64,000 bases of DNA, taken from positions 193,261,322-193,325,321 of the forward strand of contig OY294067.1 in the NCBI GenBank assembly GCA_958510875.1, given 5' to 3'. The first letter of the stretch is position 1, and each line of letters begins with the position of its first letter. Under the pieces are notes generated by a model that did not search any database, was not told where the DNA came from, and worked only from the letters and a program-made list of their open reading frames with translations. Made by a program: the position numbers and the translations under genes. The DNA is from Endomychus coccineus. Its lineage: Eukaryota > Arthropoda > Insecta > Coleoptera > Endomychidae. This document shows, piece after piece, positions 1 through 64,000 of this stretch.

Positions 1-531
1 TGATAATTTTATTAATTGTCCTAATAATAATCTTTGAAATTTACAACGGCTGTTATGACTTATAATTAAGGTGAGGCATTTATGAAATTTTCATATTTGG
101 CATATTTTTCATATTATATGAAACTTTCCCGAATTTTTCAAATTTTTAACAATTTTTTTATTTTTAGCATATCTGTAACAATTTTACAAACAATTCCTTC
201 CTTTACAATTTAACCAAAACATTTTAATAATCTTGCGAGTAAAGTTAAAAGCTCTCAATTTGTGTTGCTTGACTGGTTTTGTATGCAGCAGGTATAATTT
301 TAAGAAAAGGACAATTACTGGTAAATCCCAATAATATTGTTGATGTTTAAAATATTCACTTAATCCGGAAGTAGGTACTAAGAATTAATTACCCGACACC
401 GTTGGGGTCCATTTATTTGTTGCCTAACTAAGGGCACGAAGAGGGGCATAACTATAAAAAGTTTTCTTTAAAGTTGTGTCGACAATTTTAGAGTTAATTT
501 GAATTCAGATTTTGAAGTGTGTCTATTTAAA
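1..531. other. AT-rich sequence, no gene recognised
   Basis: Low-complexity AT-rich DNA upstream of the first exon of the hAT-derived gene. No convincing coding stretch or repeat was seen. It may contain that gene's promoter, but no clear TATA box or initiator could be assigned. Confidence 0.5.
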
Positions 532-816
532 ATGGCAAGTGGTATCAAAGTGTCTATGTGGATTAAACCATTTCCAGAGTTCTCTATGGACATGGAAAAA
601 GTATTCTGCTCAGTCTGCAGCAAAATTGTAAGTACAAATTTATTATTTTTAAAGCTATAGACTTTTCCACATAAAAAATGTTTCTAAAAAACAAGCTATA
701 CAAGGTGTGTCATGAAGAGGGTTTATTAAATATGCACAAGGTATATTTTACGTAACTTTTTAAGATTTCAAATATTAGGAATTTTCGGTATAAAGAGTGT
801 TCCTTGCCTCTGGCAT

Positions 817-1193
817 ACAGGGTGGGGACAACTTTGATTGTAGTCCCATAGCTCCTTTGAAACAAAACTAAACAATTTTTTTTAATGAAACCGGTTAATG
901 GTGGACAAAGGCACATATTCTAAAAAGATAATTTTCTTAGAATTCGGCTGGATAATTGAAAACGGATTTCAGGTTATTATAACGGCTCCAAAAAAATTAA
1001 AAAGTTGGTCATTTAATAATTTATGAAAAGTAGGTTATATTTGCATAATTTATTATTGGGTTATCCTGTATACATGAAAATAATTATAGAATACGTGTTT
1101 TCGTTCACCATTGACCAGCTTTATTTCGAGAAATTGTTAAGTTTTATTTCAAAGGAGTTGTAGAACTACGACTGAGGTTTACCCCACCCTGTA
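817..1193. repeat. Inverted repeat (MITE-like) inside the first intron
   Basis: The left arm (about 817-880) starts ACAGGGTGGGG and the right arm (about 1131-1193) ends CCCCACCCTGTA. The arms match over about 60 bp with mismatches (roughly three quarters identical by eye). The element lies wholly inside the intron of the CGGBP1-like gene. Ends reading CACCCTGTA are common in insect foldback/MITE repeats. No coding capacity; the short minus-strand ORF at 710-916 is not convincing. Confidence 0.55.
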
Positions 1194-1718
1194 GTCCAAT
1201 ATGATTTGAGAAGTTACAAACAAATTAAATTAAATCTCCATGTTTTAAAATATATAGATAGGGGCTCGTATAATATGGAAGAAAGTTAAGTTTTTTTACA
1301 CACTGTGGCAAATAGGTGATAGCCACTATATGAATTGGTTTGTCAAAGATGAAGTTTGAAAAATTTGCTCTACATATGGTATTTCGTCTTTGTAGATTAC
1401 ATCTGAGAAAAGGTTTCTAATAGAACAGCATGTTAAAATTGCATCACATGTGGCTAAACGAAACAAAGTGACATCTGAAGGAAAAAAGCAAACGTCAATA
1501 TCAAAGTGCTTTCAATCTAATGTTGCCAATACTTCAAGTGAGCAAGAATTCAGGCAAGATTTATGTCGAGGATTGGTGACGTCAAATATACCCTTATCAA
1601 AACTGTCAAACGATAATTTTCAATCTTTTCTTCAAAAGTATTGTAAATTTATTATACCAAGCGAAAGAACTCTAAGAAGAACAGAAATTGACAATTTGTA
1701 TTCCTCGTTACTTAATAG

Positions 1719-2390
1719 TAGAGATGCCACGAATAGTGATTTTGCCGAATACCGAATCTCCGGCAAGGATCTAGGCCGAAGCGCCGAATATTCGTCGGCC
1801 GAGTATTCGGCGACCTTTAGTATATTTCGCGAGCGACAGGTTCCTACCTGCATCATTGAAGTGCTTTCGGTAACTACGCCGTGACGTATTTGTTTCATTT
1901 GCGAGTAGGTCGTGTCGCATTGCGCATTATTTGTTGATTGTTACATCAAATTAAATTACTTAACTGTTTGCCTAGTTCGCCTCGATCGGACAGCAGACCC
2001 TTACAAGTGGTGGTCAGCAAACGCAAAACAGTATCCAAGCCTAGCAGAATTTGCTAAGATTTATTTATCATCTCCCAGTAGCAGTGTATAGCAGTGAGCG
2101 GTTATTTTCGGAAGCAGGAATAATTTATGAGGGAAAGCGCAATCGTTTGCTATCAACAAATGCTAAAAAATGGTTTTCATTCATCATAACTTACCACTGA
2201 TAGATTTTAGGTATTAAATATGCAAATTTTTTATTAAATTAAAAATTGTTCTGAGTAATATTTATTATGAGTCTTTTTTTCAGTAATTTGGTATTCGGTA
2301 TTGAATGGGTATTCGGCCGAATACCGAATTGTAAAAAGTGGCCGAATAGGCCGAATACCGAATAGTAGCCGAATATTCGTGGCATCTCTA
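1719..2390 (+). mobile_element. Internally deleted hAT element with 8-bp target-site duplication
   Basis: Terminal inverted repeats TAGAGATGCCACGAATA (1719-1735) and its exact complement (2374-2390) bound a 672-bp element. The 8-bp direct repeat CTTAATAG flanks it on both sides (1711-1718 and 2391-2398), the length expected for hAT insertions. Subterminal regions are rich in GCCGAATA/TATTCGGC words, probably transposase-binding repeats. The interior keeps only a C-terminal hAT dimerisation segment. The perfect ends and duplication suggest a recent insertion into an older hAT-derived gene. Confidence 0.92.
1978..2205 (+). pseudogene. hAT C-terminal dimerisation domain remnant
   Basis: Translation shows a DPYKWW..N...YPSLA-type block, then after an in-frame stop a SERLFSEAG block followed by KRNRLLS. 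This is the hATC dimerisation region typical of ZBED-like hAT transposases. It lies inside the 672-bp hAT element in the same orientation, so it is probably the 3' end of the parent transposase gene left after internal deletion. It is too short for activity; mobilisation would need a transposase supplied in trans. Confidence 0.8.
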
Positions 2391-3537
2391 CTTAATAGCA
2401 TCAGATTAGAGATAGTGAATAATTATTTTATAAGTGTAGATGAAACGACAGATGCCTCAGGACGTTACATTGCCCATTTAATGATTGGGGCTCTTAAGAA
2501 TGAAAATTTTACAAATCATACTTAATTGCTTGCAAAGAACCTCCTCAAACAAATGCCTTAACTGTTACTACATTTATACAAGATACTTTAACAAACTTTG
2601 TTCTTCCTGAGGCTATTCCTAACGATAAGTTTATACTTCTCATATCAGATACAGCACCTTATATGGTCAAGACAGGCCAAAACTTGAAAAAAAATTTATA
2701 CGCAATTAATTCATACTACTTGTTTGGCTCATGCATTAAATAGAGTGGCAGAAGCAGTTAGAAAAAACTTTCCCTTTGTAAATAATTTGATACCTTGCGT
2801 GAAAAAAATAGTTTTAAGAACTCTACTTAGAATTCAATTTTATAGAGAGCATTTACCTGATCTTCCTCTTCCACCTCAACCCGTTTTAAGACCTTGGGAA
2901 CGTGGTTAGAGGCTGCTTCTTTTTATGCCGCAAACTTTACGCAAATAAAAACTGTTATACAAGAATTTGAAGATGATTCTTCTCAGCCTCTCTTACAAGC
3001 CAAAAAATTGCTGGCCAATCACATTTTATGTCAACAAGTTTCATTTATCTAAATCAATTAAAATTTCATTTCAAACACTATTATCCTATTAGAGTCATCC
3101 AAATTATCTTTGATAGAGGCGGCAGATTTAATAAAAGAATTTGAGCAAAAATGCAAACATGTTCCGGGACATATTGGAAACCAAATATATAAGAAATTCA
3201 AAGCAGTAATTGATAAGAACCATGGCTACAAATTCCAAAGCAGCCAATGCTTTAATTGGAGATTTTGATAAAACATTTACATTGGAACCAGAAATTTTGT
3301 CACATTTAAAAAAAAGCCCCTATTACGTCTGTGACGTAGAAAGACGCTTTTCTGCATTTAAACATATGTATACTGATAGGAGACTAAAGTATTCCTGTTG
3401 AGGACATAAATGAACTAATAGATATTTAATATTAAAGTTTAGTTTATATAATAAATGAATTATTAAGAATTTATATTTCAGAATAGATATGTTTACGATA
3501 TTTGCCTAATACCTAATATGCACAGTGTTGTTGACCT

Positions 3538-4303
3538 GGGTCATGATGGATATTACAGGATTCTTAATTGATTTATTACTTTGTGTGTTGGTACATTTCT
3601 TTACCTACTGTAAAGAAGCTCTGAAATCTTGAATACTTATTTGAAGGGAAACACGTAGATTAGTAGTAAATTTTAGATTTCGTTTATATTAGTATTTCGA
3701 ATTATTGATAATTCCGAATAATTATATTGTTGTATGGGAAGATAGATAGTACCGGGCATTGATATCCGTGTAGTTTTAGTGTCAGATTTGCATACGGTTC
3801 CATTCCTAAATCGCGTATATTTTAATTTCATTTAGAAACGTGCATATTTCGTGTCAACAAAAGATATCGGAACAGATGTAACCATAAAAACGCCACAAAA
3901 TCGAGGAACTGGTGGACCATCATGAGGTGACTTGACCAGCACCTCGATTGGTATAAAAGAACGCCTCGCAAACGTTGAATTTTAATTCTTACGAACATAG
4001 TGAGCAAGCAACTAAAGTCTGAGTTAACCATTTAGTCAGCCGAGATCAAAAAGTAAGTGCTCCACCAATTACCTTTGAAGTATTAGGTAAATAGTGATTT
4101 TGCTATTTGAGGTAGTACATTGAGTTCCATTGTTTTGCCCGTGGTACACCCTTGTAATATCAAATATTGTTTAATTAGTAATTGTAATTATTGTATTGTA
4201 CCTGATAAGTTTATCCTGTAAAGACTTCCATAACGTTCCGATAAAATAAATTGTGTTTTGTACCGATAAACGTAAAAATTTAATTTGTTAAGTAATTGTA
4301 ATG
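3538..4303 (+). repeat. 5' LTR of the gypsy element (right end approximate)
   Basis: Similarity to the downstream LTR is strong from about 3610 to 3990 (for example GGGAAACACGTAGATTAG and AATCGAGGAACTGGTGGACC in both) and weaker back to GTCATGATGG near 3540. The right end is uncertain because the 3' copy is truncated. TGTCAGAGGGTG near 4303 could be a degenerate primer-binding site, but this is weak. Confidence 0.65.
3952..3958 (+). promoter_or_regulatory. TATA box of the 5' LTR
   Basis: TATAAAA within GGTATAAAAGAACGCCTCG, conserved at the matching place in the 3' LTR (12245-12251). Its position at the end of the conserved U3-like part fits an RNA polymerase II promoter for the retrotransposon transcript. 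Confidence 0.7.
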
Positions 4304-4340
4304 TGTCAGAGGGTGTGAATGATTAGAGTGAAAGGGTATC

Positions 4341-4698
4341 ACGACACACCAATATACACTGTGTCTATCCGGGAATTAAGGTGTCGTAGATAGTCCAGCA
4401 CTAGGGTCTACACGCTGTGACTACCCGGAAGTAGGCTTTGAAGGAGGAATAGAGTGAAAGTGAATCACGACGCACCAATATACACTGTGTCTACCCGGAA
4501 ATAAGGGTGCGTCGTAGATAGTCCACCGTCAGGTCTACATGCTGTGACTACCCGGAAGTAGGCTCTGAAAGAAAAGGTATATTCGAGAGTCGTAATTTCC
4601 ACTGTACACACTGTGTCTACCCGGAAGTACAGTGGTATTACTGACGAGGTGATTATAATTCTAACACGCTGTGACTACCCGGAAGTAAGAGTTATAAT
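4341..4698 (+). repeat. Array of six hairpins presenting a shared core in the gypsy leader
   Basis: Six consecutive units each carry a core close to CTGTG(A/T)CTACCCGGAAGTA, enclosed by a stem whose sequence differs from unit to unit yet still pairs. The stems are: 4341-4347/4381-4387; 4403-4411/4431-4439 (with G-U pairs); 4467-4476/4506-4515 (10 perfect pairs); 4532-4538/4558-4564; 4599-4607/4627-4635 (9 perfect pairs); and 4652-4662/4688-4698 (11 pairs, one G-U). Odd units use the variant ACTGTGTCTACC and even units GCTGTGACTACC, so three two-unit modules may have been duplicated. The core can itself form CAC..GTG and TAC..GTA mini-stems. The position between LTR and gag suggests a structured RNA element of the genomic transcript (packaging, dimerisation or translation). 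The role is inferred. Confidence 0.8.
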
Positions 4699-5823
4699 TG
4701 CCAAATTTATGTGTGGGTAGTACATAAGTGCCTGGCACTGTCGTACAATTACCCGTGAGACGGTCTCCGAGAAATTATGCGTACTAACGTGAAAGAAGTG
4801 CAGGATAAATGAATCTCAGTATTCACTATTATTAGAAGTACCCTAAAAATTACTGATATTGCGCGGGCATAGTGAGGGTATTGCAGAGGTTTTATTACAA
4901 CTCAAGACCTGCTTTCACTTGCTCTGCTCGAGTATACCATGCACGATAATTAATTTTGCTAACAATTAGTGCGTTTTAATAGTATTCACATGACTATTTG
5001 TTTGTAAGGTTATAATAAGGAATTAGCCAGCTTGGATCGCTTGCTTAAAATTATTGCTTCTGAGCTTCCTTGTGCTTCCCCCGTGGTCGAGATTACGTCA
5101 CAAAATGGCGCCCTCGAGCAGGGACCTTTGAAAATTGACCGAGGGAGGATACGTATTTTTTTTAAGTCGAAAAGTTTTTTTTTTCGAAAAATTGGATTAT
5201 TTATAGCAATTGAACTGGTTGTCCGATTTGGATTAAAGTTGAAACATAGTTAGACAAAAACAATTTCTACGACCCCCACGTTTTGAACACGATTTCAAAT
5301 CATCCTCAGGAGTTTGTTTTTAAATTTTGGAAATTTTGTAAATGTTTCGACTGAAACTTGCTCCACGAAGCTGTTTGTTAAAAAAAAAATTTCAATTCGC
5401 CCCCCGTTTCAGGGGAAATTTGAAGTTTGTAACCGTACATCCGATTCAGAAATGAATTATTCCGCTAGGTGTAGATTACTACCTTCACCTGAAATTTCGA
5501 ATTTTTCCCCTAATTTGCCCTTTGATTTTCCTAGTCAACCGTAACCCGGATTAGTCAAGTGATAGTTCCTTTTCGAGTAACTCAACCCCAAGGAAGCCAT
5601 TGGTAACACTTTTGGGCGGATGAACCCCACCGTTTTTGAGTTACCCCCATCCCACATCTAAACTGGGTTGTCCAAATTGGGGCAAGTGGTTTCCTCGATT
5701 CTGCCTTAGCGAGGAGAAGCCCTGTACATATTTTAAACATCGCACCCTTATCCGTTACCTACCTCTACTTCAAATTTTTTTTTGGGTTCGAAATTTTTCT
5801 AAATCGAGTTGGATTCAAAAAAT
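4699..5823 (+). other. Rest of the gypsy 5' leader, no gene recognised
   Basis: About 1.1 kb between the hairpin array and the first gag ATG. Short ORFs (for example at 5032-5253 and 5314-5544) show no recognisable domains. The segment has long T and A runs. It is treated as untranslated leader or eroded sequence. Confidence 0.4.
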
Positions 5824-7119
5824 ATGGAGCTTCCTGGATATACTGGTGCTATACCAAAGGCACCGAAGCTCACCCCTACCAATATTGAAGATCGGTTAAT
5901 ACAATCAGAGGAAATGGCACAATTATGGTCCACCAGGGAAGAAGGCCAATCGGCAGCAGCCGAAGAAGAATCCAAGGTCAGCTGGCTATATGTACTCAAA
6001 AAAGAACAGTTGAGAGAAATTTTGAAAAATTATAGTATTGATAATACTGGAACCGTGGACGACTTACGCAGGAGGTGCATAAGGGGTATTAGGAAAGGAA
6101 TAATACGGCCACCGCATGGAATGCTAGAAATGATAGCGAATACTATGGCATCATTAACAAAAGCCATGCCCCCGAGGCCGCTTTGATTTCAACACCAACG
6201 CTTAGTCCAGCAGGTATTGAGTCAAGACCACCAACCAGGTGTATGCCGATTGTACAGCTGTCGTATTGGGCCACAACATCCACTACAAATACAATGACTT
6301 TTACAAATACCATGGTAATGACCTCACCACCAATGCAGCCTGCGATTTATTCTTCAGCACCGAATCCGAGTTATTCAAATTTTGGGACTCCGACTACAAA
6401 TGTGAGATTGCCGTGGATGCAAACACCTATCATTCCGCAAGTACCAGTTGTTCCGCAGATGCCTACCATGCCACCGGTACCTGATTATAACGTTCCGGTT
6501 CCGCCTGTACAGCAAGTGCCAGCTTACAATTATTCAGCTCTTGATAATGCTCCAAGATCACATCAATACCGGATACAATTCAATGGAACTTCAGACCCTG
6601 CTACATTTTGAGAAAGATTGGACGAAATAGCAATGTAGTTGAACATACCTAAGGATGCATTGTTGTTATCATTACCGGAAGTTCTAGAAGGAACAGCTTT
6701 ATTGTGGTATCGAAATAACAGTCACCGCTAGACTACGTTTATGGATTTCCAGAGAGACTTTACACTAGTTTTCATAGATGCACTATCATATTGATTTGAA
6801 AGTGCAAATCAGTTGCAGACTTCAGAAGATAAATGAACCCGCTGCTGCATATGTGGTTGCTATGCAGACACTAATAAGGAGACATGGTGCAATGACTGCA
6901 GAACGAGAATTGTTTTGGTTGCACAGAAATTTATTGCTGGAATATAGGCAATTTGTCCGACAAGGAACTTCCAACGACGTTCCGTCGTTGATGCTACAAG
7001 CCAAAGAATTTGAGAATTTACAGGCTGAGCAGAGGCTCATGCAAAAAAAGGGCATTGCCGGTGCCATTGAGGCCACAAATGCCAAATTCACCAATAAGGA
7101 ATGTGGAGCCACAGGGTAG
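5824..7119 (+). pseudogene. gypsy gag (matrix/capsid part), broken
   Basis: The reading begins at ATG 5824 and runs to a stop near 6186. Its residues about 60-95 look like a SAP-type helix-extension-helix (LKKEQLREIL...VDDLRRRC). A proline-rich linker follows in another frame (6183-6611). A retrotransposon gag-type segment then continues with a stop at 6609-6611: NGTSDPATF, then LEGTALLWYRN near 6690, then a helical piece at 6778-7119. Stops and shifts near 6186, 6611, 6635 and 6730 break the line. Gag would form the intracellular particle and bind RNA. The SAP-like N-terminus is an inference from pattern, not a verified domain. Confidence 0.65.
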
Positions 7120-7399
7120 ACAACCTGTGTCTGAGAAGAAATCGCCAGGCAAGTCCGGGCTGCCGAATGTCCATGAGCCGACTTGCTGGGATTGTGACCT
7201 GCGGGGCCACTACCAGACACCGTGTCCTACCAGGCCGAAGACAACCGCCACACAGTCCATCTCATGTTGGACATGTGGGGAAACAGGACACAGTAGAAGC
7301 AACTGTCGGAATCCGCCGAAGTTGTTCTGTCCAAGATGTCGTCACCCCGGAGTCATGTCGTGTAATGGAGCGGGAAACGAGCGAGGGACTGTGCTGTGA
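7120..7399 (+). pseudogene. gypsy nucleocapsid zinc knuckles
   Basis: In the frame of 7010-7399 two CCHC knuckles follow one another, CWDCDLRGHYQTPC and CWTCGETGHSRSNC. A third, degenerate cysteine cluster (CPRCRHPG..SC) comes next. These bind the retrotransposon RNA in Gag. The frame differs from the preceding gag stretch, indicating a small indel near 7100. Placement directly before the protease is as expected for gypsy elements. Confidence 0.8.
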
Positions 7400-7505
7400 A
7401 GAGGCTGCCACAGTTCCTTGTTGAGGAAGAATCAAAGGGAGACGTGAATGGAATTCACGTAACACCCGTGGATACCGAACGAAACCATCAAATACTGTTG
7501 GAAGT

Positions 7506-8732
7506 TTGAAGGCAGACGCATCTGCTGTTTCGAGGAAACTCCCATCAGTATCCACACAGAAGAATGTAGAGACCCTTAGGCCGACCATGATTCGAAAATT
7601 GGAAGAGAAAGTTGCATCCGTCCCATCTGTACAGCCGGATAAAATTATTTTAAAGACCACCGTTAAGAAGACTTTGTTGGCTGAAAACCGTCCCTTTATT
7701 GATATTGAGAAAGAGTTCTTGGCTCTAGTGGATACCGGAACCACGCGTTCATATATCAGCGACACATTTATTCGTTTGTGTCGGGATTCCGGGTTGCAAC
7801 CAATCCCTATTAGAGCCGTTGATACTGGGATGGTCAATGGCAATTTGGTATCTAGTACAGCCGTCTACAGAATCTCAGTACACTTAGGGTGTGGTGAGAT
7901 TGAAGCCGAGTTCGTGCATTTACCATCATTATTACCGGAGATGGTAATAGAGATGGAGATTTTGTGCTCCGGTTTGTTTAAAATACATCTACCGTTCTCT
8001 GGAGTCTATTTTAAAGACAATTTGATAGTGAACAATTGTGAGAAAGTTCCCAATGGCGCTAGATCTGCACCGAAAGGATTGAAATGTGTGCGCTTCCTTG
8101 ATGAGGGTGAGACACACCTAGCAACATTGACGGAAACCGAAAAAAATAGACTAAACCGATTTCTGTTAATAGAAATGGAATATTTTGAAGGAATTAAAGG
8201 AACCACGCCGTTGGTCCAACATGAAATAGAGCTGATCAAGACAGATCCGATAAAACAGCGTTGCCGGCCGCAGAATCCGAGGATGCAAGCAATCATCAAC
8301 GAAGAAGTTGACCGAATGCTGGCAGAAGAAGTTATAGAGCCTAGTCCGTGTAGTTCACCCGTTGTAATGGTAAAGAAGAAAGATGACAAACCGAAATTTT
8401 GCATTGATTTCCGGATGATAAACAAAGTCTCCGTGAAAGATGCGTATCCACTTCCGTATATAAGTGCCATCTTAGACAAACTCCGACTGGGTCAATATAT
8501 CACTAGCATTGACCTCAAACGAAGGTATTGGCAGATACCGTTGACTCCGGAAAGTAAATCCATTACAGCATTTACTGTACCAGGCCGTGGCTTATTCCAG
8601 TTCAAGGTAATGGCCTTTGGTTTACATTCTGCGCCTGCAACTTTTCAAAGACTCATGGATACGATTATAGGACCTTCCGCCTTCTCATATTTAGATGACA
8701 TCATCGTTTTGGGAGAAACCTTTGAAGAATGA
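7506..8732 (+). pseudogene. gypsy pol: protease and N-terminal reverse transcriptase
   Basis: A 408-residue open frame. An aspartic protease motif (ALVDTGTTRSYIS) lies near residue 76. After a linker come the RT motifs EEVIEPSPCSSPVV, FCIDFRMINKV, SIDLKRRYWQIPL, FKVMAFGLHSAPATFQRLMD and the catalytic YLDDIIV close to the C-terminus. The frame stops just after the active site, where gypsy RT normally continues, so this copy is frameshifted in the RT. The protease would process the polyprotein and the RT would copy the RNA into cDNA. The sequence resembles insect gypsy families; no closer assignment is possible by eye. Confidence 0.85.
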
Positions 8733-9530
8733 ATTTGAGGGAAGTTTTCCGCCGTTTAAGAGAAGCAAACTTGAAGACCAACTCAGAGAAATGTCAATTC
8801 TGCCGCAATTCGATCAAGCACCTAGACCACATGTCACCGCCGAGGGTATTCGTACCGACCCAGAGAAGATAGAAGGTATCAAACAAATTCCAAGCCCGTT
8901 GTCAGTAAGAGCACTCCGTCGGTTCTTGGGAACAGCTTCGTGGTACCGCCGTTTCATACCAGCGTTTTCGAAACTGATAAGTCCGTTGATCGCTTTATTA
9001 AAGAAGCATCGCCGTTGAAGTTGAGGAGAAGAACAGCCCGCATTCGACAAATTGAAAGAAATGCTGACCAGTGCCCCAGTGTAGGCTTGTCCTGACTTCA
9101 CCGACCGTTTATATCGCAAACAGATGCTTCAGACGTGAGAATTGCTGCGGCATTAACCCAAAATATTGAAGGAGCCGACAGAATCATCGCCTACGCTAGT
9201 CGAACGTTAACAGCCGCTGAAAAGAAATATTCTGTTACCGAGAAAGACTGTTTGGCTATAGTGATATGATGCGACCATATTTAGAGGATACAAATTTACT
9301 GTGTTGAGCGACCACCAATCAGAATGACTACATTCAATAAAGAGTCCAAGTGGGAGATTGGCTCGTGGGAGCATCTTCCTTGAACAATACGATTTTGAGA
9401 TCAAGTACCGGAAAGGAGTCTTGAACCGAGTGGCTGACGCCCTGTCGCGAGATCCGTTGCTATGTGAAGAGGAATTGAAAGAGAATCAAGAATTATATGT
9501 ACTGAAGGACCCCGTGAATTTTAACTGATA
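8733..9530 (+). pseudogene. gypsy pol: RT connection and RNase H, broken
   Basis: Fragments in alternating frames: the RT thumb/connection block (RALRRFLGTASWYRRFIPAFS at 8905-8970), then an RNase H block near 9118-9260 (QTDASDVRIAAALTQ, YASRTLTAAEKKYSVTEK) and a later VLNRVADALSRDPL end near 9420-9460. At least three indels or stops separate them. RNase H degrades template RNA during reverse transcription. The domain order is intact although the frame is not. Confidence 0.8.
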
Positions 9531-9640
9531 CAATCCAAAGAAAAACGAAATTGGAAGGAATCCAAAAGCCTGGCCAGATTATTGTATAAGAAATGATCAA
9601 TTATACCGCCATTTTGGGATTCAAATGACTTGTCCGAACC

Positions 9641-10740
9641 GTGTGGAAGTTGTGTGTTCCGAAACCGATCCGGATGGATGTCCTAAGAGGAAACCATGAC
9701 TGTCCGACTGCAGGACATTTAGGGATAGCTAAAATCATTGCGCGAATAGCCCACAAGCATTATTGGTCGGCGATTTTCCGCGAAATTGCGAAGTACGTGC
9801 GTGGATGTACGCAGTGCCAAGCATATAAAGTGTCTTAATAGCAAACGCCTGGATTAATACAGGGGTCTTTGAATCAATTTCCTTGGAGAACTGTAAGCAC
9901 CAATTGGTAGGACCGTTACCAAGATCATCCAAGGGAAACAATTTCAAACTAGTCATGCAGGACAGATTCTCGAAATGGATACAGTGTAAACCATTGAGGG
10001 AAGCGACCACCCAAGCTGTAGCCCAGGCTTCCTACGAAGAAATTATAACACGTTTTGGTTGTCCGGAAAGCGTTGTCAGTGACAATGGAACACAGTAAGA
10101 AAGCAAGATTTTCAGAACTCTCTTGAAGGAGTTCGGAATTAAACACCGCCTGACTCCTACATACACGCCGCAATGTAATCCCATGGAGAGAACCAATCGT
10201 AATTTAAAAACGATGATTGCCCAGTTCTGCAATGGTGATCACCGTGAATGGGATAAATTCTTGCCCGATTTCATATTTGCCCTTAATTCTGCCCAACATC
10301 TATCTACCGGTTTTTCACCTGTTTTTCTTGATTTTGGCCGCGAACTAGAAGTTCCGAATTCAATAGCCGGTTCTCTTATCGCTCCGGTAGATATTGACGC
10401 AAATAATTCTACTGATCCAACTCCTGAACAATTCTTAGCCCACCGTACAAGATTATATAAATTGCGTGAAACTTTTCAATTGGTGCTTATCCAGCTATCC
10501 CGAGTTTTTACCCAAAGTCATTATTATAATCTCCGTCGTCGAGATTGACGTTGTAAATTGGGAGATAAAGTTATGAAAGCTGAGCACCATTTGTCTTCTA
10601 GTATCCGTCATTTTTCAGCCAAGCTAGCTCCGAAATATACCGGACCATTTACTGTGATCAAAGTAATTGCTCTTGTCATTTATGACCTGAAGAATGAAGA
10701 TGGCAAGAAGGTAAGAAGAGTACACGTCAAGACCTGAAAC
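9641..10740 (+). pseudogene. gypsy integrase, broken
   Basis: The HHCC zinc-binding part is at 9680-9830 (HLGIAKIIARIAHKHYW, then CTQCQAYK). The catalytic core begins near 9883: a stretch with DRFSKW, then VVSDNGTQ followed by a stop at 10096-10098, then TPTYTPQCNPMERTNRNLK near 10150-10210 carrying the glutamate. A C-terminal piece near 10560-10735 contains KYTGPFTV. Breaks occur at about 9836, 10096 and 10546. It would have inserted the cDNA; this copy cannot. Confidence 0.85.
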
Positions 10741-11768
10741 CGTTTAATGCCCCGTAAAAGTTGCTACTGCCTATACCCAAAAGATGAAGGAAGAATAGAA
10801 GTACCAGCCGTTCCTGATGGAAGTGTTTGAATATTAGAATTTGAAAAGATCAGTTCTAAAGTTTTCATTGAAATTTCTCATCATACTTGAATTTTCACAG
10901 AACATAGACATGTCATTTGAACTATCCGATTCTATCGAAATACGACGAGGCATTGGCAGATATGGTGGATCCCGATAGCAAAGGTCTCCGGAGTATTAGC
11001 ATCCTTTCCATCCAATCCGAACCACAACCGGCCACTCAAGAAACTCCGCCATTTTCTGATCAAGCAAGATGCATTGGAATCCGAACAAAACGCTGCCTCT
11101 CCGGACAATATGGTTTTTCCGATCAAGCAAGATGCATTGTAATCCGAACTAAACGCAGCCACACCGGAGAAGGTAGTTTCTTCAAGCAAGCAAGAATAAT
11201 TAGAACCGATCTACTTACCCGTTCGAATATGAGACTTATGTTGGCGGTGCGGCTATCCAGGACATAGGCGAGGAAGTTGCAAGCAAACAGCACGATTATT
11301 CTGTTCAAGGTGGGGAAAAGTGGGCATCATGTCAAGAAATTGCGACTGTCCTAGCATTGACAAGTCGAAGAAAACTCTCACCAACCCCAAGAAACGATTA
11401 CCGCCTCAATTACCGACCCCCTTTGATGTCGCAAGTGGCAAACTAATAACAGGCTATACACCGGCGTTTATGATACCGCCGGAGTCCAAATGTACTCGCT
11501 GCCGATGGTGCAATTGCCTGCAAGAATCATGCTGAAGATTTTTTTTCCGAAGAAATTGTTTTAGTTCCGTACCAGAAGTTAAATTTTCGTTTTGAGGACG
11601 TTTCCGTTTCAAGAAGAAGTTTTTTTTTCTCCGTTATTAAGAAGATTATTTTCGTTTCCATCCGAAGATGTCAACTCCGTTTCCAGGAAGGTATTAATCT
11701 GACGAAGAAGTTTGTATTCGTTCCTGGATTCAAGAATCACCGTTCCCAAGAGGAGGAAGAAATTTTTA
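10741..11768 (+). other. gypsy 3' region with a 63-bp coding-phase repeat
   Basis: Between integrase and the 3' LTR there is an open stretch (10917-11267) of unknown product. It contains an internal repeat of about 63 bp (21 codons): the block beginning GATCAAGCAAGATGCATT is at 11058 and again at 11121, with a third partial copy near 11180. Downstream, 11540-11765 is rich in GAAGAAG and TTCCGTTTC words and ends with a purine run (AAGAGGAGGAAGAAA, about 11749-11763) just before the LTR, a plausible polypurine tract. No envelope-like features (signal peptide, membrane anchor) were seen. Confidence 0.5.
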
Positions 11769-12290
11769 TGTCATGATAGGATATCTCACTTTTGTATTAG
11801 GTTTTGTTTTAGGTATCTTACTTATGTACTAGTTTTTTACAATTCTTGATTTCATCCTTCCATTTTTCGCTGAACTAAGGGTAACGAAGTTCTAAAATAT
11901 TGAATAATTATTTAATGGGAAACACGTAGATTAGTTGTAAATTTTAGATTTCATTTATATTAGTATTTCGAATTGATAATTCCGAATAATTATATTGTTG
12001 TATAGGAAGATAGATAAAACCGGGCATTGACATCCGTGTAGTTCAAGTGTCAGATTTGAATATAGTTCCATTCAAAAGTCGCGTATATTTTGATTTCATT
12101 CAGAAACGTGCATATTTCGTGTCAACAATGTAACCATAAAAACGCCACAAAATCGAGGAACTGGTGGACCATCATGAGCGCGAAATGAGCAAAAAAGGGC
12201 TCGGCTGGAGCTGGTGTAGGTGAGTTGACCAGAATCTCGATTGGTATAAAAGAACGCCTCGCAAGCTTTGAATTTAATTATTGTCAGTGA
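11769..12290 (+). repeat. 3' LTR of the gypsy element, truncated
   Basis: Starts TGTCATGATAGG right after the purine-rich tract. It tracks the 5' LTR through the TATA box (12245-12251) and GAACGCCTCGCAA, then similarity fades near 12290. It carries a 50-bp segment after ATCATGAG (about 12178-12230) absent from the 5' LTR. The missing right part removes any target duplication. Confidence 0.75.
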
Positions 12291-12429
12291 GACAGTGCGA
12301 AAAGACAGCCAGAACGATATGGTATTCTGAGAGTCATTTGATACACCGTTAAATTCAAGTTTTTTCTAATTTGCCGTCGCCATATTGTATTTTCTGAAAA
12401 ATTTAAAAATTCACCTGTCAGAGACTTGT

Positions 12430-14240
12430 TAGACACTTGTCAAGTTGTTTTTGCGATGAAATATATTTCATCATAATTAGAATCTAGTGCTTCTCGAATG
12501 AAATCATATTTCAATCTTTGATGTTTTCTATGTTCAGTAGCTACTTTCATAAATGCCTGATTATCTTCATGAAGTATCGTTGCTTCAGTTAATAGAATAT
12601 TCATTTTATTCAACAATCCTCTCAACCATGGACATTCACTTACTGCTGCTGCAAGAGCATTATATTCTGCTTCGGCAGTTGAAAGTGCCAAAACATTTGG
12701 AAATATATCCAGATGTAGACTTCCGATCTTGTAGATCATTTGCAAAGTCTGCATCACAAAAGCCTTTGAATATATTATATTTCTTTTTACTGAAAATAAG
12801 ACTCAGATCTTTCGAAAATTTAAGATATCTAAAACCCTCTTCAAATGAGACCAATGTACATCTGATGCCTTCGTTTGGATACTACTGAGGAAATTGACTG
12901 CATAACATAGATTTGGTCTCGAATTTACCATCAAATATCAATGTTTTCCAAACATTTTATTTTGAACTCGTTGTTGAGTCGTTTTTCATTTTATTCATTT
13001 CCTCAGTAGAGTTTCTCACTATAAGAATATCATCTACAAACACTAAAAGATATGAGATGATATTCCCGAAACACTTGATACAAAGACAATTATCTGATTC
13101 ACTCCTGCAAAAATTCTCTCTCATCATCACACAGTCAAAACGTTTATACCAACAATATGGTGATTGTTTTAATCCATACAAAGAATTATTCAATTTACAT
13201 ATCATGCAAGAATCATCTGTGAAACCAGGAGGTTGATTTATATAGATATCTTCATCTAATTTTCCATGAAGAAATGCAGTTTTTACATCCATTTGGAAAA
13301 TAGAAAAATTCTTCTGAACGGTCAAAACCAACAAGATTCTAATTGTTATTATATTTGCTACAGGAGCATAAGTCTCACAATAATCAAAACCATATTGGTG
13401 ACTACAACATTTTGCAACTAACTTTGCTTCATACCTAATTTCATTTTTATCAGAATCAATATTGTTAATTGTGTAAATTCATCTACAAGCAACTATCTTC
13501 CTCCCTTTTGGTTTTTGAACTAGTGTCCAAGTTAGATTATCTAATTCGTGATATGTGTTCTGATGATCCAAAATGATTTACTGAAGATTCTGGTTTTCTG
13601 CAAACATTCTCATCGCTCTCAATGTCACAGATAGTCATTTCTTTCGGTTCAGTTTTGTCTACATTACTCACCGGATGAAACTCATATTCTCTCTTTTCAA
13701 CAACAACCAGATGATATGTTTCAAAATTTTCCATGCATTCCATTGATTCGTCAAATATCACATCTCTTTCAATCTTCGCACATCCATTCTCACAATCCCA
13801 TGACCTGTATTCATTTGAAGCATAACCAATCATAAGACATTTCAAACTCTTCTTATCAAATTTGCTATTTCGAAACTGTTTAGGTTTGTGAAGATATGCT
13901 TTACAACCAAATATACGTAAATTTGACAAATTTGGTTTCTTACCATTCCATATTTCAAATGATGTTTGAGATTTTATAGCTGCTGTGGGAGATCTATTCA
14001 ACAAATATGCTGAAGTTCTGCTTCACCCCAAAAATGTTTATTCATATTTGCATCAATAATCATAAAAAGTGCCTTTTCATCTAAAGGCCTATTCAGTTTT
14101 TCAGCATTACCATTTTATTCAGAAGAATATGGTACAGTATAATCAATAACGATTCCATTCGAATCACAAAAATCTCTGAACTCTTTAGAAACATATTCTC
14201 CACCATTATCACATCTCAATTTCAAAATTGATTTTCCTGT
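12430..14240 (-). pseudogene. Ty1/copia pol fragment (integrase, RT, RNase H)
   Basis: Reading down the minus strand: an integrase catalytic remnant (RCDNGGEYVSKEF near 14215-14175); the integrase C-terminal GKKPNLSNLRIFGC and FDESM blocks (13537-14004); the RT blocks FSIFQMDVKTAFLHGKLDE, LYGLKQSP and the active site LLVFVDDILIV (12957-13334); and copia RNase H blocks CDADFANDLQDRKSTSGY, ALSTAEAEYNALA and HEDNQAFMK (12440-12854). Frames are interrupted near 14000, 13500 and 12900. Gag, protease and LTRs are not visible. The left end falls about 140 bp beyond the truncated gypsy LTR. Confidence 0.9.
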
Positions 14241-14325
14241 CACATGCACCCTGTGCATTTACGGTTATTTAATTCGCTTTTGCCAACAGATTCTTCGTTT
14301 TTGTCTTATAAAATACCGCAAGACA

Positions 14326-14475
14326 GACGGGAGGACAGACAGACAGAGGCAGACAGGCAGTCATACGGACAGAGAGACAGACATAGACAGGCAGACAAGC
14401 CGATAGGCAGACATACAAGCAGGCATATAGATAGACAGACAGGCAGGCAGATAGATAGACAGACAGGCAGACGAT
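14326..14475 (+). repeat. GACA/GATA-type tetranucleotide microsatellite
   Basis: Imperfect run of GACAGACA, GGCAGACA and GATAGACA units. The ORF across it (RQTDRQTDRQ-like) is an artefact of the repeat. It begins about 90 bp beyond the end of the copia fragment. Confidence 0.9.
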
Positions 14476-14519
14476 TGTCGGATTTACCTGCAGTTACCTC
14501 GAATCTTATTATATAACAT

Positions 14520-16019
14520 TTTCTATAACAGCGCTTACGTTAGTAAATATTCTGAATATTCACACCAGGAGCTGGATTTCGACGCATATGCGATTTTATC
14601 ATCCATATGATTCAAATAAATAACATGTTTGATTTCAATAATGTCTCGATCCATTCAATAAACTCGAGAAACTATAATATTTACGCTTAGGACAATTTAT
14701 ATGTTTCCACTACACTTGAACCAGATGACACATTACAGTTTCATATGATAAAAAGTGGGAGAGCTCTGGGAGGCATTTTGGACCATTTTAAGTAACAATT
14801 AGATTGGGTTCAAATATTAATATTTGTAAATCATAAAAAATAGGTCAAAATGCTCTATTATTATATATTAATATTGAACATTCAACTGCGCGCGGCACTT
14901 AATCATGCATACGGAAAACGGAGGTGACTTCTAGGTGGGCGCTTTGTTCCCTTTTCTATAAAAAAAGAGGAACTGGTCAAACCTATGAAAAGCGCGAAAT
15001 GGCTACTACTTTGTAGTGGCTGAGATTATCGATTTTTAAAACGTAAAAGAAAACCATTAGAAAAAATTCATATATTTTCAACTTAATGTTAAATCATGAC
15101 AGAAAAGTCTAAATAATTTAGAAAAATACTTATTTAGCGTATGTTGCCAAATTTGGAACAAAATATTTATTTTAAAGAATTGGTAAATGTTACCCTCGTA
15201 TGGTCTCAAAAGGACGGTTTTCAAGACCTTATGATTTCCGGAATTGTACGAGAAAAAAATTACTCCGAACATACCACCGGTTTTGTTAATAAACAATCTT
15301 TCAGTAAAAAAAAAGTGCAACAACTGAAAAGTTCAGTAACAGGAACGCTACAAAGTAAATACAAAAATATTACTTCCAAAATACATCTTTTGCAGGTGGA
15401 TTGAACAAGTATGAGTGTGTGTTTATTTTCAATGATTTACGTACCTTTGCACAAAAAGAAATATTCCAAAATGATTTGAAAGGAACAGTAGCATTCATCG
15501 GTTACAAATATAATAGGTACTATAATATAATGTATGATTTTTACTTACTTTCCAACTCAGCTGCGAATAAAACCTTCTTGAATCCATCCATTGTATCTGA
15601 AAATAAGCATTATATGAAGTTACTTCGAAAAAACCGCTCCCTACACAAAGATAACACGATGCTAATGCATAGTCACTTAAAAATTATCTGTTAGATTATA
15701 AATACAAAAGGTGAAAATAGTAATTGAACTGGTCTTTCCTTGTTTTAAATTTATTATATTACACTACACTAAATACTATACATAAGGAACAATCACCCTT
15801 ATCCAGTAAAATACTGTCAGTACTGAGGACGAAGTAGCTATCATCAGAATAAACTGAATTAGAAATCAAACTGTGCGTGTTTGAATTATTATTTGGAGTT
15901 AATAATGTACACAAGAGGTTTCCCTCAGCGGGAGATGAATCGAAATTTAATAAATTGCAATTTCGTTTATACATTTCCATCCCTTCTGAATTACATAGAT
16001 ATTTATCCGTAGTGTTTTA
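14520..16019. other. No gene recognised; two unassigned short ORFs
   Basis: AT-rich sequence. Two plus-strand ORFs (15141-15404, 87 codons; 15401-15694, 97 codons) follow closely with a CAG-like junction near 15390, but neither resembles a family I know. They could be exons of an unrecognised gene or eroded transposon sequence. Nothing else was seen. Confidence 0.4.
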
Positions 16020-16290
16020 AAAGTGATAAACTTTCTTGAAAAATGGTATGACCTGTATGCAAAATATATTCGGTTGACGTTTATTTTTCACCACTATTTT
16101 TCTTTATATGGGCAAAATGTTCATTGTAGCGAGTTAAAATGTTCCTTCTCGTTTAACCTACATAGCATTTTGATCATGACTCACAATCGATTTTGTAAAT
16201 CCCGGATTTGTCGAAGTTGGAAACTTTATCAAAGGTGTTGCCTAAACGAATTTTTAGCTTGTTTTTACATCTATAAACAGATATTGGCAC
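16020..16290 (-). pseudogene. Penelope-like element, GIY-YIG end
   Basis: Minus-strand translation gives RLGNTFDKVSNFDKSGIYKI, then CES.SKCYVG and TRRN, RYNEHFAHIKK and YILHTGHTIF. This is the GIY-YIG endonuclease pattern at the C-terminus of Penelope-like retroelements (GIYKI...CYVG). Two in-frame stops (after CES and after YVG) and another near KNSGEK make it dead. The conserved neighbours of the lost positions are still readable. The overlapping plus-strand ORF at 16023-16310 is its shadow. Confidence 0.75.
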
Positions 16291-16502
16291 TCGTAATTCG
16301 CCGCCGCTAATCGTGTACCTACTGTCAAGAAAAGTGACATTTATTTGAAAGTGTAGGTAGTTAACGAGTTCCGATCAACTTAACCTGTCAAATCTTTGAG
16401 TGATTTTGGTGATACAGTTCTTTGTTCTTTCTACTTTCTAGAAAATTCAAGAAGCTAACGACTTAATAGTGTTCTAAAATTGTGAATTTTCTTTACTTTT
16501 AG

Positions 16503-17990
16503 TACTTTGCATCGTTTAGGTACCAGTTTGTTTCTGAAAGTGACTTTGTAACTAGGCCAGGCGGCAGGAAAGACCTTAAAAGTGGTGCTACACCAGCATT
16601 TGCCAGTACAAGTCGCCTACATATTTACCCTGAGTAAGTAATTCCAGATATGTTGGGATGGAACATGGTAGTAATAATTGCAAACTGTTTCAGACATGAT
16701 GAAGACGACAAAGAGAATATTGATGTTTCAGCACCTAAAAGGTAAAATGTTTAATTAAGAGCATAGCAGTTTTACTAATATATGGTTTTATTTATTTTAG
16801 AGCAAAACTTTCAGAAAGTGAATATGCGTCAACATCTATGTCCAAAAGCAGCGTTTGGTTTGCACCAGCTAATGAGGATATCATGGTTAGTAGTAATGAG
16901 GAGTCCTTAGATGAATCAGTTTCCGTTTCAATTACTACTACATTTCAACAGCCACTGCAGCCTTCCCCAAAAACTGTATCTAGCAAATCACCAGAATCGG
17001 ATACCTCTTCTGAGAAAGAATCCGTTATAGCTGTACCATTAGCAAGGTCTTCATCAACAACTTCCAGTAGTTCCAGTAATCCAAAAGAAAGGAGGAAAGG
17101 AAAATATCAACAAATAGTAGGAGCAGTAGTTTCACAAAAGTAAGTTTACAATACTGTATATAATTCTGCTAAAACTGGCCACCTGTAGTATTACAGGCTT
17201 TTGCTAGTATCAGCATAGTGCAATGTATAAGGTGAATGAGTTGTGCAAATTTCATGCATTTATATCTAATAGTTTTTGATATTCACCAAAATTTTCATGA
17301 CCTGTATCCCAAAACTTGTCAATAGTGAGGCCATGAACTATTACGAATTTTTGGGCTAAATTTCTCTAAAAAAAATATGCCCCTTATGTTATGACATGGA
17401 TTTAGTTAATACCGTAATTATATACTGTGTCAAATTGTTTATAAGTTAATAAATATAATTCCATTATAACATCTAATTAATATTAATGTTTTCAGAAAGT
17501 TTCGTGGTAAACGCTATTTTGGTGATTGTACTACATCAGATATGGACAATCCAGCAAGAGTACATGTCAGTTGGAAAATTGCAAAGAAGACTGTCTCACA
17601 GCAACGGCGAAAAATAAAAACCTTACAAGCTTCTGTGAGGTTTTACAGAAAGAGAGTGAATTCTCCGAGGACATTAGTAAAGCATTTAAAAACTAAATTT
17701 GCTATGACAGAACGTGCGGAATCTGTAATTACGGTAAGGTCCCACAATTTAGAAAAGTAATTTAATTAATTTGTAGTTTTTTTACATGTGCAATTGTGCA
17801 TTTGCTGTCAGTAGTCAACTAACTATAATATGTAATAATTTTTGTTATGAAATCATATATGCTGCATACATTGAATTTTAATTGCATAATTAATTTTCAG
17901 GCGGCAGTACCTGGCCCATCTGGCGAAATCATTAAACGTTTTTTGAAAGGACCATCAACTCAGAAATTTACATCGGATTTGCGGTCATAG
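16503..17990 (+). CDS. THAP-domain-like protein gene, five visible exons
   Basis: Exons 16503-16633, 16694-16741, 16801-17139, 17496-17733 and 17901-17990 join in frame through consensus GT..AG sites (GTAAGT at 16634 and 17140; GTAAGG at 17734). The first visible exon carries SESDFVTRPGGRKDLKSGAT followed by PAF, matching the C-terminal end of a THAP zinc finger (LK.GA.P..F). The middle is serine-rich and acidic. The exon at 17496 gives a basic helical stretch like the coiled coil behind many THAP domains, and the last exon ends KFTSDLRS-stop. AATAAA at 18056 could be the poly(A) signal. The exon holding the start and the first THAP cysteines was not found upstream. The acceptor could also be at 16520. 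Intact frame and splice sites argue for a real or recently active gene, possibly derived from a P-element-type transposase. Confidence 0.7.
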
Positions 17991-18061
17991 ATTAGATATC
18001 CCCCTAAAACATGTTTTAAAGAATGTAGTAATGATTTACTAGAATTTACAGGAACAATAAA

Positions 18062-19139
18062 TTGTTAATATTTATTATTAATACGTCAACATTTTTAGAA
18101 TTATATTTTCCGCAAGAAAACTTTTCAACAATATACAATATACTTTCTCACATAAATAAATTGAGAATTTTTTATTTAAATAAAAGTTTACAATTTTACT
18201 AAAACTTTTCTTACTTGTATGTTCCCCATTCATATTGTTAGTTATATACCATCTTACATCGTGAAATCAAGAAAATCAACGCATATTTTGCTCCCACCTC
18301 ATAGTCCGATTATTGCAAATACTTCCTGACAATACGGATGAAATAAAAGCAAAAATGCTGTAGTGGCGATATACATACTGTACTTTAATATCAGTAGACA
18401 GAATAGAATAAAAGTATATAATCATGTTAAACATCTTTCGGAAGTTTTTGTTCATGAAATTTTCCATATAGGGCCCAACAATGGATTTTGTATGAATATA
18501 CTTATACAGATATGATTTGAAATCAAATTATAGGTTGATGTAGTGGTGAAAAAAGTGAAACTATTATTGTATTGCAATATAAATTAAAAAATTGTGATCT
18601 AATAATGTCCTTGATAGAAACAAATGTTTTCACTGGTTAAGAATATATAAAAATATACTTAATTGCCCAGATGTAGATGAACAAAGTAATAAGCAGCTCA
18701 TAGTCAGCGCTTCAATATAGTTACTTGCACGCACACATAAATCGGTGAATGGCAATCACCAAAAGAAGAAACGACCATACTATTATACAAATGTGGTCAG
18801 TAAGTGAATCAGTTTAATTGCCAAAACACCAGTCTTTTCTGTAAAACATGGAAGAAACCCACATTTGTCATTAACATTCTTCTATGTCTACAGCTACACT
18901 GTTAATATTGGTTATAAAGTTTTTATTTTTGATGTTTTAACAGTTTAAAAAAAAACGTACCTTACTGCCTTATAAATAGTACGCCCGTGGCGTGGGGTAC
19001 CCTGGAAATCTGTTTAAAATACCCTATACAATACACGCCTATGTCGTGGGGTACTATTCCTCTATCCGTACTGGATTTCTACACGTCATGTTGGCGATAC
19101 AAAATTCCGTAGTTACGAATAGACTGACTAACTCTAGTA
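18062..19139. other. No gene recognised
   Basis: AT-rich spacer after the THAP-like gene. A short GC-richer motif, GTGGCGTGGGGTACC (near 18988), has a near copy (ATGTCGTGGGGTAC) near 19040. No coding signal was seen. Confidence 0.4.
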
Positions 19140-19454
19140 TATCCGAATTCGTTGACTGGAAATACTGAAGAAGGGTCAAAAATACTTGGTACAAATGGTA
19201 ATAAATTTCCACTTATCTTGGCTGGCGATTTCAGCATCAACTTCGCTGATAAAAAATCAGAGCGGTTGACAACTTTTCTTTCGGAAAAATTGAATTTGAA
19301 AATGAATAATGATCCACAAGAATCCACAAAAAAATATGGGACCCCCATTGACGCGGTACTTTCCAGATATGTAGAGGATATTAAGTCTCAAACTTATGTT
19401 TCTTATTTCAGTTACCATAAACCTATAGTTTCAATGATAAAAATTCCTGAATAA
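19140..19454 (+). pseudogene. Endonuclease/exonuclease-phosphatase-like C-terminal fragment
   Basis: An open stretch contains FPLILAGDFSINFAD, then LNLKMNN, KKYGTPIDAVLSR and SYFSYHKPIVSMI. The order GDF..N, then T..IDAV, then SYHKP matches the last three motifs of the endonuclease/exonuclease/phosphatase fold (GDFN, T.IDxx, S.H.x). Such orphan segments are common in insect genomes as retroelement or helicase-transposon passengers. The N-terminal half of the fold is absent. I cannot say which element it came from. Confidence 0.5.
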
Positions 19455-19859
19455 CCTACATGTATTGTAAGATAACGAAAATATTTTAAACGATATTAAC
19501 TTCTCATTTATTCAATAAAAGAAAAAAATTTGTTTTCTTATCGGTCACCACGCTCAAAAAGTGTAACTTGAATTAATATCAAAGAAAAAACTTGAATTAA
19601 TATAAAAGAAAAAAAATACAGCATAAATAAAAAATAAATAAATAATTATAGTTGCGTAAGTTGATAAAAAATGCTATGCAATAGCTTTACCGCGGCAGTC
19701 CCCGAGTGCCACACGTTTTTTTTTAATTGATATTGAAAATGCGACTTGGTTTCTCAACTGAAGATAGGTAGGTATTATAATAAATGCAAGGCAATTCTTG
19801 AACATTCAAATAAATCATATAAAGTACATTCAATAATTTCAAAATAGGAAAACTGTTAT

Positions 19860-20180
19860 TACTTGAAAGCAGATAAGGGAAATTCCATGGTAATTATGTA
19901 CAAAGAAGATTATCACAAATCAGTAAATACCTTATTGAATGATGGTCCCTATGAACAGATCACCATGAACCCTTTACTGCGTTAAATTAGTAAATCAATC
20001 GTTAAATCATGTACCGCTGTAATATCAGATAATTTAAAATACAAACATAGACTTTTTGAATCCTAATCTTCCAAAACTGTATTGCTTACTAAGATTCATA
20101 AGCCGGGAAATTTCATGAGACAAATCAATTCAAACATTAATTGTTCCACGTATAACATAGCGAAATAGTTAGTTAAGGAA
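19860..20180 (+). pseudogene. Penelope-like element, N-terminal RT fragment
   Basis: The reading shows ADKGNSMVIMYKEDYHKSVN, LLNDGPYEQI, then TKIHKPGNFMRQI and STYNIAK. This is the start of Penelope-like RT (ADKG..VI, Y.Y, KIHKPG.P.R.I.S). Several stops interrupt it. It is on the same strand as the C-terminal Penelope fragment at 29455-30290, and the RT palm is missing from both, so they may be two ends of one insertion split by later LINE sequence. Confidence 0.7.
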
Positions 20181-20195
20181 TTCAGCAAAATCAAA

Positions 20196-20930
20196 ATTTG
20201 TCTGTGAAAATGAAACATGACAACATCATTGTCGATGTAAAAGAAGAAATTCTTCGAGCTATAAAAACACTATCAACTGAACTAAGGACAGAAATTAATG
20301 ATCTAACAAAACAAATTAAATAAGAAGTATGCTCACGTTCAGCAATTAAGTAATAGATGTACTAAAATTGACGAAAATATTAGTTCGTTTGAAAGATCTA
20401 CAAGAAAAATAATATTGTCATTTTTGGACAACATATTCCGGAAGCTCCTAAAGTCCGCACTAATAAAACTAAACGAATTATTGGAATTAAGTCTGAAGGA
20501 AAGTAGCATAAATAACATATCAAATAGGAAGGACGAAAACTACGAAATAACCGATAAAAATTGAATTCACTACATATTTAACTGAACTTTCCGTCTTAAA
20601 ACAAACTAAAAAATTGAAGGGAACCAACATTTATATCAATCAAGATTTGAATAAACAAGAAGTAGCGAACGAGAAAATACTGCGTATACACTTAAAACAA
20701 GCAAAGACAAGAATTATAACGCATTTATAAAAAAAAGCCTATTATACGGCCAGGAATTAGAGGATTTTAAAGAGAAGAATCAATAGAAAATAGACCATAC
20801 AATAGTGCTCCGTCGACACCTAAACCTACTAAGTTCATTAAACAAACGCAAGAAGACTTTGGAATTGAGGAAGGCACATCTATACATCAAAGTCGATTAT
20901 TAAACTTTCAAGAAATAAGATCAAACCAAA
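20196..20930 (+). pseudogene. LINE ORF1-like protein, broken
   Basis: A coiled-coil start (VKEEILRAIKTLSTELRTEI) is followed, across frame changes, by RKNNIVIFG-type and EAPKV..., INNI, LKQTKKLKG-like and NIYINQDLN-like pieces. This resembles the ORF1 family with an N-terminal coiled coil and RRM-like region that precedes EN-RT in several insect non-LTR elements. It would bind LINE RNA. Many stops and shifts. The clade cannot be told from this part alone. Confidence 0.5.
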
Positions 20931-21289
20931 TCAAAATAAAAACCAATACTATAGATAGCGAAGATTACCATCGACCAACAGAATCCTCCGATCTTTATCC
21001 AGACTGTTGAAGGATAAGAAAGGAAAAAGGCTCTTATAAACTTCAAAATACTCTTAAATATGTATTATTTTTTGATCTATTTTATTATTACTAATATTTC
21101 GCCTCTATAATTTATCCCGTTTGTCGCGAATAATCAGCTCGAACTATAAGTATTGGATAACACCATAGATGCATTTTTAATCGGTTGCCTATAGTACTAT
21201 TACTGTTCATTATATAATTATGGCCAAACAGACCATAATGGCCCAGCAGAAACTGTCGACAAAATTGAACATATTTATAAAATAAATGC

Positions 21290-21780
21290 AAAAAAAAGTT
21301 ATCCGAATCTATTAATTGGAATGAATATATAAATGACGATGATGTTATTAACAGCATAATAGGAAAATTAGTAAACTTTATTAAGGATAGTAGGGAGGAG
21401 GTTAAATGCTCCAATAAAACCAATAACATCAAACCATGGATGTCACAAGGATTGTTAGTATGTGAGATGGAGAAGGATCGTCAACTAATGAAACATCCTC
21501 TTGATAGGGAATAGCAATACCGAAATATGGTAATTAAAATAACCAAAGATTCCTATTATAGAAATGAACTTGATATGAACAAGTTTAATATAGATAACAG
21601 TGAGAGACTATAAAAAATATATCAAATAAAACTACCGAAAAAACGCTATAAAAATGATTCGATTATTAGTATTGACAAGAAGGACATTGCCAACAATTTA
21701 AATAATTACTTAATAATGTAAGCCACCTTCTCTCACTATTAGATGGCGACACTTTGAGAAAAGTATTGGAATCAATAACT
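21290..21780 (+). pseudogene. LINE ORF2 piece between endonuclease and RT
   Basis: One frame reads WNEYINDDDVINSIIGKLVN, NIKPWMSQGLL, MEKDRQLMK, ITKDSYYRNEL and DIANNLNNYL with few stops. This matches the linker after the AP endonuclease in jockey/CR1-type LINEs (W..I, KPWMT.GLL, Y.N...). The endonuclease itself and the RT core are not visible nearby. It probably belongs to the same LINE as the ORF1 piece upstream, with deletions. Confidence 0.6.
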
Positions 21781-22046
21781 TCTTTTAATAGTCTGAAGAC
21801 GGCAGCGAGAAAATAAAAAAATATGAGCATATAATTTATTTACAAAACAAATTAAAAGATATTTTTCAAATCGAGATGTTGAACCATTATTTGGAGTAAT
21901 AAATTGATGAATGCATCTTATTACGAATTTAGCATTAATTTTTCTTTTTGTAAAATGGTTATCTTTAATCTCCTTTATTATTTATTCTGCTTTTATTTTT
22001 GGTATAATTTAGCTTTAATTTTTCTTTTTTTATGTTGGTATATATA

Positions 22047-22105
<59 letters not shown>

Positions 22106-22569
22106 CTCCAATATTCTGTATTTTGCTTCTACTGCTATTTTTATTATAACAAAAATTCTTTTTATTAATTGTTATGATACTCATAATCTACGCAGAGGAA
22201 ATAATCCTTGTGGAATTTTTTGTGCCATTAGTGATGACTTAATTTTCATATCTTATCAATTTTTTCTTCTCATTTCTCTATTTGCTATACCCTACAATAA
22301 ATTAATTTGTATTTAATATGTAGGCAATAAAAGTCATTTTAATTTCATTTATGGCCTATTTAGTCTAGTGAAAATAAGCCAAAAAAATCAAAAATGAAGA
22401 AATTTTGCTGCTATTGATGGATTTGGACGTTTTTGGGCTCAAAATGTTCGGGAAAGTGGTACGAGTCAGAAGACCCCATTTTAAACCTGCGCTTTTTATT
22501 TTCCGATTTGTTAACTAAAAATTAAGCCTTTTTTAATTGTTAATTTGGACCGATAATTAACAAATATAT
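21781..22569. other. AT-rich sequence with a TA microsatellite
   Basis: Contains a long (TA)n run at about 22048-22102. The YIYIYI ORFs on both strands come from it. The rest shows no gene. Confidence 0.6.
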
Positions 22570-22790
22570 TTCATGGAACAATATATGAGGAAATTGGCTG
22601 AAAATGGTTACTCGGTGGTTTTCATGGTCGCTGATCACGAATCTAACATCAGAATCGGAAAATTCGACACTGTTGGCCGAAAAACTCGATATTTTCATGG
22701 AAATTACCAAAATCTGTAAATGTTGAATCATCGACGTTAGAAAATTCACTCGGGGGTTTTCGAGGTCGCTGATCTCGAGAGGACTGTTCG
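22570..22790. repeat. 138-bp satellite, about 1.5 copies
   Basis: The marker CTCGG(G/T)GGTTTTC occurs at 22611 and 22749, exactly 138 bp apart. The same monomer forms the array at 23400-23845. The monomer includes AATCGGAAAATTCGACACT and CATGGAAATTACCAAAATCT. Confidence 0.8.
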
Positions 22791-23119
22791 TCTTCATTTG
22801 GCGATCTCTAACGGCGCTTCTTAACGGATGTGCAAGCAAAGAGAGTGGAAGCGATGTCATAAAGATTCCACTTACTCTGGCGTACATGCCGACGTATAAT
22901 TCTTCCAGAGAACGTCTGTTTAAACGTAGGCCGGGATCGGGTAGCATTTGTATTGTTCAGTGGAGAGCTTGTTCCCAAGATAAAGCTTGAGGTTTAACAG
23001 GAGGAAGTTAATATAAGAGATATCCAACGAATGAGGAGTGTATTCATTTGTTACTTTGAAATTGTACAAACAATTGCTTTCAAATTTAAATCGATATATA
23101 AAATTGTATCACTATTCTG
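22791..23119. other. Unassigned sequence between the two satellite blocks
   Basis: A less AT-rich segment (22800-22980) follows the first satellite copies. It has an open minus-strand reading but no recognisable motif. It joins the LINE RT fragment at about 23120. Confidence 0.35.
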
Positions 23120-23400
23120 AATTCCTCTATTTTACAACTGGAACAATTCTAGGACCGCTATTATTTACTCTATATATAAATTGTTTATTCACTCTTCGAT
23201 TGTTGGGCTTGATAATCAGCTTCGCAGACGATCTGCGATATTTTATGAAGAGAAAGACTGGTTAGATCTGAAGGCCATGGTTGAAATGAACCTAAGACTC
23301 ATAAAAGATTGGTTCGATTACAAATTGTTGACTGCGAATTACAATAAAACAAAATATTTACCTTTTCGTTATTCTGAGAATTTGTCACCATTTAACTCAT
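23120..23400 (+). pseudogene. LINE reverse transcriptase core fragment
   Basis: GTILGPLLFTLYIN is followed by a frame change and the catalytic ISFADD, then IFYEEKDWLDL, LRLIKDWFD, LTANYNKTKYLPF. This is the PQG..LGPLLF...FADD...N..KT pattern of jockey/R1-type RTs. It lies between two blocks of the 138-bp satellite in one orientation, so satellite and LINE seem to have been joined or amplified together. Confidence 0.75.
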
Positions 23401-23845
23401 TAAAAATTGAATCCGAATCCGATATCAGAATCGGAAACTTCTATACTATTGACCGGAAAACTCGACATTTTCATGTAAATTACCAAAATCTGTAAATGTT
23501 GAATTAAGGAAGTCAAAAAATTCACTCGGGGGTTTTCGAGATCGCTGATCATGAATTCGATATCAGAATCGGAAAATTCGACACTCTTAGCCGGAAAACT
23601 TGACATTTTCATGGAAATTACCAAAATCTGTAAATGTTGAATTGAGGACGTCAAAAAATTCACTCGGGGGTTTTCGAGGTCGCTGATCATGAATCCGGTA
23701 TCAGAATCGGAAAATTCGATAAACTTGGCCGGAAAACTCGACATTTTCATGGAAATTACCAAAATCTGTGAATGTTGAATTAAGGACGTCAAAAAATTCA
23801 CTCGGGGGTTTTCGAGGTCGCTGATCATGAATCATGAAGTTAAAA
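23400..23845. repeat. 138-bp satellite, about three copies
   Basis: CTCGGGGGTTTTCGAG recurs at 23525, 23663 and 23801 (period 138). Because 138 is divisible by three, the minus strand is open across the array, giving a 46-residue peptide repeat beginning MISDLENPRVNFLTS. There is no sign that this is a protein gene. Confidence 0.9.
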
Positions 23846-24059
23846 ATTTCTTACGAAGCATTTGGGGGCGCATAATATCACTACAAGTGGCAAGTTTAGG
23901 GTTGCAAAACAACTTGGTTCGTTTTTTAATCCGACATAGAACTCGAGTGTGTAAATTCTCTGTGCCTTCTTATACTAGAGATTCAGGGAAAGTGCATTTT
24001 CATTGCCAGAGAACAGTTATTCTATTCACTTCAACCATTGAGTCAGCGATATAAATAAT

Positions 24060-24585
24060 GTGGTTATTTAACCCTCAGATCACAGGACCTAGACAATGTC
24101 ACAGGTGCCAACTCTTCGGACACGTGCAACGCGATTACCGTGCTACATACAGATGCATGAAATGCGCAGGAAAATATTTTTCACATCTGTGCACCAAACC
24201 AGACTACCCCGGCCTGCTGTGCAAACTGCAGAGGTGAACATACCTCGAACCACGGCAGCTGTAAAGCCAGGCCGGAAAACCAGCCAACAGAAGAGTTGGA
24301 AAAACCCAAACTGACTACTCAATGTCCACAGGGCCCAGCAAAGAAACTGAGGTCGGATCCTCTAAGAAAATAGAGGTCAAAACAACAAAACAAACAGAAA
24401 TAAATCCTAAAAAGGTGGAACAACCTAACAAGGTGGATCAACAAAAAAAGGCCGAACAACAGAGTTCACAAACTAACAGCGGAACCAGCGCAACTAAAAA
24501 AGAGCAGATAGCTAAGCTGTTAACGAACCTGATTCTATCATGTGGTAGAAGCTGCACCAACATTTGTGCCCCACCCCAAAACTGA
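24060..24585 (+). pseudogene. jockey-type ORF1 (gag-like zinc knuckles), C-terminal part
   Basis: A run of cysteine knuckles reads QCHRCQLFGHVQRD, then RCMKCAGKYFSHLC, with a third NC.GEHTSNHGSC-like group in a shifted frame. This is the PRE/C2HC plus CCHC arrangement of jockey-clade ORF1 proteins. A lysine/glutamine-rich tail (24322-24585, KKIEVKTTKQTEINPKK) ends at a stop directly beside the 139-bp array. It would bind LINE RNA. Frame changes near 24235 and 24315. Confidence 0.75.
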
Positions 24586-24586
24586 C

Positions 24587-25319
24587 CCGCAGAGAAATTA
24601 TTACAATTAAATTACATTTGATTACAGTAAAAAAAACATTCATTACACCTCCCGGGCCCAAAATACTAGCCTGTGAGCCAGGTTCCACCTGAAGCTACAC
24701 CACATCAGTCCAACAAGCATTAAATCCGCAGAGAAATTATTACAAATAAATTACATTTGATTACAGTAAAAAAACATTTATTACACCTCCCGGGCCCAAA
24801 ATACTAGCCTGTGGGCCAGGTTACACCTGAAGCTACACCACATCGGTCCAACAAGCATTAAATCCGCAGAGAAATTATTACAAATAAATTACATTTGATT
24901 ACAGTAAAAAAAACATTTATTACACCTCCCGGGCCCAAAATACTAGCCTGCGGGCCAGGTTCCACCTGAAGCTACACCAGATCGGTCCAACAAGCATTAA
25001 ATCCGCAGAGAAATTATTACAAATGAATTACATTTGATTACAGTAAAAAAAACATTTATTGCACCTCCCGGGCCCAAAATACTAGCCTGTGGGCCAGGTT
25101 CCACCTGAAGCTACACCACATCGGTCTAAAAAGCATTAAATCCGCAGAGAAATTATTACAAATAAATTACATTTGATTACAGTGAAAAAAACATTTATTA
25201 CACCTCCCGGGCCCAAAATACTAGCCTGTGGGCCAGGTTCCACCTGAAACTACACCAGATCGGTCCAACAAGCATTAAATCCGCAGAGAAATTATTTGTA
25301 ATAATTTTTCTGCGGATTT
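24587..25319. repeat. 139-bp tandem array, five copies, ending in a foldback
   Basis: CCGCAGAGAAATTATTA recurs at 24587, 24726, 24864, 25003, 25142 and 25281 (period 138-139). Each unit includes CACCTCCCGGGCCCAAAATA. The last copy turns into a hairpin: 25277-25296 pairs with 25300-25319 around a 3-base loop, one mismatch. The array fills the place between jockey ORF1 and the post-endonuclease part of ORF2. Confidence 0.92.
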
Positions 25320-26514
25320 GACGCAATAAGTCATTTCGACTGAACAATAAAAACGGCCTTCAACGAATCAACAACTATCACCAGGAAAGAAATTAAATCG
25401 GCACACATCCCTCATAACATAAAAGACCTCATCAAACAGAAAAACAGGGCAAGAAAGGTATTTCATCGGACGAAATCACCTCAAGATAAAGCGGTACTAA
25501 ATAGTCTGAACACGGAAATTCAGTATGCCCTATCAGAATACAGGAACAGAAAATTTAATGCAAAAATGGAAAAATACAACGAGGAAAATTTAACGCCCTG
25601 GATTTTCGCGAAGAAGCTAAGGACAAGCTCAGCGATACCCGCACTCAAATTAGAAAATGGCAACGCAGCAGTGACAGATCACGAGAAAGCAGAACCATTC
25701 GCTGCGACGCTAGAAGTTCAATTCACTCCGAACCCAAGTAAACTACCGCGACACAATGAAAGAATATAAAAAGAGGTGAAGCTTATGCTGAGGATAGAGG
25801 AGGAGTATAGATTCACAGAAGTATCAAAGGAAGAAATCAAAGAGATAATAAAAAGCACAAGCATCCGGGAGGCCCCCGGCAGCGATAAGATTACGAATCA
25901 GATATTGGAAAATATACCGGAAAATACTATAGAGTACTTAATAAAAATTGCAAATGACGTCCTCAAACACAGGCACTATCCAAAGAGCTGGAAAACAGCG
26001 GAAACAGTAATGATCCCCAAACCGAATAAACAGAAGAATAATACATCAAATTATAGACCGATAAGTTCACTATCAAACGTGAGTAAAATAGTCGAGAGAA
26101 CTATACTCACCAGGTTGAACCAGCTAATATCAAACCAAAATATAATCCCGGATGAACAACATGGGTTCCGCAAAGAGCATAGCACAACGCACCAATTAGC
26201 TAGACTAGCTGGTAAGATTAAAGAAGAACACAACAAGAAAATGCCGATCGGTGCAGTGTTCCTAGACATAGCCAAAGCCTTTGACAAGGTATGGCACGCT
26301 GGACTGATACATAAGATGTAAAGATACAACCTACCAATAGCCTACCTGAAGATTATAGATTCGTACCTCACGAGGCGCAGATTCAAGAGGAGGGTGAACG
26401 ATATCATGTCGTAAGAAATACAAGCAAAAGCAGGCGTACCACAAGGGCCGATCCTCGGACCAGTACTCTATAACTTGTATACCGCAGATATACCTAAGAC
26501 AGCAGGGGTAAACT
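25320..26514 (+). pseudogene. jockey-type ORF2, RT without endonuclease
   Basis: After an arginine-rich linker (25390-25770) the RT starts: TEVSKEEIKEIIKSTSIREA with PGSD, then MIPKPNK, NYRPISSLSNVSKIVERTIL, EQHGFRKEHSTTHQL, GAVFLDIAKAFDKVWHAGLI. After a stop at 26321 it continues to AGVPQGPILGPVLYNLYTAD near 26510. The AP endonuclease that should precede the linker is absent. The FADD active-site motif is also missing because the reading switches to another LINE at about 26515. Jockey RT would prime on nicked chromosomal DNA. Confidence 0.85.
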
Positions 26515-27110
26515 TTTTGCATGCTAACATTCAGCACGGTAAGTCTTCAACTGTGGTGCTGATGAAAAGTCTATCTGAGCTCAAAATAAACTAATGCTCG
26601 ATACAAGAGTCGTGGGTCTACCATGGCCATGTAAAAGACCTACGCCAAATAGGAGTCAGGCTACACTACTGTACCTCCGAGGAGATGCTGAGAGCGTAGA
26701 TCTTCACAAAGGGTGTCGAAGCCTTCTTGATGCCTGGATTTTGTCACAGGGATCTGGTTGCGGTTAGGATATGGCACCTCGTGGAAGGAGTCCGAACGGA
26801 GGTGGTAGTTAGCACTGCATACTTTCCCTATCGCTCCAACAATCCTCCACCTGCGGAAATGGTCGAATTAGATATACGTTGTGAGGGCCACTCCTCCTGT
26901 GATGCGACGCCATTTCTCACCACACGGTTTGGACGTCAATTCGAGAGGGACGGCACTACTTGAGTTCTTCATCTCCACTCAACTGGAGGTCCTCAATAGA
27001 GGATGAACACCTACCTACTTCACCACACGCAGGCAAGAAGTAATTGATCTAACCCTTAGCTCTAGAGCAATCTAGGGGTGTGTCCGAAGATGGAATGTGC
27101 CTACTTTCTC
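26515..27110 (+). pseudogene. LOA/I-clade ORF2, AP endonuclease part
   Basis: Starting directly at the jockey breakpoint: NFLHANIQHGKSSTVVLMK, then QESWVYHGHVKDL, GVEAFLMPGFCHRDLVAVRI, VVVSTAYFPYRSNNPPPAE. This is the N-terminal half of an AP-like LINE endonuclease (N..H, QE.W, A..F.Y). Downstream pieces to 27110 (TRRQEVIDLTL, SDHRHIKFE) are the DxT and SDH motifs. Stops are frequent. With the following RT and RNase H it forms one plus-strand LOA/I-type element. Confidence 0.75.
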
Positions 27111-28210
27111 ACTTTCGGACCACAGACACATTAAGTTCGAGTTGGAATCTGATTCCAACCCAGACAAGTATTACAGGAATCCGAGAGCCAGCAACTGCGA
27201 CCTCTTCAGAGAGGAACTAAGCGGTGAGCTCTCCTAGCTTCCTGCATTTTAAGGAGGTCGGGAAGAGGCTGATGCCACTGTGTGTGGAATCAGCACGCCC
27301 CTGACTTCTGCGATTGACTACAGGATGGCCTCGAACGTGGTAAGCTATGAGAGTGCGCTGGGACATCTCGGGCTTTGCGCCCTACAAATCACCGGGTGAA
27401 GATGGGATGTGGTGCCTGGTGGTGGACAGTTCGTTGGTCGAGCTGAATGAGGCTGGGTTTCACACCCAAGCCTACGCAGACGACTGGCAGCTGTGAGTTG
27501 TGCGAGCTGCAGAACACTGCACTTGCCATCGTTGCTCGCTGGTGCCAGATCGAGGGACTCAGGGTGAATCCTGAAAAGAACGAAGTGGTTCTTTTCACGA
27601 GCAAACGGAAACTGAGACCCCTACCAGACATTCGTCTGTTTGGAAGGTCCCCGCACATGGAAGGCTCAGTGAAGTACCTTGGAGTTATCCTCGATGCTAA
27701 ACAGAGCTGGAAAATTCACCTGGAAACCCAAGTGAACAAGGCCGTTGCATCCCTATGAGCATGCAGGAGAGCCTTCGCGAACACATGGGGTCTACAGCCA
27801 CAAGCTCTGCACTGGATCTACACGGCCATGATCCGCCCAATCATAACCTACGCAGCAGTTGTGTGGTGGCCGCCGACAGAAACAATTCTGCCCCGTCTGG
27901 AGCTAGACAAGGCTCAACGATTTGCCTGCGTGGAAATAACGGTGGTTATGAGGACCAGCCCCACCAAAGCTCTGGAGGTTCTGGTGGGGATCGTCCCTAT
28001 ACAACTCCATATCAAAACAGTGGCCGCGGGTACGGCGTATAGGATGGCTGGTCTGGGCCAGTGGGTCGGTGCGTCTATGCCTCGTGGTCATGGCAAAATC
28101 TGGGATTGGGCAGCCGAGAACTGTCCGATTCTCAGACTGGCGCAGGATGCGATAGCGCCTGCTGTCAGGTTTCAAACACCAGACGTCGAACTGGGGGAAC
28201 AAGAATTCTG
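27111..28210 (+). pseudogene. LOA/I-clade ORF2, RT part with deletion
   Basis: Most of the RT fingers are missing. The line resumes around LNEAGFHTQAYADDWQL (27430-27490), which carries the YADD active site, then LRVNPEKNEVVLFTSKRK, VKYLGVILDAKQSWKIHLE and an after-RT segment MIRPIITYAAVVWWPPTE (27828-27890). Frames change at about 27445 and 27756. The GC content is visibly higher than in the surrounding DNA. Confidence 0.8.
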
Positions 28211-29160
28211 AGCCGCTTCCGCCAGGAGGACTCGTGTGGTTCACGGACGGGTCTAAGACTGACGAGTCTAGCGGAGCCGGAGTTTACTCGTGTACACCCA
28301 GAAGGGAGATTTCAGTTTCCCTAGGTGGCCACGCAACCATTTTCCAGGTTGAGGTATGTGCAATACGAACAAGTTCTCTGGAAAACCTCACATTAAACTA
28401 CCGAGGTAGGCGAATTTACATGTGCACTGACAGCCGAGCGGCCCTGGGCGCACTTCGCGCCCACAGAGTAACTTTTAGGCTTGTCTTGGAGTGCAAGGAA
28501 TTAGCCAGAAGGAATAAACTTCAGCTAGTGTGGGTACCTGCCCATTCTGGCGTGAAGGGAAACGAAGTGGCCGATGAATTGGCCAAACGGGGTTCCTTGA
28601 GCGCCCCTGATTCCGATTCCACGATCGGAATGTCATCGACGACCGGGCTCCACACCCTCAAGGAGCTACTGCATAGACAGTGGCTCTCGGTCTGGCGTGG
28701 TTCCTCCGGCACGAGGCAGGCGAGGCTCCATATTAGGGAATTCTCGCCTAAACTCTCTAAAACCCTACTCTCTATGAGCAGGAGAGGCATAAGACTGGTG
28801 CCAGAACTCCTCACAGGACACCGTTATCTGAATAAACATCTACACGCAATGGTCATTGTTGAAGATACAGCTTGTAGTAGATATGGAAAGGGGGACGAAA
28901 CTGCTTCTCACATCCTAGCAGAATGTCCAGCACTAACTTCTCTTAGGCTACAACACCTCGGCAGCACACATATGCCGTTTGAAGCCATAAGGGACATCAA
29001 GTCCATGCAAAATCTTAGCCTTCGACACTGCCTTAGGTCTGCTGGACTGATACTTGTATCAAGGGGCGTACAATGGACCCAATCAAGCGATCCGAGTGCT
29101 CCGGACTTGTCCGCCCCCGTTTTGATTGATAGAGGAAAGGATAGATTATCAGGTCGTTAG
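28211..29160 (+). CDS. LOA/I-clade ORF2, RNase H and C-terminal zinc motif
   Basis: A 308-codon open stretch (28234-29160). RNase H motifs are WFTDGSKTDESSGAGVY near the start, then VEVCAIRTS (second acid), CTDSRAAL, and VWVPAHSGVKGNEVADELAK; these give D, E, D and D catalytic residues. A later C..H...C arrangement (DETASHILAECPAL) is the usual C-terminal zinc-like motif. RNase H after RT is typical of I, LOA and R1-group LINEs. The first ATG is internal to the domain, so this is the tail of a polyprotein and not a separate gene. Confidence 0.85.
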
Positions 29161-29454
29161 GCTTTTTAAATCCATATGGTATCATTCCCAAAACCAGATT
29201 TTGGACGAACTTTATAATCGTTTGTTGTGTTGTTATTTACTAAGTTTTGTTAACTTTTATCCAATATATATTCATCATCTAATTAGATTCATGAGTTCAA
29301 CTGGTAATTCCTAATCACCTGTCAGCGAATATGTTCTTGAGAAAGAAACTTCAGAATGAACTGTTGAATAGATCTAAATATATAATTATACATAATCCGA
29401 GCCGGTCCCTGGGAAGCGAACAAGGCAACGTAGTCAGAAACAGCTTTACACTGA
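29161..29454. other. Short spacer after the LOA element
   Basis: AT-rich 3' tail of the LINE or flanking DNA. No poly(A) end is clear and no gene was seen. Confidence 0.4.
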
Positions 29455-30290
29455 TGAAATTCAGTACGTGAATAATAAATTTAACAATTTCCACTGTAAA
29501 CTCTAATTTACTTGTGGAATAGAAGTGAACAGAAACAAGAATTTCCTAGATATGAACATTAGGCATGATTCAGATGAAAAAATGAAAACTTCGTGGTTTA
29601 CTAAAGAAGTTTGGTCTCAACTATATTTCCACTTTAATTCAATTGCACCAACAAGTTATAAAAAAAGTATCATAAACAGCCTTATAGATCGCGCTGTTAA
29701 ATTGCCCCACCCAGTGGACCGTCCCAAAAATTTGAAAAATTGTTCGTGATGCACTTGAATGAATATCCAAATACACATTTTTTAACCACATCATTAAAGA
29801 AAGAATAAACAAAATCTAGAATGGAACGTCATATATAAATAACATGAACGATAATACAGACATAACATTACTTTACATTCCGGAGACCTCAGAAAATTTA
29901 GGAATGTTTAAAAAGTATGATATAAATGTTGCGCATAAACCTACTTACTGTGTTGATAAATATTTTTTAAATCTAAAACCTTTAATACCTTAAGAAAAAC
30001 AAACTCACACAGTATACAAGATAAATTGTTTAGATTGCTATGGCACTTATACAGGAAACTCAACAATATTTACAAAAAAGAATGTATGGTCATAAGTATA
30101 GTACTAGAAACAAAAACAATTCCACCGCCCTTGCTGAACATTGTTTTGATTATAACCATCAATTCGATTAAAAAGTTTTAATATTTTAACTAAAGGAACC
30201 AATTATTATAAAAGATCTATTCTAGAGATGATTCAGATAAAACGTGACTTCAAGTTAGTAAATCATAGAGCAGACAGATAGTTGCATACA
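29455..30290 (+). pseudogene. Penelope-like element, RT C-terminus and GIY-YIG
   Basis: EIQYVNNKFNNFHCKL leads to NRNKNFLDMNIRHDSDEK, TSYKKSIINSLIDRAVKL (RT thumb), AHKPTYCVDKYFLNLK, then the endonuclease start TVYKINCLDCYGTYTG with EHCFDYNHQF downstream, and a tail KRSILEMIQIKRDFKLVNHR. The order matches Penelope-like elements, whose GIY-YIG nuclease follows the RT. Stops at about 29750, 29995 and 30175 break it. It would nick target DNA for priming. Confidence 0.8.
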
Positions 30291-30391
30291 TTTTTGCCAT
30301 AAATAATAATAACATTTATTTGGAAAGATACATTTTGATAGTACATCATTTAGAACTAAAATAATAACATTAGGATTCATCACCTGGTTCT

Positions 30392-31519
30392 TCACACCAA
30401 ATTCCGAACTGATCCTGTAATCGGAGAATACTCCATTGTACGGTCGTTAATGATGATGCAATAAGCCCGGGTGTTTTTGGGGAAATTCAGGAAACTTTCC
30501 ATCTCTAGTTTGACGTCAACTGTTGATGACTTTATAGCATCGTTTTGTTTTGAACAATCAATCACAAAAATTGCTCTATTCTTGAATGCTATATAATCTA
30601 ACATGGGCTCGCTTATTATTTTATTTGAAAATGATTTCTGGAAATCATAGTACATCTGGTATGCTTCCACATATTGCTGGTCGGTGAAATTCAATTTCAT
30701 TGCTTCATATGGATAAAACTCTGTATTCAAGTATAATTTTACATTTAGCAAGTTTATATTATCGAAATATGCACTGTGCTTAACAGCCCAAATGTCACGA
30801 GTGCTCTCTTTCATCAACGGATTTTCATGCAGATCCCAACTACGGAATGAAATCAAAATAGGCTTCTCAGCACTCAAATTCTCCAACATTTGAAATTTAA
30901 CTTGATCACTGGGAAACACATGTCGCACTTTTAATGCTATCGTCTTCACATTTATTTTAGCCGTTTTCGTGCCTGTGCTATTAGTATAGCAATCGTTATC
31001 GGTTCGAGACCTTATCAAGCGCACCTTATGTTTTCCAATCAATACTTTGTTATAGTCAATGAATAGGCCTAGTAGAAAATTCAACGGTATCCATAAATTG
31101 ATTTTATTATTGTAGACTGAACTCAATGCATCCTTAAATGACCATCCAGAAATAGCTAGAGGTAAAGATTCATGTTTGGCATATGTTAGATAAGCTCTGA
31201 TGGTGCTGACAATACCAGGATCACGTACTTTGTCTATCTCTTTTCCGTTAAATTCATAACTGATATATTCGAAGAGAAACGCTCCGAAATTATTCGTTAG
31301 TTTACATTCACCATCACCACTTGCTTTTGGCTGGAATTCTGCCTCGATGAATAAAGCAGACGAGGCCAAATCTACCAATACATCTTGTTGATTGATTAAA
31401 ATCTCAATTTCGTCGCTGTTGCCAATAGTTGTTGTGTGGGGATAGAAGGTATGAGTTTCTTCTCGGATGATGTCTTCATTGAAGTTTGGCTCGTTGAATA
31501 TTTGAAGTTTTTCCGACAT
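30392..31519 (-). CDS. Polinton-type major capsid protein candidate
   Basis: The frame is intact from ATG at 31519 (MSEKLQIF) to the stop, 375 codons; the upstream TTG is not a likely start. Recognisable blocks are GNSDEIEILINQQDV, the FLFEYISYEFNGKEIDKVRD strand, IPLNFLLGLFIDYNKVLIGK, SFRSWDLHENPL, and a C-terminal FVIDCSKQNDAIKSSTVDVK. These match a widespread arthropod protein found with Polinton genes and read as a double jelly-roll capsid protein. Its place as the last gene of a block with penton, protease, ATPase and integrase supports that role in an icosahedral particle. It sits directly after the penton gene, with a TATAAA-like box 24 bp before the ATG. A second, partial copy lies at 39319-39528 on the other strand. 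The capsid fold itself is inferred. Confidence 0.75.
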   Translation of the reverse strand: MSEKLQIFNEPNFNEDIIREETHTFYPHTTTIGNSDEIEILINQQDVLVDLASSALFIEAEFQPKASGDGECKLTNNFGAFLFEYISYEFNGKEIDKVRDPGIVSTIRAYLTYAKHESLPLAISGWSFKDALSSVYNNKINLWIPLNFLLGLFIDYNKVLIGKHKVRLIRSRTDNDCYTNSTGTKTAKINVKTIALKVRHVFPSDQVKFQMLENLSAEKPILISFRSWDLHENPLMKESTRDIWAVKHSAYFDNINLLNVKLYLNTEFYPYEAMKLNFTDQQYVEAYQMYYDFQKSFSNKIISEPMLDYIAFKNRAIFVIDCSKQNDAIKSSTVDVKLEMESFLNFPKNTRAYCIIINDRTMEYSPITGSVRNLV

Positions 31520-31542
31520 TGTAACCAAGGAACTTCAAAAAA

Positions 31543-31548
31543 TTTATA
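31543..31548 (-). promoter_or_regulatory. TATA-like box before the capsid gene
   Basis: TATAAA on the minus strand, 24 bp upstream of the capsid ATG at 31519. Comparable boxes precede the penton, DUF8207-like and ATPase genes, suggesting that each gene has its own promoter. Confidence 0.45.
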
Positions 31549-31741
31549 TTTTCCAATGACAGTGATGCAGAAGCAACCTTCTCCCTTGAAATCGTTGTAG
31601 ATAATGACTGATGACCACTATGGAGATGTCTTTTATTGCTGAAATCCAAACCCATGTTCTGAAGAGGCGTCTACTGCAACAACAACCTTCTCAAATGGAT
31701 TCTTTTCATATAATGAATGTTGGTGAGTATTGGATTATTAT

Positions 31742-32485
31742 TTATTGTTGTGAGCCATAATCTCTTGTGGTCTTTTTCAACTCTAACCGTATAATAATTT
31801 CTTCTCCACGAAAATTTAACCGTTTCCAATTCTGATCCAAAATATTCAGTGTGATGTTATCAAAGGACGTCTTATTGATGATCGGTAGATAAATGAGATT
31901 CTTCGGCTCTATATCAATGGAAAAACCAGGTGGTACAAGGGGTGAAAACTCATATATCGTATGAGCTAACTTATTGTTATAATATGCTCCTGCGGTTAAG
32001 TTACACTCCACTCTAATAGTTTGAACTTTGATTATGTTTATAGGTCGATCAGATACATGTAGTTCACGAGATGTCAATTTCTTTTTGCTGAATCCCAACA
32101 GTTCGCTTATACTATCTTTAGGAATAAAATTCACTTCAAAATCACTCTTCAGCTCTGTGTGTAGAGTGTTGTTGTTAGATTTTATTGATAATTTCCGGTC
32201 ACGTTCTTCTTGCTTCACTCCTATCCCACGAACTGCACTTTGTATGAAATCCTCGATGTCTGTCAACTCGTAGGACCCCGTAGGTATAGTTACTACTTCT
32301 TCCTCACCCTTCACATTTTTATAATAAAATTTATTAAAACCTTCTTCAATGTTCGGAATGCTATTGTACGTATGCAAACCAACAAGTGCGATAGAATAAT
32401 ATGAATGAGGATCTAGTTCTATAGGCGGGTGAAAATCTACAGATAAGCGGGAGCTCTTACCCGTGATAGTGAACGTCTGAGACAT
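31742..32485 (-). CDS. Penton-like minor capsid protein (Polinton)
   Basis: The start is taken at ATG 32485 (MSQTFTITGKSS); the longer frame opens with a TTG and would run into the promoter. The product is 247 residues. Hallmarks are TFTITGKSSRLSVDFHPPIE, YYSIALVGLHTYNSIPNIEE, NKFYY, TIPTGSYELTDIEDFI and a late VPPGFSIDIEPKNLIYLPII. These are shared by the Polinton minor capsid (single jelly-roll, penton base) family. The frame has no stop. It would occupy particle vertices. A TATATAAA box lies about 29 bp upstream. It lies between the protease and the major capsid gene, the common Polinton arrangement. Confidence 0.8.
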   Translation of the reverse strand: MSQTFTITGKSSRLSVDFHPPIELDPHSYYSIALVGLHTYNSIPNIEEGFNKFYYKNVKGEEEVVTIPTGSYELTDIEDFIQSAVRGIGVKQEERDRKLSIKSNNNTLHTELKSDFEVNFIPKDSISELLGFSKKKLTSRELHVSDRPINIIKVQTIRVECNLTAGAYYNNKLAHTIYEFSPLVPPGFSIDIEPKNLIYLPIINKTSFDNITLNILDQNWKRLNFRGEEIIIRLELKKTTRDYGSQQ

Positions 32486-32513
32486 GATTGATGAAAACTT
32501 TACCAACAATCTA

Positions 32514-32521
32514 TTTATATA
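32514..32521 (-). promoter_or_regulatory. TATA box before the penton gene
   Basis: TATATAAA on the minus strand, about 29 bp upstream of ATG 32485 and just past the protease stop codon. Confidence 0.5.
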
Positions 32522-32536
32522 CTAATAAATGCAGGG

Positions 32537-32908
32537 TTAGTCGACCACAACTGAAGAGTTAGAGAGAAATTCTAAACATAACTGACCACAATTATAAGTG
32601 TTATATTGTTGAAAATTGTCGTGATTGAATAATATCTTACACTTTTTGAAATAATCCACTAGTTCGCGTAAATTGCCAAAACTATCATAATATAAAACTG
32701 TATCACCGACTTTATTAAACCCAACCCAGTGAGTGCCTTCATTGTCCGAGCTATCTAAATTAACTATTCCACGCTCTTTTTTCCATGGTCCGTTGGATGG
32801 TAGTTCATCACGCATAAATACTCCTCTAAAATGGGGAATTTTCAGAGCTTTTGCTAGTTTTCGTAGATCGAGATCGGTCAGAGGTCTTCTGGGTAGGTTT
32901 ACTGGCAG
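32537..32908 (-). CDS. Adenain-like cysteine protease (PRO), -1 frame to PX
   Basis: The protease frame is open from the frameshift site at 32908 to the stop at 32537. Before the first Met (32815) it reads NLPRRPLTDLDLRKLAKAL and HFRGVFMRDELP, which is conserved in the family, so translation must start upstream of that Met. Counting from that Met (position 1): His29 in GTHWVGF, Asp44 in YYDSFGN, Gln69/70 and Cys76 in YNTYNCGQLC, the adenovirus-protease order. No ATG opens the conserved N-terminal part, and an in-frame TAA lies just upstream of the overlap. The most economical reading is expression as a -1 extension of the PX-like gene. It would cleave capsid precursors during assembly. Alternative: a simple frameshift mutation separated a once-fused gene. 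Confidence 0.8.
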   Translation of the reverse strand: MPVNLPRRPLTDLDLRKLAKALKIPHFRGVFMRDELPSNGPWKKERGIVNLDSSDNEGTHWVGFNKVGDTVLYYDSFGNLRELVDYFKKCKILFNHDNFQQYNTYNCGQLCLEFLSNSSVVVD

Positions 32909-32914
32909 TTTTTT
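32899..32914 (-). promoter_or_regulatory. Candidate programmed -1 ribosomal frameshift site
   Basis: Minus-strand heptamer A_AAA_AAC at 32914-32908, correctly phased in the PX frame, followed after TGC CAG by the PX stop TAA (32901-32899). A -1 slip enters the protease frame exactly, which is then open for 123 codons. The heptamer is one of the strongest eukaryotic slippery sequences. No convincing downstream pseudoknot was identified by eye. Confidence 0.65.
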
Positions 32915-33372
32915 GGATGTTTATTTAAATATAGACCAAGACCTTTGCGATACTTTTTCAAATATAGACCAGATCCTTGTTTCCCCAAAGCTATAGCTTC
33001 CATTGTTTTATTATGTCTTTCCGTTTCCTCCAAGGTTTTCCGAGCTGCTTTACTGTCGTTGACGGCCTTAGCGATGCCAGCACCACCTCCCGCCAATGCT
33101 CCAGCAGCTGATAATCCGGCAAACAGAGGTATTAAAAATGGTAAAAATCCTCCAGTCTTTGGAATAGGAATTACTCTTGGTAATCGAACATTTTTCCGAC
33201 CACCTGCTTTTTTGAATTGTTTTCGTGCAACTTTCAACGCTGTTTGAGATGTTTTCTTCAGATTGGTTGGGTCAAACTTTTTCTTCATAACTTTTCTCAC
33301 CCCATCGACAATTGCACTTCCGAACCCAACCTTCTTTCTCATAGCCATCCCCAATTTCCTCTTTGCCTTCAT
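32899..33372 (-). CDS. PX-like basic capsid-associated protein (Polinton)
   Basis: The start is taken at ATG 33372 (MKAKRKLGMAMRKKVGFG); the longer frame begins at a TTG. The product has about 157 residues. The N-terminal half is very basic (KKKFDPTNLKKTSQTALK, RKQFKKAGGRKNVRL). Then comes a glycine/alanine-rich hydrophobic stretch (GGFLPFLIPLFAGLSAAGAL) and a C-terminal repeat GLYLKKYRKGLGLYLNK. Adintoviruses and Polintons encode a similar basic, adenovirus pX/pVI-like protein next to the protease. Roles in DNA condensation or membrane disruption are inferred from that analogy. The GLYL repeats may be protease sites. The C-terminus overlaps the protease frame. Confidence 0.65.
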   Translation of the reverse strand: MKAKRKLGMAMRKKVGFGSAIVDGVRKVMKKKFDPTNLKKTSQTALKVARKQFKKAGGRKNVRLPRVIPIPKTGGFLPFLIPLFAGLSAAGALAGGGAGIAKAVNDSKAARKTLEETERHNKTMEAIALGKQGSGLYLKKYRKGLGLYLNKHPKNCQ

Positions 33373-33544
33373 AATTTTATTCACACCGAAAGCGGCAATA
33401 TATGTTTCAAATATTATAATCTTCACTATTGATTCACCCTCATATTCACGGAATTTTGTTCTATTATAATGTCCATACCCTCGAGTCAATAATATTCCAG
33501 CTATTTGTTTGTTCCTAATAATCTCCAAATGGTTAATGATGGGT

Positions 33545-34468
33545 TCATTGAACGAGATCCGAATTATCGATCCAACTGTTGTGATTATTATCTAGACCCA
33601 ACCATTTCACATACTGTTGACCCCTCCTCTTTCGTAATATTTTTTCGACTAAATACACATCGGGTTGTTTTGTTTTCTGTAATTTTTCTTCGTAGAAACA
33701 GCCGCTGATTGGTGCGTTGGTCATATCTTCTAGTAGATATGTGACCGGGTTGGTAATTTTTACTTTGTTGATTTTAAATAATTCCGTACTCCAATTGGGC
33801 GTAAATCCCTTCTCAAAAAAATGTTTAGCCTTACTTATTCGTACCACATCTCCAACGTTGTATTTGTGAGGCAGAGCTAACTTGATGTGTGAGTAGGATC
33901 GCTTCAATATCTCGCTCTCAATCTGTTTCGTCACTTTTATTGGAGCCATATTTATAGTACTATGTTTACGTTTATTACATTTTTCTGTGGTTTCTTCAAG
34001 TATATCAAGCCATTTGTATTTCCCGCTAAGACTAAAATGTTTGTAGAGCGATTCCTTTAACGTTCGAATGACACGTTCAGCAATGGCTGCTTTTTTCACA
34101 CTATACGTATTATAATGATTGATATTATGTTTCTTCATTAGATCGTTAAAGTGTTTATTGAAGAATTCTTTTCCCTGATCGCTTTGCAGATTCCTAGGCT
34201 TACCATGTCCTTCTAGCAATATAGAACTGACCGCTTTCCGAACCTCTTCGGCTGATTTCGTTTTCAGCGTGCGTGTCCATAGAAATTTCGAGAAACAATC
34301 GATCATAACCAAAATGTATTTGAATCCTCTATTTTCACGAGCATAATTACCCATTTCAGCCAGATCCATTTGCCACAAATCATCCAAACCTTTTATGATT
34401 GTTCTGCGCCGTTTGAAATTCTTCCTACTCGGCTTATGAAGCTCATGCGCAACTTGTTCTCTACTCAT
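33545..34468 (-). CDS. Polinton integrase (RVE core plus chromodomain)
   Basis: An intact 307-residue frame from ATG 34468. The retrovirus-type catalytic triad is visible: Asp35 in LWQMDLAEM, Asp97 in LQSDQGKEF, and Glu131 in AIAERVIRTLKE, with 33 residues between the last two. A basic SH3-like region follows (YNVGDVVRISKAKHF). The C-terminal 38 residues form a chromodomain (VYLVEKILRKRRGQQYVKWL and NSWIDNSDLV). This matches the F54H12.3-like integrases of Polintons. It would insert the element's DNA, and the chromodomain may bind modified histones. It is located between the coiled-coil gene and the PX-like gene. Confidence 0.9.
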   Translation of the reverse strand: MSREQVAHELHKPSRKNFKRRRTIIKGLDDLWQMDLAEMGNYARENRGFKYILVMIDCFSKFLWTRTLKTKSAEEVRKAVSSILLEGHGKPRNLQSDQGKEFFNKHFNDLMKKHNINHYNTYSVKKAAIAERVIRTLKESLYKHFSLSGKYKWLDILEETTEKCNKRKHSTINMAPIKVTKQIESEILKRSYSHIKLALPHKYNVGDVVRISKAKHFFEKGFTPNWSTELFKINKVKITNPVTYLLEDMTNAPISGCFYEEKLQKTKQPDVYLVEKILRKRRGQQYVKWLGLDNNHNSWIDNSDLVQ

Positions 34469-34485
34469 CTTATCAATGTGGAAAT

Positions 34486-35025
34486 CTAGTGTAGAATTAA
34501 TTTTTTGGGTATATTTACAGGATTTGGAGTTATACGTTCCACAGAGCCCTGCTTTGTTGTTGTTGTGGATAATGAGGGTCTCTTCTTAGAAGGTTCCACA
34601 GATGCTATCCGTCGTTCTAACGCCTCCACTTTACTAGTAATGTCATTCAGACGCATGTTCACACTGTTAAATGTGTTATTGATCTCTTTCAATTCATTTC
34701 TGTTTTCCCTCACACTATCACTGATTGTTTTATACTATGATTTTATATAGATTCCCATTCCATTATATTTATTCTGAATGTCCATCAGATGTTTATCAAT
34801 GTTGAGAATAATCTTCTCATTCGTTAATTCATGTTCATCCAGATCCTTGTTGATATCTTTGATCAAATCATCAACCCTAACATTGAAGGTATCTTTAAGA
34901 CTGGTTTCCGTCTTCAGATTCAGTTTGTGTGTTAATTTATCAACATGTACTTTTTGCAACATCTCCATCATCATTCGGTGATTTAACGTTGCACAATCTA
35001 CGATTTTCCATATCATAACTTCCAT
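34486..35025 (-). pseudogene. Coiled-coil protein with in-frame amber stop
   Basis: ATG at 35025 opens 96 codons of mostly helical sequence (LTHKLNLKTETSLKDTF, DLIKDINKDLDEHELTNEK). TAG at 34737-34735 stops it. The same frame then continues without another break for about 83 codons (NELKEINNTFNSVNMRLNDI, then KVEALERRI) and ends in a basic tail. Heptad-like spacing suggests one coiled-coil protein of about 180 residues, as expected for a fibre or scaffold-like component. The identity is unknown. The stop may be a mutation or a read-through site. Confidence 0.5.
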
Positions 35026-35123
35026 CGCTCGTTAGGAATAATCCTTGTCCGTGAACTTGTTTGAAATTATTATTAAATATATTTGTATCATATATTCACA
35101 TGGAAGAGGAGGCTCCGCCAAAC

Positions 35124-36186
35124 TTATCCATTGAAACCATCTTTATAACTGTGATGAATTTGTCTTACACAAGGTTTTTGTTCAATTACTCCATCCTCCA
35201 TCAATTCTTCTATTATAGAGACTATCTCGTTGTGATGGTTATTGTTACCAGCGTGCGAGGATGCAACAAGAAGTCTCAGTCTATCCACAATTTCGTTAAC
35301 GTCATCCCAATAAACATATTCGATAGGTTTCTCGTTATATTCAAGCATATCATTTTTGATATATGCATTTCCAGTGTATGTTTTGGACCTTGGTCTTTTC
35401 ATGGGATTAATCAAAGGTTTCAGTACATTTTTGTATTTTACATGTTTCTTATTCGATCAGCTGGATCGTTATTACGTCTATGGACACTAGTCATTTCCAT
35501 CATTTGACTGTAATTTTTCCCATCTTCCACAGTGTAAGTATCAGGTAGAACATCTCTGTAAAATATCAAATTATACAGTCCTGTGGTACCCTTGAACGGA
35601 GTACCCTTGATAATTATATTACTCTCACATCAATTTCTATAGGTTGATTACCCATGAACCATTTGTCTAAAGTTGAATTATATTGCAAACCCATTCTATC
35701 ATCGTATCTCTTGACATCATCATCCAATAGGAATCCTTCCAAGTAATAACGTGCTAATGAGGGGTTTTGTTGCAGAAACTCCTCTGTAGCCGCTGAATTA
35801 TCTTTCTTATGTTTTCTGAATTCTTCACGAATCTGATCGATAGTAGGTTCGGGGGTAAACACATCCTCCTCAGCATCTTGGGGGTTATATACGAATTCTT
35901 CTCCTTCAGTTACAATATCTGGGATTGGTATGTTCTCCATTTGTGTTGCTGTAGAAACAATACTTTTAGGTTTAACCAACGAATTTTGTTTGATTATTTC
36001 AGCATTTTTCGCAATTTCCTCCAGAGGTTTAGATACATTCTTGAACATATTATCTAGAATCTCATCATTTTCAGCTTTACCCAGTTTCAAAGCCATATAT
36101 TTTTTCCTCACAACGTTTGCTAACTCCCAAATTTTTTTCTTCAATTGCTGTTTTGCTTTTAACTTATTAGACACATTGACGTCCAT
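35124..36186 (-). pseudogene. DUF8207-like Polinton protein, two frameshifts
   Basis: ATG at 36186, about 32 bp after a GTATATATAC box. Residues 1-190 are helical and acidic, ending NQPIEIDVRVI at a stop (35614). The next frame continues at once with IIIKGTPFKGTTGLYNLIFY and DPADRIRN. After a second shift near 35450 it reads KYKNVLKPL and ends with a conserved EYVYWDDVNEIVDRLRLLVA block (35124-35414). The KGT..GLY and YWDDPNELVDRLRLL signatures are those of a common arthropod Polinton protein which I believe is classed as DUF8207. Function unknown. Two one-base indels explain the breaks. Confidence 0.65.
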
Positions 36187-36215
36187 GCTGAGCGGGTTGT
36201 CTATTTCAAATGAAG

Positions 36216-36225
36216 GTATATATAC
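36216..36225 (-). promoter_or_regulatory. TATA-like box before the DUF8207-like gene
   Basis: GTATATATAC on the minus strand, about 32 bp upstream of ATG 36186, immediately past the ATPase stop. Confidence 0.45.
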
Positions 36226-36228
36226 ATG

Positions 36229-36954
36229 TTAGATGTATATATAACTATCAAACCCTTTGCGATAACGTCCTTTGTTCATATCACAGTCTTTGTTTATCAT
36301 AAGGAATCCATATTTATCTTTCCTACATACGCTACATATCTCTTTGAATTTCTCGAGTGACATGTCGGTACTTACATGATCGGTAAATATATGTTTCAAA
36401 TTGGGTTCATCCTGTTTGAAAATAATCAAGCAATTGGCATTGTCGCGCAATCCATGTTTTGGACATTTAGCAAAAGACTGACAAAGATAGAAACTATCAA
36501 TTGAGTTGTGTCTCCCTCTTGAAAAATAAGCACGAATTTTCTCCTGTTTCTCATACATAACATCGTCGAATATTATTATCGAATTAGGTCTCGCATCTGT
36601 GGGGTCTATGACCTCATCAGTTTCGGTACAAGGAAAATATCCAAGCCCCTCAATTTTCTTCAATGTCTCCTTTAGTAACTGGTATCTTGGTTGGTGTAAA
36701 GATTTTGAATATATGTACACGTTTTCAAATTTCAGACCGTTTGCATCTAACAATAGCGATAACATCACATTTGTTTTCCCACAATAACTCGGACCACAGA
36801 TTATTGTTCGTGAAGTATTTGGCAGCAAAGAGCTGTGACGTTGTGATTGTTCAATATTTTCAATGCTTGGTCCTAAATTCATAATATTCAACGAGTCTTT
36901 TTGCTTAACAATCTTCATGTTGCCTAGAGGAGCATCGAAATCATACTGAAACAT
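36229..36954 (-). CDS. Polinton genome-packaging ATPase (FtsK/HerA, A32-like)
   Basis: An intact 241-residue frame. Walker A is GPSYCGKT (residues 54-61) and Walker B is SIIIFDDV with Asp131-Asp132. The later stretch SRGRHNSIDSFYLCQSFAKC fits the sensor/arginine-finger area of A32-type packaging ATPases. It would pump DNA into capsids. It is the first gene of the minus-strand block, so the block reads ATPase to capsid. A TATATAAA box sits only 17 bp ahead of the ATG, implying a very short leader or a slightly downstream start. Confidence 0.85.
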   Translation of the reverse strand: MFQYDFDAPLGNMKIVKQKDSLNIMNLGPSIENIEQSQRHSSLLPNTSRTIICGPSYCGKTNVMLSLLLDANGLKFENVYIYSKSLHQPRYQLLKETLKKIEGLGYFPCTETDEVIDPTDARPNSIIIFDDVMYEKQEKIRAYFSRGRHNSIDSFYLCQSFAKCPKHGLRDNANCLIIFKQDEPNLKHIFTDHVSTDMSLEKFKEICSVCRKDKYGFLMINKDCDMNKGRYRKGFDSYIYI

Positions 36955-36971
36955 ATGTTAATAAGCATTTG

Positions 36972-36979
36972 TTTATATA
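36972..36979 (-). promoter_or_regulatory. TATA box before the ATPase gene
   Basis: TATATAAA on the minus strand, 17 bp before ATG 36954. Confidence 0.45.
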
Positions 36980-37151
36980 CTAGTTGATGATGTTATATTG
37001 TGTATGTCCGATCACGCGGTTAGGTACTTCTACGCTTCTGTCAAAATCAGGTATATAAAACATGTGCATGAATGTATTACAATCATTATAATTATTCACA
37101 TTTTATTCCTCATCTGCCCATCATAGTTCGTGAACGATGATGACGACCATG

Positions 37152-38265
37152 ATGCTCTATGGTTTTGAGTTGAGTTAGCTCTAGAACCTCCAGCTCTATG
37201 GTACGTGATAGCCACCATGGCACCTTGTGACAGACACTCCGTCGAAGTGACAGACACCATATCTCACCGCGTGACAGATCATGTGATTTCAAAACCGTAC
37301 GAGTCGCACGAGTCGGACGAGTCGAACTGTGGGGCGACACCTCCACGAATCAGTCTGCACCTTTATGCTGTGACGTCACAGGTCTGCCCTGTGATAGCAG
37401 CCTGTCATCTTGGATTCACACAAGTCGGACGAGCCGAACTGGTGGCGCCACCTACACGAAGCAGTCTGTACCTTCAACGACCAATCCTATGACAGCTGTC
37501 ACGTGGTGGCGACACCTCCCCGAAGCAGCCTGTACCTTTGGCCCGCCATGACAGCTGTCCTGTGATAGTCACGTGATTCTGTACATGTGACACCTACACG
37601 AAGCAGTCTGTACCTTTTAGCTCGCCATGACAGCTGTCACGTGGTGGCGACATCTTCACGAAGCAGCCTGTACCTTCGATGACAGTTGTCACGTGGTGGC
37701 GACATCTCCATGAAGCAGTCTGTACCTTAAGTCCGCCATGACAGCTGTCACTTGGTGGCGACACCTACACGAAGGAGTCTGTACGTTAGGTCCGCCATGA
37801 CAGCTGTCATGTGATAGCGACACCTACGCGAAGCAGTCTGTACCTTTCAGCCCACCATGACAGCTGTCATGTGATAGCGACACCTACACGAAGCAGTGTG
37901 TACCTTAGGTCCGCAATGACAGCTGTCACTTGGTGGCGACATCTGCACGAAGCAATCTGAACCTTAGGTCCGCCATGACAGCTGTCACTTGGTGGCGACA
38001 TCTGCACGAAGCAATCTGAGCCTTGGGTCCGCCATGACAGCTGTCACTTGGTGGCGACATCTGCACGAAGCAATCTGTACCTTAGGTCCACCATGACAGC
38101 TGTCACTTGGTGGCGACATCTGCACGAAGCAATATGTACCTTAGATCCACCATGACAGCTGTCACTTGGTGGCGACATCTGCACGAAGCAATCTGTACCT
38201 TAGGTCTGCTTAATGCTCTATGGTTTTGACTTGGGGTTAGCTCTATAACCTTCAGCTCTATGGTA
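37152..38265. repeat. Direct repeats of about 52 bp bracketing a tandem array
   Basis: The segment starting ATGCTCTATGGTTTTGA and ending CAGCTCTATGGTA occurs at 37152-37203 and again at 38213-38265, with a few differences. The 59-bp palindrome array lies between the copies. The pair may mark duplication or unequal exchange of a longer unit. Confidence 0.8.
37204..38212. repeat. 59-bp tandem array centred on TGACAGCTGTCA palindromes
   Basis: The GGTGGCGACAT marker lies at 37932, 37991, 38050, 38109 and 38168 (period 59). Earlier units (from about 37480) are more diverged. Nearly every unit contains the 12-bp perfect palindrome TGACAGCTGTCA (an E-box CAGCTG core), followed by a GAAGCA(A/G)TCTGTACCTT word. 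ORFs through it are not meaningful. Confidence 0.9.
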
Positions 38266-38344
38266 TGCACATCGACAGCTAGACCGGAAGTGGAGACCGG
38301 ATATCCTGGTCCCGAAGTAGTCCAGTTCATCTACTTAAATGTTA

Positions 38345-39318
38345 AAGCACGTGTCTGAGTGTTGAAGCACGTGTCTGAGTATTGAAGCACGTGTCTGAAC
38401 ACGTGTCTGAGTATTGAAGCACATGTCTGAGTATTCAAGCACGTGTCTGAATGCTGAAGCACGTGTCTGAATATTGAAGCACGTGCTTAACACGTATCTG
38501 AGTATTGAAGCACGTGTCTGAATGTTGAATCACGTGTCTGAATATTGAAGCACGTGTCTGAATATTGAAGCACGTGTCTGAGTATTGAAGCACGTGTCTG
38601 AGTGTTGAAGCACGTGTCTGAATATTGAAGCTCGTGTCTGAATATTGAAGCACGTGTCTGAATATTGAAGCACGTGTCTGAATGTTGATCACGTGTTTGA
38701 GCACGTGTCTGATTATAGAAGCACGTGTCTGAATGTTGAAGCACGTGTCTGAACATTTGTATGAATATTGAAGCACGTGTCTGAATGTTGAAGCACGTGT
38801 CTGAGTATTGAAGCACGTGTCTGAGTGTTGAAGCACATGTCTGAATATTGAAGCACGTGTCTGAATATTGAAACACGTGTCTGAATGTTGAAACACGTGT
38901 CTGAGCACTGTCTGAGCACATGTCTGAGTGTTGAAGCACGTGTCTGAATATTGAAGCACGTGTCTGAGTGTTGAAACACGTGTTTTAGTATTGAAGCACG
39001 TGTCTGAGTATTGAAGCACGTGTCTGAACACGTGTCTGAGTATTGAAGCACGTGTCTGAATGCTGAAGCACGTGTCTGAATGTTGAAGCACGTGCTTAAC
39101 ACGTTTCTGAGTATTGGAGCACGTGTCTGAATGTTGAAGCACGTGCTTAACACGTGTCTGATTATTGAAGCACGTGTAAGAATGTTGAAGCACGTGTCTG
39201 AGTATTGAAGCACGTTTCTGAGCACGTGTCTGAGTGTTGAAGCACGTGTCTGAATATTGAATCACGTGTCTGAGTGTTGAAGCACGTGTCTGAATATTGA
39301 AGCACGTATCTGAACACT
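38345..39318. repeat. 20-bp tandem array with CACGTG in each unit
   Basis: About 45 copies of a 20-bp unit such as AAGCACGTGTCTGAATATTG, with a few short insertions (ACACGTGTCTGA). Each unit holds the palindromic E-box CACGTG. Because 20 is not divisible by three, all minus frames stay open and give peptide repeats such as RHVLQYSDTCFN; these are not genes. The array runs straight into the C-terminal part of a capsid gene at 39319. Confidence 0.95.
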
Positions 39319-39528
39319 GGACAAGAGGAAGCGGTAAAATCATCAACGGTCGACATACGATTGGAGATTGAAGCGGATAAAGGATTTCCAGCCAATACCA
39401 AGGCATATTGCATCATCATTCACGATTGCTTGATGGAATACTACCCCCTTACCGAAATTGTTAAAAGTCTCAGTGAAACATCAGTCAGTCTATATCGAAA
39501 CTTCAAGCGAATCGCATCATCATCATGA
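39319..39528 (+). pseudogene. Second capsid gene fragment (C-terminus only)
   Basis: From 39319 the plus strand reads EEAVKSSTVDIRLEIEA, then FPANTKAYCIIIHD and MEYYPLTEIVKSL, closely matching the end of the capsid protein at 30392-31519 but clearly diverged, with a C-terminal extension of about 20 residues. Everything upstream is replaced by the 20-bp array. Its stop codon TGA overlaps the ATG of the next gene (ATGA, 39525-39528). This shows a second Polinton-like element in the opposite orientation. Confidence 0.85.
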
Positions 39529-40031
39529 GAATCGTATTGGTTGACATTCAGGGGTTCTTCATTGACGATGTCTTCCGTCCGAAAGAAATATGTATACAAA
39601 TTGGATTCAAACGACATTATTCCTTATTCAAACCACACACATCTTATTCATCGCTAAATGCAAAGGAGCGGAAATCTGTATGGTATTTACAAAAGTTTTA
39701 TCATGGACTCGATTATGTATCTGGGAATGTGGATTATGAAGAAATAAATAATATTCTTAAATCGATCCTCCTATGTGCAGTCGACTATATTTATGTTCGT
39801 GGACAGCAAAAAGCCGAATTTTTGAGAAGGAAGTGTATAGAATTGGATATTTACCCACACATCGTAGATGTTCATAGTCTCGATGGAACTCAATGTGAAA
39901 CAGGAAAATTCGAGCAAACAAACAATTTGACCTGTCTGAATCATGGTGATGACGGTGGAAAATACATGTGTGCAGTTCACTATGTGGATAAATTACAGCA
40001 GTGGTTTCTGAATGTAATACTACCTAAATGA
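39525..40031 (+). CDS. Polinton-associated VDIQGF protein
   Basis: A 168-residue intact frame overlapping the capsid stop by ATGA. It starts MRIVLVDIQGFFIDDVF; then comes YSLFKPHTSYSSLNAKER, FYHGLDYVSGNVDYEEI, YIYVRGQQKAEFL, and a C-terminal Cys/His group (TQCETG..., NLTCLNHGDD, YMCAVHYVDKL). The same pattern recurs in a diverged gene at 40796-41290. Proteins of this kind (VDIQGF...KP...YHGL...VYVKG) are widespread in insects, often unannotated. The VDIQ start recalls the first acidic motif of DEDD/RNase H-fold nucleases, but other catalytic acids cannot be assigned, so the function is unknown. Confidence 0.6.
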   Translation: MRIVLVDIQGFFIDDVFRPKEICIQIGFKRHYSLFKPHTSYSSLNAKERKSVWYLQKFYHGLDYVSGNVDYEEINNILKSILLCAVDYIYVRGQQKAEFLRRKCIELDIYPHIVDVHSLDGTQCETGKFEQTNNLTCLNHGDDGGKYMCAVHYVDKLQQWFLNVILPK

Positions 40032-40104
40032 TTTGTATTTTCTGGAATAAATATTATTATTATCAATCTTTTGTTTTTAATAAAACACCTCCTTTATATA
40101 ATTA

Positions 40105-40674
40105 TTATTTATTCAAATGGTAAATAGCTTTCTTCACATTTTTAACAAACATTTTCAATAATAACACTGATAACGAAGATAAAATAGCATACAAAATTGC
40201 GGAAATTTTAGGGCTTTCTTCTTCTATTGCGGATGATGTGAGTGTAGATGATGATGATGTTGTCTTTTGAACCAGATGTGGTAAACATGATGATTGTCGG
40301 ATCATTTGCCATTCAGCCATATCCCCCTCACTTCGATCGAAGAAGAAGAGTTTAAGTTTATAATGTATGGTTGTACGATTGTCTTGTGGAATGTTAAATG
40401 TGAATACATCCAATTGGTTATCGTTGATTTTTTGAAAATTCATCGGAATCCATTCGGTACGGTTACACTCCCCACCACCACCGCCGCCGACATCCTTCAG
40501 ACAAATATAGATGCGTTCAACGTGCTGGGGAACGTTCGCATGTAGAATACCATTCAGAATTGTGGTTAGAATCACAAAATTTGTTTTAACACTCCCTCCC
40601 CCATCATCATCACTTTTTACACTTAATTTGGTCAGCAGTCTTATAAGTTTAATTTTATCTTCGTAAAAATTCAA
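40105..40674 (-). CDS. Unknown protein with C-terminal membrane segment
   Basis: An open stretch of 189 codons. No ATG opens it: a TAA lies just upstream and the annotated first codon is TTG, so it may be 5'-truncated or spliced. It contains glycine runs (DDDGGGS and GGGGGGE), a beta-rich middle (IYICLKD, HYKLKLFFFDRSEG), a serine/threonine patch and one hydrophobic segment near the end (AILYAILSSLSVLLLKMFV) followed by a basic tail. It could be a tail-anchored membrane or virion protein of the second Polinton. Not recognised. Confidence 0.45.
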   Translation of the reverse strand: MNFYEDKIKLIRLLTKLSVKSDDDGGGSVKTNFVILTTILNGILHANVPQHVERIYICLKDVGGGGGGECNRTEWIPMNFQKINDNQLDVFTFNIPQDNRTTIHYKLKLFFFDRSEGDMAEWQMIRQSSCLPHLVQKTTSSSSTLTSSAIEEESPKISAILYAILSSLSVLLLKMFVKNVKKAIYHLNK

Positions 40675-40795
40675 GTCTCTTCTTAGTTAATGAACTTTTC
40701 CACGAATTCGCAAAGTGTGCGTGTGTATTCTTCAAAAGATATATGCATAATGATATATTTGTAGACTTACTGGATATCTATATTATTATTCTAAG

Positions 40796-41290
40796 AGCCA
40801 CAGAACATCTTCCTTCGTAAGAAATTCGAATAACCTCCAGCTATTCGCACTAGAACACATAGGATTCACACTATTGGGGTGATGAAGACAGATAAATTCA
40901 CAATTTCCTCGCTCTAATTTTGGACATTTACTTTTCAAATTCACCACTTCTACTCGATCTAACCCAATTTTTGGAACGCCCCCCGTAGAAACTTAGCATA
41001 CAAAAGCAGTAGCATCCGGATCGATATTATCCTTCAAAATTTCATACAATTCATCATATTCCTGATAGCCCGAGTTCCATGAAATCCCGCGATATTTTTC
41101 ACAATGAAATATTTTCTTCATTTGCCTCTCGGATAGTTGATCCATCGATTTCGGTGGTTTGAATAGGAAATATTTCTCCAACTTTTTCTCACAGTCCAAC
41201 AAAGAGAGTTCCTTGATTTTATATACGTTTGCAGAAATCCGGAAACTTTGAATATCAACCGCTATAGACGAAATTTCAAACTAGAATGAT
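40796..41290 (-). pseudogene. Diverged paralogue of the VDIQGF protein
   Basis: The minus strand reads AVDIQSFRISANVYKIKEL, then YFLFKPPKSMDQLSERQMKK, YRGISWNSGYQEYDELYEI and, past a stop near 40993, LERGNCEFICLHHPNSVNP and MCSSANSWRLFEFL. Positions of the VDIQ, KPP, RGISW and late Cys/His motifs match the plus-strand gene at 39525-40031. No ATG precedes VDIQ (a TAG lies just upstream), and the frame breaks at 40993, so this copy is probably decayed. Two related genes facing each other within 1.3 kb suggests an old inverted duplication. Confidence 0.6.
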
Positions 41291-41468
41291 AAACTATCCA
41301 AATATCTAGTTGCACATGCGCAGATCATTGACATATTTCTTTGATGTTATCGAAATTTCGAAAAAGTACGTCGAAGCACAAAATTTGTAGTGATGGTAGA
41401 CTTATTCTATAGTTGACGTCATCGACCTCCCCTCCTATCACAGAAAACAGTTGAAACATCTTAAAGGT

Positions 41469-41949
41469 TTAAGAATGTGGGGTATCTCTTCGGATGCTGC
41501 GCATGTCCATTATCTCACATCGGTATGGTAGTAGTGCGATTCGATTTAAATCTACATCGATATCATGTAGCACTCTAAAACAATCAAGTATATACGATCC
41601 TGGTTTCGGAACGATACCCGAAATTTGATGCAACATGATTTTTCTCATTCTTCTATGTTTATATTTGAATTGACCTTCTATATTCATATCGATTATCTTC
41701 CAATCTTCTGGAGGGGTAGGATCGAAATCTCCTCCGATATAGAAAATAACAGCATACGCCCAATCGGTCGAGACCCCCACAAGGAAAGTTATGAATTCCC
41801 CCAGCGATTATCCGACTTTTGGATGGTAATTGTAATTCTTCGAGGATTTTCATCAAACTCGGCGAACATACGCTTTTTACGAATTTCTTTGCCTCGTACA
41901 CGGTGGTAAGCACACTATGAATAAAACTGTTGTATAATCGAGGAGACAT
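41469..41949 (-). pseudogene. Unknown accessory gene, one frameshift
   Basis: Start taken at ATG 41949 (MSPRLYNSFIHSVLTTVYEA); the longer frame begins at GTG. The first part runs to ...KSRIIAGGIHNF near 41790, where the reading must move by +1 to continue as STDWAYAVIFYIGGDFDP, MRKIMLHQISGIVPKPGSY and LDCFRVLHDIDVD. Total about 160 residues. No family recognised. It lies with the other minus-strand genes of the second Polinton-like remnant, which suggests an accessory role there. Confidence 0.45.
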
Positions 41950-42254
41950 TATCACGAACTGATTCGAGTTCGATTTAGTTGGAGCAGTCACACACAACAA
42001 CACACTCCCTCATACTCTGCGCATGTCAAGCTATTGACTTTTTCAACCTAAAATATACAATCATAACTAAATGGTATTCTTGTGGGTGAGAGATAAGAGG
42101 TCGATCGAACTGGTAAGTATACATGTAAAATAATAAAATCATGAACATTTTCAGATAAAAAATGACGCGTGTTCGGATCCCTCTCCATCTTTCTCACCAA
42201 AGAATAACATTTTTTTTAATTAATTCATTTGATGTTCACGTCGTAGACGTTATG

Positions 42255-42605
42255 ATCGATTCACACGTGATAGCCGCCATGATACCTCGTGACAGACGCC
42301 ATGACACCACGTTGAAGACCCACGTGACAGACCCCTCGTCGATGTAACACGTGAAAGGCGTCATGACACCTCGTTGCAGACCTGCGTGACAACCACCTCG
42401 TCGAAGAATCTCGTGATAGCCGCCATGACACCTCGTTGAAGACCCACGTGACCCCTCGTTGACCGCCATGACACCTCGTTGAAGAATCACGTGATAGCCG
42501 CCATGACACCTCGTTGAAGACCCACGTGACACCTCGTTGACCGCCATGACACCTCGTTGAAGGATCACGTGATAGCCGCCATGACACCTCGTTCAAAACC
42601 ACGTG
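42255..42605. repeat. Tandem array with CACGTG palindromes near the second Polinton end
   Basis: Alternating units GCCATGACACCTCGTTGAAG + ACCCACGTGAC and the same + AATCACGTGATAGCC. The ATCACGTGAT palindrome recurs. The GATAGCC(A/G)CCATG(A/G)CACC words are shared with the start of the 59-bp array at about 37208. ORFs across it are not genes. Confidence 0.85.
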
Positions 42606-43030
42606 TCTAGGACCTCTCTTACAAAAAAAACTGTATATACAACATAACACACTCTTTACAAACACCCTGTATATACATTCAAACAACCAAGCTTGCAATC
42701 ACTGATAACACTATCTACCCGATAACACTAATTACATACACCGGATGCCAATCGCCAGCTTAGACCGGATGCACAGACCGGATATCCTGGTCCAAAAGTA
42801 GCGGACCTAATCTACTCTTCGCTTTTCAAAAGTTTTCCAAATTCTTACTATTAAAAAATATAAACATAAAATTTGAATGTGTTTTATCGTCGAAAGTCCT
42901 AGGGAAATATGAAAACTGTTTAGGTTTTATTGAAAATATATTTGGTTTTATTAAAATATTTGATTTACTAAAGTTGGAAGTATGAGAAAGTGTATGAGAG
43001 CTGCAAAATGGAATCACAGTAGTTCCTTAC
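42606..43030. other. Spacer with a word shared between array ends
   Basis: AGACCGGATATCCTGGTCC at about 42775-42793 also occurs at about 38294-38312, each time just past a tandem array and followed by a (G/A)AAGTAG word. Otherwise AT-rich, no gene. Confidence 0.6.
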
Positions 43031-43300
43031 TTATTCTAGTTTTTCATTTCTTAAAACATATGTATGTTGCTTCATAATGGGACCTTGTAAATTTATCAAT
43101 GCACATGCAATGTAAATAATATGGTCTGTATGCTCTATTAAATTGTGATCTATCAGAGAATATGGTTCCAGGTACTCACATTCTCTCAATCTACGAATCA
43201 CTCTTTCTATATGAATAATACGTAAGCTTACTTCTATCACCACTTATTTTGTGATTTCTGCATTTTAATGGGTGTTTAACCATAGATAACTCTACTATCG
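43031..43300 (-). pseudogene. DDE transposase (DDE_Tnp_4, PIF/Harbinger-like) C-terminus
   Basis: IHIERVIRRLRECEYLEPYS followed by IIYIACALINLQGPIMK matches the end of the DDE_Tnp_4 domain (RVHVERAI.RLREF ... CGLVNLQGPI). The glutamate in HIER corresponds to the catalytic Glu. The upstream domain is not readable, so it is a short remnant. Confidence 0.7.
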
Positions 43301-43726
43301 TAGAATGAAATGTTTTATGGAATGGACCAAAACTGTCATGGCCGGCGAAAGTATATCGCTTCCAAAACCCGAGAGGGCGCATCAAGCGTCCGAAATTATT
43401 AGAAATTATAATTCTATGCGACTAGGATATTATTTTTGCATAAATTTGTCATGGGAAAACACTGTTGAGCTATACGCAATTGTCAGCCACTTCAGAACCA
43501 TAAACGCTACAGCTTTCCGAATCCCAAATTCGATATAGGCTTATTGGATTTATGGCTGAAGTTTGTGAATCTGGTTCTTCTGAAGTATATTCCCGAAAAA
43601 AGATACACCAATTACCGGGTCTGCTCAAGACATTTTTCACCAGAAGATATTTGACCAAATGATGCTTTGAAGAAAGATGCAGTCCCGGCGCTTTTTCTGC
43701 CAAACTCAGGTTAATAATGATTGTTT

Positions 43727-44560
43727 TTAGGTGCAGAACTCGATTTGCCAAATGAAATTGGGAATCATATTGAATCAGGCAACATCAACTCAATTTCTGT
43801 TGATGATACTGTAGAAGTAGAACGAAAGCAGCCAAATATATTTTCAAGTACGAGTAACAATGAAGCTATTGCACCTCAACAGCTAACCCGTCACGAGTCT
43901 CACGACCAAAGTCAGGTAAAATAAAAGTTGTGATTTCTATGTTATAGGATATAAAATTTTTTGTTGATAATATATACACACATATTGAAACATTACTATT
44001 TTCAAAAGTATCTTCCAAGCAATAAATTTTTTTTTTCAATAAGGCAATAAATGAATAGCAAAAAACGATGTTGAAGTATCATGTACACACATGGTACGAT
44101 AATTATTATGAATCTGAAGTACTTATGTATGTCCTTAAAATATGGGTTTATATTTGTTTGTAGGCAAGGGATTATTGCACCAAGTGAATATTCGAAAAAT
44201 CGTTGAACTTACACCAAAGGCTAAATATTTATATAAAATTGTCTCATCCTACACTAAGATGTCAACAGAGCAGTCATTAATTAAATTGTCAAATGGTTTC
44301 AACTCTGTAGTGTTCAATTCTTTTAAGAAGCCTAAGGGTCGACGATTTTCTTTGAAAAATAAAATATTAGCTCTAGCACTCTACAAACAAAGTGGTTATG
44401 CATATAAGTTATTGTCACAACTTTTTGCTTTACCTTCGAGGGTTACTATGATGAAACTGTTGAACACCATCCCTATACCTGGCTTCAGCCCAGCTGTATT
44501 TCATGGATTAAAAGAAACTATTTATATGTATATTTTATGTATTTTTGTTTTAGCCCATTG
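43727..44560 (+). pseudogene. THAP/P-element-transposase-like fragment
   Basis: A piece begins after an acceptor-like TTTTTAG (43730) with acidic, serine-rich sequence (43731-43918), and stops near a GTAAAA donor-like site. The second piece (about 44163-44520) contains IRKIVELTPKAKYLYKIV, KPKGRRFSLKNKILALALYK and LFALPSRVTMMKLLN. The GRRFTLE.KILALSLYKQS and LPS..T...LL motifs are typical of the region after the THAP coiled coil in P-element-like transposases. Sequence similarity ends at about 44520, where a tandem repeat begins. Confidence 0.7.
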
Positions 44561-44850
44561 TAATTAGTCTCGATATTTAATTGTATCTGGATGTATATTT
44601 TATGTATTTTTGTTTCAACCCATTGTAATTAGTCTCGATATTTAATTGTATTTATATGTATATTTTATGTATTTCTTCTTTAACACGTTGAATGCCAACA
44701 TCAAAAAACTACTAAAAAAAATTAGCTTATTTTCACATCAAAAATCCTGAAAATTACCTTGGCAGTCAGTCTGTTAAGTAATTTCTATTGTTTTTGATGT
44801 TTAATTGTATTTATATGTATATTTTATATTTCTGTTCTAACTCTGTTGTT
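44515..44850. repeat. TTTATATGTATATTTTATG short tandem repeat
   Basis: The block TTTATATGTATATTTTATG plus CCCATTGTAATTAGTCTCG appears at about 44519 and 44588, with partial copies at about 44652 and 44812. It begins where the P-element-like coding similarity stops. Confidence 0.7.
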
Positions 44851-45639
44851 GAAAAAAAACTATTGGTAAAAACTATCGACTTTCATTTCCTACTTATATT
44901 GTTAGAAAACAAAATTTGCAGTTATGTGCTGTGGAACTTGATTCGAATTTCTCTCAACCATCATTTAGTAGGCTTCCATTCCGCGCGCGGCGCTCTTATC
45001 GCGGTTTCGGTACCTAACACGGAACATTTCATTCTACGGAGTAGAGTTATCTATGTGTTTAACGTGCTTTTTGATAAAATCAGTCGACACGCTTGAAATT
45101 CAGCAACAGAAATCGACCAATAACTTTCACACTACTTCGTAGACGTTCTGTTTATAATGCAATGCCGACTAGTTAACTAACTTCTATATGTGTAGTGACG
45201 TATAACCATGCTGCCATCTTGGTGCTGCCGTTTAAGCGGCAAAAGTCTTATTTTGAATTTCAATTTATAATAACTACGTTTTACTTTTATTTTTATTTTT
45301 CAATTTTTTTCTTGCATATGACATCTAAGGGTTGTCTCTAGCATGGCTTTCAAAAAAATTGAAAAACACCGAATTGGACTCACGTTCTGTTTGTTGGTAA
45401 ATCTTAATAACATCCTAGAAGGAATAAATGAAACCACCACCTTTTAAAAAATTAAGTGAAGATGTTTTTTATTGGATTGAAGCGATCCACTAATATGAAC
45501 AATGATCGAACTACTGTATTCTGACAGTTCCAATGATTCTACAGAAATATTGACTCTATCTCGTTGATTGATCTATACATTGATCACAGTTAAAACTAAT
45601 TTCTTCAATGGGAAAATCAGTTTAAAATAATTTCCAAAG
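44851..45639. other. No gene recognised
   Basis: AT-rich sequence with a short GC-rich word (CGCGCGCGGCGC near 44983). No domain could be read on either strand. Confidence 0.4.
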
Positions 45640-45930
45640 GAATGCAATTTCCTGTAAAGTTTCTTGTTCGTTAATAATTTGTAAATGCAGTCCGAAATAG
45701 TTGGCAAGTTGGATTATTGTTTTAATCATGGAAATATTAGCAGGACATGCATCAAAGGTGAGAGGAACAATATCGGTTTCATAGGCTTCTTCCTAACATT
45801 GTCTAACCAAATTGGCTCATTGAGTACCTGGAACACCATCAACCAAAAAATATGCTGCCGGTATTATCCAGGTTTAATTCAAAGAAGTTAAAAGAAAAGA
45901 AACGCCTCATTTGCTGTAAGCGCATTATCC
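45640..45930 (-). pseudogene. P-element-like transposase, RNase H-fold fragment
   Basis: The minus strand reads AAYFLVDGVPGTQ, ANLVRQC, YETDIVPLTFDACPANISMI and LANYFGLHL. The G.FL.DG..G..K..LV...L....G..V...TFDG...N..M..LG pattern belongs to the RNase H-like core of P-element/THAP9 transposases. The aspartate in TFD is the likely catalytic position. Stops follow GTQ and RQC. It is opposite in strand to the fragment at 43727-44560. Confidence 0.65.
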
Positions 45931-46067
45931 CCATGAGTAAAAAAAACCTGAACCGAAGTCTACATGTCCGTGATATTTTTTTCCATCCTAGGTTACATGC
46001 TGCCCTATAGCCATTTCGCCAATCATCGTTAGACTACAAACCGCCTGTAATTTCCTCTTGCGTCAGG

Positions 46068-47778
46068 TTAAGCGAAGTGGCGATCCTGGCGGATTTTCGT
46101 TGTAACTGAATGTAATAGACGTTCAAAAATAAGTAATCATAATAGTAAATATAATAATACAATACAATATATTTGCACTTACATTTATTTATTTACATAC
46201 TAATTATTCTTCCAATTTTTTTCCTTCTGCTAGATAATCAATCATGTGTCCAAAATATACATATTTTAGTTTTGCTAAGCATTCATTCACGAAATTTTCT
46301 TTAAAGTTCACTTGTACCACTACATATGAATTATCGAAAGGATAAATAATAAAGTCACACCTTTTTTAATTTGTTACAAACATACCTAATTGTACTTACA
46401 GATAATAACTGTGCTCATCTTTTAGACTAATATTGTTTGGATTGCTGGTATCCAAAAATGACAATTCGAATATCAATTCTGCAGCAGTCTTTTTTTTCCT
46501 GCTATGGGGCATTTTATCCCAATAATACGTTGATCCACCACAATTCCATCCAAGCCAAGGGATGACTGGGCTTACTATCAACCCAAGTTTAAAGACTTCA
46601 TAAGTTCATAGTTTGCTTTATATAGGTCCTTCGAGCAACATCTTCTATATGAGTACCATATGCTGTAGCTGGATTGCGTTGAAACTTGTCGTTAAGATAA
46701 TTCCCAACTTTTTTTGGCCAATCTGGTCTTTTATTATCCAAATAGGTGACCAAGCTGTAAACTGTGCTGGCTGGTATGCGCTTTTGTTTCTCTGATCTCC
46801 AACTGGCTGATCTCTGACCCTCAGGATCCAAACATATGTCCAGAGCTTGTCGCAGAGACCCTCTTACATTCTCATCATAATGTTCTTGCTGAACTTTGGA
46901 CAAATTATGAAATTTAAATGGTATCTTTTCAGTGTGGTGGAATAGGTGGAATAAAATTGAATCCAGAGTGATTATGGGTGCAATTTCAATATGCAAAATA
47001 TTCTTGCATTTGTCATGTAGAATGTAAAAGGCGTTTTTCTCTGAGATAAACTGAGATCGATGAGCATTTTTTATGCGAGCAAGTTCACTGTCTTGGCGTG
47101 CAGATATCAAAAGATCCAGTTCTTTGTTAATAGTTTCATCGGGCACAGGCCTGCAAGAGTATTTTGGATTTTTGCTGGCGCCATGGCAAAACTTTTTCAC
47201 TAGGGTAGTCTCGTACAAGTCTTTTGCACTTCTTTTCAACTTCCCTCATTTTTGCTTCACGTCAGTACAAGTGGAAACTTCAATATCACTCTCTTTGACG
47301 CTGATGAAAAATATAAAAATAAATATGTTATCCAAACTAATAATTCTTACAAGAACTAAAACTATGAAACTTACGTTATCAAATGATTCAATAAGGCCAT
47401 TGAGTGCTCACATTGACCCGATGATCCAGCCGCACAAGAACGATTTAATGAGCCAATTCTTTTAACATTTTGTTTTTAAATTGTTAAATTTAACTCATGA
47501 GGCAAATTAAATAACTTACTTGTTTGCATACTTTATGGAACAATTTTCGCTGCATTTTCATCACTTTGTCGAAAACTCAACTCAATAAATATTCACCACT
47601 CATTTTTATAATTATTAATTGTTATTTTATCTATTTAATTTATTGAATTATTGCTTAAGACGCGCAAAATTTATTTAGTTATTTATTTGAATTTGAATTG
47701 ACAACGCGGCATCCTTTCAAACGATGCTACTAATTTTATTTCCACATAAAATATCCTAGATGGCGCCACTTCGCTTAA
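46068..47778. mobile_element. TTAA-flanked inverted-repeat transposon carrying a SWIM-YqaJ gene
   Basis: The ends are GCGAAGTGGCG (46072-46082) and its complement CGCCACTTCGC (47764-47774), immediately flanked by TTAA at 46068-46071 and 47775-47778. TTAA target duplications are typical of Kolobok and piggyBac elements. The 1.7-kb interior holds one minus-strand gene (SWIM and YqaJ parts), and no transposase is visible. It is either a non-autonomous derivative or a chimera that captured this gene. Confidence 0.75.
46223..47561 (-). pseudogene. SWIM zinc-finger plus YqaJ-type nuclease gene (dead)
   Basis: Exon 1 starts at ATG 47561 (MKMQRKLFHKVCKQ) and ends at GTAAGT near 47519. Exon 2 carries RSCAAGSSGQCEHSMALLNH, a SWIM-like zinc motif lacking the first Cys, and ends at 47375. 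A 74-bp intron leads to exon 3 (from 47300) with STCTDVKQK, a stop in place of the usual Trp, then the 213-codon stretch with AYGTHIEDVARRTY. After a frameshift near 46600 comes GLIVSPVIPWLGWNCGGS, the YqaJ core, with SPDG replaced. ELIFELSFLD replaces the E.K nuclease motif, and two stops follow near YYL and VTN. The last piece ends LAEGKKLEE (46223). YqaJ proteins are recombination exonucleases; this copy has lost catalytic residues. Confidence 0.75.
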
Positions 47779-47949
47779 CTCGCCGAATTCTGGTTTGAAA
47801 ATTTAAACAAGTCACTCTCATTATCGTGGAATGATGATGCATTTTTGTACGACCGTTTCAATTACTGTAATTTGATCTTTAATAGTTTATTTTGGTTTGT
47901 GGAGAGCACTGGTTTATTTGGTTTTAAGCAATGCCTACATTGAAAGATA

Positions 47950-49690
47950 AGAGTTCCGAGTCTTTAATTTTATTATAGATGGGATTATGGTATCATACAG
48001 ATAATGAATTTGCAAAAGAAAGTGTTTTTCAATTCTTTAAGCATGAATAATAGTTTCTTTTTTGTTCTTTTAATTTTTACTTTAAATTCGTTATTTTCAA
48101 GTAGTTCGATAATTTCAAAGGGTCCTTTGAATTTATTATCTTTTCATTTTTTGAACAAATGGATTTATACACCGTCTGGCCTATTTCAAACTGAGTGTCA
48201 TCTTCTTTATTTACATTTTCTAATAGTTTTTCTTTTGTTTCAATGGTGTTGTTTGAAACTTGTTCGTATAATGTTTCTAATTTATTTTTATAGTCAGTGA
48301 CATAATCCAAGTAGAAAGAATTAGTTATAAGTTCATGGAAATCACATGATGCTGTATGGCCAAAATTCAGTCTGAGGTGTTTAATTCGGGACAGAATGAA
48401 TTTGGCTATTGTACGCTATAAGTGAATTTTCCATTAAGCCAATATCTGTTGGGTGTTGATTTTTCAATAGGCGTAAATGCTCTAAAATATTGTAATGGAT
48501 ACTGGCGAATTGCTTTCGTGATGTGGGGTTGTGAAATGGGTACTTATTTCATGAGCCTGAATAGGTCTTCGACAGTATCATTATTTAATTCGGTACCATT
48601 TTCTGATACAATTTTTCCGGGTACGCCATAAGAGCTAAAGTATTTTATTAGAGCATTACATACTTCTATTGCACATTATGATTGAATTCTGAATGCTTGT
48701 CCTAATTTATAAAAATTGATCGATAATGGTAAGACAATTTAAATAGATCTATATGAAGGATTTGAAACGGTCTCTTAGGCGTTTGAGTCATACCTATGAG
48801 GAAATATGATTTGTATCTGGCTTATTTCGCTACTTGGAAAAGGTGACATGAATTTATATGATTCGTAATAATAATTCCTTCGGTGACGTTGGCATGTCTC
48901 TTGTATTCCGGGACGGTTGCATTGACCTTCGTGTTGGAATTTTATTAACATTATTTGTTCATCCTATTCTCTCATTGAATTAGCCATTGTTGTAAATTTG
49001 ATTAATGTCACACCCTTTCCATTTAAACGCGATTTCGATACACCTCGTTAAATTCCAGGTATTGTGCGTTATCCTTAAAATGCAGATAAAAAGTTTTCTC
49101 GGGCATTTTAGAATTAAATAGTACTACTATACTTAGGTATTTCAACTTTTAATATTTTAAATCGTCGAAAATCATTTTGATTCGTTTGTAACGTTTTGAT
49201 ACGTTAAGGATTATCACAATCTTATTGAATTTATTATTAAAAATTTCTGTATCTGAATTTGTAGTCATTAATGTCCGAATGAATTGTGCTAATTGTTTCG
49301 ATTGAATCTTGTTGTGGAACATTTGGTAGAGATAATTGTAAATCCTGCGAAATCTTTATTTTATTCTTACATTGTGTTTAATTACAGAAGGAAGGGCGTG
49401 GTCTGCAAACATTAGATTTCGATTATAATTCTTGTACATTTTTTTCCAATTTCCGAGTTATGGAAGTTTTGATTGTCATTAGTTTGGTCAATTTCATTTT
49501 CGAGTGGTATCAAGAAATCTACGATTTCTTGATCAGGATCTCCTGGTTCGTTAAATATGCTAACATTATCTATGGGATTAGATGGGTATATATAATCAGT
49601 ATCATAACTACTTCCTGTTAGTTGGTAATCATATGGGTTCATGTAAAGGAGATTATAATAATAATAATAAGAATTCTGCATATACCTTCA
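47950..49690 (-). pseudogene. Ty3/gypsy pol fragment (connection region and integrase)
   Basis: On the minus strand, an integrase core is readable at 48700-48420 (YGVPGKIVSENGTELNN, then ISQPHITKAIRQYP). A C-terminal segment at 48310-48077 (YVTDYKNKLETLYEQVSNNT) follows, as in gypsy/mdg4 integrases. Upstream, 49690-49000 is an acidic region with QDSIETISTIHSD, matching the segment between RNase H and integrase in that group. Many stops. RT and LTRs are not visible. It is unrelated to the plus-strand gypsy element at 3.5-12.3 kb as far as can be read. Confidence 0.65.
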
Positions 49691-50479
49691 ATTATATCCT
49701 GATTATTTTTAAATTGTTACGAAATATTCCTATGATGCTCTCCTCCTTTGCAGTGGAAGTTTACGTAAATTGTAACACGAAGGGGAAATTCCAGGAAAAT
49801 ACAGAGACAATGAAATACGCTTTGTAGTTCTTACTTTTTACAGTCTAATTATCACAACAACATTTACCTGAACAAACTGGTGTGGTGTTAGTATTGGCAG
49901 ACATTTTTTCTCTATTGGTGTTGATTGCGCGCTCGTTAGTTTCTTTACTGAATGAACTTTTCCTAGAACACTGAAATATAATGTCAGCAGTTGATAATCT
50001 AAATCTTATGATTCTTTACTTTTCTATTAAGAAGTAAATGATTCTCAGATTGGTGACTGCTGCCTTGCCACTTTTGTTTACTACGAGATTGTACGTTCGT
50101 CTTTCTTCGTTTTGATGGTGCAGGACCTGCATAATCTGAAACATTTGTAATTCAAATAACATTTCAGAAATAAATTATTGTTAAAGATTTCTTAAGTAAA
50201 TTATATTTCTTGTTTTACACTTATTTTTACTTTATATACTCACTATGAGTATATAAAGAAAGTATAGTAATCGGCTTAAAAAATTATGGGTTTTCGAGGA
50301 TATATCCATTCGAGCCTATTTTTGAAGAGATGTTTGTGTGCGAGAGTAACTTACTGTGAAAATAGGTACTGTATTGTTTTTGGGCGCGGTATTTTTGATA
50401 CCCATCTTATTTTCCACGAAATTATAGAACTATGGCAACAGAGTCTTTCTCTCTCTCTATATATATATACTTTTTTTTC
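49691..50479. other. No gene recognised
   Basis: AT-rich. Contains a short palindrome (TATATACTCACTATGAGTATATA, about 50235-50257) and ends in a CT/TA microsatellite (50445-50480) that abuts the LINE 3' end. Confidence 0.5.
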
Positions 50480-51470
50480 ATACAAACCTGGTCGGGGCTG
50501 CTGCGAGCTCCGACGACATCGCAGCAGTCGCGACAGAAACCTAAAAGGCGGTTGACCGAAGCTACTCCTCCCCCCCGGTCGGTAAGTAGCTTCAGGTTCC
50601 TAAATCGTGTGCCCTCAGTATTCTAATTTAACCCAGAATGACTGCCTTTTGCATCCGGTCTATCAAGATCTGCGCCGAGTTCTTACAGGCCGGAATGATC
50701 TTCAAGTTTGAACGCAGCGAAGACCGAATTCCGCCCAAAACACCGATGATCAGAACCACTAATACGACCTTGTGGCCTGGGTATAGCGTGCGGAGCTCGA
50801 ACAGGAGATCTTGATATTTTGTCCATTTTTCCTCCTCTTTCAAGACTATGTTCTTCTCTGCCGGAGCGGAGAATTCGATGACATACATAGTCTTGATTAG
50901 TTTATCGAGGACAACGTCAGGCCTAGTTGCTTGTATGGACCTGAAACGGGTCATTCCAGAAGATCTGAAATTTTTCGTTTCCGACAACGGACTCAATATC
51001 TCCTGGCATGTAAGGCAGCACTGACTCTTGGTCTATTTCGTACGAGTGCCTTAGATGGTAATAAAGCACCCGTAGGGCCGCATTATGACGATGGGTGTAC
51101 GCCGAGGCCGCTTTTGCCGGACATGCCGACAGAAGGTGGAAAAGCGTCTCAGGCGCCTTTCGACAGGCCCTGCAGCTGACATCAGGGACCTGCGCACCCA
51201 TCACATTGCTGCGATAGACCAAGGTGTTAATTACGCCATCTTGTCAAGCTGCGGTAAATCCCTCAGTTTCGGAGTAAGCCCGGCTGACCTTAGGTAGCCG
51301 AAGGTCAGCCTAGTTGAGTTGTCATCATGCCGCCTGAGCATAAGATCTTGCTCCGCGGCATTTATCAAGGCTTTCAGGCGAGAAGGTAGGAACTCAAGGT
51401 TGCCCTCTAGTCGGCCTTCTCGACTGACCTGAAATTCGAGACCAAGTTCTTCTGCATCTGAGAGTATTAA
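50480..51470 (-). pseudogene. R2-like LINE 3' end: CCHC and restriction-like endonuclease
   Basis: Reading the minus strand: EELGLEFQVSREGRLEGNLE (near 51455), QLDKMA, VSCRACRKAPETLFHLLSAC (a C..C...H...C zinc motif), RHNAALRVLYYHLRHSYEI, then after a frame change TRPDVVLDKLIKTMYVIEFS with APAEKN, KYQDLLFELRTLYPGH and RMQKAVILG-stop (50628). PD...E..AP is the catalytic pattern of the restriction-like endonuclease that follows RT in R2/NeSL-type LINEs. The 3' UTR (50627-50480) contains a hairpin and ends in a TA/GA simple repeat. The RT is lost; the copy is 5'-truncated. Confidence 0.8.
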
Positions 51471-51825
51471 TTAGCTGCTACGCCTAAGAAAAATAAATTA
51501 AATAATCAAATACAACTGCGAAGAAAATGTAAATGGAATAATTATAATCTTCTGGGTGAAAAAAGAAGACAAATTAACATCGAATTGAAATGGATAATAG
51601 AATGCCAAATTTACAAACTCTCGAAAATATATATGGTTCCAGAGCTGCTATGATGATCAAAGAATATATCAAATTTCAGAAATTGTTAGTCAAACAAAAA
51701 ACAGAAGAGTTTTTTTAATTCAATGCAAGATGGTTTTATAATCTATGTGTATTAATTAGCCGCTACGCCTAAGAAAAATAAATTAAATAATCAAATACAG
51801 TGGCAAAAAAAATATGGAATAATTA
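51466..51825. repeat. Dispersed direct repeat (about 75 bp, two copies)
   Basis: GTATTAATTAGC(T/C)GCTACGCC and the following 55 bp occur at about 51466-51540 and again at about 51750-51822, about 283 bp apart. The first copy directly abuts the truncated 5' end of the R2-like LINE. Confidence 0.8.
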
Positions 51826-52595
51826 TATATATATATTTATTAATTTTTTCACGTATTATATTTTTCTTCCGACTTTATTTATTTTTATTATACTCTGATT
51901 GATATTATATTATATGGAATGAAATAAAACCTTATTTAAAATGTTAAAACTTTGATAATCTATTTATATATGTAACCTTATATCTTATTAAAATCTTTCT
52001 GTTTACAAATTTAACTTCATGCTTTAAAAAATTTTCTATGTTTACAATTTAACCTCAATTTTCTTAATCTAATATACAACTACTAAATGAATGTTTATTT
52101 TACTTGCTTATATTTGAAATTCAGATGCTCCTACACAATGATGAAATTTTAAATGAACTCACTTGTTATATCCTATCAAATATTGGGATAAATGTTGGTA
52201 ATATTTCGTTGGTTTTCATATCTTCTTATATTACTTGAGAATTCGCATTAAACACATTTACTCTGCTATTGAATTATGAGCGTACACATTCACAGGTAAC
52301 ACTTGTTGATACTCCTTCTAATTTAGGAACTTGTTGATACTTTGTTGATAATGGTTTCTATTCTTTATAAGATATAAAGACTTTGTTGGTTTTGATTATA
52401 TGAAATAATAACTACTTTGTTTTTATACCACTTTTGTGAATAATAACGTGAGAACGTAACTATAGTTTCAACATCGAAGTGCCATTATCAAACAATTAGA
52501 AAATTATGAAGTAATCAATGAAACAGTTCAAGTATGAATAGAGTAGGGTTGAGATTAAGGGATCAACGGAAATTCCAAAAACAGGTAGATCCTAG
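51826..52595. other. No gene recognised
   Basis: AT-rich intergenic sequence with short TA runs. Nothing supported. Confidence 0.4.
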
Positions 52596-52596
52596 G

Positions 52597-52890
52597 AAAG
52601 TACAGTATTATATAGTAAACATAGCAACACTTTGTGAATTAGTGTGATTATAATTTAATATTCTAAGAATTATTTAAAGAGCGGTTTGAAAGACAGTACA
52701 GTATTACATAGTAAACAAGGTAACAATTTGTGAATTAGTGTGATTATAATTTAATATTCTAAGAATTATTTTAAGAGCGGTTTGAAAGACAGTACAGTAT
52801 TACATAGTAAACCAGGTAACAATTTGTGAATTAGTGTGATTATAATTTAATATTCTAAGAATTATTTTAAGAGCGGTTTGAAAGACACAT
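52597..52890. repeat. 96-bp tandem repeat, three copies
   Basis: GCGGTTTGAAAGAC lies at 52681, 52777 and 52873 (period 96). Each unit contains AGTACAGTATTA(T/C)ATAGTAAAC. The copies are nearly identical, so the expansion is recent. Confidence 0.92.
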
Positions 52891-53569
52891 GAAAAGATCA
52901 CTTTGATATAGGTCTAACTGATCATTGAGGATATTTTTATTAGAGTTTTTGTCATCACAGTCTGGGCAAATCATCTTATAAACTTCAGGTTTTCTATATT
53001 TCTTTATTGACAGAAATGTTTCTCAAACGAGGTGTGGACATCTATAAATGAAACACAGTACTATTTTCTTTGGTCCACTCTGGAGTATCCGCCCTCTGTG
53101 ACAAAACGACGGCTACGAAATAAGGTATAAACATGAAGGAACCTTTATCACTGACTTTTTATGTTTTTCATGGGTGCCATATTGAATTGTGGCAGTTTTG
53201 AATAGACCCTTCTTATTACCGTTCCAATGTTTTATCACAAGTTACACTTACGTCTTACAAAAATTCACGATAACGGAAAAAATATTTGTAACATAGTGAA
53301 CTTCAACATTTTTAACTTTGAATTTCAATCTATCATTTATACTCAAACATATATTCCAAAGAACGACAATCACATCGAACTATGTTCATGTTATTGGATG
53401 AACAATATCGGAGTGAACTGTAAAGACAACAAGAAACTACAGCAAATGCCCAAAATGTTGTCATCGTTCATATAAACACAACAATGCCCTTCTTCGAATA
53501 CTTCTCCATCCTCCAAATTCTCAGTATTGAGTTGAAGGTTCTCATTGTTTTGGTATAACTTCTGGCCAT
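52891..53569. other. No gene recognised
   Basis: A plus-strand ORF of 82 codons (53227-53475) has no recognisable motif. The stretch may include the 3' flank of the mariner-like element that follows on the minus strand. Confidence 0.35.
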
Positions 53570-54490
53570 GAGCTCTACCTTTTAGTTTACCCCATAAGAA
53601 TATTGAGATCTGGAGAACTTGCTGGCCACATTACCAGAGCATTCTTCCCTATCCATATCACCAAACCTCTCAGTAAAACAATGAGACACTTGTCTTGGAT
53701 TGGGTGGTATGGTATTGAAACTAGGTACCGTTGTAATTAGCCAGAGGTAGATCATCCAAATAGTCTTCAAAACCGATAGGTTTTCCAAAAAGTTCCGTAA
53801 AGTTAAAAGGACTCTTCATAAATCTCTGCCCACAGGTTAATACTGAATGGCACTTGTGGTTCAATTTATCAGCTCTGTCTGAGGTTGTTTATGCATCAAA
53901 TATACTCATTATTTTGGTTGAATATTCCACAATTCGTAAAAGTGCTTTCATCTATCCAAATCATATTTTATAAGAAAACAGACAAATCATGTTCTCTCAG
54001 CCAACCATAAAATTGTAATCTACTTTCGGGATCACCTGGATGTAAATTTTGTGATATTTAGATGCTGCAACATTAGAAACCGCTTTTTTTAGTTGTCTCC
54101 CTCCAAGCACTTGTGTGACAAGCAATCAAATCGGACGAAATTTGGGCTAATATTTATATGCAAACAACCTTTTTTATCTAAAAGACATAATGTCTTAACT
54201 TTAAACTTCAATTATATACTCCGTTTATCAAATTTTCTTCAGTTTGTTCGTTCATTCTGATCCGTATTTTTTTCTTGGCTTTTCAAATAAACCAACCTTA
54301 GCGAAATTTCTGTCCAATAACTGTAATATAGTTCGATGTGGTTGTCGTCTTTCGAGACACATGTTTAAATACATTCCGATGCACGTAACACTGTTTCTAT
54401 GGTAATCAATATGGAGCCTATAAGAAAAAAGTTGATGATGTTCACAGAAAGAAAAAAAATTGCAGAAGAATGCAATATAAATGTGCAATT
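53570..54490 (-). pseudogene. mariner-related transposase with DUF4817-like HTH, broken
   Basis: The N-terminus (54430-54255) contains NMCLERRQPHRTILQLLDRN, then FAKVGLF, the helix-turn-helix pattern of DUF4817-type insect mariner relatives. The catalytic part follows in broken frames: DESTFTNCGIFNQNNEYI (the first D), EPQVPFSINLWAEIY, and near 53640-53585 MWPASSPDLNIL (the W.A.SPDL..LD motif). Stops are frequent. Terminal inverted repeats were not identified. GAAACACCC near 54810 may belong to one end. Confidence 0.75.
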
Positions 54491-54775
54491 TGTTTTGAAA
54501 TCCTTCTCATAATAAAGTTAAAAAAAATTAAAACTGTTTTTCAAAATTTCTGTTTTTCCGAATATCACCGTATACTCGGTATTTTGAAACTTACTCAACT
54601 TAACCATCTTCGTATGCAATGTAAATGTGCAATTTGTTTTGAAATCCTTCTCATAATAAAGTAAAAAAAAATTAAAATTGTTTTTCAAAATTTCTGTTTT
54701 TCCGAATATCACCGGATATACTCGGGATTTTGAAACTTACACAACTTAACCATCTTCGTATCTCTTATAGTTTTC
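54470..54775. repeat. 144-bp tandem duplication
   Basis: GTGCAATTTGTTTTGAAATCC is at 54483 and 54627, with the whole 144-bp unit repeated once (ending CATCTTCGTATCTCTTATAG). It lies at the start of the mariner-like gene and extends away from it. Confidence 0.9.
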
Positions 54776-57700
54776 GAAATCTCTATTGTGAGGATCGAAT
54801 TTGAAACACCCGGTATGATATATTGACCAGAAAAAATTATGAAAGTATAGGTGAAGAATTCTGATAGTTTTGTTAGGCAAAAATATGGAAACTTGTTGCA
54901 ATGATTGCCTCGGGTGACATAATAAAAAGCTCCATATATGTAAATGAAAGAGGATTGATAAAGGTAAAATGTAAACCTAAATCAAAATCATTAGATAAGG
55001 TAATGTTTTATGAGCGCCCAATAGTTTTCTTTTTACAAATGTTGAAAATCATTCTGATCAGCTTATAATATTGAAAAAAATATTTTCCACTTTTTTGTGC
55101 AATATAGTTTTAAAAGAAAACCATTGTATTTGAAAAATAAATTTACAACTGTTTAGTGCAATTTAAATTTATTTATTATGACTATAAGAAATATTTCTGA
55201 TCGCTACTTCGATTCCATGAATTAATTTCTGTTTATTCGAATGTATTTAGTCTCTCTGCCATAACTTCGGTATATAAGAACATATTGTTCTGGTTATTGA
55301 AACTAAACTAAAACCATTTACTTATTATTGATGACTTTGTACATTGATTGATATACATCAGATTGGTACCTCTGGTGGCGCTTTTATGTGTATGCCATCG
55401 CCATGATAAGTAACCACTTTGAATTATTGAAAATGAAAATTTAGCATGGTTATGATATGATGCAAGTGTGCGCGGCTGCCGGCCGCAATAGTTGAAAGAA
55501 GCGGTTTCGTATGATATCGGCATCACAAAGACAGCCATAGATATGAGAAACAACGCGGTTGTAGCTTATAGCCGTTCCATAGTATATACATTTCTAGATG
55601 TATTCGAATATGGTGTCCTGGTGTCCCACAGCAGATACAAATACTTCAATTTCCTCATACGTAAAATATAATATGCAAATTTGACATGCATGTCACCTCA
55701 ATTCCTCTAATAATTCCATTGGGATTCACAAGAAGAAACCTACCTAACATTTACGATGCAAATAATGTATTATGAAGGAACTTTTTGCGATCTTGAAAAA
55801 TCAGATATACACTTTCTCCACTTCTACTGAGATTGAACAATAATTAATAGTTCTATTCTTACACTCACTTTTTTTTATCTACAACCATCGAATAATACAA
55901 TCATTGAATATACGATTTTCGTCTGGTAATGATACCCGTTACTGTTATGAACTAAATAATAATCACGGTAGGATTGAATATCTTGAATAAGTATACTTCC
56001 GCGGATAGCTAGTCTTGAATATTCCTGGTTTCCGGATGTATTCCGCGTCACAACTTGAACTGAAACTGTTTCAGCTCAAGCCTCAACATGCCCTGAAGAT
56101 ACCATCTGTAATGGCCGGCGGAACGTCAGCATCAAGTCGTGCTATTGACATGCGGAATACCTCCGGAAGTCAAGAATTTTCAAGTACGGTTGAACATTAT
56201 TCGTTGTCAAATTAAGTTGAAACAATATTAGCCGTTATAATATTACAAGAAAATAAACACTATGTTGTATCAATTATCTGCATAGAATCAAGGAATTAGT
56301 GTTATATTAATTAATTCTCTTAGGATGAGACGCCCAAAATTTAAAAAGTCTTTAACATTTTAATTAATTAATAGTAGTGCGTTTCTACACACCCTCTCGA
56401 AATTCGAAGTGTACTATAATGTCGGTGAACGTGTTAATAATATATATATTATTCTAAAATCGAACAAAAATTTTAATTTCTATAAGAAATGTAGAATCAA
56501 ACACAGGTTTTTAACTTTCAGTACTCATAACTTTTGCATAATAAAATAATAAATATACCTACTTTACCTACCTAGGTGAACAACCTGACCATAATATTCA
56601 CGAAAGCGTTTTGATTTCGAAGTCATAATCATATAGTCATTTCTTTATTCCAATCTTACTATTGGTCTTTTCATTTGTAAAATTAAAGAACATTTTCTAA
56701 AATCTAACAAAAATTGGAAACTATCAAAGCAATTTGAAATCAAACAAAATTATCAGACCTATATAATACAATTACCATTTCCTGAAAGACTGATGTTTAT
56801 TGTTGTGACTAGATTTGATCTTTGATCATCATCATGCTCATGCACTATATTAAAATATATCGATAACAGTGTTTAATAAATGATAATGCTCGAAAGGTTA
56901 AACTTAGAACAATGTAAAAAAATAAATATACATGAAATGACAATATGCATTGTCATTCCGTAATGGATAATCTGTATATTGGTAATCTCAACAACTTAAT
57001 ATTTCACTTTCATTCTTTTTTTGTGAAATAAAATATAAATTCAGCCTAATCGAAACATTTATGAAAATTAAAACCGATGGTGTTGCTTCCACATCAACAA
57101 TGGGATGATTCCAAAATCAATTAGGTATTTGATTTTGATTCCAGTATAAAGACCTAAATGAATTTTTTTTGGTGCAAACAAATAACAAGATTACAGTCGG
57201 TTGATGACGCCACAAATTCTAGATGAGCACCTTCCCATTCTAGCAGGCTATGTTTGGTTCATCGGATCGAAGTTTTGGCGGCAATAGATATATTTGGAGG
57301 ATTGTGGAATTGCGGCATTGATGTTCCACACCCTAAAATTGAGTACATCGCGACTTATAAGCAACTACAGTAGTACCTCTCAATCGAATTTAGTACAATT
57401 TATCTTCTAGTGGTATGAAGTAATAGATAAATTTTTGTTATACGCCAAAAAGAACTAAATGTTTGAATTCAACGTGTTCCTTTCGATGCCATGTATTGTA
57501 TAGTTAATGTTAATTTATTTATGCTGTGTTGTTAATGTCTATTCATTTGTATTTTTCAGTATTAGCAATATTTAATTTTTAAATTTACGCGCCACTTTTC
57601 CCCCACGATTACATACTTTTATTTTAATTCCTGGAACAACACTGATTGCGGATTGGTGAATGTAGATGTTGACCTTGGCTTGAAGCGCGACGCGTGACCG

Positions 57701-58084
57701 CGGAGCGTGGTCACTGTTTTACTTTAACCGACACTGTTTTTCTTGTAGAAACTTTGGTAGAAACTAGAGTAGGTATATGTGAAGTTGTGACTACTACTTG
57801 TGAGTTTGTGACTAATTAGTAGGAGCTGTAAAGGTGAATTGACAAATTGCATAAAATATTTTACAGTTTAATGCAGCCGTACCGTAACAGTGATTTTCGG
57901 CAAAGCCTTCCCGAATGGTGTTTCGTATTGTTGAAATTGAATTAAGTAATTCATATTCTAGTGTGTTCAGTATTATATAGCTTGTAATTGTTTCATGCAT
58001 ACTTGATAGGAATATGTACACTACAGTACACACGAGTACAATGTAATGCACCTATTTCGATTTTATGAAGAAAAATATTATTTG
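54776..58084. other. Long stretch without a recognised gene
   Basis: About 3.3 kb, strongly AT-rich. Short ORFs (55308-55553 minus, 56015-56215 plus, 57812-58051 minus) show no known motif. A GC-richer segment (GCGCGACGCGTGACCGCGGAGC at about 57688) stands out and could be a promoter region for the gene starting near 58.1 kb. No repeats of note. Confidence 0.4.
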
Positions 58085-58440
58085 AACATTATTAATTACT
58101 ATTTCAATGGAAACCCAAGAAGATGAACCAGATTTTGTTATACATAAATATTTATTGGATAATATGTTAGGGATGTTCTGCTCTTACTTTTACTAAATTA
58201 TTGAAGTTTCAGGTGTGCCACCAAAATACCTATATTAGAAGAAAAATGTATATTTTAGTAAAATACGATGAAGATGACATACTACATGTAGGTCATTCAT
58301 TCAAAATTAGAAGATATAGAAAAATGATATCTGCTAGATGGACTGATGGACATTTCTATAGCTGCAATATAGTGTGTTCAAATAATAACAAGGAAAAACT
58401 TGTACGAATAAGGGACAATATTTTATTAGGTATACCATAG
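58085..58440 (+). CDS. N-terminal exons of the zinc-finger/recombinase gene (putative)
   Basis: An ATG at 58108 opens an acidic stretch (METQEDEPDFVIHKYLLDNM). After a CAG acceptor (58212) a second piece reads VCHQNTYIRRKMYILVKYDE, HVGHSFKIRRY and SARWTDGHFYSCNIVC, ending near a donor-like LLG|GTATAC. The YILVKY.EDD..HV...W.DG.FY pattern resembles a small N-terminal domain in many insect nuclear proteins. The phase between the two pieces could not be reconciled, so the exon model is tentative. Confidence 0.4.
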
Positions 58441-59307
58441 GTTTCCCTTATCAAGATATATCCTGTGTCAGGTTCAGGTAAGTCATTTCTGTATATGAAC
58501 AATCATAATGAGCAGAACAAAATGGTATTTATTGATATGTGATTCATTCTCTATTTTGGTATGATTAATATATTACAATGTGTGATAATGAAATATAATT
58601 AAGACTATTTATATGGCTATTAGAAAACAAAAGTAATTGTCTGAAATACTGTCTTCTTCAATACACAAATTTTTACTATACCTATTCATGTTCTAGAAAC
58701 TCCCAGCTTACCTCTTCACACAATCTTATATTGCGGAATATGATGGTTAGTTCACAATTAAATTTTTTAATCCTCACATTCTGCAGTACTTACGGCACTG
58801 CCTATTTAATATTGTTACACAATTAACCTCGATCGCTTTAAACTGAAAGGGATGATAATATTAAGTGGTGATGCCACATGTTATTTTCCAATAGCCAATT
58901 ACATTTTCCCTTCCATATTATGCTTTGGTATAGGTAACAATGGCAACTGCACATCTTCCATACAACTCATATTCATTAAACTTGTAAATAAGGGAAATAT
59001 CGTAATAAATTTATTTTACAAATTGACTTGTGCTATTGATTAATTTGCACAATGTAAGATAGTTTGAAATGGATTGCTAGAACTGTTTCGGATACGTGAG
59101 TTAGTTTAGGAAAGAAGAAAGTATTCTAGACAATTATTACTAAAACATATTTATTATGAATAATTTCACAAAATTTGAAGAATTTTTGGTTCAATCAATC
59201 TAAACATACAAAATGCTCTATTTCCTGCATGTCTAATTGTTTTTCTACAGACAGGTTAATTTATTATAATTGCAAATTTTTGCCATTGATTTAAAGATTT
59301 TACAAGA

Positions 59308-60218
59308 TTGTTTAAACATGATCAAAATGAATCGAGACCAATCCTAACATTGCTGTCAAATGTTGAGTATACTAAATTAAGAAACATATGCTCAATTCCT
59401 TTAAAATATAATTTATGTAATATTAAAGCTATTTCAAGTGAACAAGCCAATCCCTCCTTTGTATTGAAGGTTCAACAAAATGAATTATTCTCTAAAAACA
59501 GAATCTCTTGTAATGAGCCACTTGCTAATGAAAACGACATAATTAGCTATGGAGTGGAATTAAATAATGCAATAACATTTGATATGATTTTTTGTCTAAT
59601 ATTTTTTTTTGTTAAGTTCATGTATATGGAATTATTGTTCCTCAATCGCTTTCTTAGTTGCCGTTTTTCATCGAAACCAATTGTAACCTAATTTATGAAA
59701 AATTATAGGTATTCCAAGCAAACAAATCAACCAGACTATTGTAATGAAAGGTCAACAAAATGATGTATCCACTGAAAACGAAAACTCTTGGATTGAGCCA
59801 CTTGCTAATGAAAATAACATAATCAACTATGAAATGGTATTAAATAATGAAATACCATTTGAGAATGATATCGAAGGTATTGTGTTACATTGCTTTTTGG
59901 TTAATTAATTGTTCAATTAATCATTTAAATTTTGATGACTCCTGATTTCATGTTTATGCTTTTTTTTTTGTGGTGGCAAACATACCTGTAACATCTAGTC
60001 CTCTTACTCCTGAAGCACAAACAACAATAGACCCTCTGCCTTCTTTCAAATTGTGTCCTACCGAAAGATCCGAGGTTGGACAAAATTCAATACTTGCAAG
60101 TTTAGAGACCAATTTCTGGTATGATTGTATTTTAGAACCAGAATTTGAAGTGAATGATGGAGACCAATATCAAATTCCAGTTGCAAGTACGATACCTTTG
60201 AGCTATGAATTTATCTAA
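59308..60218 (+). pseudogene. Middle exons with a duplicated exon
   Basis: Two related exons lie in series. One is at about 59425-59590 (SSEQANPSFVLKVQQNELFS, then EPLANENDIISYGVELNN). The other is at 59710-59877 (PSKQINQTIVMKGQQNDVST, then EPLANENNIINYEMVLNN), after a TATAG acceptor and before a GTATTG donor. A third exon (59970-60218) is proline/threonine-rich and unrelated. The low-complexity, acidic character suggests a linker between N-terminal and zinc-finger parts. Splice assignments are by eye. Confidence 0.5.
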
Positions 60219-60315
60219 ATTCAAATTCAATTGAACCTTAAATGTCCTAGTATATTCATTTTCAATAAGTTACTTATATCCTATAGTTTCATCTAACCAT
60301 ATCTATTTTTCAGGA

Positions 60316-60650
60316 TCGGTACCCCATAAAAAGCACTGTTGCTTATTTTGCAAAAAGAAAGTCTACCAAATAGCTCGACATATGCTTTCTATTCATTATA
60401 GAGAACATGAAATCTTAAAGATTAAACAACTACATTCCAATAACCCGTTGAGGCGAAAAAACTTGATGAATTGAGGAAGAAGGGGGATTATTGGTGCAAT
60501 AAGGAAAATATCGTGAATAGTGATGATATTGTAGTTAGAAGGTCTAAAAATGCTAGTGTTGCATATGTGCCTTGTCCCTGTTGTAAGGGTTATTTTAACA
60601 AAGATACTTTGAGGCATCATAAAAGACATTGTCTTCCCTTCTAAAGGTGA
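60316..60650 (+). pseudogene. C2H2-type zinc fingers of the Crypton-like gene, frameshifted
   Basis: After TTTTTCAG: HCCLFCKKKVYQIARHMLSI (first C2H2-like finger). Then, with a one-base shift near 60460, KLDELRKKGDYWCNKENIVN, and PCPCCKGYFNKDTLRHHKRH with C (second finger). A further one-base shift near 60635 precedes the recombinase part. The same order (finger, LR..G.Y.HN, PC..C...Y....L.RH...C) occurs in Crypton-like proteins across animals. Confidence 0.65.
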
Positions 60651-61990
60651 CAGACATTTGCAAGCAGAATCAAGAAAACTGTTGGCAAAAATCCATGAGA
60701 AAGCTTCAGACACAATGCGAAATTGCACTACACCATACATGTTCCAAGATGAAGTAACAAATAACATTTTATTTGATGAAACAATCATTTTATATGGCAA
60801 CTTACTATGCATTGAATATACAGAAAATCATTTGGTAAGCCATGTTAGATCTCAATTACGTCTCTTGAGTAGAATGATGATCAGAATTAAATTTTATGAT
60901 CATAATATCAAATGTTCCAAGGACGCTATTCATCCTAGACATATTGATATTGTAAGAAAAGCAATTGATGATATAGCTGGATTTGATAAAAACAAACATA
61001 CATATGAGCATCCTTATAATGCACGATCTTTGAGTACAGAATTCAAGAAACTAATTGAAATTGTGAAGTCTGAGAGTGATAAATCAGGAGATGATGAGTT
61101 AATGAAAATAGCTAAAGCTACTAGTAGGAGGTATAAACAAGAATTAGCACCGTATATGTAAATTAAGTGAAAATAGATTGAAAAGAATTTGTGAATGAGT
61201 TCAAATTACCAGATAATGAAGAAATTCATAAATATCTTCAATACTTATACAAAAATATTGACTTTTATTGTAGAAATGTTGAAAAAAATTTTCACTTGAA
61301 GACTGGACTCAGCTTTCTAAATATTTGCGTTATTTTGGTTGCATTTAATAGAAAAAGACCGGGGAAAACCCAGAGCATAGAAGTTGAAGATTTTGATAAA
61401 AGGAAAACTGTAAGTGAAAAAGATATGAAGAACTTGACTCTAGCCGATAGGTTACAGGCAGATAAGTATATAAGAATTGGATTTAGAGGGAAACTAGGAA
61501 ATTCCACTGCTCTACTGGTAGATAAGAAAAAAGTACTTCCAGGGTTGGCGGTTTTGATCAAATACAGAAAAGAGGCTAGTGTTCATCCTCACAACAGATT
61601 TCTCTTTGCAGTTCCTCACCGTGTGAATAAAACATTTGACGCTTACATGTCGCATCGAAAGTTTCTGGAAAACAGTGGATTGAGCAATAAACCACTTACT
61701 TTTACAACTCTAAGGAAACATTTAGCGACATCTGTGGAAGAAAAAGCTGCTGGTCGGAAGAAGAGATGAGAATTTCTAATTACATGTCGCATGATTTTAA
61801 TATCCATAACAAAATGTATGACCAAAGTACAGCTATTGTTGATATAACACAAGTATCGAAACATCCGGAACTCAGTGCTGATGATACTGCTGCAAGGATG
61901 ATGAAAAATTATGATCTTTCGGTATCATCTACTGATAATAGTTCCACTAATAATGAGGATGTAGAAGCAAAACAGTGTGTAGGTGAGTGA
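60640..61990 (+). pseudogene. Tyrosine recombinase core of a Crypton-like gene, broken
   Basis: The N-terminal core-binding part is ESRKLLAKIHEKASDTMRN, NNILFDETIILYGNLLCIEY, LVSHVRSQLRLLSRMMIRI (60658-61161). After a break (61162-61190) the catalytic part reads LNICVILVAFNRKRPGKTQS (first Arg box), TFTTLRKHLATSVEEKA (second Arg box), and after a shift at 61769 NYMSHDFNIHNKMYDQ (His and presumed Tyr). A tail with SKHPELSADD ends at a GTGAGT donor (61984). Tyrosine recombinases cut and rejoin DNA through a covalent tyrosine. With at least four frame breaks this copy should be inactive unless the breaks are unseen introns. Confidence 0.65.
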
Positions 61991-62636
61991 CAGAACTCAT
62001 TTCATATACTTTTCCTAGTGACATGATTGAAGTCGGCATCTAGACAGCTAAATGTTTGATTTGGAATCGCTTTCATAATCCAGAAGCGTATTGATAATTT
62101 GTATTGTGAAATCTATTGTTTAATTAATAATTGTAAAATAAATTCTTCACGATTTTGTAAATTCACTGCTAGTAGCTAAGGTAACCTGATAATTTGAAAA
62201 AAATGTACAATTTTCGAAATCCACTGCACCATTAATCATTTTATTGTATAGCAAACGAATTATTCAGGCTACCAGGAAAACAAAACGTCAATTTTTGAAA
62301 TTTTCAAGTTTTCAGCACCAGTTCATTCTACAGTTTTAAGCACTGATTCTGTGTGAATGAATGAAAAATGTAGTGAGCCGATATTAGGGTCATGACATGT
62401 TCATCATGCATGCTTCCAAAAATTAGTGTTGTATTTTCATGCCATCGTCAAACTGAAGAAATTTGTTGTTTTGTTATTCCTTAGTTAAGATTAAATTGCT
62501 TGAGATAAAATAGTTGCCGATTTCCATAATACATTATTATTATGGTATTGTGGTGTTCTGTAGATTATTCATTCCGCTCTATTTCAACATGAAATGTCAG
62601 TTATAATAAAGATTCTTGACCCAGGTATGAATTATT

Positions 62637-62764
62637 TATAAATTCTCGGGAAATAGGTCACATTAACACTTATGCTTTATATTTTCTTGTCTGTCGGAAC
62701 GTACGTAAAGACAAGAAAATATAAAGCATAAGTGTTAATGTGACCTATTTCCCGAGAATTTATA
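62637..62764. repeat. Perfect 56-bp inverted repeat with 16-base loop
   Basis: 62637-62692 is the exact reverse complement of 62709-62764. The loop (GTCGGAACGTACGTAA) itself contains the palindrome ACGTACGT. No target duplication or coding sequence was recognised. It may be a foldback MITE or a recent inverted duplication. Confidence 0.97.
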
Positions 62765-62938
62765 TATAATAAAATGTCAGTGATAGTTTTCACAAACCTA
62801 TATTGCTCCTTTTTAATCGATTGCTATCTTTTATAAATATTTGACCATTTCCTAACACTTGAGTATAAAAAGCGAAGTGTTTGGAATTCTTTGGAAAAGA
62901 GTACTACCAGAAACCACTTTGAAGATATATTAACTTCA

Positions 62939-63081
62939 GATGCAATACTTGGGAGCATAAAGGGTTAAACAATTTCGAGAACAATTCATCAACATTATGA
63001 ATAAACGCTATGTACACATGATCAAACAATGGATAGAAATGGAAAGAAGAAAAGGGCAGTTGAAAGCTGAGGGTATAGAAG
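62939..63081 (+). other. Possible small exon
   Basis: After CTTCAG (62934-62939) a short open stretch reads EQFINIMNKRYVHMIKQWIE, MERRKGQLKAEGIE, and meets GTGAGA (63082). It could be a 3' exon of the recombinase gene or unrelated. Two stops in the AGCATAAAGGGTTAA segment at its start weaken it. Confidence 0.25.
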
Positions 63082-64000
63082 GTGAGAATGATCAAATCAA
63101 TCAGGTGAAAATGTTAATATTTGTGAAAATCAATCATTTGCCATATTAAATGTAGCTTCTGTTCATCTTTCAAAAATGAAATATTGTTCATACAATTGAT
63201 AATAATTCTAGGGGAAAGTCCTATAATGGCACCCCTAAGAACTTTCACAAATCAAACGACTTTCTGATTGGCTCACAGATTCTAGATAATGGCCCATAAT
63301 AGCAAAAGTATCCAACTAACTTGAATCTTGTGAATCCAAGTGATTTTAATAACCTGATTTTAATCACTTTGTTTAAGCAAATGAACAGTATTTTATTCAG
63401 AAAAACTTCTTTAAAACAATTCATACTAAAAATGAGTAAGTATATTATTATATATTCATATATATTATATATTGGGAAAATAAAAGGTGGTGATTGATAT
63501 AAATGTTCCAAGAGCATTGAAACATCAAACCACTTAACGTGTAAATTTCACTTAACGGATTAGAAATGGCCGCTGTACTACAATCGGTTAACTCCTGTGA
63601 CGTCAGCTATGCTAGACCGTATATTCTCCGAGTCATGGATATTCAGTGTCAAATTCTGTAGTTACCGCTTCTATTTCGAGGTCGTTCTGTGAGACATCGA
63701 AACACCGGAAAAGGCGGAGAAAATGGCGTACTTTTTGTCAAAATCGTCCAAGTGAAAGGTCGTGTTTCTAAGTTATTTCAAAAGGGAGGTGATACCAAAC
63801 TTATGTTTGGAACCAAATTCTGGGAATATTCTTCCGTTGAAAGGCATCAATTACCAATTTGGAGTGGAATAATTGGAAAGATTTGTGTAATAAATGCACC
63901 TTAGGGGATTAAAACTTAGTTTCAAAGTGGTTTTGGACAGAAGTAAGGTTGTTTCATTGAAAGGGAAAAAAACCTATCGTGATAGAGCTAAATATCTTTG
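63082..64000. other. No gene recognised
   Basis: A 71-codon plus-strand ORF (63689-63904) has no known motif. The rest is AT-rich; the window ends without a clear feature. Confidence 0.35.

Follow-up and report, generated by a model that had tools for sequence, protein, structure and literature searches.

Why should one short core be repeated six times in a few hundred bases of a retrotransposon of the beetle Endomychus coccineus, each time enclosed by a stem of its own? Within the window, i.e., the whole stretch of 64,000 nucleotides that was analysed (36% GC), the core CTGTGWCTACCCGGAAGTA is found in four exact copies and one with a single mismatch (searched to three mismatches), against 0.00 expected from 100 shuffles. 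The sixth copy of the array, as counted in an earlier, sequence-only reading of this DNA, is also there, at 4359, in a degenerate form that gave a weaker match (24.3 bits) to a hairpin model trained partly on units of the window.

The carrier element and the position of the array

The features of the element that delimit the array are as follows.

3609..5102, forward strand: 5' LTR of a broken Ty3/gypsy-type element, from homology limits, its ends and the 4-bp TSDs of siblings
3952..3958, forward strand: TATA box, from sequence
5106..5126, forward strand: PBS (TGGCGCC...), from sequence, 3 nt past the LTR end
11881..12282, forward strand: 3' LTR remnant, homologous to 3610-3990

The siblings compared were 39 + 28 LTR copies, plus 8 and 11 short pieces, from the host assembly (906 Mb, 129 contigs). 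The first set of 39 (L014-L052) was obtained with the array as query, 40 of 438 candidates being scored; the query of the second set was 4760-5093, just 3' of the array, with 40 of 710 candidates scored and 28 new loci. In the first set, homology to the window starts at 3596-3618 in 30 of the 39 copies and stops at 5068-5095 in 36, exactly at 5093 in 15 of these. Past this end, 34 of the 39 continue with sequence common to at least 28 other copies, up to ~430-440 bp, that is absent from the window copy, whose 5' LTR (starting with TGTAAAG and ending with TACGTCACA) is ~430 bp shorter than most siblings, with the loss near its 3' end. By eye, nine of the 16 siblings displayed carry TACGTCACA or a variant followed by 4 bp identical to those before the LTR start, and are therefore solo LTRs. 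A purine-rich tract stands before L029 and L046, which gives them the appearance of 3' LTRs.

Downstream of the PBS, which we take to be tRNA-Lys-like, a broken Ty3/gypsy-type gag-pol occupies 5.8-10.5 kb of the window, with RVT_1 above its cutoff and rve below its own. Among the 120 matches listed (of 2220), the relatives of the RT include insect proteins named gypsy-like or RT, the named ones coming from ants, a wasp, beetles, flies and a butterfly. With TG...CA ends, TSD and purine-rich tract in siblings, and PBS, RT and a sub-threshold integrase in the window, the carrier is a Ty3/gypsy-type LTR retrotransposon.

These limits shift the array from the place first assigned to it, after the LTR and before gag. 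Given the LTR at 3609-5102, the TATA box at 3952 and the PBS-like sequence at 5106, the array at 4338-4702 is, on these sequence landmarks, inside the LTR, 3' of the TATA box and 5' of the PBS, and therefore in the predicted leader RNA, in what would be its R/U5 part. The TATA-box sequence GGTATAAAAG is exact in 13 of the 39 siblings as well as in the window, and the transcription start is predicted a few tens of bases 3' of it. As a candidate poly(A) signal, GATAAA/AATAAA is found 3' of the array, AATAAA occurring in 18 of the 39 siblings at scattered positions. The homology of the window's 3' LTR remnant stops before reaching the array.

Other features of the window were noted in passing. 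Open stretches at 12440-14004 on the reverse strand, adjoining the truncated 3' LTR, resemble Ty1/copia-type pol by eye. A double-jelly-roll capsid domain, an integrase with a sub-threshold chromodomain and an A32-like ATPase are encoded at 30392-36954, also on the reverse strand, by genes that we take to be Polinton/Maverick-like. Large tandem arrays lie at 37589-39314, 24587-25296 and 42288-42605, with periods of 59, 20, 139 and ~78 bp.

Stems, pairing and constraint

The hairpins of the window copy, and the duplication from which four of them derive, are listed here.

4338..4391, forward strand: hairpin U1 (type A), core decayed, 2 nt lost from the 3' arm in the window copy
4402..4440, forward strand: hairpin U2 (type B), stem of 10 bp
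4464..4519, forward strand: hairpin U3 (type A), stem of 10 bp plus 3 bp
4532..4564, forward strand: hairpin U4 (type B), 7 bp in the window copy
4589..4645, forward strand: hairpin U5, 9 + 5 + 3 bp
4648..4702, forward strand: hairpin U6, 15 bp
4324..4575, forward strand: tandem duplication, 126 bp, source of U1-U2 and U3-U4

Each core does have its own stem, as had been claimed. From U1 to U6, the stems measure 7, 10, 10, 7, 9 and 15 bp, and the best-stem scores against shuffled flanks give p of ~0.02, 0.02, 0/5000, 0.14, 0.004 and 0/5000; the U4 stem, the only non-significant one in this decayed copy, is longer in siblings. In four of the six units, the left arm finds its best partner in its own right arm. 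The exceptions, U2 (score 21 with the U4 right arm vs 19 with its own) and U4 (17 with the U2 right arm, 16 with that of U5, 15 with its own), are duplicates of each other. The three duplicated two-hairpin modules originally proposed reduce to one 126-bp duplication, U5 and U6 carrying stems of their own. Folding of the whole region gave z = -2.35, with 1 of 100 shuffles equally low; under a span limit, the array of the window copy (z = -1.84) is on a par with the LTR piece that follows it (-1.67). Rfam returned no match across the window at the gathering threshold and, at 3600-5800 with E up to 5, just two sub-threshold matches, both outside the array. A lantern/twister-sister ribozyme, whose catalytic internal loops cleave at CA, found no support, there being no Rfam match and the loop strands looking different by eye from those in the available part of PMC11620745.

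The repeats are kept in siblings, and the search with a hairpin model that had been advised at the outset bears this out. This model, R1, which drew on 20 units from the window and the first set, matches the array (E up to 0.1) in 27 of the 28 second-set loci, which were chosen by a query outside the array; in the remaining one, L074, the array is deleted. Genome-wide, there are 370 exact copies of CTGTGWCTACCCGGAA and 133 of CTGTGYTYTACCCGGAA, whereas their reversed patterns occur 0 times and once. An array usually consists of six hairpins, but repeats of A-B units have expanded the arrays of L039, L045, L051 and L082 to 8-12 hairpins. Five viral contigs containing the core (L001-L005), chosen by the pattern itself, were rejected as core-only, with no stems.

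A further family, B (L089-L095, L097-L099), was reached via a search with the 8-nt core and is 68-76% alike to family A in stretches of ~60-130 bp around the array. Its three hairpins, V1-V3, combine the core of family A with stems whose sequences differ and which, where best preserved, measure 13, 10 and up to 18 bp; R1, which had no family-B training sequence, finds 19 matches in L089-L095 and 7 in L097-L099. Homology to family A suggests that this array also lies in an LTR, as does the pair L089/L090, 4,168 bp apart on one strand with 485 of 521 aligned bases identical, as expected of the two LTRs of one element, a segmental duplication being the alternative. Loops are mixed in family B: V1 of L093 deviates, and in L098 the loops of V1 and V2, unlike that of V3, are longer. 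By eye, L095, L097 and L099 contain fusion hairpins, made of the V1 5' arm and the V2 3' arm across a shared core; the cores therefore act as recombination points. Also by eye, L089-L093 have, between V2 and V3, a hairpin at the place of U5 with part of the outer stem and no core motif.

Pairing is kept where different hairpins are compared. All 91 units with an exact core, from the window and the first set together, are paired at 10.15 of 13 symmetric positions, vs 7.05 with arms re-dealt (maximum 7.95 of 2000) and 4.2-6.1 with arms slid. In 16 hand-chosen units (A5; 5 of family A, 11 of family B), covariation is 0.643 vs 0.237 shuffled and at most 0.164 slid, 93.0% of cells are paired vs 72.2% shuffled, and 11 pairs are changed on both sides vs 7.5 shuffled. 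The non-Watson-Crick cells of their outer helix include 36 G.U and 3 A.C, an excess that points to sense RNA and that is weaker in the 91 units (103 G.U and 51 A.C over the 13 positions). A set of 20 units (A1), hand-chosen from 74 distinct exact-core units, likewise exceeds its shuffles and slides, but is mostly well-paired and leans towards structure. Individual exchanges can be followed at U1/3 position (-10,10), with A-T 39 times and G-C 24 times among the pairs listed; at U5 (-15,14), with T-A in 22 8-nt-loop copies, C-G in 11 9-nt copies and T.G in both; and at U2/4 (-3,3), where T-A becomes C-G in three 9-nt copies. U1 of L039 shows a double change in one copy.

Within a single hairpin class the picture is different. 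Paired cells in the four classes amount to 84.0 vs 83.3, 90.1 vs 89.9, 81.0 vs 79.9 and 89.2 vs 89.5% shuffled, U6 falling slightly under its shuffled value and the other classes hardly exceeding theirs. Double changes in U1/3 number 31 (shuffled mean 20.8, maximum 29), whereas the remaining three classes stay within what shuffling gives. Slid pairings form far fewer pairs (no class exceeds 62%), yet several of them hold as many or more double-changed cells (e.g., 45 vs 31 in U1/3 and up to 46 vs 19 in U5), and the within-class count therefore does not single out the structure. Such a weak signal is expected of dead copies each decaying alone, and so is the failure of RNAalifold to recover an array-wide structure from 37 array copies (of 40, L039, L045 and L051 having been left out for their extra units). 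Whole subfamilies are mismatched at U5 (-4,4), which is G-C, G.A or G.G by subfamily, and U6 (-7,7) is T.G or G.G by subfamily, uncompensated. The original claim that stems change while pairing is kept thus stands between hairpins, subfamilies and families, where compensation is visible, and is weak within one orthologous hairpin, where most sibling changes are uncompensated decay; siblings lacking compensatory changes, the observation named in advance as weighing against that claim, are thus seen in part, at the latter level. Span-limited folds of 16 selected arrays out of 68 loci (40 shuffles each) gave z-scores of -0.8 to -4.7, and flanking LTR pieces +1.5 to -2.3.

Constraint was compared on a tree of 30 LTRs (of 40, also without L023, L026, L033, L037, L038, L040 and L042). 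The ratio of internal to terminal changes is 0.25 for the LTR outside the array, and within the array it ranges from 0.04 to 0.10 over core, stems, inner triplets and linkers. The comparison is biased because the copies were found using the array as query, and the core's low figure for terminal changes points to such a bias (1.34 per site; inner triplets have 1.39, linkers 1.64, stems 1.72 and the sequence outside 1.66). With a tree built from half of the outside blocks, the array has a ratio of 0.090 and the blocks not used for the tree one of 0.236. Linkers look as constrained as cores.

The apical motif and its two loop lengths

The hairpins share an apical motif with three parts: a 3x2 internal loop (ACR/AA), CUG...CGG, which hardly varies, and a loop UG-N(2-3)-U-ACC. 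The core is not invariant, as first thought, and changes between lineages: the loop has 8 nt, UGUCUACC in A units and UGACUACC in B units, or 9 nt, UGUCUUACC, UGUUCUACC, UGCUUUACC or UGUUUUACC. Loop length was typed on near-intact cores only, and 64 of 68 loci had at least two typable units. An array has one loop length in 61 of these 64 loci (45 all 8 nt, 16 all 9 nt), vs a mean of 13.9 and a maximum of 25 in 5000 permutations, and a single unit deviates in each of the other three, L014, L066 and L076; eight loci picked by the 9-nt pattern (L081-L088) are not counted here. The stem classes remain recognisable throughout, so the difference affects no fewer than four hairpins, unrelated in their stems, at the same time. 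Arrays with 9-nt loops may mix loop sequences (L060, L061, L082).

On a tree of the LTR piece that follows the array (64 loci), loop length requires 11 changes (shuffled mean 17.3, minimum 13) and the five loop types 14 (mean 18.8, minimum 14), and the 9-nt types form no single clade. Loop length therefore tracks the neighbouring LTR weakly, and arrays probably recombine between LTR lineages. The concordance may go back to a small number of original loop changes.

The three-way junction that had been suggested for the cores finds no support as a shared fold. Among 323 units picked by a near-intact core, a core-UAC/GUA mini-stem is possible in 189, yet in just 6 of 101 U1/3 units, whose outer triplet pairs in 84 of 101; U6 shows the reverse, the mini-stem being possible in 53 of 59 and outer triplet pairing in 0 of 59. 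A CAC/GTG or ACA/TGT mini-stem is possible in 265 of the 323, nearly as many as allow the CTG/CGG pairing drawn here (275), but the seven typed units that carry CTGCGAC cannot form it. The CUG/CGG pair itself shows no covariation in the 20-unit family-A set or the 16-unit two-family set.

The proposed reader of the array

Selection on a row of sense-strand hairpins that share an apical motif is well supported, and we consider it very probable that a selected RNA hairpin array is what we are looking at. As many stems present one tip, a trans-acting factor would be its reader. The account that we prefer, with just short of an even chance, is a cis-acting, multivalent RNA element in the leader of an LTR retrotransposon, read by one trans factor, most likely Gag/nucleocapsid. 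Successive long hairpins with interchangeable stems would display the motif, several of them would bind one RNA-binding factor at once, and the element's own Gag would most likely use them in genome selection or dimerisation; the difference in loop length would be a change of recognition that every hairpin had to follow.

Gag is favoured because of the analogy with retroviral leaders, and on this analogy its role, or one in packaging, is put forward tentatively, at somewhat less than an even chance. GACG-tetraloop leader hairpins of gammaretroviruses, alpharetroviruses and maedi-visna virus are linked, in the part of PMC516450 available to us, to packaging and dimerisation. They too sit in the leader of an LTR element and share a single conserved type of loop; the present array differs in its copy number (at least six), in having, instead of GACG, an 8-9 nt loop (UGWCUACC or a 9-nt variant) with an internal loop, and in its location inside the LTR, 5' of the PBS rather than between PBS and gag. 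In Ty1 and Ty3, the accessible text of PMC4974528 places packaging cis signals near the RNA 5' end, where Gag binds, at imprecisely defined sites. They resemble our array as cis-acting RNA near the 5' end of LTR-retrotransposon RNA, but Ty1 has a pseudoknot, and repeated same-loop hairpins are absent from the packaging description in that text.

The main rival to Gag as reader, which we regard as somewhat unlikely, is a host RNA-binding protein acting in transport, decay or translation from the very long leader, such as a Smaug-type SAM protein reading CCGG(AA). The core contains CCGGAA, resembling the CNGGN(0-4) loop of the Smaug recognition element (consensus CNGGN0-3/0-4, in the accessible part of PMC4053848), and pairing of core UAC with GUA would allow a CNGG-starting loop in part of the units. 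The mini-stem that this reading needs is impossible in 95 of 101 U1/3 units, however, and contradicted there by the changing pairs, the U1/3 outer arm changing instead along with the 3' triplet (TAT/ATA vs TAC/GTA); the conserved UGxCUACC is left unexplained.

It is improbable, in our judgement, that the array serves as a dimerisation or strand-transfer element through loop-loop contacts that would join two genomic RNAs or link the hairpins to further sites in the leader. CCGG is palindromic, and just 3' of U6, at 4713-4719, GGGTAGT complements ACTACCC of the B-type core, its 11-mer GGGTAGTACAT being present within two substitutions in 30 of the 39 siblings. Kissing of the loops with this site was rejected, as the site ignores the loop change in L045 and L051, and the folded loop UGWCUACC is not self-complementary.

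More improbable still is a DNA-level element, in which CCGGAAGT, which we take to be an ETS-type consensus, would form a site array acting as LTR enhancer or insulator. CCGGAAGT occurs eight times in the window, four of them in the array, vs 0.71 expected, but U1 and U3 mostly carry CCGGAAAT, and compensating stems, the G.U excess and the conserved CTGTG and UACC are not accounted for. The Drosophila gypsy insulator, an array of Su(Hw) sites in the 5' UTR after the LTR, likewise places a repeated motif close to the 5' end of an element of the gypsy type; it is a DNA-protein array 3' of the LTR, whereas the hairpins are inside it, and the Su(Hw) consensus, as we know it, was not found in 3600-5800 at up to one mismatch. 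Least probable of all is a functionless array of inverted repeats spread by slippage or unequal exchange, which would fit the variable unit number (L039, L045, L051, L082) and the recombining cores (L095, L097, L099) but neither the distinct stems with compensatory differences in two families nor the fewer internal-branch changes in the array than elsewhere in the LTR.

Returning to a multivalent leader element read by Gag, no such array is described in the titles and abstract openings listed by searches of open-licence papers. That it represents a modular RNA element of its own kind, with tandem hairpins, freely exchangeable stems, one apical recognition motif and a lineage-specific loop length in all hairpins, is possible, if rather doubtful. 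The marks by which LTR retrotransposons package their own RNA are poorly defined even in yeast, according to the available text of PMC4974528. If the proposal is true, the array would record the co-evolution of a retrotransposon RNA with the protein that selects it, and the 8-nt and 9-nt arrays would be two recognition specificities within one genome. The two loop lengths make the recognition hypothesis directly testable, and the many stems, both loop lengths and hundreds of exact cores in a single genome constitute a ready sequence-structure data set.
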